A stretch of DNA of 64,000 nucleotides, taken from the NCBI GenBank assembly GCA_024644405.1, contig JAHELC010000008.1, positions 62,001 through 126,000 on the forward strand, given 5' to 3'. Below the pieces are notes generated by a model. It had not been told where the DNA came from. It did no database searches and was given only the letters and a program-made list of their open reading frames with translations. Of this stretch, positions 1 through 64,000 are shown piece by piece (the stretch's first letter is position 1; every line of letters starts with the position of its first letter). This DNA comes from Nitrospinaceae bacterium (GTDB taxonomy: Bacteria > Nitrospinota > Nitrospinia > Nitrospinales > Nitrospinaceae). A program made the translations under genes and the position numbers.

Positions 1-1459
1 GTTCGTTCAGGATTCCCAGGTTGGCGATGACGCTGTAGGCGCCAGCCATTTCGAGCGGTGAGACCCCGGTGGCTCCCAGCGCCAATGACAGGTTTTCTCC
101 CAATGGACTGGTGATCCCCATCTGCCGCGCGGTTTTGATCACACGTTGCGGGGTGAGATCGCGCACCAGTTTTGCCGACACCACGTTCAGTGATTTCATC
201 AACGCCTGTTTCAGAATCAAATCTCCAAAATACTCATCATTGAAGTTTTTCGGCTCCCAGGTTTTATCCTGCGAAATTTCCAATATAATGGGCTCATCCT
301 TCACCACGGTAGCGGGTGTGATTCCCAGATTTTCCATAGCTGCCAAATAAACGATCGGCTTAAAGGAAGACCCGGCCAAACGGTTGTTGGAAACCGCCCG
401 ATTGAACTGGCTCTGAGCGTAATCCCGCCCGCCCAGCAGCACACGCACGGCGCCGGTTTTGTTTTCCAAGGCCACCACCGCGGCCTGTAAAACTTCTCCA
501 TCCTCACGGGACTCCATTCGTTTGTCGAGACTTTTCATGTGGGTGGTCACGGCCTGTTGGGCATACTGCTGCAGAACGGCATCAATGGTCGTGAAAATTT
601 TCAGGCCGCCGAAATGAACAAACTCTTTGCCGTATTCCTGTTCAAGCTTGGAGATCACATATTGGATGAAGTATTGATTGGGATTGGATTGAATCCTTTG
701 CGGCGCCAGCTCCAGATCGGTTTCCAAAGCTTCTTCCATTTGAAGGGGACTGATAAAGTTGGAGCTGACCATGCGTTTCAAAACCGTCCGAGTCCGACTC
801 ATGGCCCGTTCAAAATTATTGAACGGATTGGCATTATTGGGGGAATTGGGCAAACCCGCCAGCAGAGCCGCCTGCAGCAGGGTCAAATCTTTCGCCCGTT
901 TTCCAAAATAAACCAGCGACGCATCCTCAACGCCGTACGCCCCGCTCCCAAAATAAACCTGATTGCAATACGCTTCCAGAATCTCATCTTTGGAAAAGGT
1001 GGCTTCAATTTGAAGAGCGATCATCAGCTCCTTGATTTTACGTACCCATTTCCTTTCAAAGGAGAAGAACAGATTTTTGGAAAGTTGCTGGGTGATTGTG
1101 CTCCCACCCTGCGAGACTCTCATGTCCCGAATATTCCTGAGCATGGCCCGCGTCAAGCCGATATGATCGACCCCGCTGTGGCTGTAAAACCGGGAATCTT
1201 CCGTAGCGATCATGGCCTCGGTAAACCGCGGGGAAATTTCTTCCAGGGACACCGGATGGCGTTGGCCCAGAACCTTGATAACTGAGCCCTCTGAGGAATA
1301 GATTTCGGTCGGCAAACTCAGGTTTATTTTTTCAAGACTGTCCGGCAATTGCGGAAGGTCGTCTTTCAAGTCAACATACAGACCGAGGCCCAGCAGTGAA
1401 AACGCCATCAATAAAGTGAATATTGAAAAAGCTATTTTTTCAAAAATGCGCCGTCTCAA
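1..1459 (-). CDS. mrcA: Penicillin-binding protein 1A, 3' end outside window
   Basis: Bifunctional peptidoglycan glycosyltransferase/transpeptidase of the inner membrane. The minus frame opens with a cytoplasmic/TM anchor (residues ~8-28), then the glycosyltransferase signature EDSRF (catalytic Glu ~E87) and QGGSTITQQL. The transpeptidase follows, with SxxK as S-S-F-K near residues 364-367 and SxN as S-L-N near 423-425. The KTG motif must lie beyond position 1, so the gene is cut by the window edge and not necessarily broken. No ATG fits; a TTG at 1457-1459 overlaps the stop codon of the upstream gene (TTGA), which suggests translational coupling. It is the third gene of an operon behind an XRE regulator and a membrane protein. 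Family assignment is firm; the start is less so. Confidence 0.9.
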   Translation of the reverse strand, partial: MRRRIFEKIAFSIFTLLMAFSLLGLGLYVDLKDDLPQLPDSLEKINLSLPTEIYSSEGSVIKVLGQRHPVSLEEISPRFTEAMIATEDSRFYSHSGVDHIGLTRAMLRNIRDMRVSQGGSTITQQLSKNLFFSFERKWVRKIKELMIALQIEATFSKDEILEAYCNQVYFGSGAYGVEDASLVYFGKRAKDLTLLQAALLAGLPNSPNNANPFNNFERAMSRTRTVLKRMVSSNFISPLQMEEALETDLELAPQRIQSNPNQYFIQYVISKLEQEYGKEFVHFGGLKIFTTIDAVLQQYAQQAVTTHMKSLDKRMESREDGEVLQAAVVALENKTGAVRVLLGGRDYAQSQFNRAVSNNRLAGSSFKPIVYLAAMENLGITPATVVKDEPIILEISQDKTWEPKNFNDEYFGDLILKQALMKSLNVVSAKLVRDLTPQRVIKTARQMGITSPLGENLSLALGATGVSPLEMAGAYSVIANLGILNE

Positions 1460-2364
1460 TTCAGGTCTCCTTGATAATCGCCGAACGGAGAAACGCCTTC
1501 GGTGGGCTCGTCATAAACCGGAATTTCAACTTGGGAGAGCAGGTTGTCCGAAATACTCATCGGCACTGGAAGGATTAATACTTCCGTGTAAAAATCACTC
1601 TGGTATTCGACACCCATTCGCACAGGAGGCGGATATGAATCCGAATCTTTGACTTCCTTGATACCCACCCGGGTCACATAGTAATTTTTACTGAAGAACC
1701 AATAGGGATTGGGGAACAATTTTGCCTGAGCGTCCGGATCCAGAGTTCTCATCACTCTCATGAAATCGGTAATCGAAAGAATCGAGGATTGCCCAAACCC
1801 GGCTTCTTCCAACGTGCCTTTAAAAATGTCACGGTTCAGGGGGTTTTCCCCCATTCCTTCCGCCGACAAAAAGACTTCGCGAATGGGGAAATTCTGGTTG
1901 TTGATGAAGCTGATGGTGACCCACTCGCCCAACTGCGTCAACAGGACGCGTTGCCAGTCGCGGTTGGAATCGATTTCCAGCAATTCGTAGGGAGACACCA
2001 TTTTGTAGGACAACTGCTCCGGAAATTCGAAATACAGTTGCAGAAACTTTTTCCGGGAAACCATCTGCGGGTCTGAGGGGGTGAGCTTCTCGAACAATTC
2101 CTTGAAGGACTTGATGGATTCGGAACTTTGCTCCTCGGTGTTCAGGTTGGAAAGGATGGATTCAATCTTTTTCTGAGCGACGATCTTTTCGCGGTCACGT
2201 TCCCAGATTCGTCCTAATTGGGGACGGGTATGATTCTCCCATTTGAGGTAATATCCGACCCCCCGCTCGATCACCTTTCCAAAAATCTCAAGGGAAAAAA
2301 TCACCAACAGGACAACGATAAAAACGGTGCCATTCAGATTTCCCAGAATTCCAGCTTTTTTCAA
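1456..2364 (-). CDS. Membrane-anchored protein of unknown function
   Basis: A 302-residue protein that I do not recognise. Residues ~12-32 form one hydrophobic segment after a short positively charged N-terminus, which suggests a type II membrane anchor. The rest is soluble, charged and helical at first (residues ~45-115, probably coiled), then mixed. There is no cysteine motif or catalytic signature. It starts 4 bases after the XRE regulator's stop and its own stop overlaps the PBP1A start, so the three genes are almost certainly co-transcribed. A periplasmic or envelope role next to peptidoglycan synthesis is inferred from context only. Confidence 0.75.
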   Translation of the reverse strand: MKKAGILGNLNGTVFIVVLLVIFSLEIFGKVIERGVGYYLKWENHTRPQLGRIWERDREKIVAQKKIESILSNLNTEEQSSESIKSFKELFEKLTPSDPQMVSRKKFLQLYFEFPEQLSYKMVSPYELLEIDSNRDWQRVLLTQLGEWVTISFINNQNFPIREVFLSAEGMGENPLNRDIFKGTLEEAGFGQSSILSITDFMRVMRTLDPDAQAKLFPNPYWFFSKNYYVTRVGIKEVKDSDSYPPPVRMGVEYQSDFYTEVLILPVPMSISDNLLSQVEIPVYDEPTEGVSPFGDYQGDLN

Positions 2365-2368
2365 AACC

Positions 2369-3019
2369 TCATCTCACGGTAATTTTCGGAACGGATTTGG
2401 TAATCATTTTAAGCCGGTCGATTTTTTCCTTGAGGGCTCTTTTATCCAGTTTTTTCCGTCCGGGCTTCCCTTTCTTTTTAACGCCCTTGCTGCTTTCTTT
2501 TTTAACCGCAGGTTTGGTTTCGAGAGGCAGGGTCAAGGCAGGGCTCGCCGGTTTTGCGGAAACCGGTCTCCTGGCTTTAAGGCCGGTTCCTGTAACTTTA
2601 TAATTTTTTTCCAGGTCTTTGAGAAAAACCGATTTCAAATTCTGAGGCATTCGTCGGTAGGCGGAGATGGCTTTTTTCTCAGCTTCATCCAGAGCCAGCA
2701 TTCCTTCTTTGGATAATTTCTTAAAAGCAATGTTTCCGGTTTGAAAATTAACAGATTTAATTTCGGGAGGGGACAGGTTCAGAGTCTCGGTATCCATCGG
2801 CAGTATGGCAAGCGAATTGATTTTTTGAGTCAACAAGTGTTCCAGAGAAATGTTCCCCAGACGCGCCATTTTCACCAAAACCGCGACCGGCGCATCCCTC
2901 TCTCCCGCTTCGTAGCGAACATAAGTTCTGAAGCCAACCTTTAATATATCGGACATGGCGGATTGGGTGCACCTCAACTCGCGCCGGATGGTTTTCATAT
3001 TCTGAGCCAAAATTGACAT
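2369..3019 (-). CDS. XRE-family helix-turn-helix regulator with basic tail
   Basis: A 216-residue protein. Residues ~1-65 form a Cro/CI-type helix-turn-helix (RRELRCTQSAMSDILKVG, then TYVRYEAGERDAP), the usual arrangement for DNA recognition. The C-terminal third is very rich in Lys/Pro/Ala (residues ~145-216), as in nucleic-acid-binding tails. The start is supported by AAGGAG 9 bases upstream. It heads the operon with the membrane protein and PBP1A, so it may control cell-wall genes and itself. A short palindrome TTGT-TAG-ACAA overlaps the proposed -35 box and could be an operator; that is inference. Confidence 0.85.
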   Translation of the reverse strand: MSILAQNMKTIRRELRCTQSAMSDILKVGFRTYVRYEAGERDAPVAVLVKMARLGNISLEHLLTQKINSLAILPMDTETLNLSPPEIKSVNFQTGNIAFKKLSKEGMLALDEAEKKAISAYRRMPQNLKSVFLKDLEKNYKVTGTGLKARRPVSAKPASPALTLPLETKPAVKKESSKGVKKKGKPGRKKLDKRALKEKIDRLKMITKSVPKITVR

Positions 3020-3052
3020 CTACCGTACTCCTTATTAGAAAGATTTTCTTTT

Positions 3053-3082
3053 ATTATATCCACGGAGAGACTTGTTAGACAA
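3053..3082 (-). promoter_or_regulatory. Probable sigma70 promoter of the XRE-PBP1A operon
   Basis: On the minus strand, TTGTCT (3077-3082) and a perfect TATAAT (3053-3058) are separated by 18 bases, about 35 bases upstream of the XRE start codon. TTGT-TAG-ACAA (dyad) overlaps the -35 element. Confidence 0.6.
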
Positions 3083-3131
3083 CAGATAAAACACCCCTAA
3101 AAAAACATCCTGTAAATGGGGAAGTTAGATT

Positions 3132-4106
3132 TTAAGTGTTGATGAGTTTGGCGGCTTCCTGAGCCGAGTAAGTCAAAATCATTTTGGCTCCGGCCCGTTT
3201 GATGCTGAGCAGGATTTCCAGCATCACGCGAGCACCGTCTATCCAGTCCTTCTCGGCCGCGGCCTTGAGCATGGAATATTCACCGCTGACATTGTAGGCG
3301 GCCACGGGAACGGTACATTCTTCACGCACCCGCCGGATAATATCCAGATAGGCTAGCGCGGGTTTCACCATCACGATATCGGCTCCTTCATCGATATCTT
3401 CCCATACTTCCTTCAGGGCTTCATCCCCATTCGCCGGATCCATCTGGTAGGATTTTCGATCTCCAAACTGCGGGGTGGAATCGGCCGCTTCTCGAAAAGG
3501 CCCGTAAAAGGCCGAAGCGTACTTGGCGGCATAGGACATGATAATGGTATCGGTATGACGGGTGTCATCCAAAGCTTCACGGATGGCTTTCACCCGGCCG
3601 TCCATCATATCGGACGGTGCCACGATATCCGCCCCCGCCTCGGCATGCGTCAGGGCCATTTTGGCCAACAGCTCCAAGGTGGCGTCGTTCAGGATTTCAT
3701 CGCCTTCCACCAGGCCGCAATGCCCATGATCGGTATATTCATCGATACAGACGTCCGTGATGACCACCAGTTCGGGAACCGTTGATTTGATTTCGCGGAT
3801 GGCCCGTTGCACCACGCCATCGGGATTGTAAGCTTCCGAACCCTGCGAATCCTTTTTGTCGGGAATACCAAAGAGAATCACGGCGGGGATCCGGAGCTGG
3901 TGGGTTTCCCGGGCATCGGCTACTGCTTTGTCAATGGATTGACGATACACCCCGGGCATGGAGGAAATCGGTTCCCGCCTGCCTTTGCCCTCACAAATGA
4001 ACATGGGGTGGATCAGGTCATCTGAAGAAAGAGCCGTTTCCCTCACCATTCTTAAGATCGTCTGGTTTTTTCGTAATCGTCTCGGCCGGTGAATGGGAAA
4101 TGGCAT
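3132..4106 (-). CDS. hemB: Delta-aminolevulinic acid dehydratase (porphobilinogen synthase)
   Basis: Condenses two 5-aminolevulinate molecules to porphobilinogen in cytoplasmic tetrapyrrole synthesis. The full-length 324-residue TIM-barrel protein matches the usual size. Active-site lysines lie in MSYAAKYAS (K195) and [10 protein letters not shown] (K248, Schiff base). The metal-site stretch reads [15 protein letters not shown]120 and C130 are kept but the central cysteine of zinc enzymes is Asp (D122), a mix of zinc- and magnesium-type sites. AGAGGAG precedes the ATG. It is monocistronic and divergent from the gene at 4474. Haem demand fits a cytochrome-rich respiratory organism. Confidence 0.97.
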
Positions 4107-4473
4107 GGAAATCTCCTCTACCCCTTGGGATCGTAATTACTCGCCCAAATTCAGGCAAAAAAATGGATAAAACCCTTTATATCAAAGGGCCTTCTTGCTA
4201 TTTAACCTGACTAGAAGGAAATACCCCACCTAAAACCAACGAATCACCTAAATTAGGGTAATTTTAGTGCGGGCGACCGGTTGAAATCTTGACGGTGGAC
4301 CCTTCCAGTCAATTTTTTTTTCAATCTCCATTATACAACTAAGTTTTTTAAAAACAAAAGCTTAAGCTGTTTTATCAACAGTCAAATTTACATGGCACGC
4401 ATATTGCTGTGTATCTATTTCAAAAAATGGCGTTATAATATTATTATTATGAAGGTGGCAAGGGAGGTATTAA
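4107..4473. other. Divergent intergenic region, 367 bases
   Basis: Separates hemB (minus) from the small gene at 4474 (plus) and must hold both promoters. I see an AT-rich half towards 4474 with a TATAAT, and a weak CCTTCT/AGAAGG dyad near 4190-4220. No RNA gene or ORF with coding character was found. Confidence 0.5.
4411..4439 (+). promoter_or_regulatory. Candidate promoter, good -10 and poor -35
   Basis: TATAAT at 4434-4439 lies 34 bases before the ATG at 4474. The hexamer 17 bases upstream (GTATCT, 4411-4416) matches the -35 consensus poorly, so this would be weak or activator-dependent. Confidence 0.35.
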
Positions 4474-4872
4474 ATGGATTCTAACGAATCTTACCAAGAC
4501 GAAATTTACGAGAAACTCAGCGCAGCCATTATGAACTCAATCACATCATCCAAGGATGTGAAAGAACTCCTTAAGGAGTTGGGGTCCAACGGATTGATCA
4601 CGGAATCGGCCGTCTTCAACCTGCTTTTGAGTCTGGAAGAGTTGGATGACTATGTGAATCCCAAACCTTTTTCGGAAAAAATCTACAAATTGGAACCCAA
4701 CGGCGAACCTCCCAAGCCTAAAACCGTGCTGGAGTTTGGTTTTGCCAACAAGGAAGAGAATCAGTCCATTGACGGCGAAAAGCTTTCCAACAAAGAGGAA
4801 TTGTTTGAGGACTACTGCAACTCGGTTTTTAACGAAAAAGACTGGTTGAAAAAAGCCCGCATCAAACTTTAA
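4474..4872 (+). CDS. Small acidic conserved-looking protein, unknown function
   Basis: A 132-residue acidic, mostly helical protein with no signal peptide or membrane segment and only one cysteine. A strong purine-rich ribosome site (GGCAAGGGAGG) precedes the ATG, and a textbook terminator follows, so it is a complete single-gene transcription unit. I do not recognise a family. Monocistronic structure and good codon use argue that it is real. Confidence 0.7.
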   Translation: MDSNESYQDEIYEKLSAAIMNSITSSKDVKELLKELGSNGLITESAVFNLLLSLEELDDYVNPKPFSEKIYKLEPNGEPPKPKTVLEFGFANKEENQSIDGEKLSNKEELFEDYCNSVFNEKDWLKKARIKL

Positions 4873-4898
4873 AAAATTTTTAACGTCCAATCCCATCT

Positions 4899-4926
4899 GA
4901 GCGCCCTTGTGGCGCTCTTTTTTTTA
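4899..4926 (+). terminator. Rho-independent terminator
   Basis: GAGCGCC-CTTGT-GGCGCTC followed by eight T residues, directly after the gene ending at 4872. Confidence 0.92.
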
Positions 4927-4937
4927 CCTTCCCTTCT

Positions 4938-5132
4938 TTAAGAGCCACCCCCTTGCTTGAAAATTTTCGAATCACACGCGATGTATTTGATTTGCCGCAC
5001 CGGCACAATCAATACCTCCCGGGCCGTGGTGACTTCCAACACTTCCAGGTCATCGCTGATAAAATGTTTTTCCGTGTCATCCAGTTTCAATTCACTATTA
5101 TCTACAAAAACAACTTTCAGCCAATATTGCAT
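4938..5132 (-). CDS. Small unknown protein downstream of the radical SAM gene
   Basis: A 64-residue protein with alternating hydrophobic/charged strands (KVVFVDNSELKLDDTEKHF and VLIVPVRQIKYIACDSK), which suggests a small beta-rich fold. It sits 95 bases downstream of the radical SAM gene on the same strand and ends before a convergent terminator. No known family is recognised. It could be a partner of that operon or an independent small gene. A radical SAM peptide substrate is conceivable, but there is no leader/core pattern to support it. Confidence 0.5.
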   Translation of the reverse strand: MQYWLKVVFVDNSELKLDDTEKHFISDDLEVLEVTTAREVLIVPVRQIKYIACDSKIFKQGGGS

Positions 5133-5227
5133 GTCCCTGCCCTATGCGAGAATTGATCGATTCCTGACCGTTACAAGCTCTGTCTGGAGTTTTGCCACTG
5201 ACTGTCCGGAGGAGAGTTCGGGGCATT

Positions 5228-6442
5228 TTAATTGGGAAGCGGCGCCTCCGCAATTCTTTTTGCAAGCGGATTATCCAAATAATCCTCAACCAAATTTTTC
5301 AAATAGCCTTTTTCATAAAGCTTGCCGTTGGACATTTTGGAATTAACTTTGTGGAGAACCTTAAACCGGATTCGCGGAAAACGCGCTTTAAATTCATCAA
5401 AGGTGACACCGGAAATATCCTTTTCCATTTTTGAGGGGTGCTCCATGATGACCTTGGGGAGGTAAACCTGGGACTCCCCATTCAACCGTTGCGCCACATC
5501 ATTGAACGTCAACAAAGTAGAGCAATCCGAATCCCCGCCCAGCATCTGGTTGGGAACGTATAGATATCGGGCCCGGTTTTTCCGCAAGGTCGAAAGCAGG
5601 CGGTAAATACTGGCGGAGACCACGACGACATCTTTCTTTTCCAGTTCACAGGCATCAAAAGTTTTGAGAATTTTCTGTCGCGCCAGAAAGGTGGAGATAT
5701 ACGATTCCGTATGGATCATCTGTGTATTGGGCAGACCCGCGTTATAGATCTTGCGGGCTTCATCGGGCAGGTAACGCCTTCCGTAACGCATCAGCGCGCT
5801 CGTTTCCTGATCTATATATTTCAAAGGCGTCAAACATCCCATCCATAAAACACAATCGGGATTAATCTTCGAAATCGTCAAGGCGTCCTTGTACATGGTA
5901 TCCGGTCCAAAGGAATAAAAATTGGAGGAGGTGACGGCGGGTCCCCCGATCAATTCCAGGACCTGCTGGACCGTAGGAGCGTACGGCATGAGCTTCTTCC
6001 GGTTTTCTCCGAGAGTGATGACCGATAGCTCGAAATTGATGCGGCCGGGATATTTTTCGACCAGCTGTTGAATGCGTTCCGGTTTGGCATACCCGACGGT
6101 AAAAAATATGACCTGCTTGTCCGTGGTATCCAGAAACTCTTCCAACCAGTCCATGGCTTTGGGATGGAGGAAAATATCCGTCCACTCCATGTATTCGTTG
6201 CCGCCCAGAAGCCAGGCTTCTCCCGGTTGGGTCGGATATTTTTGGATCTCCCCGAGGATGAATTCCCATTGCTCCTGGGTGGTCAGGGGAGGCTCGATGG
6301 TGGGACGGTAACTATGATCTTTCTCATAACAAAAGGTGCATTTGACAGGACAGGTTTTACCCAGACTGATCGGAATTTTTCGCTCCCGGATCTCCTGCCT
6401 GAATACGTCGTATAAAACCTGCTCGTCCATAAGATCCTTCAA
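5228..6442 (-). CDS. Radical SAM protein, unknown reaction
   Basis: A 404-residue protein with the radical SAM cluster motif C31-x3-C35-x2-C38 (GKTCPVKCTFCYE) close to the N-terminus. A radical SAM barrel continues to about residue 230, including LLGGNEYMEW as the Gly-rich SAM-binding strand. No second Cys-rich SPASM/Twitch region is evident in the C-terminal ~150 residues, though single cysteines occur. The start ATG overlaps the stop of the upstream 109-residue gene (ATGA), so the two are translationally coupled and probably act together. The substrate is unknown. Class assignment is sure, function is not. Confidence 0.85.
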   Translation of the reverse strand: MKDLMDEQVLYDVFRQEIRERKIPISLGKTCPVKCTFCYEKDHSYRPTIEPPLTTQEQWEFILGEIQKYPTQPGEAWLLGGNEYMEWTDIFLHPKAMDWLEEFLDTTDKQVIFFTVGYAKPERIQQLVEKYPGRINFELSVITLGENRKKLMPYAPTVQQVLELIGGPAVTSSNFYSFGPDTMYKDALTISKINPDCVLWMGCLTPLKYIDQETSALMRYGRRYLPDEARKIYNAGLPNTQMIHTESYISTFLARQKILKTFDACELEKKDVVVVSASIYRLLSTLRKNRARYLYVPNQMLGGDSDCSTLLTFNDVAQRLNGESQVYLPKVIMEHPSKMEKDISGVTFDEFKARFPRIRFKVLHKVNSKMSNGKLYEKGYLKNLVEDYLDNPLAKRIAEAPLPN

Positions 6443-6768
6443 TCCCAGCCCTTGAAAGCTTCGAGCAGCGAGTCATCCACCGGAACCGATTCTCTCTCGC
6501 TCTCACTGAGTTCATCGATCATCCCCTTCAAATGGACGGCGGCACACCCCATGTAAGCAATGCTTTCTTGAACCAGCTTGACCGACATGGCTTTCAGCTT
6601 TTTACTCAATTCATCCAGATGATCTTCCTGAAAGGGATTGACCGCGGCCGCATTCTTGAACGACTCAATGGCTTCCTTGAATTTCTTCTCGCCATGGAAA
6701 TCAGTTCCCGCTTTAAAGTACTCCTGAACCTGTCTCACCTGCTCCACTGTTGCCTGTTGCCTGGACAT
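6439..6768 (-). CDS. TPR-like helical partner of the radical SAM protein
   Basis: I place the start at the ATG at 6766-6768 because AAGGAG sits just upstream; a longer frame (to 6798) lacks this. The 109-residue product has a helix-turn-helix repeat pattern resembling tetratricopeptide repeats (residues ~8-45, with EYFKAGTDFHGEKKFKEAIE), followed by long amphipathic helices and an acidic tail. It would be cytoplasmic and is likely a scaffold or substrate-presenting subunit. It is first in a two-gene coupled operon with the radical SAM gene. Confidence 0.7.
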   Translation of the reverse strand: MSRQQATVEQVRQVQEYFKAGTDFHGEKKFKEAIESFKNAAAVNPFQEDHLDELSKKLKAMSVKLVQESIAYMGCAAVHLKGMIDELSESERESVPVDDSLLEAFKGWD

Positions 6769-6855
6769 AACTTCTCCTTGAAACATAAATCCCCCCACTC
6801 CCGAGCGCTCTTCCCGGGAGTCCGGAATTACCCAAAATTATTGGAATTTGCCCAC

Positions 6856-6886
6856 ATTCTATCATCGCCCCCAGCCTCATTGTCAA
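6856..6886 (-). promoter_or_regulatory. Candidate promoter of the TPR-like/radical SAM operon
   Basis: On the minus strand a perfect TTGACA (6881-6886) is followed after 19 bases by TAGAAT (6856-6861), about 90 bases upstream of the chosen start. The spacing is longer than ideal; GATAGA at 17 bases is the alternative -10. Confidence 0.45.
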
Positions 6887-7040
6887 AAATTAACTGAAAA
6901 AGACCTTAAAATTGGAGAAATTCGGATGACAGACTTCGGACAAGCCTCTTGAGGCAACTTTAAATCGAAGCAGAATATTTCAAAATCTCGGGGCTCTGTG
7001 GGGAGGCGGCGGGAAAAGAATCCCAAATCCCGCCGATAAA

Positions 7041-7075
7041 CAAAATACCCCCCATCTCAAATACAGAGGGGGGTA
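7041..7075 (-). terminator. Terminator after the small lipoprotein gene
   Basis: TACCCCCC (7046-7053) and GGGGGGTA (7068-7075) form a strong stem with an inner TCT/AGA extension. On the minus strand it is followed by TATTTTGTTTA, a T-rich tail. It lies about 25 bases past the stop codon at 7101. The rest of 6769-7100 holds only the promoter above. Confidence 0.75.
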
Positions 7076-7100
7076 ATTTCTGAAAACCAGAGGGGTAAAA

Positions 7101-7247
7101 TTATTCTTCAGAACCTTTTTCGGGGGGACCTGTGGATTTGGAATGCTCTTCCGTACACACACCCTGAGGACATTCTCCGGTTCCGTAACAACCGACGCCA
7201 GCAACCGCAAAAGTCAACAACATAAGAATGATCAACAATTTTTTCAT
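7101..7247 (-). CDS. 48-residue putative lipoprotein
   Basis: A short gene found by reading the minus strand: ATG at 7245-7247 with GAGGAG just upstream, stop TAA at 7101-7103. The product begins MKKLLIILMLLTFAVAGVGC, a basic N-terminus plus hydrophobic core ending in Cys20, the pattern of a lipoprotein signal. The mature part is only ~29 residues, polar, with two more cysteines (C26, C31) and an acidic Pro/Gly-rich tail. It has its own terminator, so it is a complete transcription unit. Function is unknown; small entericidin-like or envelope-stress lipoproteins are analogous in size only. Confidence 0.72.
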   Translation of the reverse strand: MKKLLIILMLLTFAVAGVGCYGTGECPQGVCTEEHSKSTGPPEKGSEE

Positions 7248-7327
7248 TAAAAAGCTCCTCATTATTTGACTGACTTAGGCCTCATCCCTAATAGTGTTAT
7301 GGTTTTTATCAATATTTCTCAAACATT

Positions 7328-7891
7328 TCAATCAATTTTTTCATATACCGGTGCATTTTTCCGTTTGAGCCGCTTCAGCCGCTCGACCTGCTTTTTGGCC
7401 CGTATGATTTGCATGTGAGCTTTGGTATCAATGCCCAGGACCACAAAATAACCGATGGCGCCCAGAACCACCCCCACAATCAGTCCTCCCACCCACAGGG
7501 AAACAAATACATCACGAAAGCCTTCCCACAGCGGGCTGAACGCCGAGAATCCCGACGTCCACACATTTTCCCATTGGAAGCCTTCAAAAAGCCCTTTCAA
7601 CCTGGAACGGTCAAAAGGACGATCCAGGAGGACCGCTCCCAGATAATAGGTCCCCAGAAAAATAAAAGGAGCCGTCAGGGCATTGGTCAACTGAGCGGCG
7701 ACGACAGCGCAAATCTTACTGCACCTTAAGATTGCGGCCAAAAACAAGGCGATGAAAGTTTGGACCCCAAAGGTGGGAGTGGTACTGATAAACAACCCAA
7801 GGGCAACACCCCGGGCCAGGCTCTCGGGTGTGGCCTGTAATCGAATAAACCGATAATAAAAATATTTGCAAGCGCGCTTGATGGATTCCAT
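7328..7891 (-). CDS. DUF2062 family membrane protein
   Basis: A 187-residue protein with the DUF2062 signature: a short basic N-terminus, then SLARGVALGLFISTTPTFGV and LTNALTAPFIFLGTYYLG. It has three or four hydrophobic segments (residues ~26-55, 60-88, 128-152) and a basic C-terminal tail. The family is an integral inner-membrane protein without an established biochemical role. It is divergent from birA with 74 bases between start codons, so promoters may be shared or overlapping. Confidence 0.85.
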   Translation of the reverse strand: MESIKRACKYFYYRFIRLQATPESLARGVALGLFISTTPTFGVQTFIALFLAAILRCSKICAVVAAQLTNALTAPFIFLGTYYLGAVLLDRPFDRSRLKGLFEGFQWENVWTSGFSAFSPLWEGFRDVFVSLWVGGLIVGVVLGAIGYFVVLGIDTKAHMQIIRAKKQVERLKRLKRKNAPVYEKID

Positions 7892-7965
7892 AAAATTGAT
7901 TTATAGTACTAATAAAGTGATTATCTCCTTTCAAACAATTATAACCCAAACCTTCTCATAAACTT

Positions 7966-8754
7966 ATGCCTTATTCTCCAGAAGATCAGCAATGGATCCA
8001 AAGTCAACTGCGGGCCGAATATATCGGGCGGGAAATTATGACCCATGATTCGGTCGAATCCACCAATGACATCGCAAAACAGCTGGCTGGCAATTCGGAT
8101 AAAGATGGTGTGGTGATATTGGCCGATAGCCAGACCCAGGGTAAGGGGCGCTTGGGCAGAACCTGGTACTCAGAGGAAAATGTCGGTATTTATCTTTCCA
8201 TTCTTCTGAAACCCGCCCTGGCCCCGGAACAGCTTGCCCAACTCACCCTGGTCGCGGGCGTGGTTCTGGTTCAGACCATCAACGAATTCAGCCGAACCCG
8301 GGCTTATTTAAAATGGCCGAATGACGTTCTTCTCAATGGCAAAAAAGTCGCCGGTATCCTTACCGAAAATTACCAGGAGAACAAACTTTCAGGAGTCATT
8401 CTCGGCATCGGGATCAACGTCAATCATGCCCGATTTCCTGTTCATCTCCAGTACATTGCCACCTCAATGGCTATGGAGAACGGCGAAATTTTTGAAAGGC
8501 TCCCCCTGATTACCTTTCTGCTGAATCACCTGGATCAGGAATACCGGACCTTTCTCAGCGAGGGCGTCTCAGCCACAGTCGACCAATGGAATCAGAACAG
8601 CGACATGTTTGGGAAACACATCACCATGACGCAGGGAACCCAGACATTTTCCGGAACCGCAATGAAGCTGGATGAAGAGGGGCATTTCGTGCTATTGACG
8701 GATTACGGTGAAGAAATCGCGTTTGACTCCGGAGAAGTCACTTTGATGGAATGA
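7966..8754 (+). CDS. birA: Biotin--[acetyl-CoA-carboxylase] ligase
   Basis: Activates biotin as biotinyl-AMP and transfers it to the lysine of biotin carboxyl carrier proteins. The 262-residue protein starts directly with the catalytic domain: SVESTNDIAKQL, the nucleotide/biotin loop GKGRLGR (residues 59-65), KWPNDVLLNGKKVAGIL with the catalytic Lys, and a C-terminal SH3-like domain (~215-262). The N-terminal helix-turn-helix of repressor-type BirA is absent, so it is a monofunctional (group I) ligase and not a regulator of biotin genes. It is monocistronic. Confidence 0.96.
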   Translation: MPYSPEDQQWIQSQLRAEYIGREIMTHDSVESTNDIAKQLAGNSDKDGVVILADSQTQGKGRLGRTWYSEENVGIYLSILLKPALAPEQLAQLTLVAGVVLVQTINEFSRTRAYLKWPNDVLLNGKKVAGILTENYQENKLSGVILGIGINVNHARFPVHLQYIATSMAMENGEIFERLPLITFLLNHLDQEYRTFLSEGVSATVDQWNQNSDMFGKHITMTQGTQTFSGTAMKLDEEGHFVLLTDYGEEIAFDSGEVTLME

Positions 8755-8868
8755 ACCCTGGTATCCGGGCTCCTGCCCCTTCTCCTGCCGCTCAAATCCC
8801 GCAAAGCACTCCAGCACCTCCACCCAAATCTATTGAAAAACCACGTCTTAGATGATGTCTCTTCACTT

Positions 8869-8883
8869 CGGGGAGACTCCCCG
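8869..8883. repeat. Perfect inverted repeat after birA
   Basis: CGGGGA-GAC-TCCCCG, with no T-tract on either side. It could be a weak transcription end or a structured leader for the gene at 8959. Confidence 0.4.
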
Positions 8884-8919
8884 CAAGCGGTCTGTTAAAC
8901 TCAAACTTCCCGAAAAAAA

Positions 8920-8934
8920 TACGCAAATAGCGTA
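8920..8934. repeat. Inverted repeat upstream of 8959 gene
   Basis: TACGC-AAATA-GCGTA ends 24 bases before the ATG at 8959. The position suits an operator or an mRNA leader hairpin. Confidence 0.35.
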
Positions 8935-8958
8935 AACGAGGCTTTTAGAAGATCAGAC

Positions 8959-9723
8959 ATGCTCGAAATCAGTATCACTCTTCTTATTCTTTTATTTTTC
9001 ATCTTTCCCATTCCCGGCTTGGCGGTGTGTCTGGGAGCCTGGACGTGTTACCTCATCTACGGCAAATTTCTTCTATTAAACCGCCAGCCCCCCCAATGGA
9101 AAAAAATTGTCTGGATACATTTTCTGACCGGAGCCGCCGACACGATTTTAAGTTTCGTGATGGCGTTTATGTTGGCCCTCACCGTTTATTTTTTAATTTT
9201 TGACGGCTTGCGTCTTTTTATATTCAATCTCATTTTTTGCTTTCTGATTTCTTTTCGATGGTTTGATTTCACCCATGTCATCTACCGCCGCCTGGTATTG
9301 AAATTACAGCCCCTCTCCTTACCCGCCCCGAAAGATTCTATCTTTTGTATGTTGATAGGACAGCGTTCCGGTACCGGACTGGGAATTGGCATGAAAGCCG
9401 TTTCGCTTGACTCGGGCTATACCTATTGGAACGGGCATCAACTGATATTCGAGGGGATCATGGCCCGCAGGGCATTTTCCCGTAAAACCGTTTTAACCGC
9501 AGAAAAAATCAGCTCCGAAAAAATCAAAATTGTCCCGGCCCGGCAGAACAGCAATGAAAAAGCGGAAGCGTGGATCATGGTCCTTCGGCAGCAATTTTAT
9601 CCTTTTAAAAGCCGGGAATTGCGTGACCAGTGGTTTCAGCGCTTGTCGGGCATTCAGGATTCCGATACCCGAAGCCTTGAGGTGGATGGCGATCTGGAAT
9701 CCGCCCGGATTCCCTCCGCTTGA
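8959..9723 (+). CDS. Membrane protein of unknown function
   Basis: A 254-residue protein. The first ~115 residues hold three or more hydrophobic helices (residues ~3-37, 52-80, 83-102) with short loops; the rest is soluble with mixed beta-strand character. There is no signature motif and I recognise no family. The start lacks a clear ribosome site. It is followed by the DnaJ-like gene after 67 bases on the same strand, so co-transcription is possible. Confidence 0.7.
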   Translation: MLEISITLLILLFFIFPIPGLAVCLGAWTCYLIYGKFLLLNRQPPQWKKIVWIHFLTGAADTILSFVMAFMLALTVYFLIFDGLRLFIFNLIFCFLISFRWFDFTHVIYRRLVLKLQPLSLPAPKDSIFCMLIGQRSGTGLGIGMKAVSLDSGYTYWNGHQLIFEGIMARRAFSRKTVLTAEKISSEKIKIVPARQNSNEKAEAWIMVLRQQFYPFKSRELRDQWFQRLSGIQDSDTRSLEVDGDLESARIPSA

Positions 9724-9790
9724 ATACCCCCCCGCCAAGTTATAGAATAAGGACTTAATCGGACACAGACCCTACCCTCATAGGAAAATC

Positions 9791-10738
9791 ATGAAGGTTT
9801 CCATAGAAAAAGATTATTACAAAATCCTCGGGGTCAAAAAAAGCGATAAGACCAGGGATATCAAAAAACGCTATCGCGAACTGGCCCGCAAGCACCATCC
9901 CGATACCAATGAGGGCAGCAAAAAATCCGAAGAAGCGTTCAAGCGGATTTCCGAAGCTTACGAGGTTCTGGGGAACGCCAAAAACCGGAAGGAATACGAC
10001 AAATTAAGGGCCAATGGACGCAAACACCGGTCGAATCGTTCCTCCGGAGGCCCCAACGAGGGCTACACCGATCCCTTTGATTTTGGGCGACAATACACTC
10101 GACAAGGCCCCAGAGAAAGCCAGCAGGACCCGTTCAGCCAGCCTCCCTTTGCCGACGAAACGGTCATGGACCCGGATATGCCCTCCCGCGGGTTCGACCT
10201 CCAGTTCATGGTCGACGTCCCTTTTGTCGTGGCCGCTCTGGGGGGTCAAATCCCCTATACCTATGACAAACACGTGACCTGTCCGGAATGTCGAGGTTCG
10301 GGAACCGACGACTACGAAGATCCGTGCACCGGCTGTCAGGGCAAACAACGGGTCGTCGAGACCGTAACTTTAGACATAGACATCCCCTCCGGCGTGGCCG
10401 ATCAATACACCCTGAAATTCCCGAGACAGGGCGGCGCCGGACGCAACGGCGGCCCGCTGGGGGACTTGATGGTCAAAGTCTGCATCGAAAAGCACCCGCA
10501 ATTCAAAAAAATCAAGTCGGATATCCACTCGGTCGTCAGCATCTCACCGGAACTGGCCGAAAAGGGAGGTCCCCTGGAAATTCAAATGCTGGATTCCACC
10601 ACCACGATCGAGGTCGAAGAAGGCACCCTGACGGGTGAGGAATTCCGCATTCCCGATGCCGGGTCCACGCAACCCTGGGGTAAAAAACGCGGCGACTTCG
10701 TGGTTAAATTCCATATTGATGAACAATCAGGAAAATAA
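9791..10738 (+). CDS. DnaJ/CbpA-type co-chaperone with reduced zinc region
   Basis: J-domain protein of 315 residues that would stimulate DnaK ATPase and present clients. The J domain spans residues ~7-72 with the catalytic HPD (36-38). A G/polar-rich linker runs to ~130. Then a shortened Cys region has only two CxxC knuckles (CPECRGSG and CTGCQGKQ, ~163-182), enough for one zinc instead of the two in DnaJ. The C-terminal beta-sandwich domains (~185-310) complete it. It is intermediate between DnaJ and CbpA, so I give no symbol. AGGA precedes the ATG. Confidence 0.9.
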
Positions 10739-10792
10739 AGAAAGCGAGGGGCAAGGCCTGGAGAAACCGAACTCTGGCGAGAATGGAACCGG

Positions 10793-11485
10793 TTAGGCTG
10801 CCGGGGCCGGCTCAGCGGGTTTGGAGGCTTCCGGCTTGGGCGGCTCTTCTTTTTTGGCTTCTTCCGCTGGAGCCTCTTCCTGCTTGGGAGCCGTGTCACG
10901 CACCGCCCAGATCGAGGCCCAGATTTCTGCCGGGGGATATTTGAAATCGCTGCCGATTTTAAAATCGAACCGGATCACTTCTTCTTCGGTACATTCGCTG
11001 ATCCAGGTATTGCTGACACAGCCGTCGGTGAAAATGGGATCCATGGGAAAAGGGGTCCCGTTTTTATCGATCACCGTTTCCTTCCTCCCCTTCTCCACCA
11101 GCGTCGCGGCATCCGCCTTGTTGGGAATGCGCCAATCATCATAGCCCGCAAATTTTTCCTTATTGAGCTTCTCAATATACGAAGGCTGATCCTGCCAGGT
11201 GTAAAACTTGTGCATATCCAGCCAGGCATCGGTTTGTTTCCACATCAATCCGGAATTGGGATCGGTAACGGTACCGTCCTGATTATCGATCAGCGGTTTT
11301 TTCTCGACTTTGGGTTTGGCTGCCGGTTTGGCCGCCGGCTTGGGAGCGGCTTTGGGAGCGGCCTGGGCGTCGCCGGCAGGTTTCGCATCCCCGGCCGGTT
11401 TGGCCTCAGCAACCGGTTTCGCGCCCTCCGCAGGCTTGGCCTCTGCGGATTGGACTGTTTCTTTATTGGGAGGCGTTTCGGACAT
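10793..11485 (-). CDS. Lcl (DUF1566) domain protein with Ala/Pro/Lys-rich ends
   Basis: A 230-residue protein. Residues ~75-195 match the Lcl C-terminal domain: DGTVTDPNSGLMWKQ, then YDDWRIPNKADAATLV, a fold found in surface and exported proteins. The N-terminal ~70 residues are a degenerate repeat of AKPA/AKPAGDA units and the C-terminal ~30 residues are again Ala/Pro/Glu/Lys-rich. No signal peptide is visible, which is odd for this domain. The gene converges on the DnaJ-like gene, 54 bases apart. Function is unknown. Confidence 0.8.
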   Translation of the reverse strand: MSETPPNKETVQSAEAKPAEGAKPVAEAKPAGDAKPAGDAQAAPKAAPKPAAKPAAKPKVEKKPLIDNQDGTVTDPNSGLMWKQTDAWLDMHKFYTWQDQPSYIEKLNKEKFAGYDDWRIPNKADAATLVEKGRKETVIDKNGTPFPMDPIFTDGCVSNTWISECTEEEVIRFDFKIGSDFKYPPAEIWASIWAVRDTAPKQEEAPAEEAKKEEPPKPEASKPAEPAPAA

Positions 11486-11518
11486 TGCTCATCAATCTAA
11501 GTTGGGTTCGATTCACTA

Positions 11519-11797
11519 TTACTTTTCAACAAAGGCCGGGGCTTTGTTCAGGATATCGTTCAAATCCTTGTCAGACTCATTGAGAGATTTCAGGATTTCG
11601 CTCAGCTCTCCGGAGGAATAGGATTCCAGCTGCTGCTTGTAATGATCGCGGTAGCCACAGGCGTTATTCTTCACCCATTCCAAAACGGATTGCTCGCACG
11701 CTTCAGCCTTCTCCGCAGTCCACCCCTTCTTGTTCAGAAACCGGGTTTGGGACTTGCGGATAATCTCGCAAATCAGATCACTTTTTATTTGAGTCAT
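11519..11797 (-). CDS. Small helical unknown protein
   Basis: I favour the ATG at 11795-11797 (MTQIKSDL) over the longer frame from 11830 because of the purine-rich GAGATGGA before it. The 92-residue product is charged and helical, with two cysteines (EACEQSVLEW and NNACGYRD) and an acidic C-terminus. No family is recognised. It lies 33 bases upstream of the Lcl-domain gene on the same strand and may be its operon partner. Confidence 0.6.
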   Translation of the reverse strand: MTQIKSDLICEIIRKSQTRFLNKKGWTAEKAEACEQSVLEWVKNNACGYRDHYKQQLESYSSGELSEILKSLNESDKDLNDILNKAPAFVEK

Positions 11798-12049
11798 GGT
11801 CCATCTCGTCAATGTTCCACCCTGGACCAAAGCTCCGATCCTTTGGGAATCGGTACTTTAAATCGGCTGTTTCAAGTTGTCAACCCGAAACCAGGAGTGT
11901 TCATTGTTCAAAATTGATAATCAAACGGGCACGCGGCCCTCGTCTATGTGCCGTAAGCACACTACCAGTTTATCGCTATCTCACTCCCAAAAAAAACCCA
12001 AAAATAGTTCCGGGGGATTTCTTATAAACTATTCAAACAATTAACCTTA

Positions 12050-12865
12050 TCAATTCATTTTGCGCGGGTCAAGCCAATCCCTCAAACCTTCACCCAGAAA
12101 ATTGAACGATAATATGGTCAGGAAAATCGCCAGCGAGGGAAACAGGATCAGATGTGGATAGAACTTGATCGCCGTCCAGCCGTCATTCGCCAGCGTCCCC
12201 CAGCTGCTGAACGGCGGCGCGATCCCCAACCCGATAAAACTGAGGGTCGATTCCGCCAGAATCGCCACGGGAATCCGAAACGTGAGTGTCACAATCAAGA
12301 CGCCCAAAATGTTGGGAAGGATTTCATGAAAAACGATACGTCCGTGGCTGGAACCGATAGCCCGCGCCGCTTCGATATACGCAAACTCTTTGATCCGGAG
12401 CACCTCTCCCCGCACCAACCGCGCCACGGTCACCCAGCTCACCACAGTAAGCGCCAGAAAAATTCCCAGGAGCCCCCGCCCCAGCACCACCATGAGCAGA
12501 ATGATCATCAGCAGGTCCGGCAGGGCAAACACGACATCGACGAGGCGCATCATGACATTATCCGTTTTGCCACCGGCATACCCGGAAACGGCGCCGTAGA
12601 CGGTTCCGATCACCAGCGCCACCAGCGTGGTGCACACCCCGATAAACAGCGACACCCGCGCCCCGTACACCATCCGGGAAAACACATCACGTCCCAGTTG
12701 GTCCGTGCCCATCCAATGCGTGCCATCGGGTATGGCGAGGGTTTTCCGGGTATCCTGCGCATCATAAGAATAGGGCGCCACCCACGGCGCGAGCAGGGCG
12801 CACAGAACCAATCCCAATAAAAAGATTGCACTCAATTTGGAAGGCAACTGCATTTTAGTGAACAT
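12050..12865 (-). CDS. dppC: Peptide/nickel ABC transporter permease, DppC/OppC type
   Basis: A 271-residue inner-membrane permease with an N-terminal TM (~14-31), a periplasmic loop holding HWMGTDQLGRDVFSRMVYG (the DppC/OppC family hallmark), then five more TM helices. The EAA loop that contacts the ATPase reads YIEAARAIGSSHGRIVFHEI. It starts 3 bases after the dppB stop. No substrate-binding protein or ATPase gene lies on either side, so partners must be elsewhere. Substrate is not predictable from sequence. Confidence 0.93.
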   Translation of the reverse strand: MFTKMQLPSKLSAIFLLGLVLCALLAPWVAPYSYDAQDTRKTLAIPDGTHWMGTDQLGRDVFSRMVYGARVSLFIGVCTTLVALVIGTVYGAVSGYAGGKTDNVMMRLVDVVFALPDLLMIILLMVVLGRGLLGIFLALTVVSWVTVARLVRGEVLRIKEFAYIEAARAIGSSHGRIVFHEILPNILGVLIVTLTFRIPVAILAESTLSFIGLGIAPPFSSWGTLANDGWTAIKFYPHLILFPSLAIFLTILSFNFLGEGLRDWLDPRKMN

Positions 12866-12868
12866 CGC

Positions 12869-13798
12869 TCAACCTCTGGGACCGGCGAGGGAGATCCTCG
12901 GGTCCAGTTTCATGTATATCAGGTCCACCATTATATTGGCCAGCACGATCAGCACGGCGTACACCAGCGTCACCCCCATGATCAGCGGGTAATCGCGGTT
13001 GGTGACGGCGGTGATGAAAAAATTTCCCATACCCGGCACGGAAAAAATAAACTCGATGACAAACGAACCGGTCACCAGCCCCGCCGTCAGGGGCCCCATC
13101 ACCGAAACGATGGGCGTGATCGAATTGCTGAGCGCGTGCTTGAGCAACACCCGTGTTTCACTCAACCCCTTGGCGCGGGCGGTGCGGATATAATCTGCCC
13201 CCAGCACTTCGATCACCGTCGACCGAGTGAGACGCGCAATGTACCCCGCAAATCCCGCTCCCAGCGCAAAGGCGGGCATAATCATATGTCGCGGACCCTC
13301 CCACAACGCCGGCGGCAGCAGGTGCCACTGATGCGAAAACAAAAGAATCAACAAGGCTCCCAGCACGAAACTGGGCAGGGAAATCCCCAGTGTGGCGGCG
13401 AAGATAAAGCTGTGATCGATCCATGAATTTCTCCGGGCCGCCGAAATCACTCCGGCGGGAATACCTAAAACAAGAGTGATGAGTACAGCGCACAGCCCCA
13501 GGGTGAGCGATACGGGAAACGCATCCAGAATAATGTCGGACACGTCCCTCCCGACATACTTGTACGAGGGCCCCATATCGCCCTGCAGAATCTGCTTCAT
13601 GTACAAGAGGTATTGTTGCCAGACCGGCTTGTCGAGATGGTACTTGGCCTCGATGTTGGCAATGATTTCGGGAGGGAGTTTTTTCTCGGTGTCGAATGGC
13701 CCGCCGGGCACCAGATGCATGATGCCGAAGGTCAGCGTCGCCACCGTCAGGAGAACCGGTATGCCGTGCATCAGTCGTTTGAAAAAATAAAGCCACAT
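12869..13798 (-). CDS. dppB: Peptide/nickel ABC transporter permease, DppB/OppB type
   Basis: A 309-residue permease from the ATG at 13796-13798 (MWLYFFKRL), the standard family N-terminus; the longer frame from 13855 adds 19 unusual residues. The first TM is at ~10-30, followed by the hydrophilic loop typical of DppB (DKPVWQQYLLYMKQILQGD) and five further TM helices. The EAA loop is YIRTARAKGLSETRVLLKHA. It is first in a two-gene operon with dppC and would form the heterodimeric channel of a type I importer. Confidence 0.93.
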   Translation of the reverse strand: MWLYFFKRLMHGIPVLLTVATLTFGIMHLVPGGPFDTEKKLPPEIIANIEAKYHLDKPVWQQYLLYMKQILQGDMGPSYKYVGRDVSDIILDAFPVSLTLGLCAVLITLVLGIPAGVISAARRNSWIDHSFIFAATLGISLPSFVLGALLILLFSHQWHLLPPALWEGPRHMIMPAFALGAGFAGYIARLTRSTVIEVLGADYIRTARAKGLSETRVLLKHALSNSITPIVSVMGPLTAGLVTGSFVIEFIFSVPGMGNFFITAVTNRDYPLIMGVTLVYAVLIVLANIMVDLIYMKLDPRISLAGPRG

Positions 13799-13995
13799 GG
13801 CGGATATCCTACAAGAGAATATATCTGGGTGCAATTCAGGGTTTATTGTTTGCACCGGGCCTTGCCGTGGGAGGGAATTTGCTGACCCTTATAAACAAGA
13901 GGACATTACTGGGCGCCACACGCCATACGATGATGATTTGTTCCGCAATGGGCCATTTACAATATTTCCTTCCAACCGACCCGGACTAAGATATA

Positions 13996-15861
13996 ATGGC
14001 TCGTTTCGCTCCATTTTCTGCAGGAAAACGAAAATCCATGGCCTGTGAATCACTCAGAGAATTCATAACCCAGCTGGAATCCGAAGGGGAACTGGCCCGC
14101 ATCCCCGAACCGGTCTCTCCCATTCTGGAAATCGCGGAGATCACCGACCGCGTGTCCAAAAGTCCGGAGGGCGGCAAAGCCCTGTTGTTCGAAAACGTCG
14201 ACGGTTCAAGCATGCCGGTGCTGATCAACGCTTTCGGCAGTTGGCGGCGCATCCAGATGGCGCTAGGCGTCTCCAGTCTGGAAGACATCGCCCGAAACAT
14301 TGAACGGTTTATCAAAATTGCACCGCCCGCCACATTGATGGACAAGGCCAAGCTCCTGCCGATGCTTCTACAGGCCGCAAGCTTTCCGCCGAAAACCGTT
14401 TCAGCGGGACGAGCTTCCTGCCAGGAGGTGGTGATGACCGGCGATGCCGTGGACCTGGGCCGCATCCCCATCATTCAGTGCTGGCCGAACGATGCCGGAC
14501 GTTTCATCACCTACCCGATCGTTATCAATCGCAGTCTGGACCAAGCGATCCGAAACGTCGGCCTGTACCGCATGCAGGTGTTCGACAAAAATACCACCGC
14601 CATGCACTGGCACATTCACAAAGACGGTGCGCACTTTTTTCACGAATACCGGAAAGCCAACCAACGCATGGAAGTCGCGGTCGCCATCGGCGCCGACCCC
14701 GCAACCTGCTACGCAGCGTCCGCTCCCCTGCCCTACGGCATCGACGAGTTTCTGCTGGCGGGGTTCATCCGCAAACAACCGGTGCCGCTGGTGAAATGCA
14801 AAACGGTCGAACTCGAAATCCCGGCGCATGCCGAAATCGTGCTGGAGGGCTACATCGATCCCGCCGAGATGCGCCTCGAAGGTCCGTTCGGCGATCACAC
14901 CGGCTATTATTCGCAGGACGGCGACTATCCCGTATTTCACATCACCGCCATCACACACCGTAAAAATCCCGTGTACCTGACCACCATCGTCGGCATTCCG
15001 CCGCAGGAAGACTTTTATCTCGGCAAGGCGACCGAGCGCATTTTCCTGCCACTGTTGCGCACCCAATTGCCGGAAATCGTCGACATGAACATGCCGCTGG
15101 AAGGTGTGTTTCACAATTGCGTGATCGTTTCTCTGGAAAAACACTACCCGATGCAGGCGCGGCGTATCATGACCACCCTGTGGGGCATGGGACAAATGAG
15201 CTTCGTCAAAACCATTATTGCGGTGGATGCCGATGTGGACGTGCAGAACGAAGCGGAAATATTGAAACTTCTGCTGAATGAAGTCGACCTGGAGCAGGAT
15301 TTGTTTTTCTCGGAGGGCATTCTCGATGTGTTGAACCATGCGTCCGATCAAGCGCTGTACGGCTCCAAGCTCGGCATCGACGCCACCCGAAAAATCGACG
15401 GCGAACCTCCTCGTAAGTTTACGAATAGCGAAACTCAAACTCCCGACTCCGGAATTGCGGAACACATCAAAAAAAAGTTTTCCGAAGTCAACAACAGCCG
15501 CGTAATAAATTGTTCTCAACGGCGACCCATTGTTCTGGTCGCACTCAACAAGACCGGACCCGGACAGAGCATCGAATTCATCCGGAACTTTTTTGAAGAC
15601 GGCGCGTTGCAATCGGTCGGTGTGCTTCTGGTGCTGGAGAGTCATGTGGACCTCGAAAACAGATCCCAGGTCCTGTGGAAACTGTTCAACAATCTCGATC
15701 CGAAACGCGATGTCCTTATCTCCGGCCAGCGCATCGGCATCGACGTCACGCGCAAATTGCCGGACGAGGGTTACCAGCAGAACTGGCCGGAGGAAATTGC
15801 CATGTCCGACGACATCATCCAGAAGGTCGATCAAAAGTGGCATGATTTATTTAATGTATAA
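13996..15861 (+). CDS. ubiD: UbiD-family prenylated-FMN decarboxylase
   Basis: A 621-residue frame (607 if the ATG at 14038, MACESLREF, is used). It carries the UbiD fold: N-terminal [63 protein letters not shown] (cofactor/metal region) and [21 protein letters not shown]. The family uses prenylated FMN to decarboxylate 3-polyprenyl-4-hydroxybenzoate or the analogous menaquinone precursor. The length (longer than E. coli UbiD, ~500) resembles the menaquinone-associated branch. It is followed by uvrA after 28 bases. The start is uncertain. Confidence 0.9.
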
Positions 15862-15889
15862 CATTAAGTAACTAACCAGAAGCTGAACA

Positions 15890-18730
15890 ATGGCATTAGA
15901 AAATATAACAATAAAAGGCGCCCGCGAGCACAACCTGAAGAACATCAACCTGGTCCTGCCGCGCGAACAACTGGTGGTCATCACCGGCCTCAGCGGATCG
16001 GGAAAATCCTCGCTGGCGTTCGACACCATCTATGCCGAGGGCCAGCGCCGATACGTGGAATCTCTGTCGGCTTACGCCCGGCAGTTTCTGGAATTGATGG
16101 AAAAACCGGATATCGATTATATCGAAGGCCTGTCCCCCGCCATCTCCATCGAGCAGAAAACCTCCAGCAAAAATCCCCGGTCCACTGTCGGCACGGTCAC
16201 CGAAATTTACGATTACCTGCGCCTGCTGTACGCCCGCGTCGGCCACGTGTTCTGTTACGGGTGCGGACGCCAGATCGCCTCGCAGACCGTCCAGCAGATC
16301 ACCGACCGGGTGCAGAACATTCCCGAAGGCCAGAAGGTGATGATCCTGGCGCCGATCGTGCAGGACCGCAAGGGAGAATTTAAAAAGGACCTGCTCGACC
16401 TCCAGAAAAAGGGATTCGTGCGGGCCCGCATCGACGGCGAAGTGCGCTCGCTGGAGGAAGGGGTGCAGCTCAATAAAAAATTCAAGCACACGATCGAAGC
16501 GGTGGTGGACCGTCTGATCATCAAAAATAAAATGGGCAAGCGTCTGGCGGATTCCATCGAAACCGCCCTGCAACTGGGCGAAGGCAGTCTGGTGATTACC
16601 ATCCTGGCGGGTAAAAAGTCGGAAAAGGATGAAGACCTGCTGTTCAGCGAAAAATTTGCCTGCAGTTACTGCGGCATCAGTTACCCGGAGTTGGAGCCCC
16701 GGCTGTTCTCTTTCAACAACCCCACGGGCGCCTGTTTCAAATGCGACGGGCTCGGCAACAAAATGGAGATCGATCCGGATCTGGTGGTGCCCGACCTTTC
16801 GCTTTCGATTCGCGACGGGGCGATTCTTCCCTGGCAGAAAAAAACCTCTATCAATTTTCATCAGATGGTGGAAGCGCTGGCGCAGAATTTCAAATTCAAA
16901 CTCAGCACGCCGCTCAAAGATATGCCGAAGGAAACCCGCAACATCCTGCTCTATGGGTCGGGCGATCAGGCAGTGAAATATTTTTACGAGAAAGGCGGCA
17001 AACGCCAGACCTATACCGGCACCTACGACGGTATCATCCCGGATCTGGAGCGGCGCTACCATGAAACGGAGTCCCCTTCCCAACGCGACGAAATTGCCCG
17101 TTACATGCGCGCCCTGCCGTGTCCCGCCTGCAACGGAACCCGGCTGAAGAAAGAGGCCGTCTCGGTACGAATCCACAATAAAAACATTGTCGAACTGACC
17201 GCACTCTCCATCGGCGCTCTCGGTCAGTTTTTCGACGCATTGAAATTCAGCGAGCAGGAGTTTTCCATCGCCCGGCGCATCGTCAAGGAAATCAAAGAGC
17301 GCCTCAAGTTTCTGATGGATGTCGGCCTCGATTATCTGACCCTCAACCGGACCTCCGGCACGCTTTCCGGCGGAGAAAGTCAACGCATCCGCCTCGCCAC
17401 TCAGATTGGCTCCAGCCTGATGGGCGTGCTGTACGTGTTGGACGAACCGAGCATCGGACTGCACCAGCGCGACAACGATCGCCTGCTCAAAACACTCACC
17501 AAACTGCGCGACCTCGGCAACACGGTGATCGTGGTCGAGCACGACGAGAACACCATCACCGCGGCCGACTACGTGGTCGATCTCGGGCTGGGTGCGGGTA
17601 TTCATGGCGGAGAGGTGATTTTCGCAGGCACACCCAAGGCCCTGCTGAAACACAAAACCTCACTCACCGCGCAATACCTTTCGGGTCGCAAGCAAATCCC
17701 CGTCCCCAAAAAACGCCGCCAGGGCAACGGCCACTTTCTGGAGATCAAGGGCGCACAACACAACAACCTGAAGAGTATTGACGTCAGTATCCCTCTCGGC
17801 TGCCTCACCTGCATCACCGGCGTCTCCGGTTCAGGAAAAAGCACGCTGACCATCGACATCCTGTACAAGGCACTGGCCAGCCATTTCTGGAACTCGATGG
17901 ACAAACCGGGAGCGTTCAAGAAGATCAAGGGAATTCATCATCTCGACAAGGTCATCGACATCGACCAGTCGCCGATCGGCCGCACGCCACGGTCCAATCC
18001 GGCCACCTACACCGGCCTGTTCACGCTCATCCGCGATCTGTTCAGCGAAGTTCCGGAATCGCGCCTGCGCGGGTACCGTCCCGGCCGGTTCAGCTTCAAC
18101 GTGAAAGGCGGGCGGTGCGAGGCTTGCCAGGGTGACGGCCTGATCAAAGTGGAGATGCATTTTCTGCCTGATATTTTTGTGACCTGCGAAGTGTGCCAGG
18201 GCAAACGGTTCAACCGCGAAACGCTGGAGATTCTATACAAGGGCAAGACCATCGCCGACGTGCTGGAAATGACGACGGAGGAAGCGGAGGAATTTTTCCA
18301 GAATATCCCTGCGATCCGTTCCAAACTGGAAACCATCACCAGTGTCGGGCTCGACTACATCCACCTCGGCCAGCCCGCGACGACGCTTTCCGGCGGCGAG
18401 GCGCAACGCGTGAAGCTCGCCAAGGAACTCAGCAAACGCAGTACGGGTCAGACTCTGTACATCCTCGACGAACCCACCACCGGCCTGCATTTTCACGATA
18501 TCGGACACCTGCTGGGCGTTATCTCCAAGCTGGTGGACGCAGGCAACAGCGTGATCATTATCGAGCATAACCTCGACGTAATCAAAACCGCCGATTACAT
18601 CATTGACCTCGGACCCGACGGCGGCGACAAAGGCGGCGAAGTGCTTGCCAGCGGCACCCCGGAAGAAGTGGTGAAGATCAAACAATCCTACACCGGCCAG
18701 TACCTCAAGTCCTGCTTGAATAATAAATAA
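15890..18730 (+). CDS. uvrA: Excinuclease ABC subunit A
   Basis: The damage-recognition ATPase of nucleotide excision repair, complete at 946 residues. It has two ABC modules, each with Walker A ([13 protein letters not shown] at ~31-43 and [11 protein letters not shown] at ~643) and LSGGE signature loops. Zinc modules are seen as [18 protein letters not shown] with the later CFKCDG, and CEACQGDG with CEVCQGKRF. The start ATG leads straight into [14 protein letters not shown], the normal N-terminus. It is in tandem with ubiD and likely shares its transcript. Nothing is missing. Confidence 0.99.
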
Positions 18731-19001
18731 TCCACACCTGTTATCCAGTTCACCCTTTCCAAACCTCTATAGGCCTCCTTCATCTCTGACAAAAAAAATA
18801 TTTATAATAAATTCAATGGGATGGATAACCTCCTCCCGCTACTGGCATAAAAAAGGCACCCCTTTTCGATCAAAAATCATATAGAATTGCATCCAACTCC
18901 GCCCACGGGCGAAAAGAAAGACGATATACCATTTTGATCATTTAATTTCTACTTGAACATCCTCTTATTCAGAGTTCACTGTTGCTGAAGGAGAAGGAAC
19001 C

Positions 19002-19424
19002 ATGAAAAAAAGAAAAGGCGCGTCCAATCCCAACGAAGAAATCGGCGACTACATGGTCAGTCCGGTTTTGAGTGTCAGCCCCGATACCCTGGCTCAGGAG
19101 GCCGCACAGCTCATGGAATCCAAGCATATCGGATCGCTCCTGGTCAAGGATGGCGAGGCTTTTGTCGGCATCGTTACAGAAACGGATTTGACTCGGAAGA
19201 TTCTGGCAAAGGGATTAAAAGACAAGAACCCAAAGGTCAGGGACATCATGACCACCCCCCTGCAAACCATAGACTGCCATGAACCGATTGTGGATGCCAA
19301 TCAGCTGATGGCCAACAAAAGGATTCGTCATCTTGCTGTTACGGAAAATGACACGGTGGTGGGGGTGCTCTCGGTCAAGGACCTGATTCATTACTACGCC
19401 AATCCGCGAATGCGCTCCTGGTAA
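19002..19424 (+). CDS. CBS-domain protein
   Basis: A stand-alone pair of CBS domains in 140 residues (first ~14-70: DYMVSPVLSVSPDTLAQEAA, GIVTETDLTRKIL; second ~77-135: VRDIMTTPLQTIDCHEPI, GVLSVKDLIHYYA). Such proteins bind adenine nucleotides and regulate partner proteins; the partner is unknown here. AAGGAGAAGGAACC before the ATG is a strong ribosome site. It converges on the end of the ATP synthase operon with 33 bases between. A nucleotide sensor beside the ATP synthase operon is suggestive, but they are transcribed separately. Confidence 0.92.
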   Translation: MKKRKGASNPNEEIGDYMVSPVLSVSPDTLAQEAAQLMESKHIGSLLVKDGEAFVGIVTETDLTRKILAKGLKDKNPKVRDIMTTPLQTIDCHEPIVDANQLMANKRIRHLAVTENDTVVGVLSVKDLIHYYANPRMRSW

Positions 19425-19457
19425 AACGCATCGCGGGTCGAAGAAGATACCGGGGAT

Positions 19458-19868
19458 TTAATCGGATTTTCTGGTTTCGAGGCGGGCCAGGGCACGGAAC
19501 AGTTTGTCCTGGGCTTCCTTGAAAGCTTCGCCTTCGAGGTCGGCTTTCTCGAGGAGTTTTTCGGCAGCGGCGCGCGCGGCTTCGGCGCGGTCGTGGTCGA
19601 TCTCATGCGCGAATTCTGCGGACTCGGCCAGTATGGTGACGCGGTTTTCGGTCACTTCGGCATAGCCTTCGCTGACCACCAGTTCAATCTCTTCGTCCCC
19701 TTTTTGATAGGAGAACCGTCCCGGCCGGAGGAGGGTGAGCAGAGGCGCGTGATTGGCCAGAATGCCCATGTCCCCGTCAAAGCCGGGAATGTTCACCTGA
19801 TCCACTTCCGCATCGACCACCATTTCCTTCTTTGGAGTCACCAGCGATAAAAAGAGTTTGTCCGCCAT
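19458..19868 (-). CDS. atpC: ATP synthase F1 epsilon subunit
   Basis: A 136-residue central-stalk subunit that inhibits ATP hydrolysis and couples rotation. The N-terminal beta-sandwich shows LFLSLVTPKKEMVVDAEVDQVNIP and GDMGILANHAPLLT; the C-terminal helical hairpin (~90-136) is Ala/Glu/Lys-rich (DRAEAARAAAEKLLEKADLE). AGGA lies upstream of the ATG. It is the last gene of the operon, 6 bases after atpD. Confidence 0.97.
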   Translation of the reverse strand: MADKLFLSLVTPKKEMVVDAEVDQVNIPGFDGDMGILANHAPLLTLLRPGRFSYQKGDEEIELVVSEGYAEVTENRVTILAESAEFAHEIDHDRAEAARAAAEKLLEKADLEGEAFKEAQDKLFRALARLETRKSD

Positions 19869-19874
19869 GATCGA

Positions 19875-22176
<2,302 letters not shown>

Positions 22177-22181
22177 GGCTT

Positions 22182-23684
22182 TTAGAAAATTTCCTTGAAA
22201 GCGTTCACCGCATTTTTCAGCTTCTCTTCAGTTTCGTCGCTGATTTTCTTTTCTTTATCGATTGCGTCCACGATGTCTCTGTGCTTCTCTTCAACGAAGT
22301 TGATCAGACCGGATTCGAACCGCTTGATGTCACCCACCTTGATGTCATCGATCAAACCACGCACACCGGCAAAAAGAGAAATCACCTGTTGCACATCGCT
22401 GAGCGGTTTGTATTGATCCTGTTTCAGGAGTTCGACGAGCCGTTCGCCCCGGAACAACTGGGCCTGGGTGGCGGCGTCGAGGTCACTGCCGAACTGCGCG
22501 AACGCGGCCATTTCCCGGTATTGGGCGAGGTCGAGCCGCAACTGACCGGCCACCTGCTTCATGGCTTTGATCTGCGCCGCGCCACCCACACGGGATACCG
22601 ACAGACCGACGTTGACCGCCGGTCGCACGCCGGAGTAGAACAGATCGGTTTCGAGATAGATCTGACCGTCGGTGATGGAAATCACGTTGGTCGGGATGTA
22701 CGCGGACACGTCTCCCGCCTGCGTTTCGATGATCGGCAGAGCCGTCATGGAACCCGCGCCCAACTCGTCGCTCACCTTGGCGGAGCGTTCCAGCAGGCGT
22801 GAATGCAGATAGAACACGTCGCCGGGATACGCTTCACGTCCCGGAGGACGCCGCAGGAGCAGACTCAACTGGCGATAGGCCGCCGCCTGCTTGGACAGAT
22901 CATCGTAAACGATCAGGCAATGCTGGCCGTTGTCACGGAAATATTCGGCCATGGCGCACCCGGCATAAGGTGCGATGAACTGCATCGGCGCCGGATCGCT
23001 GGCGGTGGCCGCCACCACCGTCGTGTATTTCATGGCATCGTGTTCTTCCAGGGTTTTCACCACGCGCGCAACGGTCGACCGTTTCTGGCCGATGGCGACA
23101 TACACGCAGAACATGTTCTGGCCTTTTTGATTGATGATGGTATCGAGTGCAACGGCGGTTTTACCGGTCTGACGGTCGCCGATGATCAATTCGCGCTGGC
23201 CACGGCCAATGGGAATCATGCCGTCGATGGCCTTGATGCCGGTCTGCATCGGTTCGTGAACGGACTTACGGTCGATCACGCCCGGCGCGATGGCTTCAAT
23301 AGGACCACTCAGCTTGGCATTGATCGGGCCTTTGCCGTCGATCGGATGCCCCAGTCCGTCCACCACGCGGCCGACCAGTTCGGGGCCGATCGGCACTTCC
23401 ATGATGCGTCCGGTGCGCTTGACTTCGTCGCCTTCCTTAACATCGCTGTCGAACCCAAGAATGACGGCACCGATGTTGTCTTCTTCCAGGTTCAACACCA
23501 TACCTGCCAGGTCGCCGGGGAACGTCAACAATTCTCCGGACATGGCGTTTTCCAAACCATAGATCCGGGCGATACCGTCACCCACCGAAATCACCCGGCC
23601 GGTTTCCTTAAGTTCAATTCCTGAATCAGATTCCTGAATCTGTTTCTGAATCAGGGAACTGATTTCATCCGCTCGTAGACTCAC
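22182..23684 (-). CDS. atpA: ATP synthase F1 alpha subunit
   Basis: Non-catalytic nucleotide-binding subunit, 500 residues, complete. The N-terminus ([16 protein letters not shown]) carries the helix that contacts delta; Walker A is [12 protein letters not shown]; the ATPase alpha/beta signature reads [13 protein letters not shown]. Its start overlaps the 3' end of atpH by 20 bases, which suggests coupled translation. A standard member of the operon. Confidence 0.99.
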
Positions 23685-24234
23685 TTAAAACCTCCTCTTG
23701 TTCTATAGATCGTTTCAGCAGGGCCAAACCGTTTTTGAGGGTGGCATCGGCAACCAGGCTTCCCACATTCAACCGCATTCCACCAATCAGACTTTCATCG
23801 ACACTCGCTTCGAGAATCGCGCTTTTACCCAGAATCCGCTCCAGAGTGGACTTCAGCTTTTTCTGCTGGGTGTCGTTGAGCGGGTAGGCGCTGACCACAT
23901 TCACCCGGACCTGGTTCAACCGTTGGTCCACTGCGTGTTCAAAAAATTCAGTGATGTTTTTCAGGAACATCATTTTGTTGCGATCGACCAGCAGTTCCAG
24001 CAGATTCCGGACTTCGTCCAGCGCCTTCACCCGGTCGCACATCTCCTTCACCAGAGCCGCCTTCTTTTTCTGAGGGAACCCGGGATGGATGAAAAACCGG
24101 TTCAGGTTGGGTTCGGACTCAAACGCGTCCTGAAACCATCGCAGGTTTTCCAGCGCCGTCTGCAGGCGCTTGTCATCGGATACCGCCCCCGACAACGCTT
24201 CCGCAAACCGCTTGCCTATCTGATTTTCGATCAT
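23665..24234 (-). CDS. atpH: ATP synthase F1 delta subunit
   Basis: Peripheral-stalk (OSCP-like) subunit, 189 residues. The N-terminal helical domain starts [13 protein letters not shown] and is followed by the family pattern [20 protein letters not shown]. The C-terminal region contains [20 protein letters not shown], the conserved delta signature. It overlaps atpA by 20 bases and lies 45 bases downstream of atpF. Confidence 0.96.
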
Positions 24235-24279
24235 ATTATGATGTCAAAATAAATTTAATGAGAGACAACGGCCATTCAA

Positions 24280-24795
24280 TCAGGCTTGCTTTTCCAGACT
24301 GGCCACCACTTCGTCGATGGACTCGTCCACCAGCCGTTTTTTATCGTCTTCCGTCAATGCACGCTTCATGATCTTTTCCGCCGAGGTAATGGTCAAAGCC
24401 GAAACGTACCCGCGAATTTCCGCCATGATCTGGTTGCGCGCGGTATGAATCTCGTGCTCGGCCTCTTTCAGCATCTGGCGGCACTTGGCCTGGGTGTCCT
24501 CCAGGGCTTTTTCCTGGTTCTTACGCGATTCTTCATGGGCCAACTGGACGATCGTAGCGGCCTTGTCGTGAGCGGCCTTGAGCTGTTCTTCAAATTGCTT
24601 TTTCAGTTTCTCCGCCGCGGCTCTGATTTCCTCGGCGCTTTGCAGGTCGCCGGAAATCTTTTTCTCTCGGGCCTCAAGGATTGCAAAAATGGGCGGAAAG
24701 GCAAACTTCGCCATCAACAACAGAAAGATTACAAAGGAAACGACAGACCAGAATATCAGCGGTGAAAATACGGACCATTGCTCAAATTGAGGCAT
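24280..24795 (-). CDS. atpF: ATP synthase F0 b subunit
   Basis: A 171-residue stator subunit. Residues ~11-31 are the single membrane helix (FWSVVSFVIFLLLMAKFAF), followed by a long charged coiled coil (~35-150) that forms the peripheral stalk. Only one b gene is present, so the enzyme uses a b2 homodimer instead of the b/b' pair of cyanobacteria and some other autotrophs. It lies between atpE and atpH. Confidence 0.95.
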   Translation of the reverse strand: MPQFEQWSVFSPLIFWSVVSFVIFLLLMAKFAFPPIFAILEAREKKISGDLQSAEEIRAAAEKLKKQFEEQLKAAHDKAATIVQLAHEESRKNQEKALEDTQAKCRQMLKEAEHEIHTARNQIMAEIRGYVSALTITSAEKIMKRALTEDDKKRLVDESIDEVVASLEKQA

Positions 24796-24879
24796 TTTCT
24801 TAATCCCAAAAAATGATTTTCGATTACAACTTGCTAATCCCTGCCCGAAACTTTCTTCCGGGCCTGCTCAAGACTGCGC

Positions 24880-25110
24880 CTAGGGGAGGCGACCCATAAT
24901 AATGAATGCGAGAACCAAAGCGAACAGGGCAATCGCTTCAACCAGGGCAAACCCGATCCAGCAGTATTTTCCGACCCGCGCTTCTGCGTTGGGTTGTCTG
25001 CCGACGGTTTCAATCGTTTTGGCAAAAATGTAACCGATTCCCAGGCCTGCGCCATTGAAACCAACCGCACACAATCCCATACCTATCAAACCCGCCATAC
25101 TTGCATCCAT
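24880..25110 (-). CDS. atpE: ATP synthase F0 c subunit
   Basis: A 76-residue hairpin of two membrane helices joined by the polar RQP loop (38-40). The ion-carrying carboxylate is E58 (FALVEAIALFALV). The residue after E58 is Ala, and the N-terminal helix has no Gln at the sodium-ligand position, so the Na+-binding set is not evident and a proton-driven ring is likely. It sits between atpB and atpF; 84 bases follow before atpF with no gene. Confidence 0.97.
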   Translation of the reverse strand: MDASMAGLIGMGLCAVGFNGAGLGIGYIFAKTIETVGRQPNAEARVGKYCWIGFALVEAIALFALVLAFIIMGRLP

Positions 25111-25140
25111 TCCACTTCTCCTCGATTTTTGGTTATCAGT

Positions 25141-25869
25141 TCAATGCATTTTGATGACATCGCCTATATAAAAACAGGTCAATGTCGTGAATATATACGC
25201 CTGGATAAAAGCAACCATAAGCTCCAAACCGTTGATAGCCACCGTAAACCCAAAAGGTAATACCCCTATCCACGGCAGAGACAAAGACATTGCAAACAAC
25301 ACCGCCAGAATCGTATGCCCCGCCGTCATATTGGCAAACAGACGAACCGCCAGTGAAAAAGGACGCGCCAGCATACTGATGATCTCAATGACGATCATCA
25401 TCGGAATCAGAATTTTAGGAATACCCGCAGGCACCAGGATGCCGAGAAAGTGTAGCCCATGTCGCCCAAATCCAATGAACAGGGTCATGATAAAGATAAA
25501 TATAGCAAAGGTTCCAGTGACCACCAACTGGCTGGTAATGGTGTAGGACCCGGGTATCAAGCCGATCGTATTGCAACTGAGAATGAAAAAAAACAACGCG
25601 GCCACAAAGGGGAAGAACTTCCTTTCTTCCTTGCCGATGAAATCATCCACCAACCCCCTCAGAAACAAGAGAAACATTTCGGCGATACTCTGCATTTTGC
25701 CCGGCACCAGACGCAAGCCTAATGTCCGAATCAACAAAAACAGACCAAAAACTATCGCCAAGCCGGCCCACATGATAAAAATGGCCTTGTTGAGGGAAAT
25801 ATCGATTCCAAAGAGGCTCAAGTGACCAATGGGATGCAATTCAAAGTGATGTAAGGGATTTTCGTTCAT
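25141..25869 (-). CDS. atpB: ATP synthase F0 a subunit
   Basis: A 242-residue stator channel subunit with five or six membrane helices. The essential arginine is in SLAVRLFANMTAGHTIL. Other family features are LLFLRGLVDDFIGKEERKFFP and a C-terminal EAYI-like helix pair (LMVAFIQAYIFTTLTCFYIGD). It is second in the operon, 8 bases after the atpI-like gene. Confidence 0.97.
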   Translation of the reverse strand: MNENPLHHFELHPIGHLSLFGIDISLNKAIFIMWAGLAIVFGLFLLIRTLGLRLVPGKMQSIAEMFLLFLRGLVDDFIGKEERKFFPFVAALFFFILSCNTIGLIPGSYTITSQLVVTGTFAIFIFIMTLFIGFGRHGLHFLGILVPAGIPKILIPMMIVIEIISMLARPFSLAVRLFANMTAGHTILAVLFAMSLSLPWIGVLPFGFTVAINGLELMVAFIQAYIFTTLTCFYIGDVIKMH

Positions 25870-25877
25870 TGATGCAG

Positions 25878-26141
25878 CTAAGAATCCTTTTCTTCTTCTT
25901 TACGGGATGGGTCGTTGTTTTCTTCTTCGTCGAACTGCAAGGTCATGGCTGTCCGGTACACCGTCAGGCAACCCGCAGCCGCTCCAAAAATCAATCCCAC
26001 CAAAATGCCCCACGGCTTGGTATCAAAAAAATAATCCGCAGCATACCCCATTAGAGCCCCGAGCATGGTCGCAGCCACTAATTCTGTACCCAGACGAAAA
26101 GCGATACCGATGCCTTGGCGGAAGCTGTTTCCTTTACTCAT
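25878..26141 (-). CDS. AtpI/AtpZ-like ATP synthase accessory membrane protein
   Basis: Small protein of 87 residues if started at the ATG at 26139-26141; a TTG at 26186 would add 15 residues. Two membrane helices (~13-35 and ~42-62) are joined by YFFDTKPWG, with an acidic/basic tail, the layout of the AtpI/AtpZ family that aids c-ring assembly or ion supply. As first gene of the atp operon its place matches atpI. Neither candidate start has a strong ribosome site. Confidence 0.8.
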   Translation of the reverse strand: MSKGNSFRQGIGIAFRLGTELVAATMLGALMGYAADYFFDTKPWGILVGLIFGAAAGCLTVYRTAMTLQFDEEENNDPSRKEEEKDS

Positions 26142-26222
26142 TAGTTTGTTTCGACAGGGGATGCTCAGCCGGAAGGAACCGCTCAAACAGCTTTACCTGA
26201 ATCACTCCATCAAGTCTGAGAG

Positions 26223-26251
26223 AAAATAACCCTGTCTTCCCTGCATGTCAA
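26223..26251 (-). promoter_or_regulatory. Sigma70-type promoter of the ATP synthase operon
   Basis: On the minus strand a perfect TTGACA (26246-26251), a 17-base spacer and TATTTT (26223-26228). Transcription would begin near 26216, about 75 bases upstream of the preferred ATG of the first atp gene. Confidence 0.65.
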
Positions 26252-26361
26252 TTGAAAATTTAGATTTTACAGCCTTTTTAAAGAGCTTTTAGACTGCAAC
26301 TGCGGATGTACCTGGAACCATTCGGGGGATTGGAACTGAAACAATGGAACCACCCATTGAT

Positions 26362-26688
26362 TTAATAAGGGAGTTCCCCGTAAGTTTTTTCGTATTCATC
26401 AATGGGGACCATATCGATGGCGTCCCAGGGGCACCCTTCGAGGAAGGTATCCATCGGCCCCTTGGAGATGCACTTTTTACAACCGATGCACAGCAGGGGG
26501 TCCACCTCAACCCGGTTGAAGATCGGCGCGTCGGGGTTTTCGACTTCATACATGCACAGGTCCACCGGACATTCGGTGATGCATATGGGGGCTCCGGCGC
26601 ACCCGGTGCAGGCGTCGTTGATCACCGCCATTAACTTGGGCTTGCGCTTCCTTTGAACGGATCTTTTTGCTCGTTCGGCTACGGCCAT
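26362..26688 (-). CDS. 2[4Fe-4S] ferredoxin with unusual cysteine spacing
   Basis: A 108-residue cytoplasmic electron carrier. Cysteines are at 27, 30, 36, 40 (CTGCAGAPICITECP) and 67, 70, 73, 86 (CIGCKKC, then GCPWDA), plus C45. The first cluster motif has five residues between the second and third Cys; the second has twelve between the third and fourth. Each fourth Cys is followed by Pro, as in bacterial ferredoxins. A basic N-terminal ~18-residue tail precedes the fold. It is monocistronic and divergent from holB, and is a plausible low-potential partner of the 2-oxoacid:ferredoxin oxidoreductase in this window (inference). Confidence 0.9.
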   Translation of the reverse strand: MAVAERAKRSVQRKRKPKLMAVINDACTGCAGAPICITECPVDLCMYEVENPDAPIFNRVEVDPLLCIGCKKCISKGPMDTFLEGCPWDAIDMVPIDEYEKTYGELPY

Positions 26689-26993
26689 AATTCAACGCTT
26701 TGTGAGAAATTGATCAATCGTCACATTTTAACAAAAATGGCACTGATGTATATCAAATTCCCGATCCCCTTGCAAGCTTTTGGCGGTAAAAACCCGTTTT
26801 CTCAAGAATTTAAGCTGACGGAACCCCTACGCTTTCTCTTTACAGAAAAAGGGACTTCATATAAGATAATGGATTGGAATCAGGCTCGAAATCAGGTTTT
26901 TCCGGAAACACCCATGAATTCCCGGAAAACACAAATGCTACAGACAATCGTTTGGTTCAAACGTTTCATATATATGGATTTAACTCAAAAATC
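26689..26993. other. Divergent intergenic region, 305 bases
   Basis: Lies between the ferredoxin gene and holB. Besides the promoter candidate listed separately I see no structured RNA or coding signal. Open frames crossing it lack start signals and family resemblance. Confidence 0.5.
26839..26867 (+). promoter_or_regulatory. Candidate promoter for the holB-metG operon
   Basis: TTTACA (26839-26844), a 17-base spacer and TAAGAT (26862-26867), about 127 bases upstream of the holB ATG. Confidence 0.4.
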
Positions 26994-28004
26994 ATGTCAT
27001 TCACCAACGTCCTTGGCCAAGGCCAGGCGAAACATATAATAAGTCAGGCCCTTTCTCATAGCCGGCTCTCCCATGCCTATCTGTTCTACGGGCCCGAGAG
27101 CATCGGCAAAAAACTCTTGGCGGTGGAATTCGCCAAAGCCCTGAACTGCCTCTCTCCGGAAACTGACAATGCCTGCGGCACCTGCGACTCCTGCCGCAAA
27201 ATTGACGACCGCATTCACCCCGATTTCTTTTTTCTGGAACCCACCAAGTCCACCCCGGCCGCACGCGAAGCCTACATCAAAATAGACGCGATCCGGGAAC
27301 TTCAGAAAAAACTGGGCTTCCTTCCCTATCAGGGAAAAACCAAAGTGGCGATCATCGACCAGGTGGAAAAAATGAATGCGCAGGCCTGCAACGCTTTTCT
27401 GAAAACCCTGGAAGAGCCACCGTCTTCGACCGTTCTGATACTGATCACGTCCAATATTTATCAATTGCTGCCCACCCTGATCTCCCGATGCCAGGGCATC
27501 AAGTTCAACCCCCTGCCGCCGGAAGCGATCCGGGAAATCCTGCAATCTACAGGCGAGGAAACGTTGGACCCGACAGAAGTGGATTTGCGGGTCGGGCGTT
27601 CCAAAGGACAGGTTGCACGTGCTTTGAGCGACGAAGCCACTGAAACCGCGTCTTACCGTTCGGAGATGATCGGCCTCATCGGGCAGGTGTCCTTCAAACG
27701 AATGGACCTTCTGTTTCAATGGTCGAAAACCATGGCCAAAGGCGGTCAACCCTTATCCCAAATCCTTGAAGAAATGCTGGGCCTGTTACGGGATTTGACG
27801 TTTATCAAATCGGGTGGATCGCCCGACCAGTTGTTCAACCGGGATTTGATGTCGGAATTGGAACCGGTCGCCCGGAAAAAATCCCTTTCGCATCTTTTGA
27901 AAATGACAGAGGCGGTCAATCAAACCCAATACGCCTTGTCCGGAAACGCCAACGCTCAACTGGCGCTGGAAACCATGCTGTTGGATTTTTGTGAGGCGGC
28001 CTGA
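26994..28004 (+). CDS. holB: DNA polymerase III delta' subunit
   Basis: Clamp-loader subunit, 336 residues from the ATG at 26994 (MSFTNVLGQGQAKHII); the longer frame from 26874 is rejected because the family begins here. The P-loop is degenerate (GPESIGKK, no Ser/Thr after Lys), as expected for a non-hydrolysing delta'. A zinc module of four cysteines (C52, C61, C64, C67) follows. SRC is present (LISRCQGIKF), the arginine-finger motif. The stop overlaps the next gene's start by one base (TGATG), so it is coupled to ricT. Confidence 0.95.
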   Translation: MSFTNVLGQGQAKHIISQALSHSRLSHAYLFYGPESIGKKLLAVEFAKALNCLSPETDNACGTCDSCRKIDDRIHPDFFFLEPTKSTPAAREAYIKIDAIRELQKKLGFLPYQGKTKVAIIDQVEKMNAQACNAFLKTLEEPPSSTVLILITSNIYQLLPTLISRCQGIKFNPLPPEAIREILQSTGEETLDPTEVDLRVGRSKGQVARALSDEATETASYRSEMIGLIGQVSFKRMDLLFQWSKTMAKGGQPLSQILEEMLGLLRDLTFIKSGGSPDQLFNRDLMSELEPVARKKSLSHLLKMTEAVNQTQYALSGNANAQLALETMLLDFCEAA

Positions 28005-28915
28005 TGGAACCCAAAGTGAACAATAAACCGGATTGCAAAAAGAATGAGCAGACGAATCGTCCGCCGGAGGCCCCTCCCAAGTTTGTCATCGGGACCCGCA
28101 TCCGGGGATCGCTCAAGTCCGAACTGTGCAACCCGCAAAACCTGAATCTCCGGGTCGGCGCACAGGTTATTGTGGAAACACACGATGGGCCCAAAATGGG
28201 CCAGGTGGTGTCCAACAAAATCATCAATATCCGAAAAGACGTTGCATTCTCTCCCCCCAAAATTCTGCGCATCGCCAATGAAAACGACCTGGCCAAAGAA
28301 AAGAAGAAGGAAGAGCGGGAATGGAACTCCAAACAACTCTGCTGGGGGTTGATCGACAAGCTGGGCCTCGCCATGAACCTGAGCCGGGTGGTCTATTTCG
28401 AAGAAATGAACAAGTCGGTCTTTTATTTCACGGCGGAAGGACGGATCGATTTCCGCGAACTGGTCAAGCAGCTGGCCGCCAAACTGCGGCACCGGATCGA
28501 AATGCGGCAGGTCGGCGTGCGGGACGAAGCCAAGGCCATCACCGGTCACGGGATTTGCGGGGAATCCCTGTGCTGTTCCACCTTCCTGCCGGAATTTACC
28601 CCCGTCACCATCCGCATGGCCAAGGACCAGGGGCTGGCCCTCAACCCCAGTAAAATTTCGGGCGTGTGCGGACGTCTCATGTGCTGCCTTCAATACGAAC
28701 ACGATCTGTACCGAAGCATGATCAAAGAACTGCCCAAAATCGGCAAGATCATCAATACTCCGGAAGGTTCCGGCAAGGTGGTCAAGAACGATATCCTGAA
28801 GCAGGTCATCACGGTCCGCCTACTTGATGATGACTACATGATGTACTATCATCTGGACGAGCTTCGGGACTACCTGACCAAACCGCAGGAAAAACCCACG
28901 GCCCCAACCCAATAA
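28004..28915 (+). CDS. ricT: PSP1/RicT (YaaT)-family regulatory protein
   Basis: A 303-residue member of the PSP1 C-terminal family. Residues ~45-260 hold the domain, with the cysteine-rich signature CGESLCCSTFLPEF and VCGRLMCCLQYEHD; in Bacillus this protein joins an iron-sulfur-containing complex that affects RNA maturation. Here the role is inferred from family only. The N-terminal ~25 residues are polar and the C-terminus is Pro-rich. It sits between holB and metG, a placement common for this family. It starts at 28004, overlapping the holB stop by one base. Confidence 0.88.
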   Translation: MEPKVNNKPDCKKNEQTNRPPEAPPKFVIGTRIRGSLKSELCNPQNLNLRVGAQVIVETHDGPKMGQVVSNKIINIRKDVAFSPPKILRIANENDLAKEKKKEEREWNSKQLCWGLIDKLGLAMNLSRVVYFEEMNKSVFYFTAEGRIDFRELVKQLAAKLRHRIEMRQVGVRDEAKAITGHGICGESLCCSTFLPEFTPVTIRMAKDQGLALNPSKISGVCGRLMCCLQYEHDLYRSMIKELPKIGKIINTPEGSGKVVKNDILKQVITVRLLDDDYMMYYHLDELRDYLTKPQEKPTAPTQ

Positions 28916-28938
28916 CCCTTTGCCCGTTTAACCCGCAA

Positions 28939-30882
28939 ATGAAGAAGAAAACGTTTTTTATCACCACGCCCATATATTACGTCAACGACGTCCCCCATAT
29001 CGGGCATGCCTACACCACCATCGCGGCGGACGTGGCGGCGCGTTACCGCCGGCTGGCGGGAGACGACGTGTTTTTCCTCACCGGGACCGACGAGCACGGC
29101 CAGAAGGTCCAGCAGGCCGCCGGTCAATCGGGTCGTGAACCGCAGGCGCATGTCGACGACTTGCACGTGCGCTTCAAGGAACTGTGGATCCGGTTCAATA
29201 TTTCCAACAACGATTTTATCCGCACCACCGAAGAGCGCCACAAGAAAGTGGTCCGGGAAATCCTCCAGAAGCTCTACGACGAAGGCGAAATCTACAAGGA
29301 CAGCTACGAGGGCTGGTACTGCATGCCTGACGAGCGGTTCTGGACGGAAAAGGACCTGGTCGACGGCAACTGCCCGGAATGCGGACGCAAGGTCGAGAAA
29401 ATTACCGAAAGCAATTACTTTTTCAAGATGGGCCAGCACCGCGACTGGCTGGTCGACCATATCAACCAAAACGAAAACTTCATCCAGCCCAAATCGCGCA
29501 GGAACGAAATTCTCGGTTTCCTCAAACAGCCGCTGGACGACCTGTGCATCTCGCGGCCGAAGGAGCGTTTGCCCTGGGGGATTCCCCTGCCCTTCGACGA
29601 TGAATACGTCACCTACGTCTGGTTCGACGCGCTCATCAACTATATTTCCACCTTCGGGACGCTGGATAAAATCCGTTCCTGCGGATTCTGGCCGGCGGCG
29701 CATCACCTGATCGGCAAGGACATCCTGACCACGCATTCGGTGTACTGGGCGACCATGTTGAAGGCCATCGGACTCGATCTGCCGGAGAATATTTTTGCGC
29801 ATGGCTGGTGGACGGTGAACGGGCAGAAAATGTCCAAATCGCTGGGCAACGTGGTGGAGCCGAATCATCTCATCGAACAGTTCGGGGTCGACGTCATCCG
29901 CTACTTCCTGCTGCGCGAAGTACCGTTCGGATTGGACGGCGATTTTTCGCACAAGGCGCTGATCGGGCGCATCAACAGCGACCTCGCCAACAACCTCGGC
30001 AACCTGCTCAATCGCACCCTCAACATGCTCAAGAAGTACTTTAAGGGTGAGCTTCCAAAGATTGGTACTAAAGGAGATGAGGATGCGCCGCTGATTGCAA
30101 AATCGGCCGAGGTGATTCAAGAGGTCGATCAACTATACGGCGAGCTGGCGTACAGTAAAATTCTGGCGAAAATCTGGGAGTTCCTGGATGCCGGCAACAT
30201 TTACATCAACGACACCGCGCCGTGGAACCTGGCGAAATCCGACGACGGCAAGAAACGCCTGGCAACCGTTCTCTACAATTCAGCCGAAGCCTGCCGGGTG
30301 ATCGCCATTCTCATCGCGCCGTTCATGCCGCAGACCGCCGATAAAATGATGGAACAACTCGGCATTGATACTCCGGTTGACAAACAAGGCTTGGACTCGC
30401 TCAAAAAATGGGGATGGATCCAACCCGGCACGCAGACCCACCAGGGCGCACAGATTTTCCCGCGCATCGAGGACAAGGCCGCCGCCAAAATCCTGGAAGA
30501 GGTCGCGGTGGGCGGCGAGGCTCCCGCCTCGGAAAAAAATGTGGAGACCAACGGCAAGGGGCAGATCACTATCGACGATTTCATGAAGGTCGATCTGCGC
30601 ACCGCCAAAATCATCGCAGCCGAGAAAGTCAAAAAGTCGAAAAAACTGATCAAGCTGAAAGTCGATCTCGGCACGGAACAACGCCAGGTGCTGGCCGGCA
30701 TCGCCGAAGCCTACGAACCGGAGCAACTCGTCGGCCGCACCGTTATCCTGGTCGCCAACCTCAAACCCGCCAAGCTGATGGGCCTCGAGTCGCAGGGCAT
30801 GATCCTCGCCGGAAGCGACGGAGACGCCATCATCCTCGGTGGATTCGACGGCGACCTGCCGCCGGGAGTGCGCGTCAAATGA
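28939..30882 (+). CDS. metG: Methionyl-tRNA synthetase
   Basis: Charges tRNA-Met. Complete at 647 residues with HIGH (20-23), a zinc knuckle region (~128-149, including CPECG), KMSKS (297-301) and a C-terminal EMAP/tRNA-binding domain (~540-647: TIDDFMKVDLRTAKIIAAEK). An Ala/Lys/Glu linker at ~510-540 joins them. The stop overlaps the tatD start (ATGA), so translation is coupled. Confidence 0.99.
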   Translation: MKKKTFFITTPIYYVNDVPHIGHAYTTIAADVAARYRRLAGDDVFFLTGTDEHGQKVQQAAGQSGREPQAHVDDLHVRFKELWIRFNISNNDFIRTTEERHKKVVREILQKLYDEGEIYKDSYEGWYCMPDERFWTEKDLVDGNCPECGRKVEKITESNYFFKMGQHRDWLVDHINQNENFIQPKSRRNEILGFLKQPLDDLCISRPKERLPWGIPLPFDDEYVTYVWFDALINYISTFGTLDKIRSCGFWPAAHHLIGKDILTTHSVYWATMLKAIGLDLPENIFAHGWWTVNGQKMSKSLGNVVEPNHLIEQFGVDVIRYFLLREVPFGLDGDFSHKALIGRINSDLANNLGNLLNRTLNMLKKYFKGELPKIGTKGDEDAPLIAKSAEVIQEVDQLYGELAYSKILAKIWEFLDAGNIYINDTAPWNLAKSDDGKKRLATVLYNSAEACRVIAILIAPFMPQTADKMMEQLGIDTPVDKQGLDSLKKWGWIQPGTQTHQGAQIFPRIEDKAAAKILEEVAVGGEAPASEKNVETNGKGQITIDDFMKVDLRTAKIIAAEKVKKSKKLIKLKVDLGTEQRQVLAGIAEAYEPEQLVGRTVILVANLKPAKLMGLESQGMILAGSDGDAIILGGFDGDLPPGVRVK

Positions 30883-32267
30883 TGATCGATACCCACGCCC
30901 ACGTCGATATGGACAAGTACGACGAGGACCGCGAAGAAACCATCCAACGCGCCCGCGAAAGCGGTGTGAAGTACATGGTTAACATCGGCTGCGATATCGA
31001 GAGCAGTCAGCGCTCGGTGGAATTGACCGAGCACTACGACTTCATCTACGCCACCGCCGGGATCCATCCGCACGACACCAAGGACATCACCGGTGACACC
31101 TACGATCAATTGCGTTTCCTGCTGGAGCATCCGAAAGTGATCGCGCTGGGCGAGATCGGTCTCGACTATTTTAAAAATTATTCGCCGCAGGATATTCAGC
31201 GAAAACATTTCCGCAAGCAGATCGAACTGGCGAAGGAACTGGACAAGCCGATCATCATCCACAGCCGCGACGCCAAGCAGGACATGATGTCCATCCTGTC
31301 CGATTACTATGACCACTCCAGCGTCAAATCGGGTATCTTCCACTGCTTTTCGGACGATCAGGAACTGGCCGATGCCGCACTGGCGATGGGATTCTACATT
31401 TCGTTTGCCGGCACGGTGACGTTCAAGAACGCGGACAACCTCAGGCAGGTGGCCAAAACGATTCCCGCCGACCGGCTGTTCGCGGAAACCGACTGCCCGT
31501 TCATGGCGCCGGTGCCGATGCGCGGCAAGCGCAACGAACCAGCGTTTGTCAATCATACCGCCGCCAAACTTGCGGAGGTGCGCGGTCTCAAAATCGAAGA
31601 TGTCGAGCGCACCATGGAACTCAACTTCCACGACCTGTTCGGCATCGGCGAGTCGGCACAACCGGGAACTGTTTCGTACCAGATCCGCAACTCGCTGTAC
31701 CTCAACCTGACGCAACGCTGCACCGCCAATTGCGTGTTCTGCACGCGCCTGACCAAACCGATCGTGCAGGGCTACAACCTTGCCCTGGACCGCGAACCGA
31801 CCGCGCAGGAAGTGTGGGAATCGATCGACGACGTGAAGAAGTACGATGAAATCGTATTCTGCGGTTATGGCGAACCGACCCTGCGCCTCAACGTGATCAA
31901 GGAAGTCTCCAAAAAAATAAAAGGCGCCGGCGGACGCGTACGGCTCAACACCAACGGCCACGGCAACGTCATCAACAAGCGCAACATCCTGCCGGAGTTG
32001 AAGGGACTGGTCGACGAAATCTCGGTCAGCCTCAACGCCGACAACTCGGAAGCGTATGATGAAGTGGCCCAGCCCCTACCCTCTTTTCGCGGCTGGATTT
32101 ACGATGAGATCAAACAATTCATCACCGAAGCCAAGAAATATATCCCCGACGTGCAGGCCACCATCGTCACGCATCAGGAGGACGTCGATGAAGCCAAGTG
32201 CGAGGACATCGTGAACAAAGAGTTCGGCGTCAACTACCGCGCCCGGCGCTACAACATCACAGGATAA
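30879..32267 (+). CDS. tatD: TatD-family nuclease fused to a radical SAM domain
   Basis: A 463-residue fusion starting at the ATG at 30879 that overlaps the metG stop. Residues 1-255 are a TatD metal-dependent hydrolase with all metal ligands: H6/H8 (DTHAHVD), E92 (GEIGLDY), H128 (IIHSRDA), H155 (FHCFSDD) and D205 (ETDCPF). Residues ~268-463 are a compact radical SAM domain with C281-x3-C285-x2-C288 (RCTANCVFCTRL) and GYGEPTLRL. Separate TatD-linked radical SAM proteins are known as a family; here both are one chain. The nuclease half may act on RNA/DNA 3' ends; the radical reaction is unknown. Confidence 0.92.
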   Translation: MMIDTHAHVDMDKYDEDREETIQRARESGVKYMVNIGCDIESSQRSVELTEHYDFIYATAGIHPHDTKDITGDTYDQLRFLLEHPKVIALGEIGLDYFKNYSPQDIQRKHFRKQIELAKELDKPIIIHSRDAKQDMMSILSDYYDHSSVKSGIFHCFSDDQELADAALAMGFYISFAGTVTFKNADNLRQVAKTIPADRLFAETDCPFMAPVPMRGKRNEPAFVNHTAAKLAEVRGLKIEDVERTMELNFHDLFGIGESAQPGTVSYQIRNSLYLNLTQRCTANCVFCTRLTKPIVQGYNLALDREPTAQEVWESIDDVKKYDEIVFCGYGEPTLRLNVIKEVSKKIKGAGGRVRLNTNGHGNVINKRNILPELKGLVDEISVSLNADNSEAYDEVAQPLPSFRGWIYDEIKQFITEAKKYIPDVQATIVTHQEDVDEAKCEDIVNKEFGVNYRARRYNITG

Positions 32268-32270
32268 ATC

Positions 32271-32645
32271 ATGCATCTCTGGATCAAACTCGGTGGCATC
32301 TTCGGCGGACTGAGCGTCATGCTCGGTGCGTTCGGTGCCCATTCACTGAAAGAACGCCTGACCGAAAAAAGCCTGGCAACGTTTCAAACGGGAGTGCTGT
32401 ACCAGTTCATCCACAGTCTGGCGCTGATTCTGGTAGGAATGCTGGCGATGCACTTCGTGGACGAACACCAAAAAAAGGTTCAGCGTCCGGGATGGTTTTT
32501 TGCCACCGGCATCGTCCTGTTCAGCGGCAGTCTGTACTCGCTGGCACTCGGGGGACCCCGGTGGCTGGGACCCGTCACCCCCCTCGGCGGCCTGTGCTTC
32601 ATGATCGGCTGGTTCCTCCTCGCCTTCTCTTTGCCTAAGAAATAA
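32271..32645 (+). CDS. DUF423 family membrane protein
   Basis: A 124-residue protein with four membrane helices and the DUF423 (YgdD-like) signature: GGIFGGLSVMLGAFGAHSLK, then ATFQTGVLYQFIHSLALI. The family has no established function. It starts 4 bases after the tatD fusion stop, so it is part of the same operon. An insertion-like polar stretch (HFVDEHQKKVQRPG) joins helices 2 and 3. Confidence 0.9.
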   Translation: MHLWIKLGGIFGGLSVMLGAFGAHSLKERLTEKSLATFQTGVLYQFIHSLALILVGMLAMHFVDEHQKKVQRPGWFFATGIVLFSGSLYSLALGGPRWLGPVTPLGGLCFMIGWFLLAFSLPKK

Positions 32646-32739
32646 AGTTTTCTTGGTTCCCTGCTTCCTTCCGGAAAATGATAGGATTGGGGAAACCCTC
32701 TGGAGCACAAACCGTACTCTTCAAAAGGACCTGATTTCC

Positions 32740-32946
32740 ATGGGAAATAATATCAAAGTGTATGCCGGACTCGGGCTGTTGATCCTGGTGGTGCTGTTCA
32801 CCCTGCAGAACACGGAAACCGTGCCCATCAGTTTTCTGTTCTGGGAATTTCATATTTCCCGCGCGCTCATGATCTTCATGGTCTTTGTGATTGGAGCACT
32901 GGTCGGCATCTTTGCCTCCAGCCACTACCTCAAAAGAAAATACTGA
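32740..32946 (+). CDS. LapA-domain (DUF1049) membrane protein
   Basis: A 68-residue protein with two membrane helices (~7-23 and ~40-60). The family pattern is LFTLQNTETVPISFLFWEFH between the helices and a short basic C-terminus (SSHYLKRKY). I start at ATG 32740 with AAAAGG upstream; the frame is open further but without a start signal. LapA/YciS-type proteins are linked to envelope (lipopolysaccharide) assembly in other bacteria. It lies 12 bases before sorA. Confidence 0.85.
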   Translation: MGNNIKVYAGLGLLILVVLFTLQNTETVPISFLFWEFHISRALMIFMVFVIGALVGIFASSHYLKRKY

Positions 32947-32957
32947 AGGACCTTGCA

Positions 32958-34292
32958 GTGCGGATACCAAAAAGCATGAATCAAAGAAAAGAACGTGGTT
33001 TCTGGGAGCTGTATGAAAACGATCCGGAGAAGGCGGATGCCGAGCTGTGGGGTCGAACTCCTGAAAAAATTTCGCGCCGGGGTTTCCTGAAAAATTCCGG
33101 GGTCGTGGCGATGACGCTGGCGTTGTCCGCGCCGATTCCGTTTTTCCGCAACATGCCAAGCGGACTCATCCCCGCCGCGTTTGCCGACACCGCCGACAAA
33201 TTTGAAATCCCCGGCAAGCACGGCTTGATTGTGCTGAACGACCGGCCGCTCAACGCCGAAACCCCGCCGCATCTGCTGGATGACCCCATCACTCCGAACG
33301 ACCGGCATTTCGTGCGCAACAACGGCCATCCACCGGGTTCGGCCTATGACACGGATACCTCGCAATGGAGATTAACGGTCGACGGCGAAGTACACCGTCC
33401 GCTGACCCTGTCACTCGATCAATTGCAACGCTTCAAGCAATATACTTACGCCTTGCAGTTGGAGTGCGGCGGTAACGGCCGGGCCGGATTCAACCCGCCG
33501 GCGAAGGGCAATCAATGGACCTTCGGTGCGGTGGGGTGTGCGCGTTACACCGGCGTGCGCCTGGGCGACGTGTTGCGTGAAGCGGGGCTCAAGGGTTCGG
33601 CGATCTATACCGGTTACTACGGAAGCGATCTGCATCTCAGCGGCGACCCGAACAAGGTGACGATCTCGCGCGGCACGCCCATCGCCAAAGCGATTGACGA
33701 TCACACCCTGCTGGCGTGGTCCATGAACGGCAAGCCTCTGCCGCCGTTGCACGGCTTTCCGTTGCGGGTGGTTTCGCCCGGCTGGCCGGGCTCGACTTCG
33801 GCAAAATGGCTGAAGCGCATCTGGGTGCGCGACCGCGTGCACGACGGTCCCAAAATGGGCGGCACCTCCTACCGCGTGCCGAAGTACAACGTCCCGCCGG
33901 GAACGAAGGTGCCGGAAAAAGATATGCAGATCATCGAATCGATGCCGGTGAAATCGCTCATCACCCAGCCCAAAACACGTCTCCAAATTAAAAAGGGTCA
34001 AATGCTGACCGTGAAGGGTCATGCCTGGGCGGGTTACCGTAGCGTTGCGCAGCTGCACGTGTCTTACGATTTTGGCGCAACGTGGATAAAAGCCGTGCTG
34101 AAAGATCCAGTCAACAAATACTCCTGGCAGGACTGGCAGGTAAATTTGAAGTTAACGGAGCGGGGTTATTACGAACTGTGGGCGCGGGCAACCGACAGCG
34201 CAGGCGTCATGCAACCGATGGTGGTGCCGGGGTGGAACCCGAAGGGTTATCTCAACAACGCCATGCACCGCATCGCGGTGACCGTGATATGA
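32958..34292 (+). CDS. sorA: Sulfite dehydrogenase, molybdopterin subunit (SorA-like)
   Basis: Periplasmic molybdenum enzyme oxidising sulfite to sulfate, 444 residues. The GTG at 32958 has AAGGA seven bases upstream. A Tat signal (SRRGFLKNSG, R40-R41) shows export of the folded cofactor-bound enzyme. The oxidoreductase molybdopterin domain (~130-310) has the Mo-ligand cysteine C170 in YALQLECGGNGRAGF; the dimerisation domain (~320-444) follows. The downstream cytochrome overlaps it (ATGA), the SorAB arrangement. The SoxC family is a related alternative; no other sox genes are near. Confidence 0.9.
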   Translation: MRIPKSMNQRKERGFWELYENDPEKADAELWGRTPEKISRRGFLKNSGVVAMTLALSAPIPFFRNMPSGLIPAAFADTADKFEIPGKHGLIVLNDRPLNAETPPHLLDDPITPNDRHFVRNNGHPPGSAYDTDTSQWRLTVDGEVHRPLTLSLDQLQRFKQYTYALQLECGGNGRAGFNPPAKGNQWTFGAVGCARYTGVRLGDVLREAGLKGSAIYTGYYGSDLHLSGDPNKVTISRGTPIAKAIDDHTLLAWSMNGKPLPPLHGFPLRVVSPGWPGSTSAKWLKRIWVRDRVHDGPKMGGTSYRVPKYNVPPGTKVPEKDMQIIESMPVKSLITQPKTRLQIKKGQMLTVKGHAWAGYRSVAQLHVSYDFGATWIKAVLKDPVNKYSWQDWQVNLKLTERGYYELWARATDSAGVMQPMVVPGWNPKGYLNNAMHRIAVTVI

Positions 34293-34666
34293 ATAAAATG
34301 AACCGGCGTCTGAAATTTTTGGGAATGGGGGTTGGAACCGTTTTATTTTTTTCGTCGGCATCGACGGCGGTTGCGGAGGTTGATCCGCCATTGCCTAAAG
34401 GACCCCACCGCGCCGTGGTGGAAGAAACCTGCACGCCCTGTCATTCGGCGGCGATCATTTTACAGAATCGTATGAACCGCAAGCGCTGGGACGAAACCAT
34501 CACCTGGATGCAGAAAGAACAGGGACTGGAAAACTTGTCCTCCAAAACCCGCAATCAGATTCTGGATTACCTGGAAGCTGTTCGGGGAATGGCCTCGCCT
34601 GCCGGAAAGCCATCCCCCGAAACCCACCGCATGTATGAATACGACTATCCCCCCAATCCGTTATAG
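34289..34666 (+). CDS. sorB: Cytochrome c subunit of sulfite dehydrogenase (SorB-like)
   Basis: A 125-residue exported monohaem cytochrome c: Sec signal at ~1-29 (cleavage near STAVA-EVD), haem motif CTPCH (48-52), then a helical region and a Pro-rich C-terminus. Several Met residues could be the distal ligand. The start ATG overlaps the sorA stop by four bases, which strongly implies a stoichiometric partner that takes electrons from sulfite and passes them to the respiratory chain. Confidence 0.9.
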   Translation: MNKMNRRLKFLGMGVGTVLFFSSASTAVAEVDPPLPKGPHRAVVEETCTPCHSAAIILQNRMNRKRWDETITWMQKEQGLENLSSKTRNQILDYLEAVRGMASPAGKPSPETHRMYEYDYPPNPL

Positions 34667-34676
34667 TCGATTCATA

Positions 34677-34973
34677 TTATTTGGAAGAGGCGCGGCGGTC
34701 TTTAGACTTATTCCTGACGATATTCAGTGTGCGTTCCGCGGGCTTGGATGCCTTTTCCCGCTCCTTACGTTCTTCCTGATCCTGTTCCCTGCCCTCGCTG
34801 TAGGACTCCTCCAGGCTCTTGAGGGTCTGCGTCACATGGTTGATCGACTGCACCACTTCCTTCATGGCCTGCAAATATTCCGGATGTTTGAGAAGTTCGA
34901 CCTCCTCGTCCTGAACGAGCATGTTCAGGGCCTTCTCGAGGTTAAGAATCACCTCTTTCAGGTCCTCCATCAT
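34677..34973 (-). CDS. Small coiled-coil protein, unknown function
   Basis: A 98-residue, highly charged protein: residues ~3-60 form amphipathic helices (DLKEVILNLEKALNMLVQDE) and the rest is a Glu/Arg/Lys-rich tail. No Cys, no signal, no TM. It converges on sorB with 10 bases between stops. It resembles small regulatory or scaffold proteins only in general character; no family recognised. Confidence 0.65.
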   Translation of the reverse strand: MMEDLKEVILNLEKALNMLVQDEEVELLKHPEYLQAMKEVVQSINHVTQTLKSLEESYSEGREQDQEERKEREKASKPAERTLNIVRNKSKDRRASSK

Positions 34974-35187
34974 GTTTCCCCCCTTCCTTTGGACTGTGAG
35001 AACTTTATCGACCCCCCCGCCGGAAAGCTTTAGTTTTCAATGGGAAACCACCAAAAAACATGGTCCTCCAACATTAAAAACAATTAATATTTCATTAATG
35101 CCCCGTTAATCCAAAAATTCTATTTTAGAAGGTAGAAAAAATATGAAGAGTCCATCTTCTCTGTTCAACTATTTGAGGAGTGTTGAT

Positions 35188-36333
35188 ATGAAACGCACAA
35201 ACAAAATTATTCTCACTGTATTCTTAATGGCTTATCTGGCCCTGCCGATGATTCCGGGCCAACCGTTCTCCTCCGTCTGGGACCAGAAAGAAGCCGTGGC
35301 AATGAGTTCCGACACCAACCCGGTGGGGACCAACCTGATCGTCCAGGTGGCCAAAAAGCAAAACCCGGCGGTGGTGTGGGTGGAGTCGGCACAAAAAGTC
35401 CAGAAGATGAATCGGCGGACACCTGGCAATCCCTTATTTAAAAATTTTCCGGGGATCCCCCAACCGCCCCAACGCGGTGGCGGCACCGGGTCCGGATTCA
35501 TCATCAGTCCGGATGGCTATATGCTGACCAATCACCATGTGGTCACTGGCGCGGACAAGATCACGGTCCGTCTCCAAGTCGCAGACAAGGAAAAGGATTA
35601 CGAAGCGAAGCTGATCGGATCCGACAGCAAAACGGACATCGCCCTTTTGAAAATCAAGCGCGAAGGCAATGACACCACGCCGTTTCCCTACATCCCGATG
35701 GGAGATTCCAAGCAGGTGGAAGTCGGTGAATGGGTGATCGCCATCGGCAATCCGTTCGGGTTGAGCCACACCGTCACAACGGGCATCGTCAGCGCCAAGG
35801 GACGCGACATCGGCGCCGGTCCTTATGACGAGTTTATCCAGACCGACGCCTCGATCAATCCCGGCAACAGCGGCGGTCCGCTGTTGAACATGAAAGGCGA
35901 AGTGATCGGCATTAACACCGCCATCATCTCCGGCAATGCCGGAGGTAATGTCGGGATTGGGTTCGCCATTCCCATCAACATGGCGGCGGGCATCATGAAA
36001 GACCTCAAGGAACACGGCAAGGTCACCCGCGGCTGGCTGGGAGTGATGATCCAGAAGCTGACACCGGATCTGGCCGAGTCTTTCTCCCTCAAAACCACCA
36101 ACGGCGCTCTGGTGAGCGACGTGCTGCCCAACGGTCCCGCGTTTAAAGGGGGTCTGAAAAGCGGTGATGTGATCGTGAAATTTGACGGTCAACCGGTGGA
36201 AGATGTTTCCGAGTTGCCGCGGCTGGTGGCGACCGTTCAGCCGGGGGAAACGGTGGACGTCGTGATTCTGCGTGACGGAAAAGAACAGACGATGCGTATC
36301 ACCATCGATGCTCAGTCCGAGAAAGAAGCATAA
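35188..36333 (+). CDS. htrA: HtrA/DegP-type periplasmic serine protease
   Basis: A 381-residue envelope-stress protease. I use the ATG at 35188 because GAGGAG lies just upstream; an in-frame ATG at 35143 is possible. The signal anchor is ~6-24. The trypsin-like domain has H117 (LTNHHVV), D150 (SKTDIALLKI) and S228 (NPGNSGGPLL). A single PDZ domain (~270-375, RGWLGVMIQKLTPDLAESF) follows, as in DegS-like members, whereas DegP has two PDZ domains. Monocistronic, ended by a strong terminator. Confidence 0.95.
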   Translation: MKRTNKIILTVFLMAYLALPMIPGQPFSSVWDQKEAVAMSSDTNPVGTNLIVQVAKKQNPAVVWVESAQKVQKMNRRTPGNPLFKNFPGIPQPPQRGGGTGSGFIISPDGYMLTNHHVVTGADKITVRLQVADKEKDYEAKLIGSDSKTDIALLKIKREGNDTTPFPYIPMGDSKQVEVGEWVIAIGNPFGLSHTVTTGIVSAKGRDIGAGPYDEFIQTDASINPGNSGGPLLNMKGEVIGINTAIISGNAGGNVGIGFAIPINMAAGIMKDLKEHGKVTRGWLGVMIQKLTPDLAESFSLKTTNGALVSDVLPNGPAFKGGLKSGDVIVKFDGQPVEDVSELPRLVATVQPGETVDVVILRDGKEQTMRITIDAQSEKEA

Positions 36334-36362
36334 CCTCCTCCCACAACGTGGGTTTGATGCTG

Positions 36363-36403
36363 AAAAGGCTTATGGGTTTTCCCTCCCATAAGCCTTTTTT
36401 TCA
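36363..36403 (+). terminator. Terminator after the HtrA gene, possibly bidirectional
   Basis: AGGCTTATGGG (36366-36376) pairs with CCCATAAGCCT (36385-36395), followed by a T-run. An A-run on the left side would give a short T-tail for the convergent gene at 36423. Confidence 0.92.
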
Positions 36404-36422
36404 TTTCCCCAGTGACTTCAGA

Positions 36423-37286
36423 TTAGCTGACCCATTTCTCCAGCATTTGTTCCAGAGTCACTGTTCCCTGGCGGGTCTCCACGTTCTTCCCTGAGAAAGC
36501 GATTTTATTACTGTTGAGGCAGTCATAGGTTTCGTTCAGCAGGTCATTCATTTCTTCCGGGAGTTCCTCCGCGCCCCAAACCTCCTCCCAACCGCCTTCA
36601 GAAAATGGAAGAATGTCCAGGCGCTTTCCCAGAATCTGCTCCAGGATATCTATAATATCCAATGCAGAATAATCTTTGGGACCGGCAAGTTCCACCACCC
36701 GGTGAGAGTCGGTGGGTTTCAGGAGTAATTCCACGGCCACGCGTTCCACGTCCTTGGCTGAAACCATGGGAATGGAACGTTTGGGTTTGAGAAAAGTGGG
36801 CAATGCGCCTTTGTCATGAACCGTGTCGAGAGTGGGGATCCAGTTTTCGTAAAAGTAGGCCGACCGCAACAGGGTCACCGGTATCTGGGCATTATTGAAT
36901 TTCTGCTCGGCATCGTACAGCGCCTGCACCAGCCCGGTGCGCTTGTTCAGATGCGCGCCCATGGAAGATAAAAAAACCGTGTTCTTCAATCGGGCGTTCT
37001 TGACGGCGGTGACAATCGACTGATTCTGGCAGGCCCATTTTTTCAGGGGGTTTGCATCGTAAACGGATTGAGGAGTTAACAGGTAGGCGCCCTTCGCTCC
37101 CTCGAGAACGAATGACAAGGCATGGGCGTCGTTGAAATCCGCCACCACCACTTCCGCGCCCAGGACTTTCCACTGGTAAATGTGTTCGCGATTCCGGACT
37201 ATGGCGCGCACAGGTTCCCCACGTTCCAGCAGGGCTCGGGCTATGAGTGAACCGGTATGACCTGTGACCCCCCCGACAACATACAT
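36423..37286 (-). CDS. NmrA-like NAD(P)-binding protein
   Basis: A 288-residue atypical short-chain dehydrogenase/NmrA fold, from the ATG at 37284-37286 with GGAGG upstream; the longer frame adds 16 residues. The N-terminal nucleotide motif is GGVTGHTGSLIARALLERG, with VRAIVRNRE as the NADP-type second strand, then ADFNDAHALSFVLEGAKGAY. Such proteins act as redox sensors or quinone/ether reductases; the substrate is unknown. Its convergent neighbour htrA shares the terminator. Confidence 0.88.
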   Translation of the reverse strand: MYVVGGVTGHTGSLIARALLERGEPVRAIVRNREHIYQWKVLGAEVVVADFNDAHALSFVLEGAKGAYLLTPQSVYDANPLKKWACQNQSIVTAVKNARLKNTVFLSSMGAHLNKRTGLVQALYDAEQKFNNAQIPVTLLRSAYFYENWIPTLDTVHDKGALPTFLKPKRSIPMVSAKDVERVAVELLLKPTDSHRVVELAGPKDYSALDIIDILEQILGKRLDILPFSEGGWEEVWGAEELPEEMNDLLNETYDCLNSNKIAFSGKNVETRQGTVTLEQMLEKWVS

Positions 37287-37584
37287 CAACCACCTCCAAG
37301 GGAAACAAATATTACCAATGCAAAATACCAGCAAGCGTTCCAGCAGTCCGAAGAGTATAGCCTTCCACCCTTGGAATTTTCGATATACCGGAATCCCTTG
37401 TCTTCATACTCAATAGGGACCGAGGGAATTATTCCATAAATCCCAGACCAAACCCACACAAAAAAGGTGCGTTTGCAACAGGAATTGGAATATGAAAATG
37501 GATGGAATTCGGGAGAGCAGACCAGCACACCGGTCGACTTGTAAGGACATTCTGGACCCAACTGTTTGAAAAAAAGAGTCTCGA
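37287..37584. other. Intergenic region, 298 bases, no gene seen
   Basis: Lies downstream of the 37585 gene and upstream of the nmrA-like gene on the minus strand. Short open frames are present but none has a ribosome site or sensible protein. No RNA fold or repeat was recognised; it presumably holds the nmrA-like promoter. Confidence 0.45.
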
Positions 37585-38526
37585 TTATGCGCGGGCATAT
37601 ACCGGCAGCAAAAAACAGCTGTGGTAATCGACTCCGGGGGTGTCGGCATTCACTTCCAGTTCCCAGAAGCAGGCGGGGCGTTGGCTCAAGGCCGAGGTCC
37701 ACTCCGGCTCGTCAGGCAGGTCCCATTCCAGAGAAAGCTTGCCTGAGGGTGCCACCTGTCCGTCGTTTAGAATCCGGCCTTCATGGTAGAGTTGGTAACA
37801 CACCACTTTCGATTCTTTAGTATCCCCTCTTTGCCGGGTCTCATATTTCTCTTCAATGAACCGCAGATCGAGTTGCAATTGATTGATTTCAGTAGGAAGA
37901 CCTGCCAGACTCACCGAGAGCTTGCCCCCCAGGTAAAACGGAAAATTGCCGAACCGCAGGCGGCTGTTGCCGTATTTCAGATAAAGAGCCAGATTGTTTA
38001 AGAAATAGTACCCCCCTCCAAGACCGAAGGCCAGGTCCAGCAACACGACGATAATTTTGACCAGGACGCGCCCGTCACCCGAATAAAAAGCCCACCAGTT
38101 AAAAGGTGCGAGGAAAACAATCACGACGCTCAACATGATGAGAGCGTTCACCACTTTTTTTAATTTATTGTCGGAGATGCCCAACGCCTGCCATTCGTAA
38201 TCCCACAGCCAGGGACTGGAAGACCGGGTTGCTTTGGCTTTTTTAACTTTGGCTTTGCGCCGGAGCCCGACCAGACCGTGCCCGATCAAAAAAAGCCCGG
38301 CCAGCAGAAACATCAACCCGCAGACGGCGATCACCCACATGGGTGCATGGACCTTGCTGGGAGAAACCTCGATCTCACCCAATCCCATCAGAAAAAAATA
38401 GGTCCCCATCCCTGCAAAAGGCGATCCCAACAATATGGACGGCCAACCCTGAATCGTGGTTCGGCTGACCGGCTGGCGACCCTTCAATACAATTTGTTCA
38501 CGGGGGGGAGAAACCCTGGCGGTCAT
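37585..38526 (-). CDS. Membrane protein of unknown function
   Basis: A 313-residue protein. Hydrophobic helices at ~29-49, 63-85, 125-146 and 155-178; a Lys/Ala-rich cytoplasmic loop (~89-104) separates the pairs. The C-terminal ~120 residues are soluble and beta-rich (ending in DYHSCFLLPVYARA) and could be a sensory or binding domain. No family recognised with confidence. It is monocistronic, with about 300 unassigned bases between its stop and the nmrA-like start. Confidence 0.7.
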   Translation of the reverse strand: MTARVSPPREQIVLKGRQPVSRTTIQGWPSILLGSPFAGMGTYFFLMGLGEIEVSPSKVHAPMWVIAVCGLMFLLAGLFLIGHGLVGLRRKAKVKKAKATRSSSPWLWDYEWQALGISDNKLKKVVNALIMLSVVIVFLAPFNWWAFYSGDGRVLVKIIVVLLDLAFGLGGGYYFLNNLALYLKYGNSRLRFGNFPFYLGGKLSVSLAGLPTEINQLQLDLRFIEEKYETRQRGDTKESKVVCYQLYHEGRILNDGQVAPSGKLSLEWDLPDEPEWTSALSQRPACFWELEVNADTPGVDYHSCFLLPVYARA

Positions 38527-38625
38527 CGGTCACCTTTCAGCATGTAATCCTCATGCTTTTAGTGTAAAGGCAACTCACTAACGGGGAGAATTATTTTTGT
38601 GTCAAAAAGCAGGAGAGCTATGGAG

Positions 38626-39483
38626 TCAGGTTGATCTGAGAACTTTAACGCGCCTGTAGAAAGCTAACCACAGGGTCACCGCCAGGAAAGCGAACACCAG
38701 CATTTGCGGCCAATAAGCTCCCTTTCCGACCACCGGTCCGAAATTAATCTCACCGCGAATATCTCCGGAGTAGTGATTCAACATCTCTCCGTACTCCACC
38801 AGCAGGTGGACCGGGTAAATCCCGCCCAGTGAACCGGAAACATTGCGCACCGGCACCTCAAAATATTTTTCCTCGCCGCTGCGAATGGTAAATCCCATCA
38901 TTCCCTGAAAACTGTCTGCGGTCAATTCAGGCGGCAGGAGTAGCATCATCCGGATATTTTTAAAAGAAGAGGAAGGGTTTTTGAGTAAAATCATGACACG
39001 GGAGGAATCTTCACCCACCTCCACGTCAATATCTCCCTCAATCAGGGAAACTCGCGGTTCCTCAAAATAAAAGGAGCTGGTATGCATGCTCGAGTGCGAC
39101 TCGGGTGTCTTTTCCGTTTCTTTATAACTGGCCATGGCCACCACCGGGTAACTGCCGACACGCCTCACGGGAGGGTGTTTCGTGTTCTCCAGGGTCACGC
39201 TTTGACCGGGTTCCAGGCGGTGAATCATGGGCATACGGGATAAGGTGTGATGAAAGTGAAACATCGGATGAATATGGTACAAAGGCTGGCGGCCGGGATT
39301 GGTCAAAGTGAGGGCAATCGTCACTTTGCCGTCACCGGAAACCTGGGAGCGGGTGGAAAGTTCCAGGGGGGTTTCGCTGGCCCAAAGGCCGGGAGCGGAT
39401 AAAAAAATCCCCGCTAGTGCCCAGGCAACGACTTGCAGGGCTTGAACAAAACGAAACGGAAGGTGATACCGAGTCGGGTTCAT
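38626..39483 (-). CDS. Exported, C-terminally anchored protein with His/Met-rich patch
   Basis: A 285-residue unknown. A signal peptide is at ~12-36 (ending PGLWAS) and a C-terminal membrane helix at ~262-279 precedes a basic tail, so it would stand in the periplasm anchored by its end. The core looks like stacked beta-sandwich domains (IALTLTNPGRQPLYHIHP). Residues 70-88 are strikingly rich in His and Met (IHPMFHFHHTLSRMPMIH), a possible copper or other metal site. It is divergent from the SPFH gene (134 bases) and may share its function. Confidence 0.72.
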   Translation of the reverse strand: MNPTRYHLPFRFVQALQVVAWALAGIFLSAPGLWASETPLELSTRSQVSGDGKVTIALTLTNPGRQPLYHIHPMFHFHHTLSRMPMIHRLEPGQSVTLENTKHPPVRRVGSYPVVAMASYKETEKTPESHSSMHTSSFYFEEPRVSLIEGDIDVEVGEDSSRVMILLKNPSSSFKNIRMMLLLPPELTADSFQGMMGFTIRSGEEKYFEVPVRNVSGSLGGIYPVHLLVEYGEMLNHYSGDIRGEINFGPVVGKGAYWPQMLVFAFLAVTLWLAFYRRVKVLRST

Positions 39484-39617
39484 CTTTTAAGTGTACCACA
39501 GCTCGAAAGATGCCTGAATCTGCGGAAAAACTCTATATCTTTTTTCGGGTCAGACATAAAAAAACTGTTATTATATTGCCAATGGGATTTTAAAACCGTT
39601 TCCAGGGGGAATTCAAC

Positions 39618-40391
39618 ATGCAGCCAATTTATTTTATTATAATCCTGCTCCTCATGATTGTGTTCAGCGCGATCAAAATCCTGCGCGAGTACGAGCGGGG
39701 TGTTATCTTTCTTTTGGGAAAATTTTATAAAGTCAAAGGACCCGGTATCATCATCGTCATCCCCGGTGTCCAAAAAATAGTTAAGGTCAGCCTGCGGACC
39801 GTGGTGATGGACGTGCCCCCTCAGGATATTATCACCAAGGACAATGTGACCGTCAAAGTCAACGCTGTCGTCTATTTCCGGGTGCTCGATCCCCGCAAAG
39901 CCATCATCGAGGTGGAGGATTTTCTGTACGCCACCTCCCAGATCTGCCAGACCACCCTGCGCAGCATACTGGGTCAAAGCCAGCTCGACGACCTGTTATC
40001 GAACCGGGAGGAAATCAACAACCATTTGCAGAAAGTGATCGACGAACAGACCGAGCCCTGGGGCATCAAAGTCGCCAACGTGGAAGTGAAAAACGTCGAC
40101 CTGCCGCAGGAAATGCAGAGGGCCCTGGCCAAACAGGCGGAAGCGGAACGCGAACGGCGCGCCAAGGTCATTCATTCCCTTGGCGAATACGAAGCGGCGG
40201 CAAAAATCGGGGATGCAGCGGACATTATCAATCAACACCCTCCAGCGTTGCAGTTGCGGTTTCTGCAAACCATGCTGGATATTTCGACAGATAAAGCCAC
40301 CACCACCTTTTTCCCTCTGCCCATAGAACTCTTTGGGCCGTTTTTGAGGGAAACCGATTCTAAAGGCAACAACAATCCCGGCACGGCCTGA
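39618..40391 (+). CDS. SPFH/band-7 (slipin-type) membrane protein
   Basis: A 257-residue stomatin/slipin-like protein: N-terminal membrane helix (~4-22), band-7 domain (~22-190) with [20 protein letters not shown] and the slipin pattern [21 protein letters not shown], then a coiled-coil segment rich in Ala/Glu/Arg (~170-200). SPFH proteins oligomerise at the membrane and scaffold proteases or microdomains. Slipins are often paired with an NfeD-like membrane protein; none is beside this gene. The coiled-coil/gluzincin/MoxR genes follow 166 bases downstream on the same strand. Confidence 0.93.
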
Positions 40392-40557
40392 GGGCCGCGC
40401 CGGTCGCACCACCTCTAAAACCTTGAATCTAGGCAATTAAACCATCCGTCTGGTTAGATGTTTCTGTTCCCGCCTCTGTGTTTTACCCTCCCTTTTATGG
40501 GGAAAAGCATCTTGGGATGTAATAAAATAACCTTAAGTAACCCAAGAGTTTCGAGCC

Positions 40558-43500
40558 ATGGATTCCTCAACGACAATCAAAAACTTTCTGGATCGCGTCC
40601 GCAACAGGCGGCAGGGCGTCCGCCTGATTCAGGGGGGCTTGCAGTTTCTTACGCTGGCGCTCAGCGGCGCGTTGGTCGCCAACCTGATCGCCTATTTCTC
40701 TGCCGATCCCCGTCCTTTTTTGGTTCCTTTCCTTATAATATGGGCCGCTCTTCTGGCGAGCGGACTGGTTTTCCTGTTGATCCGGGGGTTCTTCTTCAAA
40801 ACTCCCCTACAGCAAACCGCCCTGTGGGTCGAGAACCAGGTCGAGGGCCTCAACAACTCCCTGGTCAGCTCGGTGCAGTTGGAACCTCAACTGACCGGGT
40901 TCTCCTCTGCCCAAACCGGTCTGTCACAGGACATGATCCGGGAGTTGATCCGAAGAACCGGGCAACGCCTTCAAACCCTCAAGGTCAACGAGATTGTCTC
41001 CTGGACGCCACTGGTCCGAAGCGGACAATGGACCGCGGGTATTTTCCTGATCGCCTTAACCACGGCCCTGTTTCTGCCTGATTTTATGACCCGGGGTTAT
41101 GAGCGTTGGATGCACCCCCCGTCTCTGGCCCAAGTGACACCGAATTCTGATTTGTCGGACCCAGCCGCGGCCGCACCGGAAAAGGAAATTCAATATTCCA
41201 TCGACCCCCTGATCCTGACATTCAATTATCCGGCTTACACTCGCAAGCAATCTGTCACCCATAATCCGTCGGATGGCAAAATCAAGGTGCTTCCGGGAAC
41301 CGAGGTTCGCCTGAAGGGAAACGTGAGTGTTCCCGTCGAAGGCGCTTCGCTGGTCCTCAACGGCAACGATAATCTGTCCATGACCGTTAACAATAATACC
41401 GGCTTGACGGGGCGGTTCATTGTTAAAGAACCGGGCTTTTACCAGTTTCGCCTCAAATCTCCGCTTGGTAAGAAAACCCTGCTCGCTGAGAAATACCCGA
41501 TAACACTTACCCGGGATGAAGCTCCGAGAATTATTATTTTTCTGGCCAACCCGAAACCCGTCTACTACCTGTCGAACAAGATCCAGTTGTTTTACGAGGG
41601 GGAGGATGATTTCGGCATCCACAAAATCGATCTGGTGATCGATATCGAAGGCCGTATCCAGCGGAAAACCGTTAAAAGGGTCAAAGGCGCCCAAAAAAAT
41701 TTAAAAGACGGATACACCTGGGAACTCAGCGCGATGGATTTCCGGCCCGGCGATCGCGTGCATTATTATCTCGAAATCGAGGACAACGATAATGTCTTCG
41801 GTCCCAATACCGGTCAATCCGAAGTGTTCTCTTTTGATGTGTTCGACGAGCAAAAAAAGCGGCAGGATCTGTTGGCATTGCAGGAACAGTTGATCGATAA
41901 AATGGTCGCCCTGCTGGCGGTAAGCCTGGTGACGGATACCGCCGATATGAAAAATTCGCGCGAAGGCATGGCAAAACTCAAGCAGGTTCTGGCTTCCAGT
42001 TCCAATCAGTTGATCGAAATCATTGGACTCGCCCAATCCATCGAAAGCCAGGCCAAAGGGATCGAATCGTTTCCTCAGCCTTATCTGACCCTGCTGGACA
42101 ATATCATTTCCGGATTCAACGAAATCCGCCAGGACCAGATTGCCGCCATGAACCGGATCACCAATGCCATGACCAAGGCCACTCCCATTGGCCTCAACTT
42201 CCCGCCATTGGAATCCATCCAGGAGCGCCTCATCACCCACCTGGAACGGGATATCCTTTTCCTCATCAAAATCCTCAACCGGGAGCGGATGGAACAGGCG
42301 TTGGATCTCAACCAGACCCTGACCGAGCTGACGGAATCCCTGAGAGAGGAGTTCCAAAAAGCCAAGGACAAAAAAGGCAAGGCCAACACTCCCCAGTTCA
42401 AGAAGGCCCTGGCGAAAATCAAGGAAACGCTTCAGCAAATCATGGAGCAGCTGGCGCGGCAGAACCAGGGCATGTCCGATGAGTTTCTGAATCCCAACGC
42501 GTTTGAAAACCTCAATATGGATTCCTTCTCCGCCTCGCTGGAAAAACTGATGGATCTGGTCAACCAGGGAAAAATCGACGAGGCCATGGAGGAATTGGAA
42601 AAACTGGCTGACGACCTCCGGGCGTTTTCCGAACAGTTGGATGATATGGACGCCAGCCAGGAAAATCTGGTGGATATGCAAATCATGAAGAAGCTCGACG
42701 AAGCGCTGGAAAAAATCGGCAAGCTGGAAGAAAACCAGAAGGGCCTGCTCGGCCAAACCACACAAATGAACAAAACCCTGCGCTCCAAACAATCGGAAAA
42801 GTTTGAAAACCGGCTGGAAGAATTCTTCGCGGACCTGCGCAAGGACGTGCAGGCCATCCTCAAGATTCTGCATAAAGACGAACGGATTCTGGACAGCCAT
42901 CCGGACATGAAACGACTTATCGAACTGATGGACGAGCAGGCGAAAATCAGTGAGCGCATTCAAAAACTGAGTCAGAACGCTATTGACTCCGTCGGCAAAT
43001 CAAAACTCCGTGGTAATTTCACCAAATTGAACAAAGCCCGCGAGCAATTGTCCGCCAATATGGAACAACAACAGGCGCTACAGATGAAAATGTTTTACGG
43101 CTACAGAAATTATCTGCCGGAAATCCTGGAAAAATACAACAAGTTGGAAGAATTCACCGAACTGATGGACCTGTTTGAATTCAGCGCTTTGTTCAAGAAC
43201 ACCTATCCCGAAGTCTTCCGGTGGCAGAACCAGTTCCGTACGTCGCGAAAGCTGAACCCTGAGCTTCTGGATCAAATGAGGGTTGACCTGTTGACCATCA
43301 CTGAAATCAACAGCGAAATTTCCAAGAAACTGGGAACCATGATGCGCGACATCAAACAGGATTATCAAAACCTCATTTCCGAGAAAGACAAGCAGAACAT
43401 GAAGCAAATGTCGGGCAAGCAAAAAGGTTTGCGGCAACAATCGGAGGAATTGTCCCAGATGTTCCGCGAGATGAACCAGGATAATCCCATGATCAGTCCC

Positions 43501-43899
43501 ATGCTGTCGCATAAAATGGATTCGAGCGGGCGGCATATGAAGTCGGCGGAAAAAAGACTGCAACAAAGCCAGATCCCGGAAAGTATCGATTCGGAAAACC
43601 AGGCCCTGCGCCAGCTGTCGGAAACCCGGCAAATGCTGGACCAGTTGAAAGAAGCCAGCCAGCGGCCGAGCCAGACACGGAGTCAGCGCACGATGCGCCT
43701 CGGCCAGGGGCAGGCCCCGGACGGCAGGCGCGGCGGGCGATCCACGCGCATGCAACAGGAGAAGGTCAACCTGCCGACGGAAGATCAATACCAAGTGCCC
43801 GGTCAGTTCCGGGAGGAAATTCTGGAAGCCATGAAAAACAAATACCCCAAACAGTACGAACGCCTGGTGGGCGAATATTACAAGGAGCTGGTGAAATGA
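40558..43899 (+). CDS. Giant membrane/coiled-coil protein (DUF4175-like)
   Basis: A 1113-residue protein. Two N-terminal membrane helices (~25-48, 55-78) and a third near ~160-178 precede an extracytoplasmic-looking beta-rich part (~215-430: DPLILTFNYPAYTRK, GTEVRLKGNVSVP, DDFGIHKIDLVIDIEG). Then ~600 residues of coiled coil rich in Gln/Glu/Lys/Met run to a basic C-terminus. This order (TM pair, Ig-like, long helical repeats) resembles DUF4175 proteins linked to MoxR clusters; the label is by layout, not by motif. It overlaps the next gene by 4 bases, so the products are made together. Confidence 0.8.
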   Translation: MDSSTTIKNFLDRVRNRRQGVRLIQGGLQFLTLALSGALVANLIAYFSADPRPFLVPFLIIWAALLASGLVFLLIRGFFFKTPLQQTALWVENQVEGLNNSLVSSVQLEPQLTGFSSAQTGLSQDMIRELIRRTGQRLQTLKVNEIVSWTPLVRSGQWTAGIFLIALTTALFLPDFMTRGYERWMHPPSLAQVTPNSDLSDPAAAAPEKEIQYSIDPLILTFNYPAYTRKQSVTHNPSDGKIKVLPGTEVRLKGNVSVPVEGASLVLNGNDNLSMTVNNNTGLTGRFIVKEPGFYQFRLKSPLGKKTLLAEKYPITLTRDEAPRIIIFLANPKPVYYLSNKIQLFYEGEDDFGIHKIDLVIDIEGRIQRKTVKRVKGAQKNLKDGYTWELSAMDFRPGDRVHYYLEIEDNDNVFGPNTGQSEVFSFDVFDEQKKRQDLLALQEQLIDKMVALLAVSLVTDTADMKNSREGMAKLKQVLASSSNQLIEIIGLAQSIESQAKGIESFPQPYLTLLDNIISGFNEIRQDQIAAMNRITNAMTKATPIGLNFPPLESIQERLITHLERDILFLIKILNRERMEQALDLNQTLTELTESLREEFQKAKDKKGKANTPQFKKALAKIKETLQQIMEQLARQNQGMSDEFLNPNAFENLNMDSFSASLEKLMDLVNQGKIDEAMEELEKLADDLRAFSEQLDDMDASQENLVDMQIMKKLDEALEKIGKLEENQKGLLGQTTQMNKTLRSKQSEKFENRLEEFFADLRKDVQAILKILHKDERILDSHPDMKRLIELMDEQAKISERIQKLSQNAIDSVGKSKLRGNFTKLNKAREQLSANMEQQQALQMKMFYGYRNYLPEILEKYNKLEEFTELMDLFEFSALFKNTYPEVFRWQNQFRTSRKLNPELLDQMRVDLLTITEINSEISKKLGTMMRDIKQDYQNLISEKDKQNMKQMSGKQKGLRQQSEELSQMFREMNQDNPMISPMLSHKMDSSGRHMKSAEKRLQQSQIPESIDSENQALRQLSETRQMLDQLKEASQRPSQTRSQRTMRLGQGQAPDGRRGGRSTRMQQEKVNLPTEDQYQVPGQFREEILEAMKNKYPKQYERLVGEYYKELVK

Positions 43900-45473
43900 A
43901 CCGCTGGCTGAAACACACCCTGATGATTGGCGGAACCCTCGCCCTGCTGTCCGCTTTCCACGGGCTTGCCCGGGCCGACCTGCAATCCGAAGTCACCGAA
44001 GGTTATCTGCTGATCGATCAATGGCGATTCGAGGAGGCCGAAGCGGCCACGCAGGAACTCCTCAAACGGTATCCGAATTCGGGAGACGTGCATTTTCTCA
44101 ACGCCCGGGTTGAATTCTACAAAGGCAACTACGAGAAAGCGTGGAAGATTCTGGAAACCGTCGATGACAAATATCACACCGTCAAGGAATTCAAAACTCT
44201 GGTCAACAACACCCGCGAAGCCACCTCCGTGTTCGTCACGCAGGAATCGGAGCACTTCATTTTCCGCTATGTCGACGGACCCGACCAGGTGCTGATTCCC
44301 TACGCGATCGAAGCGCTGGAGAAATCCTATGAGGTACTGGGCAAGATTCTGGGATATTTCCCGAAGCAGAAGGTGCGGGTCGAAATTTACCCCGACCGCA
44401 TCCCCTTCGCGCGCATCTCGCCGCTCACCCTGAAAGATATCATGACCTCCGGGACCGTGGCTCTCTGCAAGTACAATCGAATCATGATGATCTCTCCCGG
44501 TTCGCTGGTGCGCGGTTACAGCTGGATGGACACGCTGAGCCATGAGTACGTGCATTACCTGCTCAGCAGTAAAAGCTACAACAATGCACCGCTGTGGCTG
44601 CACGAAGGCATCGCCAAGTACCTGGAAACCCGCTGGCGCCAGGATGCCGATTACATGACTCCCATCATGGAAACCATTCTGGCCGACGGACTGGCCAACG
44701 ATTACATGGTCGCGCTGGAAGACATGATGCCGTCACTCGCCAAACTCAAAAACGCAGAAGACGTCCAACTGGCTTATGCCGAAGTCGCCACCATGGTCGA
44801 CTACATGGTGCAGCAAAAAGGCGAAACTGTTCTGGCTCAACTGGCGGCCAGCCTGGCGGAAGGCACGCCGTTTGAAATGGCTTTGGAAGCCGCCGTCGGC
44901 CAAAGCCTGAATGAATTCCAGCTCAATTGGAAAAAGCACATGGATGGCCGCCAATTGAAAAAAATTCCCGGCCTGACCGTGCTGAAATTTCGTTTCAAAA
45001 ATCACCGCAAGACAGGCGAAAGCGATTCGGCCAAAGAAGCCGCCTTGCAGGAAGCGGGGAACCAGCGGGCACACGACCTCACCCTGCTCGGCGACATCCT
45101 GAAATCCCGCCAGTACATCCAGGCCGCCATCGTTGAATACCAGAAAGCCATCGACGCATCGCAAATGCTGTCCCCCATTCTCAACAACAAACTGGCCGGC
45201 ACCTATCTCCTGCAGAAGGATTACGCCAAGTCGGAAGCACTGCTTCGGGAAAGCTTGAATTATTATCCGCAGTTCGCCACCACCCTGACCCACCTCGGTG
45301 AATTGTTTTATATGAAAAAAGATTATGCCGCCGCCGAGGAATTTTTTCAGCAGGCGGTGCGCATCAACCCGTTCAACCCTCTGGTGCATACCCGCCTCAT
45401 CAACATCTACGCGGCTTTGGGACAAACCCAAAAGAAGGAGCAGCAGGGATTGTTGTACAGCTATATAAAATAG
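43896..45473 (+). CDS. TPR protein with gluzincin (peptidase MA-like) domain
   Basis: A 525-residue exported protein: signal peptide ~1-27, TPR-like helices (~30-100), a metallopeptidase domain (~105-330) with HEYVH (~216-220) and the third ligand region APLWLHEGIAKYLE, then C-terminal TPRs (~385-515: ILNNKLAGTYLLQKDYAKSE). The zinc motif is intact, so proteolysis is plausible; the substrate is unknown. Its start overlaps the giant coiled-coil gene (ATGA). Likely a periplasmic partner of that protein. Confidence 0.88.
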   Translation: MNRWLKHTLMIGGTLALLSAFHGLARADLQSEVTEGYLLIDQWRFEEAEAATQELLKRYPNSGDVHFLNARVEFYKGNYEKAWKILETVDDKYHTVKEFKTLVNNTREATSVFVTQESEHFIFRYVDGPDQVLIPYAIEALEKSYEVLGKILGYFPKQKVRVEIYPDRIPFARISPLTLKDIMTSGTVALCKYNRIMMISPGSLVRGYSWMDTLSHEYVHYLLSSKSYNNAPLWLHEGIAKYLETRWRQDADYMTPIMETILADGLANDYMVALEDMMPSLAKLKNAEDVQLAYAEVATMVDYMVQQKGETVLAQLAASLAEGTPFEMALEAAVGQSLNEFQLNWKKHMDGRQLKKIPGLTVLKFRFKNHRKTGESDSAKEAALQEAGNQRAHDLTLLGDILKSRQYIQAAIVEYQKAIDASQMLSPILNNKLAGTYLLQKDYAKSEALLRESLNYYPQFATTLTHLGELFYMKKDYAAAEEFFQQAVRINPFNPLVHTRLINIYAALGQTQKKEQQGLLYSYIK

Positions 45474-45518
45474 ATTAAACTGGACCAAAGTTCGGCGATT
45501 TTCTCTTAGATTGTATTG

Positions 45519-46388
45519 ATGACAGCTCAGAAAAAATTTAATTTCACGGGCGAGAAACTGTTCCTCTGTGACATGCGGCCGGGGTTCTCCGAGGACGGCG
45601 TCGAGTGCGCCTTGCCCAATGGCAACTATGAGCTTTGCATTGAACCTTCACAGAATGACAAGATACGCGGGTTCAGTCTCGTTCTTGCAGGCGAAACACC
45701 GGACGGACACCTCAACAGCGGCGCCTTCTCGATAGACATGGCACGCGTCGGTATTCTGGACCGCAAAGCCTTTCTGGAATTGTTCGACGGTAGCTGGGAA
45801 GCGCTATTTGATTGGTCCGAAAATGCTTCGGAGAACAAGTGCTCCGACTGGGGTGACTTCCTGTACCACAAGAAGTCGGGACTGGAAGCGCTTTACGTGA
45901 ATATCGGCTCGGACTGCGAGTGCGTCGTCCAATCGCTTCTCTCGGGAACAAAGACGGTGGGTGTTCGTATCATTCCTAAAGCCCCAGCGGTACTCTCGGC
46001 TGACGGACAGGTACCCGGCCACTGGACTCAATTGGAGGTTAAGTGCAACGGAATCGCTGATCCATGGAATTTTTGCGACGACAGGGACTACGAACCAGAA
46101 ATTGAAGACATACTCGAAAATGTAATATCCGAAGTGAGTTTTGTCGATGAAGGTCCATTCCTCGACACAGAAAACATTGATCCCGACGCCGCTATTTCGA
46201 CCTATCGGCAACGCTTCAAGGGAATAGAGACTATTAACGTGTTCCTGGAACACAGTGGGGAGGAAGATTGGAAGCGCCTCTCTATACCGAAATCCTATTC
46301 CATCCCAGAGTTGGGGGCGAAAACGACTTCACGTGAACTGGCAAAAGCAATATTAGATATTTTTAAGAATGCGCGAACGTGGACCTGA
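45519..46388 (+). CDS. Unknown protein inserted in the MoxR cluster
   Basis: A 289-residue soluble, acidic protein; start at the ATG at 45519 without a good ribosome site. It has seven or more cysteines spread through the chain and no membrane segment or signal. No family recognised. It separates the gluzincin gene from moxR, leaving a 45-base and a 63-base gap, unlike the tight overlaps upstream. Its base use looks a little different from its neighbours (more T and A at third positions), which may mark a later insertion. Confidence 0.6.
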   Translation: MTAQKKFNFTGEKLFLCDMRPGFSEDGVECALPNGNYELCIEPSQNDKIRGFSLVLAGETPDGHLNSGAFSIDMARVGILDRKAFLELFDGSWEALFDWSENASENKCSDWGDFLYHKKSGLEALYVNIGSDCECVVQSLLSGTKTVGVRIIPKAPAVLSADGQVPGHWTQLEVKCNGIADPWNFCDDRDYEPEIEDILENVISEVSFVDEGPFLDTENIDPDAAISTYRQRFKGIETINVFLEHSGEEDWKRLSIPKSYSIPELGAKTTSRELAKAILDIFKNARTWT

Positions 46389-46451
46389 TAAGTCTTCATA
46401 GATAACAACTGGTATTGATTTTTTTAAAAATTGAACAACAAAGGATTTTTT

Positions 46452-47456
46452 ATGGCAACCGAAACATCGGCGCAGGACCTGGAACTGGCGAAAGAACTGC
46501 TGGAAGCCAAGGAGAAAGTCACCCGTGAAATACACAAGGTGATCATCGGGCAGGACGAAGTGATCGAGGATCTGCTGGTCGCGCTGTTTTCGCGCGGGCA
46601 CTGCCTGTTCGTCGGCGTTCCCGGTCTCGCCAAAACATTGCTGGTGAGCTCGCTCGCGAAAATCCTCCACCTCAAGTTCAGCCGCATCCAGTTCACACCC
46701 GACCTCATGCCGTCGGACATCACCGGCACGGAAATTCTGTACGAAGACCAGGCCACCAAGCACCGCGAGTTCCGGTTCATCAAGGGCCCGATTTTTTCCA
46801 ACATCATCCTGGCGGACGAGATCAACCGCACCCCGCCCAAAACGCAGGCCGCGCTCCTGCAGGCGATGCAGGAGTTGCAGGTCACCGCCGGTCCCGAAAC
46901 CTATGCACTGGACCAGCCGTTTCTGGTGTTCGCCACGCAGAACCCGATTGAGCACGAAGGCACCTACCCGCTGCCCGAAGCGCAGTTGGACCGGTTCATG
47001 TTCATCGTCAACGTCGATTACCCGACGAAAGAACAGGAAGTGGAAATCGCCCTGTCGACCACCTCCGGCCACAAACCGAAACTGGAAGTGGTGATGCAGG
47101 CCGACCGCATTCTGGAACTGCAGAACCTGGTGCCGCGCGTACCCGTGGCCGAACACGTCGCGCGTTACGCGGTCGATCTGGTGCAGAGCAGCCGCCCCGG
47201 AAACGGCGCGACACCGACCTTCATCAACGAATGGGTGAACTGGGGCGCCGGTCCCCGCGCGTCACAGTACCTGGTACTGGCCGCCAAGGCGCGGGCGCTG
47301 ATGGACAACCGCGTCGCCGCCACCGTCGAGGACATCCGCAGCGTCGCCCGGCAGGTGCTGGAACACCGCATCATCCTCAACTTCAAAGCCGAAGCCGAAA
47401 ACATCAAACCCACCGACATCATCGACAAACTGCTGGCTTCCGTCAAAGCGGGATAG
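46452..47456 (+). CDS. MoxR-family AAA+ ATPase
   Basis: A 334-residue MoxR chaperone ATPase from the ATG at 46452 (AAAGGA upstream). Walker A is GVPGLAKTLLV, Walker B/DEIN is NIILADEINRTPPKTQAALL, sensor 1 is FLVFATQNPIEHEGTYPLPEAQ, and the arginine finger follows in LDRFMF. MoxR proteins activate or assemble partner proteins, commonly with VWA or DUF58 proteins; neither is next to it here. Convergent with mepA, 6 bases apart. Confidence 0.95.
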   Translation: MATETSAQDLELAKELLEAKEKVTREIHKVIIGQDEVIEDLLVALFSRGHCLFVGVPGLAKTLLVSSLAKILHLKFSRIQFTPDLMPSDITGTEILYEDQATKHREFRFIKGPIFSNIILADEINRTPPKTQAALLQAMQELQVTAGPETYALDQPFLVFATQNPIEHEGTYPLPEAQLDRFMFIVNVDYPTKEQEVEIALSTTSGHKPKLEVVMQADRILELQNLVPRVPVAEHVARYAVDLVQSSRPGNGATPTFINEWVNWGAGPRASQYLVLAAKARALMDNRVAATVEDIRSVARQVLEHRIILNFKAEAENIKPTDIIDKLLASVKAG

Positions 47457-47462
47457 AAAAAC

Positions 47463-48164
47463 TTATTTCATCTTCTGACAGGGAATGGCGAAGTCGACGT
47501 GGATATGCTCGTCGTGGCGAACCCAGGCTTGTTTGGAGTTGAATTTCAATTTGCCTTTCAGCTTCCGGCCATACTTCGTCTTGAACAACAGGGGTTGCAG
47601 TCGGGGATCAAAAATAACGCGCTGGATGCCCACCTTCTGTTTGCGGGCGGTTTCGTTCAAAAAATAAATGTGTGCGGCCAGGGCTTCGAAGTCGATCGTC
47701 AAGTTTTCGTACTTCCCGTTTTTATCGAACTCGAGGTTGTAACCGAACTTGTTGAACACACTGGTCGGAAGCGGCACCGACTTCCCCTGTTTATCGACGA
47801 CCGGCACCATGAAGTCCACCGACGTTCCGTTCTGGTGCGTCTTGTGCGGGTAGATTTCTCCGCCCTCTTTCCAACCGGTCTCGCCGTAAACAAACACTTT
47901 ATCCGGAAACTGTTTCGCCAAGTTTCCATAAGCTCCCGTCACGATTGCCTTCACCGTGCTGTGAATATAGGTCCGCCCCAGAAACACGGCCAGCGAACTG
48001 AACGGTTGAAAGTTTTCACCTTCCTTCGGCAGGGCCACGCCTTTTTTTAAAAATCCGTTCGACGTCGTGCCGTAACACACGCTATCTGCTCCGGCAGCCA
48101 GAACTTGGAGAGGACACGCCAGCAACAGCAACAAGCACAAGCTTACCTTTGCCAGATATTTCAT
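47463..48164 (-). CDS. mepA: Penicillin-insensitive murein endopeptidase (MepA-like)
   Basis: A 233-residue LAS-type zinc peptidase that would cut peptide cross-links in peptidoglycan. A signal peptide is at ~1-23. The zinc/active-site segments are YPHKTHQNGTSVDFMVP and VRHDEHIHVDFAIP. Cysteine at ~30 and near the C-terminus may form a disulfide, as in the family. It is monocistronic and together with PBP1A points to active wall remodelling. Confidence 0.9.
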   Translation of the reverse strand: MKYLAKVSLCLLLLLACPLQVLAAGADSVCYGTTSNGFLKKGVALPKEGENFQPFSSLAVFLGRTYIHSTVKAIVTGAYGNLAKQFPDKVFVYGETGWKEGGEIYPHKTHQNGTSVDFMVPVVDKQGKSVPLPTSVFNKFGYNLEFDKNGKYENLTIDFEALAAHIYFLNETARKQKVGIQRVIFDPRLQPLLFKTKYGRKLKGKLKFNSKQAWVRHDEHIHVDFAIPCQKMK

Positions 48165-48197
48165 CCTTACATAATAGGGTAAAAACCGATAAAGGCG

Positions 48198-48866
48198 TTA
48201 CCTGTTTTGTTTGACGAGGGATTCGGGATTCCAGTCGACGGTGAGGCGGTTGCGGCCTTGTTTGCTGCGGCTGGTGTATTCGACATAGCCGTGGTCGGCG
48301 CCGAACAGGAACAGGTCGCGGGTGATCTTCACATCCATTTTGCAGTACTCGATAATCTTGTCGAGTTTGGCCTTGTCTCCCGCCAGGAATTCCTGGTACC
48401 ACTTGAGCGACTCCAGCCCGTCGGCGGTTTTCTGCGCACCGAGCGAGCATTCGGCGAGGTTGTTGAGGCTGAGCCGGTGATTCAGTTTCTTGTGCACATC
48501 GGTCAGCATGTCGAAGGTGGGGATCTCCTGCAAATCGATGTGCTTCTCGTTTGCGTAGGGTTGCAGGACGGTGTAGTCGAATCCGATGACGTTGAAGCCC
48601 ACCACCAGGTCGGCGGTTTTCAGCTTGTCGACCAGTTTCAGTGCGTCCGCTTCCAGGTAGGTGAAGTAGTCCTCGTCCACGCTGTCCCACACCACCCCGA
48701 CGGCGAGTCCCATTTTGTGGATATTGCCCCAGCCACCGACGTCATCGGCGCTTTTCTGGGTTTCCAGGTCAAAATACTGGATTCGGGGTCCCGATGTTTC
48801 CGGTTTGGGAGGCTCGGGAGCCACTTCCGGAGGGGGATCTGCGAATAAATCGAACTGTTCGGCCAT
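48198..48866 (-). CDS. DEDD-type 3'-5' exonuclease (RNase H-like, YprB-like)
   Basis: A 222-residue nuclease domain protein. Exo I is RIQYFDLETQKS (D and E ligands), Exo II is VVGFNVIGFDYTVL, and Exo III is IIEYCKMDVKITRDLF with the Tyr-x3-Asp form (DEDDy). The N-terminal ~28 residues are Pro/Glu-rich and disordered. It belongs to the predicted YprB-like ribonuclease H class, of unknown physiological target. 33 bases upstream of mepA on the same strand. Confidence 0.85.
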   Translation of the reverse strand: MAEQFDLFADPPPEVAPEPPKPETSGPRIQYFDLETQKSADDVGGWGNIHKMGLAVGVVWDSVDEDYFTYLEADALKLVDKLKTADLVVGFNVIGFDYTVLQPYANEKHIDLQEIPTFDMLTDVHKKLNHRLSLNNLAECSLGAQKTADGLESLKWYQEFLAGDKAKLDKIIEYCKMDVKITRDLFLFGADHGYVEYTSRSKQGRNRLTVDWNPESLVKQNR

Positions 48867-49055
48867 GGGGATTTATATCATTTTAGGAGCTCGAAATTCA
48901 AGCGATTAGGCCCGGATCGGGGCAGATTTACCCTTCCTAAACAGCAGGTAAATCCTTTATTTCCCTAAAGTTCGATGATTCCGGAGCCGTTAAATACCTT
49001 AGACTGATAGAGGGTGAGCCTATCACCGATTTTTGAATTTGAAAAGGATTTTGCA

Positions 49056-50459
49056 ATGGCATTTACCTCCATATTCGGCATCCAATCCGGCTTTGACAGC
49101 GCCAGCCTGGTGGAAAAACTGATCGCCCTGCAGGCGCGTCCGATCGACCTCAAACTGGCACAGGTGCAGGCCAAGGAAACCGAACTGGAAGCGTTCCAAT
49201 CCCTGCGCACCCAGCTCCAGACGTTTCAATCGGCACTCAACAGCATCGGCAACGTCGGCCAGTTCAACGTCACCACGGCGAATTTCACGGTGACCGCCGG
49301 CACGGGCAACGTATTGACCGTCGCCACCACCAGCTCCGCCAGCCCCGGCACGCACGACATTACGGTGAATGCCCTGGCGCAGGAAGCCATTGTGTTGTCG
49401 GATGACGGTTACGACGCTACCACCGATATCGTTCCGCTGTCGGGCAATCCCACCCTCACTCATTTTATCGAAGTGGTGGTTGGAGGCGCCATCACCCAGA
49501 TCCCGATCAGCGCCACCCCTACTGTTCAGGACGTGGTGGACGCCATCAACGCTTCAACCGCCGACGTCACTGCCTCCATCATCGACGATGGCTCCGGCAA
49601 CAACCAGTTCAGAATCCAGGTGCAAGGCAACCAGCCCGGCGCCGCCAACACAGTGACCACCCGTATGTTCCACGTCCACCTCAATGGAAACGAACACGAT
49701 GAAGGACCGGATTTCGACCCGACGCAGGCGGCAACCGATGCTGACCTGACCGTTGACGGAGTGAACTACATACGAGGCAGTAACAGCATCAGCGATATCA
49801 TAACCGGAGTGACGCTCAACCTCGAATCGCTGGGTTCCGGCATCCTGACTCTTTCCACCGACAACTCGGCTATCAAGGAAAACATTCAAGACTTTGTGAA
49901 TGCCTTCAACGCACTAACTGCATTTATCGACGAGCAAACCGTGTTCAATCCACAAACGTTTGAAACCGGCATTCTGTTCGGCAACTCTTCCGTCCAGGGT
50001 CTGGAATCTTCCCTTAGAAGAATCGCCACCGGGCAGGTCACCGGCGCCGGCAGCACTTTCGATTTTCTGTCGCAGATCGGTATCACCACCCAGGACGACG
50101 GCTCACTACTCCTGGACGAAGTGAAACTGGACAACGCGTTGGCCGCCGACCCGGGCAATGTCGTGAACCTGTTCAACTCTGCGAACGGGGTAGTCACTCA
50201 ATTGGACAGCAAAGTCTCCATCCTGCTTGATTCGTCTCAAAAGGGACCGCTGACCGCCGAACTGGATTCATTGACCGAAAGCATCGACGATTTGAACGAC
50301 ACCCTGCTGCGAATGGACGAGCGTCTGGAGTTGTTTGAGAAACAGATCCGCCAGGAATTTATCAATCTGGAAATCATTCTGGGCAGACTCGACGCCCAGA
50401 GAAATGCGTTCCAGCAGGCGTTGCAGGGTCTGGGCAGTTTTTTCAACCAGCAGGCCTGA
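49056..50459 (+). CDS. fliD: Flagellar hook-associated protein 2 (filament cap)
   Basis: A 467-residue cap protein that folds flagellin at the filament tip, from the ATG at 49056 (AAGGA upstream). N-terminal FliD_N: GIQSGFDSASLVEKLIALQARP, with the coiled coil that follows; FliD_C runs ~240-460 and ends in the helical LFEKQIRQEFINLEIILGRLDAQ, with QALQGLGSFFNQQA at the tail. fliS follows 35 bases later. No flagellin, hook or motor gene is in the window. Confidence 0.95.
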   Translation: MAFTSIFGIQSGFDSASLVEKLIALQARPIDLKLAQVQAKETELEAFQSLRTQLQTFQSALNSIGNVGQFNVTTANFTVTAGTGNVLTVATTSSASPGTHDITVNALAQEAIVLSDDGYDATTDIVPLSGNPTLTHFIEVVVGGAITQIPISATPTVQDVVDAINASTADVTASIIDDGSGNNQFRIQVQGNQPGAANTVTTRMFHVHLNGNEHDEGPDFDPTQAATDADLTVDGVNYIRGSNSISDIITGVTLNLESLGSGILTLSTDNSAIKENIQDFVNAFNALTAFIDEQTVFNPQTFETGILFGNSSVQGLESSLRRIATGQVTGAGSTFDFLSQIGITTQDDGSLLLDEVKLDNALAADPGNVVNLFNSANGVVTQLDSKVSILLDSSQKGPLTAELDSLTESIDDLNDTLLRMDERLELFEKQIRQEFINLEIILGRLDAQRNAFQQALQGLGSFFNQQA

Positions 50460-50494
50460 ACCGGATTTCACGCAGAAACTGACGGTATACAATT

Positions 50495-50929
50495 ATGGCA
50501 CCCCAAACCGGATTACTCAGTTACCAGGTCAACGACATTTCAACCTCCAGCCAGAGCCAGCTCATCCTAATGATGTATGACGGGGCTCTGCAGGCGGTGA
50601 ACCAGTCGATACAATGCATGACCCAGAAAGATGTCGCCGGACAAAGCCGCCATATCCTAAAAGCTCAGGACATCATCAACGAATTGTCGCTGGCACTGGA
50701 CATGAAACAGGGCGGCGACGTTTCCAAAACACTGGAACAGTTGTACCAGTTTGTTCTGAACCAGCTGATCCAGGCTAATATCACCAAGGACTCAATGTAC
50801 CTGGAATCGGTCATCAAAGTCCTATCTCCCCTGCGCGACGCCTGGAGCCGAATTGCCGAAGCCACCAACGACGAGCCCGAGCTTCCGGATCCCACCGCCC
50901 CGGCAACGCCTTTCGCCGCCAAATGCTGA
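50495..50929 (+). CDS. fliS: Flagellin chaperone FliS
   Basis: A 144-residue cytoplasmic export chaperone that binds the flagellin C-terminus. The family pattern is visible: YQVNDISTSSQSQLILMMYDGAL, then ALDMKQGGDVSKTLEQLYQF and LIQANITKDSMYLESVIKVL. The C-terminus is Pro/Ala-rich. It pairs with fliD in the usual fliD-fliS order. Confidence 0.94.
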   Translation: MAPQTGLLSYQVNDISTSSQSQLILMMYDGALQAVNQSIQCMTQKDVAGQSRHILKAQDIINELSLALDMKQGGDVSKTLEQLYQFVLNQLIQANITKDSMYLESVIKVLSPLRDAWSRIAEATNDEPELPDPTAPATPFAAKC

Positions 50930-51118
50930 CTCCTTAGCAGGAGAAGCAACTAGCTGATGGTTAACAGCAAACAATGATCCCTGGGCGCAATGCAATGTTT
51001 TAAATTTGCTCCGGGCCTTGCCCGGCAGCTTTTCTTTGACAATGAAAAACACATGTGATAAATATCTGCCTCCCATCTGAATTATTCACTGAACTTTTGG
51101 TTCTAAACAAACGAGCAA

Positions 51119-52279
51119 ATGAAAATCCACGAATACCAGGGCAAAGAACTGTTTCGCAGATATAACGTACCCGTCCCCAACGGGAAACTGATCCACGACA
51201 AATCCGAAGCCGTGCAGGCCGCCGGGGAAATCGGCACACCCGTGGTGGTGGTCAAGGCCCAGATCCATGCCGGCGGACGCGGCAAGGGCGGCGGCGTCAA
51301 GCTCGCCAAGAGTCCACAGGAAGCGGAACAATACGCCGGAAATATTCTGGGAATGACACTGGTCACCCACCAGACCGGACCGGAAGGCCGCCTCGTTAAA
51401 AAGGTACTCATCGAAGAAGGCATGGAGATCGTCAAGGAGCTGTACATCAGTCTCCTCATCGATCGTGAAACCAGCCGGGTGATGATCATGGCCAGCGAAG
51501 CGGGCGGTATGGAAATCGAGGAAGTCGCCGCCGAAGAGCCTGAAAAAATCATTACTGAAATTGTGGACCCGATCGTCGGCGTCAAACCTTACCTGGCGCG
51601 CAAAATTGCCTTCGCATTGAACCTCAAAGGCGAGCCGCTCAAGAAAGCCATTCCCTTCATCATGAATTTATATGAGTGCTTTGTGAAAGAGGATTTGTCG
51701 ATGCTGGAAATCAATCCTCTGGTGATTACCGGGGACGATCGCATTCTGGCCCTCGACGCCAAAATCGACATCGACGACAATGCGCTGGGGCGTCACAAGG
51801 ACACGCAGGAATTCCGCGACCTGGGTGAAGAAGATCCCAACGAAATCGAAGCGGGAAAATATAATCTCAATTACATTCAGTTGGACGGCAACATCGGTTG
51901 CATGGTCAATGGTGCGGGTCTGGCCATGGCAACGATGGACATCATCAAACATTCGGGAGGGGAACCGGCCAACTTTCTGGACGTCGGCGGCGGTGCCAAC
52001 GAAGAGCAGATCGAAAACGCATTCCGCATCCTGATTTCCGACGACAAGGTCAAAGCGATTTTCATCAACATCTTTGGCGGCATTCTGCGCTGCGATATCC
52101 TCGCGGCGGGCGTGGTGGCGGCGGCGAAGAAAATCGGCGTTAAAATTCCGGTGGTGATCCGGATGGAAGGCACCAACATGGAGGAAGGCCACCAGATACT
52201 CGAGAAATCCGGCCTGAACTTTATTATTGGCAACGGCATGAAAGATGGCGCACAGAAAGCGGTGAAGGCAATCCAATGA
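51119..52279 (+). CDS. sucC: Succinyl-CoA synthetase beta subunit
   Basis: A 386-residue ATP-grasp subunit of succinate:CoA ligase: [15 protein letters not shown] start, [16 protein letters not shown] nucleotide loop, and the C-terminal CoA-ligase domain with [19 protein letters not shown] and [10 protein letters not shown]. It makes succinyl-CoA when the cycle runs reductively and the reverse in the oxidative direction. Overlaps sucD by four bases (ATGA). Confidence 0.98.
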
Positions 52280-53145
52280 GCATACTGGTAGACGAAAAAA
52301 CAAGACTGTTGGTTCAGGGAATTACCGGCCGCGAAGGCCAGTTTCATGCCGAGCAGTGCCGGAAATACGGCACCCAGGTGGTGGCCGGCGTCACCCCCGG
52401 CAAAGGCGGCCAGACGGTGATGGAAGATATTCCGGTTTTCAATACCGTCAAGCAGGCGGTGGCCAAAACCAAAGCCAACGCGACGATGATTTTCGTACCC
52501 CCGGCGTTTGCGGCGGACGCGATTCTGGAAGCGGCGGATGCCGGCGTGGAGTTGATCATCTGCATCAGCGAAGGCATCCCCGTGTACGACATGGTCGAAG
52601 TGTATCGCTACCTGCAGGATTCCGATTCGCGTTTGATCGGCCCCAACTGTCCGGGCATCATCTCACCGGGCAAATGCAAAATCGGTATCATGCCCGCGCA
52701 CATTCATAAAAAGGGCAACGTCGGCATCATCTCCCGCAGTGGTACATTGACTTATGAAGCGGTGGGACAGTTGACGGCGCTGGGCATCGGCCAGTCCACC
52801 TGTGTCGGCATCGGCGGCGACCCCATCATCGGCACCCGCTATATCGACACGCTGAAACTGTTCCAGAAAGACCGGGCCACCAAGGCGATTTGTCTGATCG
52901 GGGAAATCGGCGGAACGGCGGAAGACGAAGCGGCTTACTTCATCAAGAAGAACATCACCAAACCGGTAGTGGGTTTCATCGCGGGACAGACCGCCCCGCC
53001 CGGACGGCGCATGGGTCACGCCGGCGCTATTATCTCCGGCGGACAGGGTACGGCGGAAGGCAAAATGAAAGTGATGAAAAAATGCGGCATCAAAGTGGTC
53101 AAGAGCCCGGCCGACCTCGGCAAAACCATCGCCCGCTGCCTCTAG
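52276..53145 (+). CDS. sucD: Succinyl-CoA synthetase alpha subunit
   Basis: A 289-residue CoA-binding subunit; the phosphorylated active-site histidine lies in [17 protein letters not shown], the CoA fold in [17 protein letters not shown]. Complete. Coupled to sucC. Together with porABGD about 2 kb downstream it forms the succinate to 2-oxoglutarate leg if the reductive TCA cycle operates. Confidence 0.98.
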
Positions 53146-53221
53146 CGCAAACCACCCCACACAAACCCACTGCTTCCCTCAAAAAACCAAATCCGCATCG
53201 GGATTCCTGCATCCCAATACC

Positions 53222-53422
53222 ATGAGCAAAAACCAGGTCTGTAAAAATTGCGGGACGGAGAACGTGTCCCAGTCGGCGTGGTGCGAAAAGTGTCTGACTC
53301 CGTTCAACACTTATCAGGAAGAGAAAACCCTGCAGTGCCCCAATTGCATGCATCCCAACGATTACAACCTCGACCACTGCGAATTCTGCCATGAACCCCT
53401 GAAGCCGGGCCAGTCGGAATGA
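53222..53422 (+). CDS. Small double zinc-ribbon protein
   Basis: A 66-residue protein with four Cys pairs: CKNCG, CEKCL, CPNCM and CEFCH, two zinc ribbons in a row. Such small ribbons bind nucleic acid or protein; the target is unknown. It follows sucD by 76 bases with no strong terminator between, so it may ride on that transcript. Confidence 0.8.
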   Translation: MSKNQVCKNCGTENVSQSAWCEKCLTPFNTYQEEKTLQCPNCMHPNDYNLDHCEFCHEPLKPGQSE

Positions 53423-53863
53423 TTATTCCTTTGAGTCTTCTGAGCTGACCGATAGACCTTGCAACTGGCTCTCGTAATCCAGGTTGCTGAATCCATCCCC
53501 CTTGCGGAAGGTGCCATAATACAAATCCGCATAGACACCGATGATGGCGTGCAGGGCATCATGCGAATCCAGGCCTTCTTTCATCAGACGCTTATAGGTC
53601 CCTGCAACGAACTCCGGTGACTCGTCCTGGATCTGTTTGTCCACCATCACGTGCCAGACGGTGTGCACAAATGGGTTGATCACCGAACCATTAATTTCCT
53701 GGGGGTATACGGCCATATCGCCCATCTCCCAGGCGGCATCGAACTCGGGATGCATGTCCATCACCACCGCGATTCTTTGATCGACTTCGGCGATATCGCC
53801 CCCGCCAATGCGCTCGCCGGCGACTCTGAGAATTTGAGTCTGGGTTTCCTTGTCAAACTGCAT
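53423..53863 (-). CDS. DUF1841 family protein
   Basis: A 146-residue soluble protein. The family pattern is seen in NPFVHTVWHVMVDKQIQDES, followed by KRLMKEGLDSHDALHAIIGV. The repeated His residues might bind metal. No function is established for the family. Its stop directly abuts the zinc-ribbon gene's stop (convergent, zero bases between). Confidence 0.78.
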   Translation of the reverse strand: MQFDKETQTQILRVAGERIGGGDIAEVDQRIAVVMDMHPEFDAAWEMGDMAVYPQEINGSVINPFVHTVWHVMVDKQIQDESPEFVAGTYKRLMKEGLDSHDALHAIIGVYADLYYGTFRKGDGFSNLDYESQLQGLSVSSEDSKE

Positions 53864-53964
53864 GATTTATTGGCTCCAAACTAAATATTTGAGAAACGAG
53901 AGGCCCGGCTCGTAACGGGCATCGGAATTCAGCAAACGCTGTACACGATTAGATGAAAAAATCG

Positions 53965-54288
53965 TCAAGGCGTCTCAGAAAAATGAGTCCTGCGGTTTCC
54001 GCCACTCTTCCCATAGACCATAAACACCCGTTTACCCTGTCGAATGTGATACTTAGCCCATGCCGGGGACTTGCCATCGTAACTCGCTTCGGGGTCCTCC
54101 CCTTCCGCCTTTAAAAAATCCGGGTAATCCAACCCCGCTTCGTATACTTGAAGCAACAGGGAATCGGTCGTAAACCCCTTCCCTGTAAAGCTGATTTTGC
54201 TGAGAAACTCTTCTATTTCCGCAGGATCATTCAATTCGATCGGTTTCATTTTTGTTCCATGCAAGATGTTCAAAGTTTTTGATTCCAT
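53965..54288 (-). CDS. Unknown 107-residue protein
   Basis: A soluble mixed alpha/beta protein with no motif recognised; AAAGG six bases upstream supports the ATG. Features are an acidic middle (KAEGEDPEASYDGK) and a basic C-terminus with GKSGGNRRTH. It is 101 bases upstream of the DUF1841 gene on the same strand and divergent from the gene at 54408. Confidence 0.6.
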   Translation of the reverse strand: MESKTLNILHGTKMKPIELNDPAEIEEFLSKISFTGKGFTTDSLLLQVYEAGLDYPDFLKAEGEDPEASYDGKSPAWAKYHIRQGKRVFMVYGKSGGNRRTHFSETP

Positions 54289-54407
54289 CGGAAACCTTTG
54301 GTAAGCTGGGTCCCGGTACTACAGAATTGCTTCTGGAGTTTATACCAATATTACCCGCTTCCCACAACGGGTTTTCGGATAGCGCATCATATAAACAGGA
54401 GTGAGTC

Positions 54408-54725
54408 ATGCTAACTCAGGAAAATCAGGTACTCGCCCGCATCGAACCCAACGGCCGTGGGGGCACTCAATTTTTGTACCGGGTGAATGATTACGGCATC
54501 GCCGCGGTCACCAGTCCGCAAGAAGACGTCTCCCAGATTCACTGGAGGGTGGACGTCGTTAAATACCACGATAACGAGACCCTGCAATACGACCTTTGTC
54601 ATACTACGGAGCTGGCCGACAAAACCCTCACGTTCCGGAATGACAAATCGGTGAATGAATTTCTGGAAAAAGCCTTTAATTATTTTACGGAACTGAAGAA
54701 TCTGGAAAATATGCTGGATAAGTGA
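54408..54725 (+). CDS. Unknown 105-residue protein
   Basis: A small soluble protein, strand-rich then helical (QIHWRVDVVKYHDNETLQYD, ending in a C-terminal helix). AGGAG precedes the ATG. One internal cysteine, no membrane segment. No family recognised; it is the last gene before the 384-base region upstream of porA. Confidence 0.65.
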   Translation: MLTQENQVLARIEPNGRGGTQFLYRVNDYGIAAVTSPQEDVSQIHWRVDVVKYHDNETLQYDLCHTTELADKTLTFRNDKSVNEFLEKAFNYFTELKNLENMLDK

Positions 54726-54894
54726 AGCCCGATTTCATCCCTCAGGGAAATCAACCTCAGGCCCGCAGGTTATTTGCAGAAAAGCCACCGTCAAACCCCT
54801 GCCCATAGGGGATTCCATCCCTTAAAGTTAGCATAACCTATTGATTTTAAATATGTTCTTTAGGCAATAGGGCACTTGATAATGAACCATTGCC

Positions 54895-54904
54895 AACCCG
54901 GGTT
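54895..54904. repeat. Palindrome AACCCGGGTT upstream of porA
   Basis: Perfect 10-base palindrome with outer TTGCC/GGCAA arms a few bases away. A candidate operator. Confidence 0.4.
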
Positions 54905-54920
54905 ACCCCGGCAACCAGGG

Positions 54921-54967
54921 AAGGACAATATTCCAAAAAATATGCTTATTAAAATTGTATTGTCCTT
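54921..54967. repeat. Ten-base inverted repeat upstream of porA
   Basis: AAGGACAATA (54921-54930) and TATTGTCCTT (54958-54967), exact complements with 27 bases between. A candidate paired operator for the porABGD operon. Confidence 0.5.
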
Positions 54968-55109
54968 GTAATCATGATAGTTTGTAGCACTTATTTAGAC
55001 AGGTGGGCGCCATTAAGTCCTTGTTTTGCCCACTGTTCCTTAGACTTTCGAATTGATCATTTCAGTTAAAAATAAAACACACCCGTAGTTTGTAAACAGA
55101 GGAGTTGTT

Positions 55110-56300
55110 ATGTCTGAGAGCACCCAAACCAAGGAAGAATGGGTACCCAAGGGAGATTTGCAGGAAATCAAAGACCCCGAATGGCTGTTAAGAGAGGCAC
55201 CTCGGAAAACCGAGTTTATCACCGGCAGTGAAGCGGCCCGTGAGGCCATCCGCCGCGCCAACGTAGACATCGCCATTTCATATCCCATTACCCCGCAAAG
55301 TGAAACCATGCAGCAGGCGGGTTATCTTTTTGATGAGGGTTATATCAAGGAATATTACCGGGGCGAGGAAGAAATTGGCGTGATGTCCGCCATCGGCGGC
55401 TCCTCGCGCGCTGGTGTGCGATCTCTGACAGCGACCTCCGGTCCCGGTTTGATGCGGGGCATGGAAGCGATTTCTTCGTGGCCCGGGGCGCGCACCCCAC
55501 TGGTTCTGATGAACATGTGCCGCGTCATCAACACCCCTCTTGCTATTCAACCCGACAATATTGAAATTTCATTCCTGCTGAACACCGGCATCCTGCACGC
55601 CCATGCCGAAAACCAGCAGGACTTCTTTGATTATTCCCTGGCCGCCTTCATGGTTTCGGAAGAAGTGGACGTCACTCTGCCCGCAGTGGTTTCAGTAGAC
55701 GGTTTCTTCGTGACCCACGCCCGCGGTCAAGTTTCCATGTTTGATGAGAAATACAAACTGCCGCCGCGCGACGGCTGGCGTAACGCGGTACCGTCGATGG
55801 ACAACGAAAATCCGCCGGCCCGTATTTCCCGCGACGCCCCTATTCAGAAAAGTAACTTCATCAGTTACCACATGCATGCCGCCTGGCAGCAGGAAGTATT
55901 TGCGGCCGTCGAGCGTTCCGCCAAATACTGGCGAAAATATATCGGCGATCTGATCGAAGTGGTCAATCCCGATGCCGAGGAATTTGTCGTTTCCTCCGGG
56001 GCCTGCGTGTCCCAAGCGCGTGAAGCGGTGCGTCAGGAAGGTGAAAAAGGCAGGAAAGTCGGACTGGTTAAAATCAAAACCATCCGTCCCTGGCCTCATA
56101 AAGAACTCATTGCGGCATTGAAAAACGCCAAAAGGATTTTCGTTCCGGAATTCAACCAGGCCGGTTGGTTGCACAAGGAATTGTGCTCCACTCTATATGG
56201 CAAAATCACCGCTGACATTGTTCCGGGACCTCGCGTTTATGGCGGAATGACCATGCCGACGGAAATGGTTCTGGAATGGCTGGCCAAATTTCGCAAGTAA
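55110..56300 (+). CDS. porA: 2-oxoacid:ferredoxin oxidoreductase alpha subunit
   Basis: A 396-residue subunit of a CoA-dependent oxidoreductase that reductively carboxylates acetyl-CoA or succinyl-CoA. Residues ~35-230 form the pyrimidine-binding domain (TGSEAAREAIRRANVDIAIS, YPITPQSETMQQ, GEEEIGVMSAIGGSSRAGVR). The transketolase C-terminal-like domain (~260-390) follows. An N-terminal extension of ~35 charged residues precedes the domain. Substrate (pyruvate or 2-oxoglutarate) cannot be set from sequence alone; proximity to sucCD leans to 2-oxoglutarate. GAGGAG precedes the ATG. Confidence 0.93.
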   Translation: MSESTQTKEEWVPKGDLQEIKDPEWLLREAPRKTEFITGSEAAREAIRRANVDIAISYPITPQSETMQQAGYLFDEGYIKEYYRGEEEIGVMSAIGGSSRAGVRSLTATSGPGLMRGMEAISSWPGARTPLVLMNMCRVINTPLAIQPDNIEISFLLNTGILHAHAENQQDFFDYSLAAFMVSEEVDVTLPAVVSVDGFFVTHARGQVSMFDEKYKLPPRDGWRNAVPSMDNENPPARISRDAPIQKSNFISYHMHAAWQQEVFAAVERSAKYWRKYIGDLIEVVNPDAEEFVVSSGACVSQAREAVRQEGEKGRKVGLVKIKTIRPWPHKELIAALKNAKRIFVPEFNQAGWLHKELCSTLYGKITADIVPGPRVYGGMTMPTEMVLEWLAKFRK

Positions 56301-56380
56301 TCTCATCGGCGATTGAATCGAACCGTCCTTTTGATTATACTGGAGTCCACTTTTGTTGGGGGATTCACAATGTAGTTCAG

Positions 56381-56398
56381 GGAAAACCTGGGTTTTCC
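56381..56398. repeat. Perfect hairpin between porA and porB
   Basis: GGAAAACC-TG-GGTTTTCC in a 168-base gap that otherwise has no gene. There is no T-run right after it, so it is not an ordinary terminator; it may stabilise mRNA or attenuate transcription inside the operon. Confidence 0.5.
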
Positions 56399-56468
56399 GG
56401 TTTAATAAACAAACTTTAGATTTCCTAATCGAAACTAACGAAATTTATATATAGAAAGGTACTCAACC

Positions 56469-57350
56469 ATGTCATTAGAAACCGTCAGACCTTCTCCAGG
56501 CTATGAAGATATCCTTCCCATTGAATATCGGGATCTGGTCAAACACGGTCAGTATGGCCGTGATGTTAAGGTCAGCGAAATGGGGAAATTCAAGGAACTG
56601 ATCGAAGAGCATCCCATGTGCGCTGGCTGCGCCATGACTCTGTTTATCCGGTTGACCATGATGGCGCTTCCCAATCCGGAACACACCATCAATGTGGGCA
56701 CCGCCGGGTGTGGACGTCTGGCGATCAGCCAAGCCAACATTCCGTTTATCTACGGCAACTACGGCGATACCAATTCCGTGGCCTCCGGACTGAAACGCGG
56801 TTTGAAATTGCGCTTTCCCAATCAATTTAAGGACGTGGTCGTCATGGCCGGTGACGGCGGATTGATCGACATCGGTTTCCAGGGCCTCATGCATTCCTGG
56901 TTCCGTCAAGAAAAGTTCACTACCATCATGCTGGACAACGAAGTGTACGGAAACACCGGTGGCCAGGAAAGTGGCATGACCCTGAAGGGACAAATTTTGA
57001 AAATGGCTCCCCGCGGCAAGGAAGTGGATAAAATCGATGCCTTGAGCCTGGCTAAAGTAGCCGGTTGCGCGTATATTGCGCAAATCGCACCGACCAATCC
57101 TTCCCGCGTCATGCGCACCATTCGACGAGCGGTTCTCATCGCACGGGAAATCGGACCGACTTATATCCAAGCTTATACATCATGCAACATCGAGTATGCC
57201 ATTCCCACACCCGATGTCATGCAGGACGCTTTTGATGTGGAAAAAGAGCGGTATGGTTTCGAGGAAATTATGTCCGACGAAGCCAAAGCCTACATAACGG
57301 AAGTTGAAAAGAAACAAAAAGAGCTCGCTAAAGCTAAAGCTAAAAAATAA
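56469..57350 (+). CDS. porB: 2-oxoacid:ferredoxin oxidoreductase beta subunit
   Basis: A 293-residue thiamine-diphosphate-binding subunit. The cluster cysteines include MCAGCAM, AGCGRL and a third in SCNIEY; the ThDP motif is GDGGLIDIGFQGLMHSWFRQ, then LDNEVYGNTGGQ. These are the conserved beta-subunit features. It follows porA after a 168-base gap and precedes porG by 18 bases. Confidence 0.95.
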   Translation: MSLETVRPSPGYEDILPIEYRDLVKHGQYGRDVKVSEMGKFKELIEEHPMCAGCAMTLFIRLTMMALPNPEHTINVGTAGCGRLAISQANIPFIYGNYGDTNSVASGLKRGLKLRFPNQFKDVVVMAGDGGLIDIGFQGLMHSWFRQEKFTTIMLDNEVYGNTGGQESGMTLKGQILKMAPRGKEVDKIDALSLAKVAGCAYIAQIAPTNPSRVMRTIRRAVLIAREIGPTYIQAYTSCNIEYAIPTPDVMQDAFDVEKERYGFEEIMSDEAKAYITEVEKKQKELAKAKAKK

Positions 57351-57368
57351 CGAGGAGGTTTCAAATCC

Positions 57369-58097
57369 ATGTCAGAAGTTAAACGTTACAATGTGCGTAT
57401 GGCCGGGCTCGGCGGTCAGGGTGTTGTTACTGCGTCCCACATTCTGAGCAACGCAGTGGTCCTTTCCAAGGGGTACAGTTCGCTGGTGCCTTTCTTCGGT
57501 TCGGAAAAGCGCAATGCCCCGGTTGAAAGTTATGTGCGGATCTCCAATGAGGAAATTTACGAAATCGGAGAAATCGTATATCCCAATGTGCTGATGATTT
57601 TCAGCGAACAGGTCATCACTCTCGGCAAATCTTATACCATGCCCTTCTATACCGGACTGAAAGATGGCGGTATCGTCTTGATCAACAGCAACAAACCGAT
57701 CAATTTCGTACCGGACGAGGCCCGCGAGCTGAAAGAAAAGGGAGCTCATATTTATTACCTCCCGGCGACGGAAATGGCGAACGATGTAGCCAAGACCGAT
57801 CTGGCCACCAATATGTGCATGTGTGGCGCCATCTCTGCCATCTTTGGCATGCCCGATCTGGAAGCCCTGGAAGGATCGGTTAAGGACCGGTTCATCGGTA
57901 AAGGGATTGTGGTTTCCGGTGGCACCGCCGCTCTCGACAGCGTTATTGAAAAGAAATTCGCCAAAAAGCAGAAACTGCTCCAGGCGAACATGGATGCCAT
58001 CAAAGCGGCTCATCAATTCGCCATCGATAACAAATGGGGCTTCCACACGGATGCCAACAGAGAAGAAAGAGAAAAACAAAAAGCGGCTGCTATTTAA
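57369..58097 (+). CDS. porG: 2-oxoacid:ferredoxin oxidoreductase gamma subunit
   Basis: A 242-residue subunit with the gamma signature MAGLGGQGVVTASHILSNAV and the GSEKRNAPVESYVRISNEEI segment. The C-terminal ~40 residues are Lys/Ala/Glu-rich. GAGGAGG is present shortly upstream of the ATG. It is third in porABGD. Confidence 0.94.
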   Translation: MSEVKRYNVRMAGLGGQGVVTASHILSNAVVLSKGYSSLVPFFGSEKRNAPVESYVRISNEEIYEIGEIVYPNVLMIFSEQVITLGKSYTMPFYTGLKDGGIVLINSNKPINFVPDEARELKEKGAHIYYLPATEMANDVAKTDLATNMCMCGAISAIFGMPDLEALEGSVKDRFIGKGIVVSGGTAALDSVIEKKFAKKQKLLQANMDAIKAAHQFAIDNKWGFHTDANREEREKQKAAAI

Positions 58098-58118
58098 CGA
58101 GCACTTACTGGAGAAATC

Positions 58119-58382
58119 ATGTACTACGTTGCTGATGTAAATAAGGAAAAATGTGCCGAAACCAACTGCCACCTCTGCACGACCTACTGTCCGGAAGCCA
58201 ATTGCATTAATTACAGCGAAGAGGACAAATCGGCTTATGTCTCGGTGGACCGGTGCAAATCCTGTGAAATCTGTGTCTATATCTGTAATGATGTCGCCAA
58301 AAACCACGCCATCGAAATGAAATGGATCAACAACCTGGAAGACCGGTTTGTGATCAAACGCGTTGGCGTTGTTCTGAGATAG
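58119..58382 (+). CDS. porD: Ferredoxin-like delta subunit of the oxidoreductase
   Basis: An 87-residue 2[4Fe-4S] protein. Cysteines: 12, 17, 20, 24 (C-x4-C-x2-C-x3-C-P, first gap longer than the usual two) and 46, 49, 52, 56 (C-x2-C-x2-C-x3-C); C29 is extra. It passes electrons between the catalytic subunits and external ferredoxin. Ends the operon, followed by a strong terminator at 58403. Confidence 0.92.
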   Translation: MYYVADVNKEKCAETNCHLCTTYCPEANCINYSEEDKSAYVSVDRCKSCEICVYICNDVAKNHAIEMKWINNLEDRFVIKRVGVVLR

Positions 58383-58402
58383 CATTCCCGATCGAAAGAT
58401 CC

Positions 58403-58438
58403 AAGGTATTTGGGCGTTGCCCAAATACCTTTTTTTTT
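58403..58438 (+). terminator. Strong terminator of the porABGD operon
   Basis: AAGGTATTTGGGC-GTT-GCCCAAATACCTT followed by a long T-run; thirteen paired bases with a three-base loop. Confidence 0.95.
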
Positions 58439-58482
58439 ACCCCGAATAACGATTCATTTTCTCAAGGAGTTTCATTCAAATT

Positions 58483-58899
58483 ATGGAAAAAACGCTGGCG
58501 ATCATCAAACCCGATGCGGTCGAACGCAATCTCATTGGAAAAATTCTGGAGCGGATCGAATCCAAAGGATTCCGCATAGCGGCCATGAAACGGACACAAC
58601 TGACCCTGCCCGTAGCCGAAGGGTTTTATTACGTTCACAAAGAGCGCCCGTTCTTCAAGGACCTGACCACTTACATGTGCACCGGACCGGTCGTGCTGCT
58701 CGTTCTGGCCCGGGACCAGGCCATCCCGGAATGGCGAAAACTGATGGGAGCGACCAATCCCAAGGATGCCGACGCGGGAACCCTCCGCAAGGATTTTGCG
58801 ATCGATATTGAAAAAAACTCCGTTCATGGCTCGGACTCGGCTGAAAACGCGGCGTATGAGATTTCCTATTTCTTCAGCCAAACGGAAATTCAGAATTAA
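58483..58899 (+). CDS. ndk: Nucleoside diphosphate kinase
   Basis: A 138-residue enzyme that passes phosphate from ATP to nucleoside diphosphates. The phospho-histidine is in KNSVHGSDS, and the N-terminus is [20 protein letters not shown]. Complete, canonical. The ribosome site (AAGGAG, 'CAAGGAGTTTC') is well upstream of the ATG. Starts a new unit after the porD terminator. Confidence 0.97.
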
Positions 58900-58926
58900 C
58901 CGGGAATGTCTCCCGGAAAGGACAAC

Positions 58927-59454
58927 ATGAGACTCAAATTCTGGAAAACGATCACACCGGCTTTGCTCGCATGGATGGCGATTCTCGCCCTGCCCTTCAC
59001 CGCAGAGGCAGGACCCAGGTATATTTACCAGCTCTACACCAATCCGGAAAACTTTGGTCTGGTGATTTTTCCAAAAGAGCGCATCTTTCCTGAATTGGAA
59101 CAAACCGTCCAATCACTCGGTTTCCAGAAAGTCGATTCCGGGGAAGCTGTCATGCGGCCCGGCAGCAAGAAAGAGAATTTTACCTATATGATGCCCAGGG
59201 AAGTGCAGAAAAAGCACCGGCTGGAAAAATTTATCATTCTTCAGGTACTGTCCGACGGCGTGGGCATCATGGTGGGTATCTACGAGCAGGAATTCGGGCT
59301 TACCCTGCCCACAAAAGTCTTTATAGTTAGTGAGTTAGAGGATAATATCTCAAAAACACTTGAGATTTTTCGAAAACAGACAAGGCTGGAAAAAGAGGAA
59401 ATTGAGTGGATTCCGGATGCTATAATAAAAAGAGAGCTGACCGGGAATTATTGA
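58927..59454 (+). CDS. Exported protein of unknown function
   Basis: A 175-residue protein from the ATG at 58927 (AAAGGA upstream). Signal peptide ~1-27 (WKTITPALLAWMAILALPFT, cleavage near AEA). The mature part is mixed alpha/beta with no cysteine and no motif I recognise; FPKERIFPELEQTVQSLGF is a helix-forming stretch. It lies between ndk and the FmdB-like gene. Confidence 0.68.
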   Translation: MRLKFWKTITPALLAWMAILALPFTAEAGPRYIYQLYTNPENFGLVIFPKERIFPELEQTVQSLGFQKVDSGEAVMRPGSKKENFTYMMPREVQKKHRLEKFIILQVLSDGVGIMVGIYEQEFGLTLPTKVFIVSELEDNISKTLEIFRKQTRLEKEEIEWIPDAIIKRELTGNY

Positions 59455-59472
59455 TCGTTGGAGGACCGTTTC

Positions 59473-59664
59473 ATGCCGATATATGAATACCAATGCGAGA
59501 AATGCAAACAGCACACAGAGGCCCTGCAAAAAGCGGACGCCCCCCCTCTGGAAACCTGTGAAAAATGCGGCGGCAAACTCCAGAAAACAATTCCCAACTC
59601 CACCTTCCATCTCTATGGAGATGGATTCTACAGCACCGACAATAAACGCAAATATCTGAAGTAG
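59473..59664 (+). CDS. FmdB-family zinc-ribbon protein
   Basis: A 63-residue regulator-like protein. Family N-terminus MPIYEYQCEKCKQHTEALQ and a second CxxC (CEKCGGKL) make one zinc ribbon; the C-terminal Gly/aromatic tail (FHLYGDGFYSTDNK) is also typical. GGAGG precedes the ATG at 59473. Often linked to metal- or formamidase-related genes, but its function is not defined. Confidence 0.88.
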   Translation: MPIYEYQCEKCKQHTEALQKADAPPLETCEKCGGKLQKTIPNSTFHLYGDGFYSTDNKRKYLK

Positions 59665-59665
59665 A

Positions 59666-60091
59666 ATGATATACATCACCCGAAAACTAGAGTTCTGCGC
59701 CAGCCACCGGTTGTACAATCCCGACTACTCCGAAGAGAAAAACGCGCGAGTCTTCGGCCTCTGCAACAATCCCAACGGCCACGGACACAACTATGTGATG
59801 GAAGTCACCGTCAGGGGAGAGGTGCATCCCGAAACCGGGATGGTGTTGGACCTCAAGGCACTCAAAAAACTGGTCAATGAAGAGATTATTCTCAAAGTCG
59901 ACCACAAGAATTTAAATGTGGATGTGCCATTTTTAAAAGACGTTATCCCCACCGCTGAAAACCTGGCCATCCATTTCTGGAACGTGCTGGAAACCAAGTT
60001 GGCCGGGGGTGAATTGCACGAAATCAAACTGTACGAATCCGAACGCAATTTTGTAATTTACAGAGGACATTCCCGTGAAAGAGCTGATTGA
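59666..60091 (+). CDS. queD: 6-carboxytetrahydropterin synthase (QueD/PTPS)
   Basis: A 141-residue enzyme of the pterin branch (queuosine pathway or, with FolE, tetrahydropterins). Zinc histidines: H15 in CASHRLYNP and the HGHNY pair; the catalytic cysteine region is [13 protein letters not shown]. The 3' end overlaps the folE start by 17 bases, so substrate-linked enzymes are translated together. Confidence 0.93.
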
Positions 60092-60629
60092 AAAAATACT
60101 GGTCGAACTGGGCGAGGACCCTTCCCGCGAGGGCCTGCAAAATACGCCGGAGCGGGTCGCCAATTCCATGAAATTCCTGACCGGCGGCTACTGGGTCAAT
60201 ATCGATGAACTGGTCAACGACGCCCTGTTTGAAGACCCCAACACCGACGAAATGGTGATTGTGAAAGATATTGACGTCTTCAGTCTGTGCGAGCATCACA
60301 TGCTCCCGTTCTTCGGCAAATGCCATGTGTCATATATCCCAAACGGCAAAATCATCGGGATCAGCAAAATTCCGCGCATCGTCGACGCCTTTGGCCGGCG
60401 CCTGCAGGTGCAGGAGCGCCTGACCACGCAGATCGCCAACAGCCTGAATGATATTTTGAAACCGAAGGGTGTGGCTGTGGTGGTTGATGCGCTCCACCTG
60501 TGCATGTCCATGCGGGGAGTTGAAAAACAGAATTCCTACACCACCACCAGTTCGATGCTCGGTGCGTTCAAATCCAATCCCAGCACGCGGAGTGAATTTC
60601 TGAGCCTGCTTGCGGGGCGTCACCGGTAA
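60075..60629 (+). CDS. folE: GTP cyclohydrolase I
   Basis: A 184-residue enzyme converting GTP to dihydroneopterin triphosphate, first step of folate and 7-deazapurine synthesis. GTG start at 60075, supported by GAGG upstream and the family N-terminus ([25 protein letters not shown]). Zinc ligands are [14 protein letters not shown] and CMSMRG. Complete. Confidence 0.96.
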
Positions 60630-60694
60630 CGGCCGATGATGTGTCGCGTTGCCGTAAACCCTTTTAAAATAAGGAATATTTATGCCTGCCCGGT

Positions 60695-60724
60695 TTGACA
60701 TTCCCAAAAGCCAGGAGCTATAAT
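60695..60724 (+). promoter_or_regulatory. Near-consensus sigma70 promoter of phoH
   Basis: TTGACA (60695-60700), 18-base spacer, TATAAT (60719-60724): both hexamers perfect. Transcription would start near 60731. Confidence 0.75.
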
Positions 60725-60757
60725 GAGGCATCTACCATTCCAGGGAAACTCAATCGT

Positions 60758-61750
60758 TTGAACGACACCACCTCCAAAGATTTATTGCTCGAAACCAGCC
60801 AGTATATTCCAGATATATTCGGTACCCAGGACCTCAACCTCAAACAGATCGAAAAGAAGTTCAACGTCCGCGTCACCACGCGGGAGAACCATATCAAAAT
60901 CAACGGCGCGCCGAAAGATGTCGAAGCGGTCGAACGCCTTCTCCTGCAATTGCAGGAAATGATGGCCCAGGGCAACCGGCTGCAAAACGGCGACATCAAA
61001 TTCGCCATCCGTCTGGTAGCCGACGACCCGGACGTGAATCTGCAAACCCTGTTCAGCGAACGGGTCACGGTTTCCCCGAAAAAAGGATTCATCACCCCCA
61101 AGGGTATCAATCAGCGTGAAATGATCCGGTCGATCCGGGACAACGACGTTGTGCTGGCCATCGGTCCCGCAGGCACCGGTAAAACCTATCTGGCTGTGGC
61201 CATGGCGGTGGAAGGATTTCTCAAGCATCATTACAAGCGCATCATCCTCACCCGCCCGGCGGTGGAAGCGGGAGAAAAACTGGGCTACCTGCCGGGAGAC
61301 ATTGCCGAGAAAATCCACCCTTACCTGATGCCGCTGTATGACGCGTTGTACGACATGATCGAATTCAACCAGGTCCAGCAGATGATCCAGGAAGGCTATA
61401 TCGAAATCGCCCCCCTCGCCTACATGCGGGGACGTACGCTCAACGACGCCTTCGTCATCCTCGACGAAGCCCAGAACTCAACGGTTCCGCAGATGAAGAT
61501 GTTCCTGACGCGGCTGGGGTTCCGCTCCAAGATGGTGGTCACCGGCGACATCACGCAGGTCGATCTGCCCACCGGCACCACATCGGGCCTCATTAATGCC
61601 AAACACATCCTGAAAAACATCGACGGCATCCGAACCATCAACTTCAAGGAAAAAGACGTGGTCCGGCACGAACTGGTTAAAAAAATCGTCCACGCCTACG
61701 AAGAAGAGCGCAACACCACCAATGGCAATTCCAGTGCCGATCCCGGCTGA
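60758..61750 (+). CDS. phoH: PhoH family ATPase
   Basis: A 330-residue cytoplasmic nucleotide-binding protein, KH-like segment (~40-100) then the PhoH P-loop domain (Walker A AIGPAGTGKTYLAVAMA; Walker B region DAFVILDEAQN). The frame runs open to 60695, but that TTG is the -35 box of the promoter and so cannot start translation of the promoter's own transcript; the TTG at 60758 (LNDTTSKDLL) is my choice, with a weak AGGG upstream. Likely RNA-related role from family knowledge. Confidence 0.9.
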   Translation: MNDTTSKDLLLETSQYIPDIFGTQDLNLKQIEKKFNVRVTTRENHIKINGAPKDVEAVERLLLQLQEMMAQGNRLQNGDIKFAIRLVADDPDVNLQTLFSERVTVSPKKGFITPKGINQREMIRSIRDNDVVLAIGPAGTGKTYLAVAMAVEGFLKHHYKRIILTRPAVEAGEKLGYLPGDIAEKIHPYLMPLYDALYDMIEFNQVQQMIQEGYIEIAPLAYMRGRTLNDAFVILDEAQNSTVPQMKMFLTRLGFRSKMVVTGDITQVDLPTGTTSGLINAKHILKNIDGIRTINFKEKDVVRHELVKKIVHAYEEERNTTNGNSSADPG

Positions 61751-61904
61751 CCCCCAATGTAGTCCAAGAAGAGACTTGATCCCTTTATTGCCGAATCTAT
61801 AAAATTTGGATATCGGATAGCCAAGTTACGTGAAAATATGCCATAACTACCCTGAAAATTGAGAGTTTCCTCCTAATTGCACTTTATTTTCTCATTATAA
61901 AACA

Positions 61905-63734
61905 ATGGCCTCCAAAAAGAATCAAAGAATCCTTCCCCTGAAAACTCCAATTCCTAATTTCACAGCTATTGAATCAGATATGCCAGTCGAATTCATGCAT
62001 GAGTTGGCCCTCAAGGAGGGAAATGGGAAAAAACCCATATACCAAATTCATAAATGGTGGGCAAGAAGACTTGGGACCTGTTTTCGGATGCTTTTGCTTG
62101 GAGCAACAACAAGTGCAAAAAGAAAAAGTGTTTTATTTAATGGGGGGTTTTATAAGGAAAATAAAATTACCAATTGGGTAGTTTTAGACCCCTTTTTGGG
62201 CGGAGGGACTTCCCTTGTTGAATCTACCAAGTTAGGTGCCAATTTTTCTGTACCAGGAAGTGGTAAAACAACCGTAATATTAACAGTTTATGAAAAATTA
62301 AGGTTGGAAGGAAAGGTTAATACCCTATTTATTGTTGGTCCGCCATCTTGTTTTGGCCCTTGGAGACATGAATTTTTAAAAACCTTCAATAGACCACCAG
62401 CATATACTATTCTTGCAGGAGGCGAACCTGAACAAAGAAAATCAGAATATTTTAATTTTTCAGAATCAAGGTCGGAGCTATATTTAACTTCATATCAAAC
62501 ATTGCTAAACGACCAAAATGAAGTTAATAAATTTATAAAACAAAAAGAGATTTCAGTTTTCCTAGTCATTGATGAAGCCCACTATATAAAGCAAATAGGT
62601 GGTAGTTGGGCAGGAGCAGTACTATCCCTTGCACAAAACGCAACTTATCGCTGCATTTTAACAGGAACGCCATTTCCTAAAAGTTATACTGATGTTTTTA
62701 ATATCTTTGATTTTTTATACCTAGACAAATCTCCCTTAGATTCAGAAATAAAGATAAAAATAGAAAATAATGAAAAAATAGAAAGAGGGAGCAATAACAT
62801 AAAAGAAATTTTGAGCAATAAAATAAATCCCTATTTTTATCGTGTTAGGAAATCTGATCTGGGATTAATACCTCCACTATTCCACCCTCCCCGCGTTCTA
62901 AAAATGAATAGGTATGAGCAAATTGTCTATGATGCAATAAATAAAAAAATAAAGGATTATTCAAGAAATGATTATTTAAAAAATATAGATGTAGTTAAGC
63001 GCCTATGTCGAGGAAGAATGATAAGGTTGAGACAAACTGCGTCATACGTAAAATTAATGGCAGAATCAATTGCAGAATATAATGAGGAATATTTTGAGGA
63101 CGGTTCAGAATTAAAGGAAATTATTTATAAATACGATGAATTGGAATCACCTGCTAAGCTTATTCATTTAGTTGATTTAGTAACTTTATTTCAAAAAAGA
63201 AAACAGAAAGTTGTAATTTGGGCGCATTTTATAGGGTCTCTAAAGTTAATTAAAAAGAGTTTAATGGATAAAGGTATTTATTCTGAACTAATATACGGAA
63301 ACACACCAACAGAAAGCACATCTTTAAAAGAAGAAGAAACGAGAGAATATATTAGAGACAAATTTGTATGTAAGGATAGTGGCTTAGATATTCTTGTGGC
63401 AAATCCTGCGGCTTGCGCAGAGTCAATTTCGTTACACGAAAATTGTTTTCACGCAATATATTATGATTTGTCCTATAACTGCGCACAATACATACAGTCG
63501 CTTGACCGAATACATCGTGTAGGAGGTTCAGAAAATAACCAAGCAAATTATTATTTTCTGCAATATGCAAATACCATCGATCAAGACATAATGGAAAATT
63601 TAAATAGAAAATCCGAAAGAATGTTCCAGGTTATTGATCAGGAATTTGCCATTAATTCCATGGATATGTTTGAAGAACAACTCGAAGATGAGGTAGCAGC
63701 CTATCAACGATTGTTTAAAACCCAAAATGATTAA
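61905..63734 (+). CDS. Chimera: DNA methyltransferase N-terminus joined to SNF2-like helicase
   Basis: A 609-residue frame. Residues ~29-113 resemble the start of DUF1156/COG1743-like adenine methylases (PIYQIHKWWARRLGTCFRMLL; DPFLGGGT at 95-102, the SAM motif), but the catalytic part is missing. From residue 113 the text becomes an SNF2-type helicase: Walker A VPGSGKT (116-122), DEAH (223-226), and C-terminal QSLDRIHRVG. The join reads LGAN-FSVPGSGKT, and GAN suits both parents. The DNA is AT-rich, about 23-35% G+C in helicase lines I counted. It may be a deletion fusion or a genuine two-domain defence gene. The helicase looks intact. Confidence 0.8.
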   Translation: MASKKNQRILPLKTPIPNFTAIESDMPVEFMHELALKEGNGKKPIYQIHKWWARRLGTCFRMLLLGATTSAKRKSVLFNGGFYKENKITNWVVLDPFLGGGTSLVESTKLGANFSVPGSGKTTVILTVYEKLRLEGKVNTLFIVGPPSCFGPWRHEFLKTFNRPPAYTILAGGEPEQRKSEYFNFSESRSELYLTSYQTLLNDQNEVNKFIKQKEISVFLVIDEAHYIKQIGGSWAGAVLSLAQNATYRCILTGTPFPKSYTDVFNIFDFLYLDKSPLDSEIKIKIENNEKIERGSNNIKEILSNKINPYFYRVRKSDLGLIPPLFHPPRVLKMNRYEQIVYDAINKKIKDYSRNDYLKNIDVVKRLCRGRMIRLRQTASYVKLMAESIAEYNEEYFEDGSELKEIIYKYDELESPAKLIHLVDLVTLFQKRKQKVVIWAHFIGSLKLIKKSLMDKGIYSELIYGNTPTESTSLKEEETREYIRDKFVCKDSGLDILVANPAACAESISLHENCFHAIYYDLSYNCAQYIQSLDRIHRVGGSENNQANYYFLQYANTIDQDIMENLNRKSERMFQVIDQEFAINSMDMFEEQLEDEVAAYQRLFKTQND

Positions 63735-64000
63735 ATTTAACAAAATAACCATTTACCAAATATTAAATTTGTCAGAAATATTGCTTAAAGGAAGTTATTT
63801 GAAAGAGGAATATATTGAGAAAAGATATTTAAAGAATTCTGGGAATTTTAGAGAAACATTAAATTTCATGGAAATATTAGATCTGATTATTCATGTTAAT
63901 GATAAATTATCTCTACAGTCAAAATTTAGAGCTGTGTTAGGAAAGAGTACTAAAATAATGGCTGGTAAAAATTTAAATTTATTTATTTTAAATAATTTAC
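63727..64000 (+). CDS. Unknown protein, 3' end outside window
   Basis: ATG at 63727 overlaps the helicase stop by eight bases and the frame stays open to the window edge (91 codons). The product is Lys/Ile/Asn/Leu-rich and helical (EILLKGSYLKEEYIEKRYL), with no recognised motif. AT-rich like the helicase part. Likely the next gene of the same island operon. Confidence 0.6.
   Translation, partial: MIKFNKITIYQILNLSEILLKGSYLKEEYIEKRYLKNSGNFRETLNFMEILDLIIHVNDKLSLQSKFRAVLGKSTKIMAGKNLNLFILNNL

Follow-up and report, generated by a model that had tools for sequence, protein, structure and literature searches.

How did one open reading frame in a marine, nitrite-oxidizing Nitrospinaceae bacterium (Nitrospina group) come to begin as a DNA methylase and to end as a helicase, and is it a working protein or what is left of a larger locus? 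The frame lies near the end of the window, the whole stretch of 64,000 nucleotides that was analyzed (C39:62001-126000), within a draft genome of 2.98 Mb and 40 contigs; contig C39 itself stops 1,457 bp past the window end. The original prediction described a single frame at 61905-63734 carrying HKWWARR, DPFLGGGT, VPGSGKT, DEAH and QSLDRIHRVG, and all of these are present, with HKWWARR (residues 49-55) and DPFLGGGT (residues 95-102) on the methylase side, and VPGSGKT (residues 116-122), DEAH (residues 223-226) and QSLDRIHRVG (residues 531-540) on the motor side. The chimera is real as assembled. The features of the region, in window numbering, are:

60695-61750, forward strand: phoH, chromosomal 5' flank of the island (PF02562, E 5e-94), which adjoins ybeY in island-free relatives
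61779-61904, forward strand: 5' leader that once belonged to the methylase gene, from local alignment to the methylase leader of Nitrospina sp. LS_NOB
61905-63734, forward strand: chimeric ORF of 609 aa with an ATG start, from the ORF call and the homology of both parts
61905-62242, forward strand: methylase-derived part, codons 1-112 (67% identity to residues 1-112 of L008:5466-7613; DNA match at island positions 180-492)
62049-62069, forward strand: HKWWARR, in the methylase-derived part
62187-62210, forward strand: SAM motif I, DPFLGGGT, in the methylase-derived part
62235-62242, forward strand: GGTGCCAA, the 8-bp microhomology at the join, from the overlap of two blastn matches
62235-63734, forward strand: SNF2 motor, GANFSVPGSGKT to the C-terminus (PF00176, E 3.5e-19; PF00271, E 4.3e-7)
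62250-62270, forward strand: Walker A, in the motor part
62571-62582, forward strand: DEAH, in the motor part
63495-63524, forward strand: QSLDRIHRVG, in the motor part
63727-64689 (L003:5690), forward strand: NOV_C (DUF3883) nuclease-like gene, 320 aa (PF13020, E 1.7e-14), of which the window holds 63727-64000, the gene end lying 689 bp beyond it
from 64727: ybeY, 3' flank, after the NOV_C gene

Searching the two halves separately confirmed by homology the proposed combination of a DUF1156-like methylase with an SNF2 motor. When 61 whole genomes were searched, matches were seen in four, and one of these, Nitrospina sp. LS_NOB (LFLA01000013; loci L008/L040), which belongs to the same order as the window's genome and to another family, contains both halves 4 kb apart. 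The genes there encode, in order, a methylase of 716 aa, a ParB-fold protein of 469 aa, an SNF2 motor of 637 aa and a NOV_C protein of 319 aa. Residues 1-112 of the chimera form an ungapped alignment with residues 1-112 of the LS_NOB methylase (67% identity, E 7e-50) and are, by homology, the start of a DUF1156-like DNA methylase of about 720 residues, although the Pfam DUF1156 match itself is weak (E 0.0039, under the family cut-off). The DUF1156-like N-terminal region and SAM motif I (DPFxGGGT) are present in the chimera; the DPPY catalytic motif, which sits at about residue 500 of the LS_NOB methylase, and the other parts of the methylase fold are absent from it, and a search of the genome for the C-terminal remainder found no such piece elsewhere. 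Moreover, the 5' leader aligns to that of the LS_NOB methylase gene with a score of 57, the best of 1000 shuffles reaching 50, and this conservation indicates that the chimera begins where the methylase began. A viral origin of the methylase piece was rejected, no relatives being seen among phages or viral contigs.

From residue 111, just before Walker A, to residue 609 the chimera is, as judged by homology, an SNF2-family motor. Residues 111-584 align to residues 145-607 of the LS_NOB motor (36% identity, E 3e-81), against up to 64% identity for other members of the family (L014). The stretch from Walker A to motif VI is kept, with 0 of 41 family-wide invariant positions violated and 2 of 95 positions invariant within the subfamily altered (F to Y and T to S). 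About 140 N-terminal residues have been lost, the Walker A region lying at about residue 132-165 in complete motors of the family, and among them is a glutamine that is invariant in 41 of 41 relatives and that we read as motif Q from its place before Walker A. Directly downstream, the first 8 bp of the NOV_C gene lie within the chimera; the product of this gene is 30% identical to the LS_NOB counterpart and 42% to that of L014, and it violates 0 of 6 family-wide invariant positions and 0 of 16 within the subfamily. Because neither the motor nor the nuclease shows decay, the deletion proposed below would be recent or the remainder would still be in use, and both fit.

The original prediction offered, as one of two possibilities, a new fusion effector. 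In such a protein the SNF2 motor would be tethered to the methylase N-terminus, which would serve it for recognition or docking, and the NOV_C nuclease would be its partner. The open frame, the retained invariant residues and the operon-like overlap of the two genes are consistent with such a protein. No fused methylase-motor homologue is present in 44 loci of the family, however, and none is seen among the matches listed of 336 plasmid records, while the invariant motif-Q glutamine is missing. In addition, the AlphaFold2 model shows the motor well folded from about residue 120 and residues 1-115 mostly at pLDDT <50, the latter being weak evidence because one methylase homologue alone covers these residues in the alignment. 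An in-frame join is likewise rejected as proof of selection, given that almost half (129) of the 281 8-mer pairs shared by the methylase and motor genes of LS_NOB are in matching frame anyway. The effector proposal is thus not supported, and we regard it as very improbable.

The other possibility, that a larger methylase-helicase locus left this frame as its relic, is upheld by the intact parents in the one LS_NOB locus, and the proposed position of the join, at GA(N) over microhomology, is supported by the alignments. In blastn comparisons of the island with the LS_NOB locus, the methylase match spans island positions 180-492 and the motor match 485-519; the overlap is the 8 bp GGTGCCAA, which is homologous to both parents, and chimera residues 111-112 (GA) fit both. 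The sequence GGAGCAAA is common to the methylase and motor genes of LS_NOB, at exactly the places that match the join. Independent homologues among the plasmid matches listed break at this place too: N-terminal matches end at residues 111-113 and the closest helicase matches begin at residues 107-112. Since the join falls on 8 bp homologous to both parents, one microhomology deletion of about 3.7 kb (3,740 bp on the LS_NOB scale) would explain the fusion. The 8-bp repeat alone is weak evidence because the two LS_NOB genes share 281 8-mer pairs, and what counts for us is the position, the order of the genes and the conservation of the leader, not the length of the repeat. The predicted drop in G+C is also real (39.7% before the join, 32.1% after), but we do not take it as a sign of recombination, since such a step is also seen in the intact LS_NOB methylase, between its start (38.7%) and the remainder (33.3%).

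The LS_NOB locus resembles the inferred ancestor in holding both parents of the chimera and the nuclease in the same order, with the leader conserved; it differs in that its four genes are intact, its motor belongs to another subfamily (36% identity) and its chromosomal place is other than phoH-ybeY. The best relatives of the two halves thus differ in subfamily, LS_NOB for the methylase at 67% and L014 for the motor at up to 64%, as might be expected if two defence loci had recombined, one supplying an LS_NOB-like methylase and the other a subfamily-A motor (the subfamily of the chimera's motor) with its nuclease, instead of a single locus suffering an internal deletion. Counting against the deletion, too, is the fact that no intact locus with exactly this pair of methylase and motor was found, and the known members of subfamily A carry small methylases of about 300 aa. 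Recombination of this type, however, would require two loci and an illegitimate exchange, and the gene order and leader match the LS_NOB locus. Methylase partners vary between motors, so that an LS_NOB-like methylase beside a subfamily-A motor is not unexpected, and we judge the two-locus origin improbable. The chimera is thus very probably a deletion relic of a four-gene, restriction-modification-like locus, a working new fusion being unlikely, and this relic is most likely recent and disarmed in one step. Another DUF1156-like methylase, of 736 aa, occurs in a genome of the same order (G020, L009:4332-7554) paired with a protein of 369 aa that is weakly like EcoRII-C/PD-(D/E)XK nucleases; the two are probably a separate restriction-modification pair.

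The surroundings of the chimera had been described as an island edge. An island is indeed present, but "edge" understates the matter, since the island measures about 3 kb in all; it fills the phoH-ybeY gap from about 61751 to 64726 and contains the chimera and the NOV_C gene only. phoH adjoins ybeY and the island is absent in six relatives (G001, G003, G006, G007, G008 and G009), and in a further genome (G002) the phoH stop leads straight to a ybeY-like start. The same assembly also contains an empty site on contig C16, where a second phoH is followed directly by ybeY and then a HIT gene; the phoH-ybeY-HIT region is accordingly represented by two alleles in one assembly, one with the island and one without. 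C16:1-1188 starts inside the second phoH, and C39 ends 164 bp into the HIT-gene stretch that C16 shares. DNA identity between the two contigs is 96.8% for phoH, 88.8% for ybeY and 99.4% for the HIT gene over 164 bp, a variation that suggests mixed strains or recombination, and the contig probably breaks here because strains are mixed.

For this reason some weight stays with an assembly artefact, by which the strain would possess the whole locus and an assembler or a chimeric read would have joined its ends. This is a place where the assembly is both fragmented and mixed, with the ends of C39 and C16 in the phoH-HIT region, and a 3.7-kb piece could have dropped out at binning. Assemblers usually join sequences on overlaps far longer than 8 bp, however. 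The missing methylase and ParB parts are not found in the genome, where searches revealed neither a second intact copy of the locus nor, in the island or beyond it, a ParB gene of the family, even though a control search detected the 30%-identical ParB protein of LS_NOB. Moreover, the two genes meet in frame at homologous positions, and the island passes cleanly into ybeY. An artefact is therefore unlikely in our estimation, and deletion is again the explanation that we prefer.

We scanned GTDB with a two-sequence motor alignment and obtained 80 loci, of which 44 (L014-L057) are close relatives. In most of the 44 the motor gene is flanked directly by a ParB-like gene on its upstream side and by a NOV_C gene on its downstream side. 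The ParB-like proteins carry a conserved GQ...DG...GNRR and were hardly detected by Pfam alone, and their alignment found no match when searched against PDB sequences; the fold is supported by AlphaFold2 and Foldseek, which matched Noc (7nfu, E 1.8e-4) and also KorB. Of 29 family loci, 18 have a methylase within -4.5/+4 kb, and none of the 31 other SNF2 loci compared has one; this contrast is partly circular because the methylase exemplars came from the family itself. These methylases differ in class (N6_N4, D12 and DUF1156-like) and stand on either side of the motor. Record titles place the family in many phyla, among them Desulfobacterota, Bacteroidota, Chloroflexi, Verrucomicrobia, Elusimicrobia and Bacillota, and in archaea (Thaumarchaeota, Prometheoarchaeum). 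On this basis we tentatively suggest that the parent of the chimera may be an unnamed, widespread ATP-dependent restriction-modification system of many bacterial phyla and archaea, made up of a ParB-fold (Noc/KorB-like) protein, an SNF2 motor, a NOV_C nuclease and exchangeable protecting methylases, in which the ParB-fold protein, possibly a nucleotide-switched DNA clamp, may recognize or mark DNA for the motor and nuclease.

Some variants were also seen in these searches. In L018, L019, L020 and L023 a D12-type methylase directly follows the motor and no NOV_C gene was seen, and one ParB-like protein (L023:2109-3992) has an extra N-terminal HNH-nuclease-like region with cysteine pairs and histidines. 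On Enterococcus plasmid NZ_CP141641.1 (L196), a hypothetical protein takes the place of ParB upstream of a related motor gene, and no NOV_C gene is annotated after the motor.

Comparison with known systems gave no established name for this arrangement. Zorya is suggested by ZorD, the top PADLOC match of the chimera's motor (E 3.7e-27), but the island is without ZorA or ZorB and its two genes are both accounted for. Similarly, the LS_NOB methylase matches HmaB (PADLOC, E 2.6e-24), but the motor matches HmaA weakly (3.3e-7), and neither the island nor the set of four LS_NOB genes includes a third Hma gene. Membership in Zorya, DISARM, Dpd or Hma was rejected, the similarity being to single proteins with partner genes absent. 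CglI and NgoAVII, which we liken by their workings, have separate genes for a methylase, a nuclease and an NTP-hydrolysing helicase-like motor according to two reports (PMC4267653, PMC5737866); the present family differs from them in its additional ParB-fold protein, in the SNF2 class of its motor and in having NOV_C as its nuclease. PMC3710099 reports that DUF3883 is a new REase domain, found in operons of R-M type as a fusion with an SNF2 helicase, and this supports a nuclease reading of the NOV_C gene. We found no description of the four-gene ParB/SNF2/NOV_C/methylase arrangement in the literature searched, in which subscription journals were thinly covered, and this is weak evidence of novelty.

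We propose that a locus of methylase, ParB-fold protein, SNF2 motor and NOV_C nuclease, ATP-dependent and restriction-modification-like, once stood between phoH and ybeY. In intact relatives the methylase would mark host DNA, the ParB-fold protein would recognize or clamp DNA, the motor would move along it and the NOV_C nuclease would cut. A single deletion, about 3.7 kb long and bounded by 8-bp repeats at methylase codons 111-113 and just before the motor's Walker A, would have taken the catalytic part of the methylase, the whole ParB gene and the motor N-terminus, leaving one open frame by chance. The relic strain would have lost modification, and most likely restriction too, because the presumed recognition protein and motif Q of the motor are both gone; the simultaneous loss of the two activities would have avoided self-cutting.

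The chimera is therefore most likely the product of an ordinary microhomology deletion, yet it is instructive. The loss, in one event, of the protecting methylase, of the protein presumed to recognize DNA and of a key motor residue is a plausible safe exit from restriction-modification. Beyond this strain, a methylase often lies near the conserved ParB-SNF2-NOV_C module, which is present at about 44 loci and in which a clamp of the ParB type would be coupled to a restriction motor.
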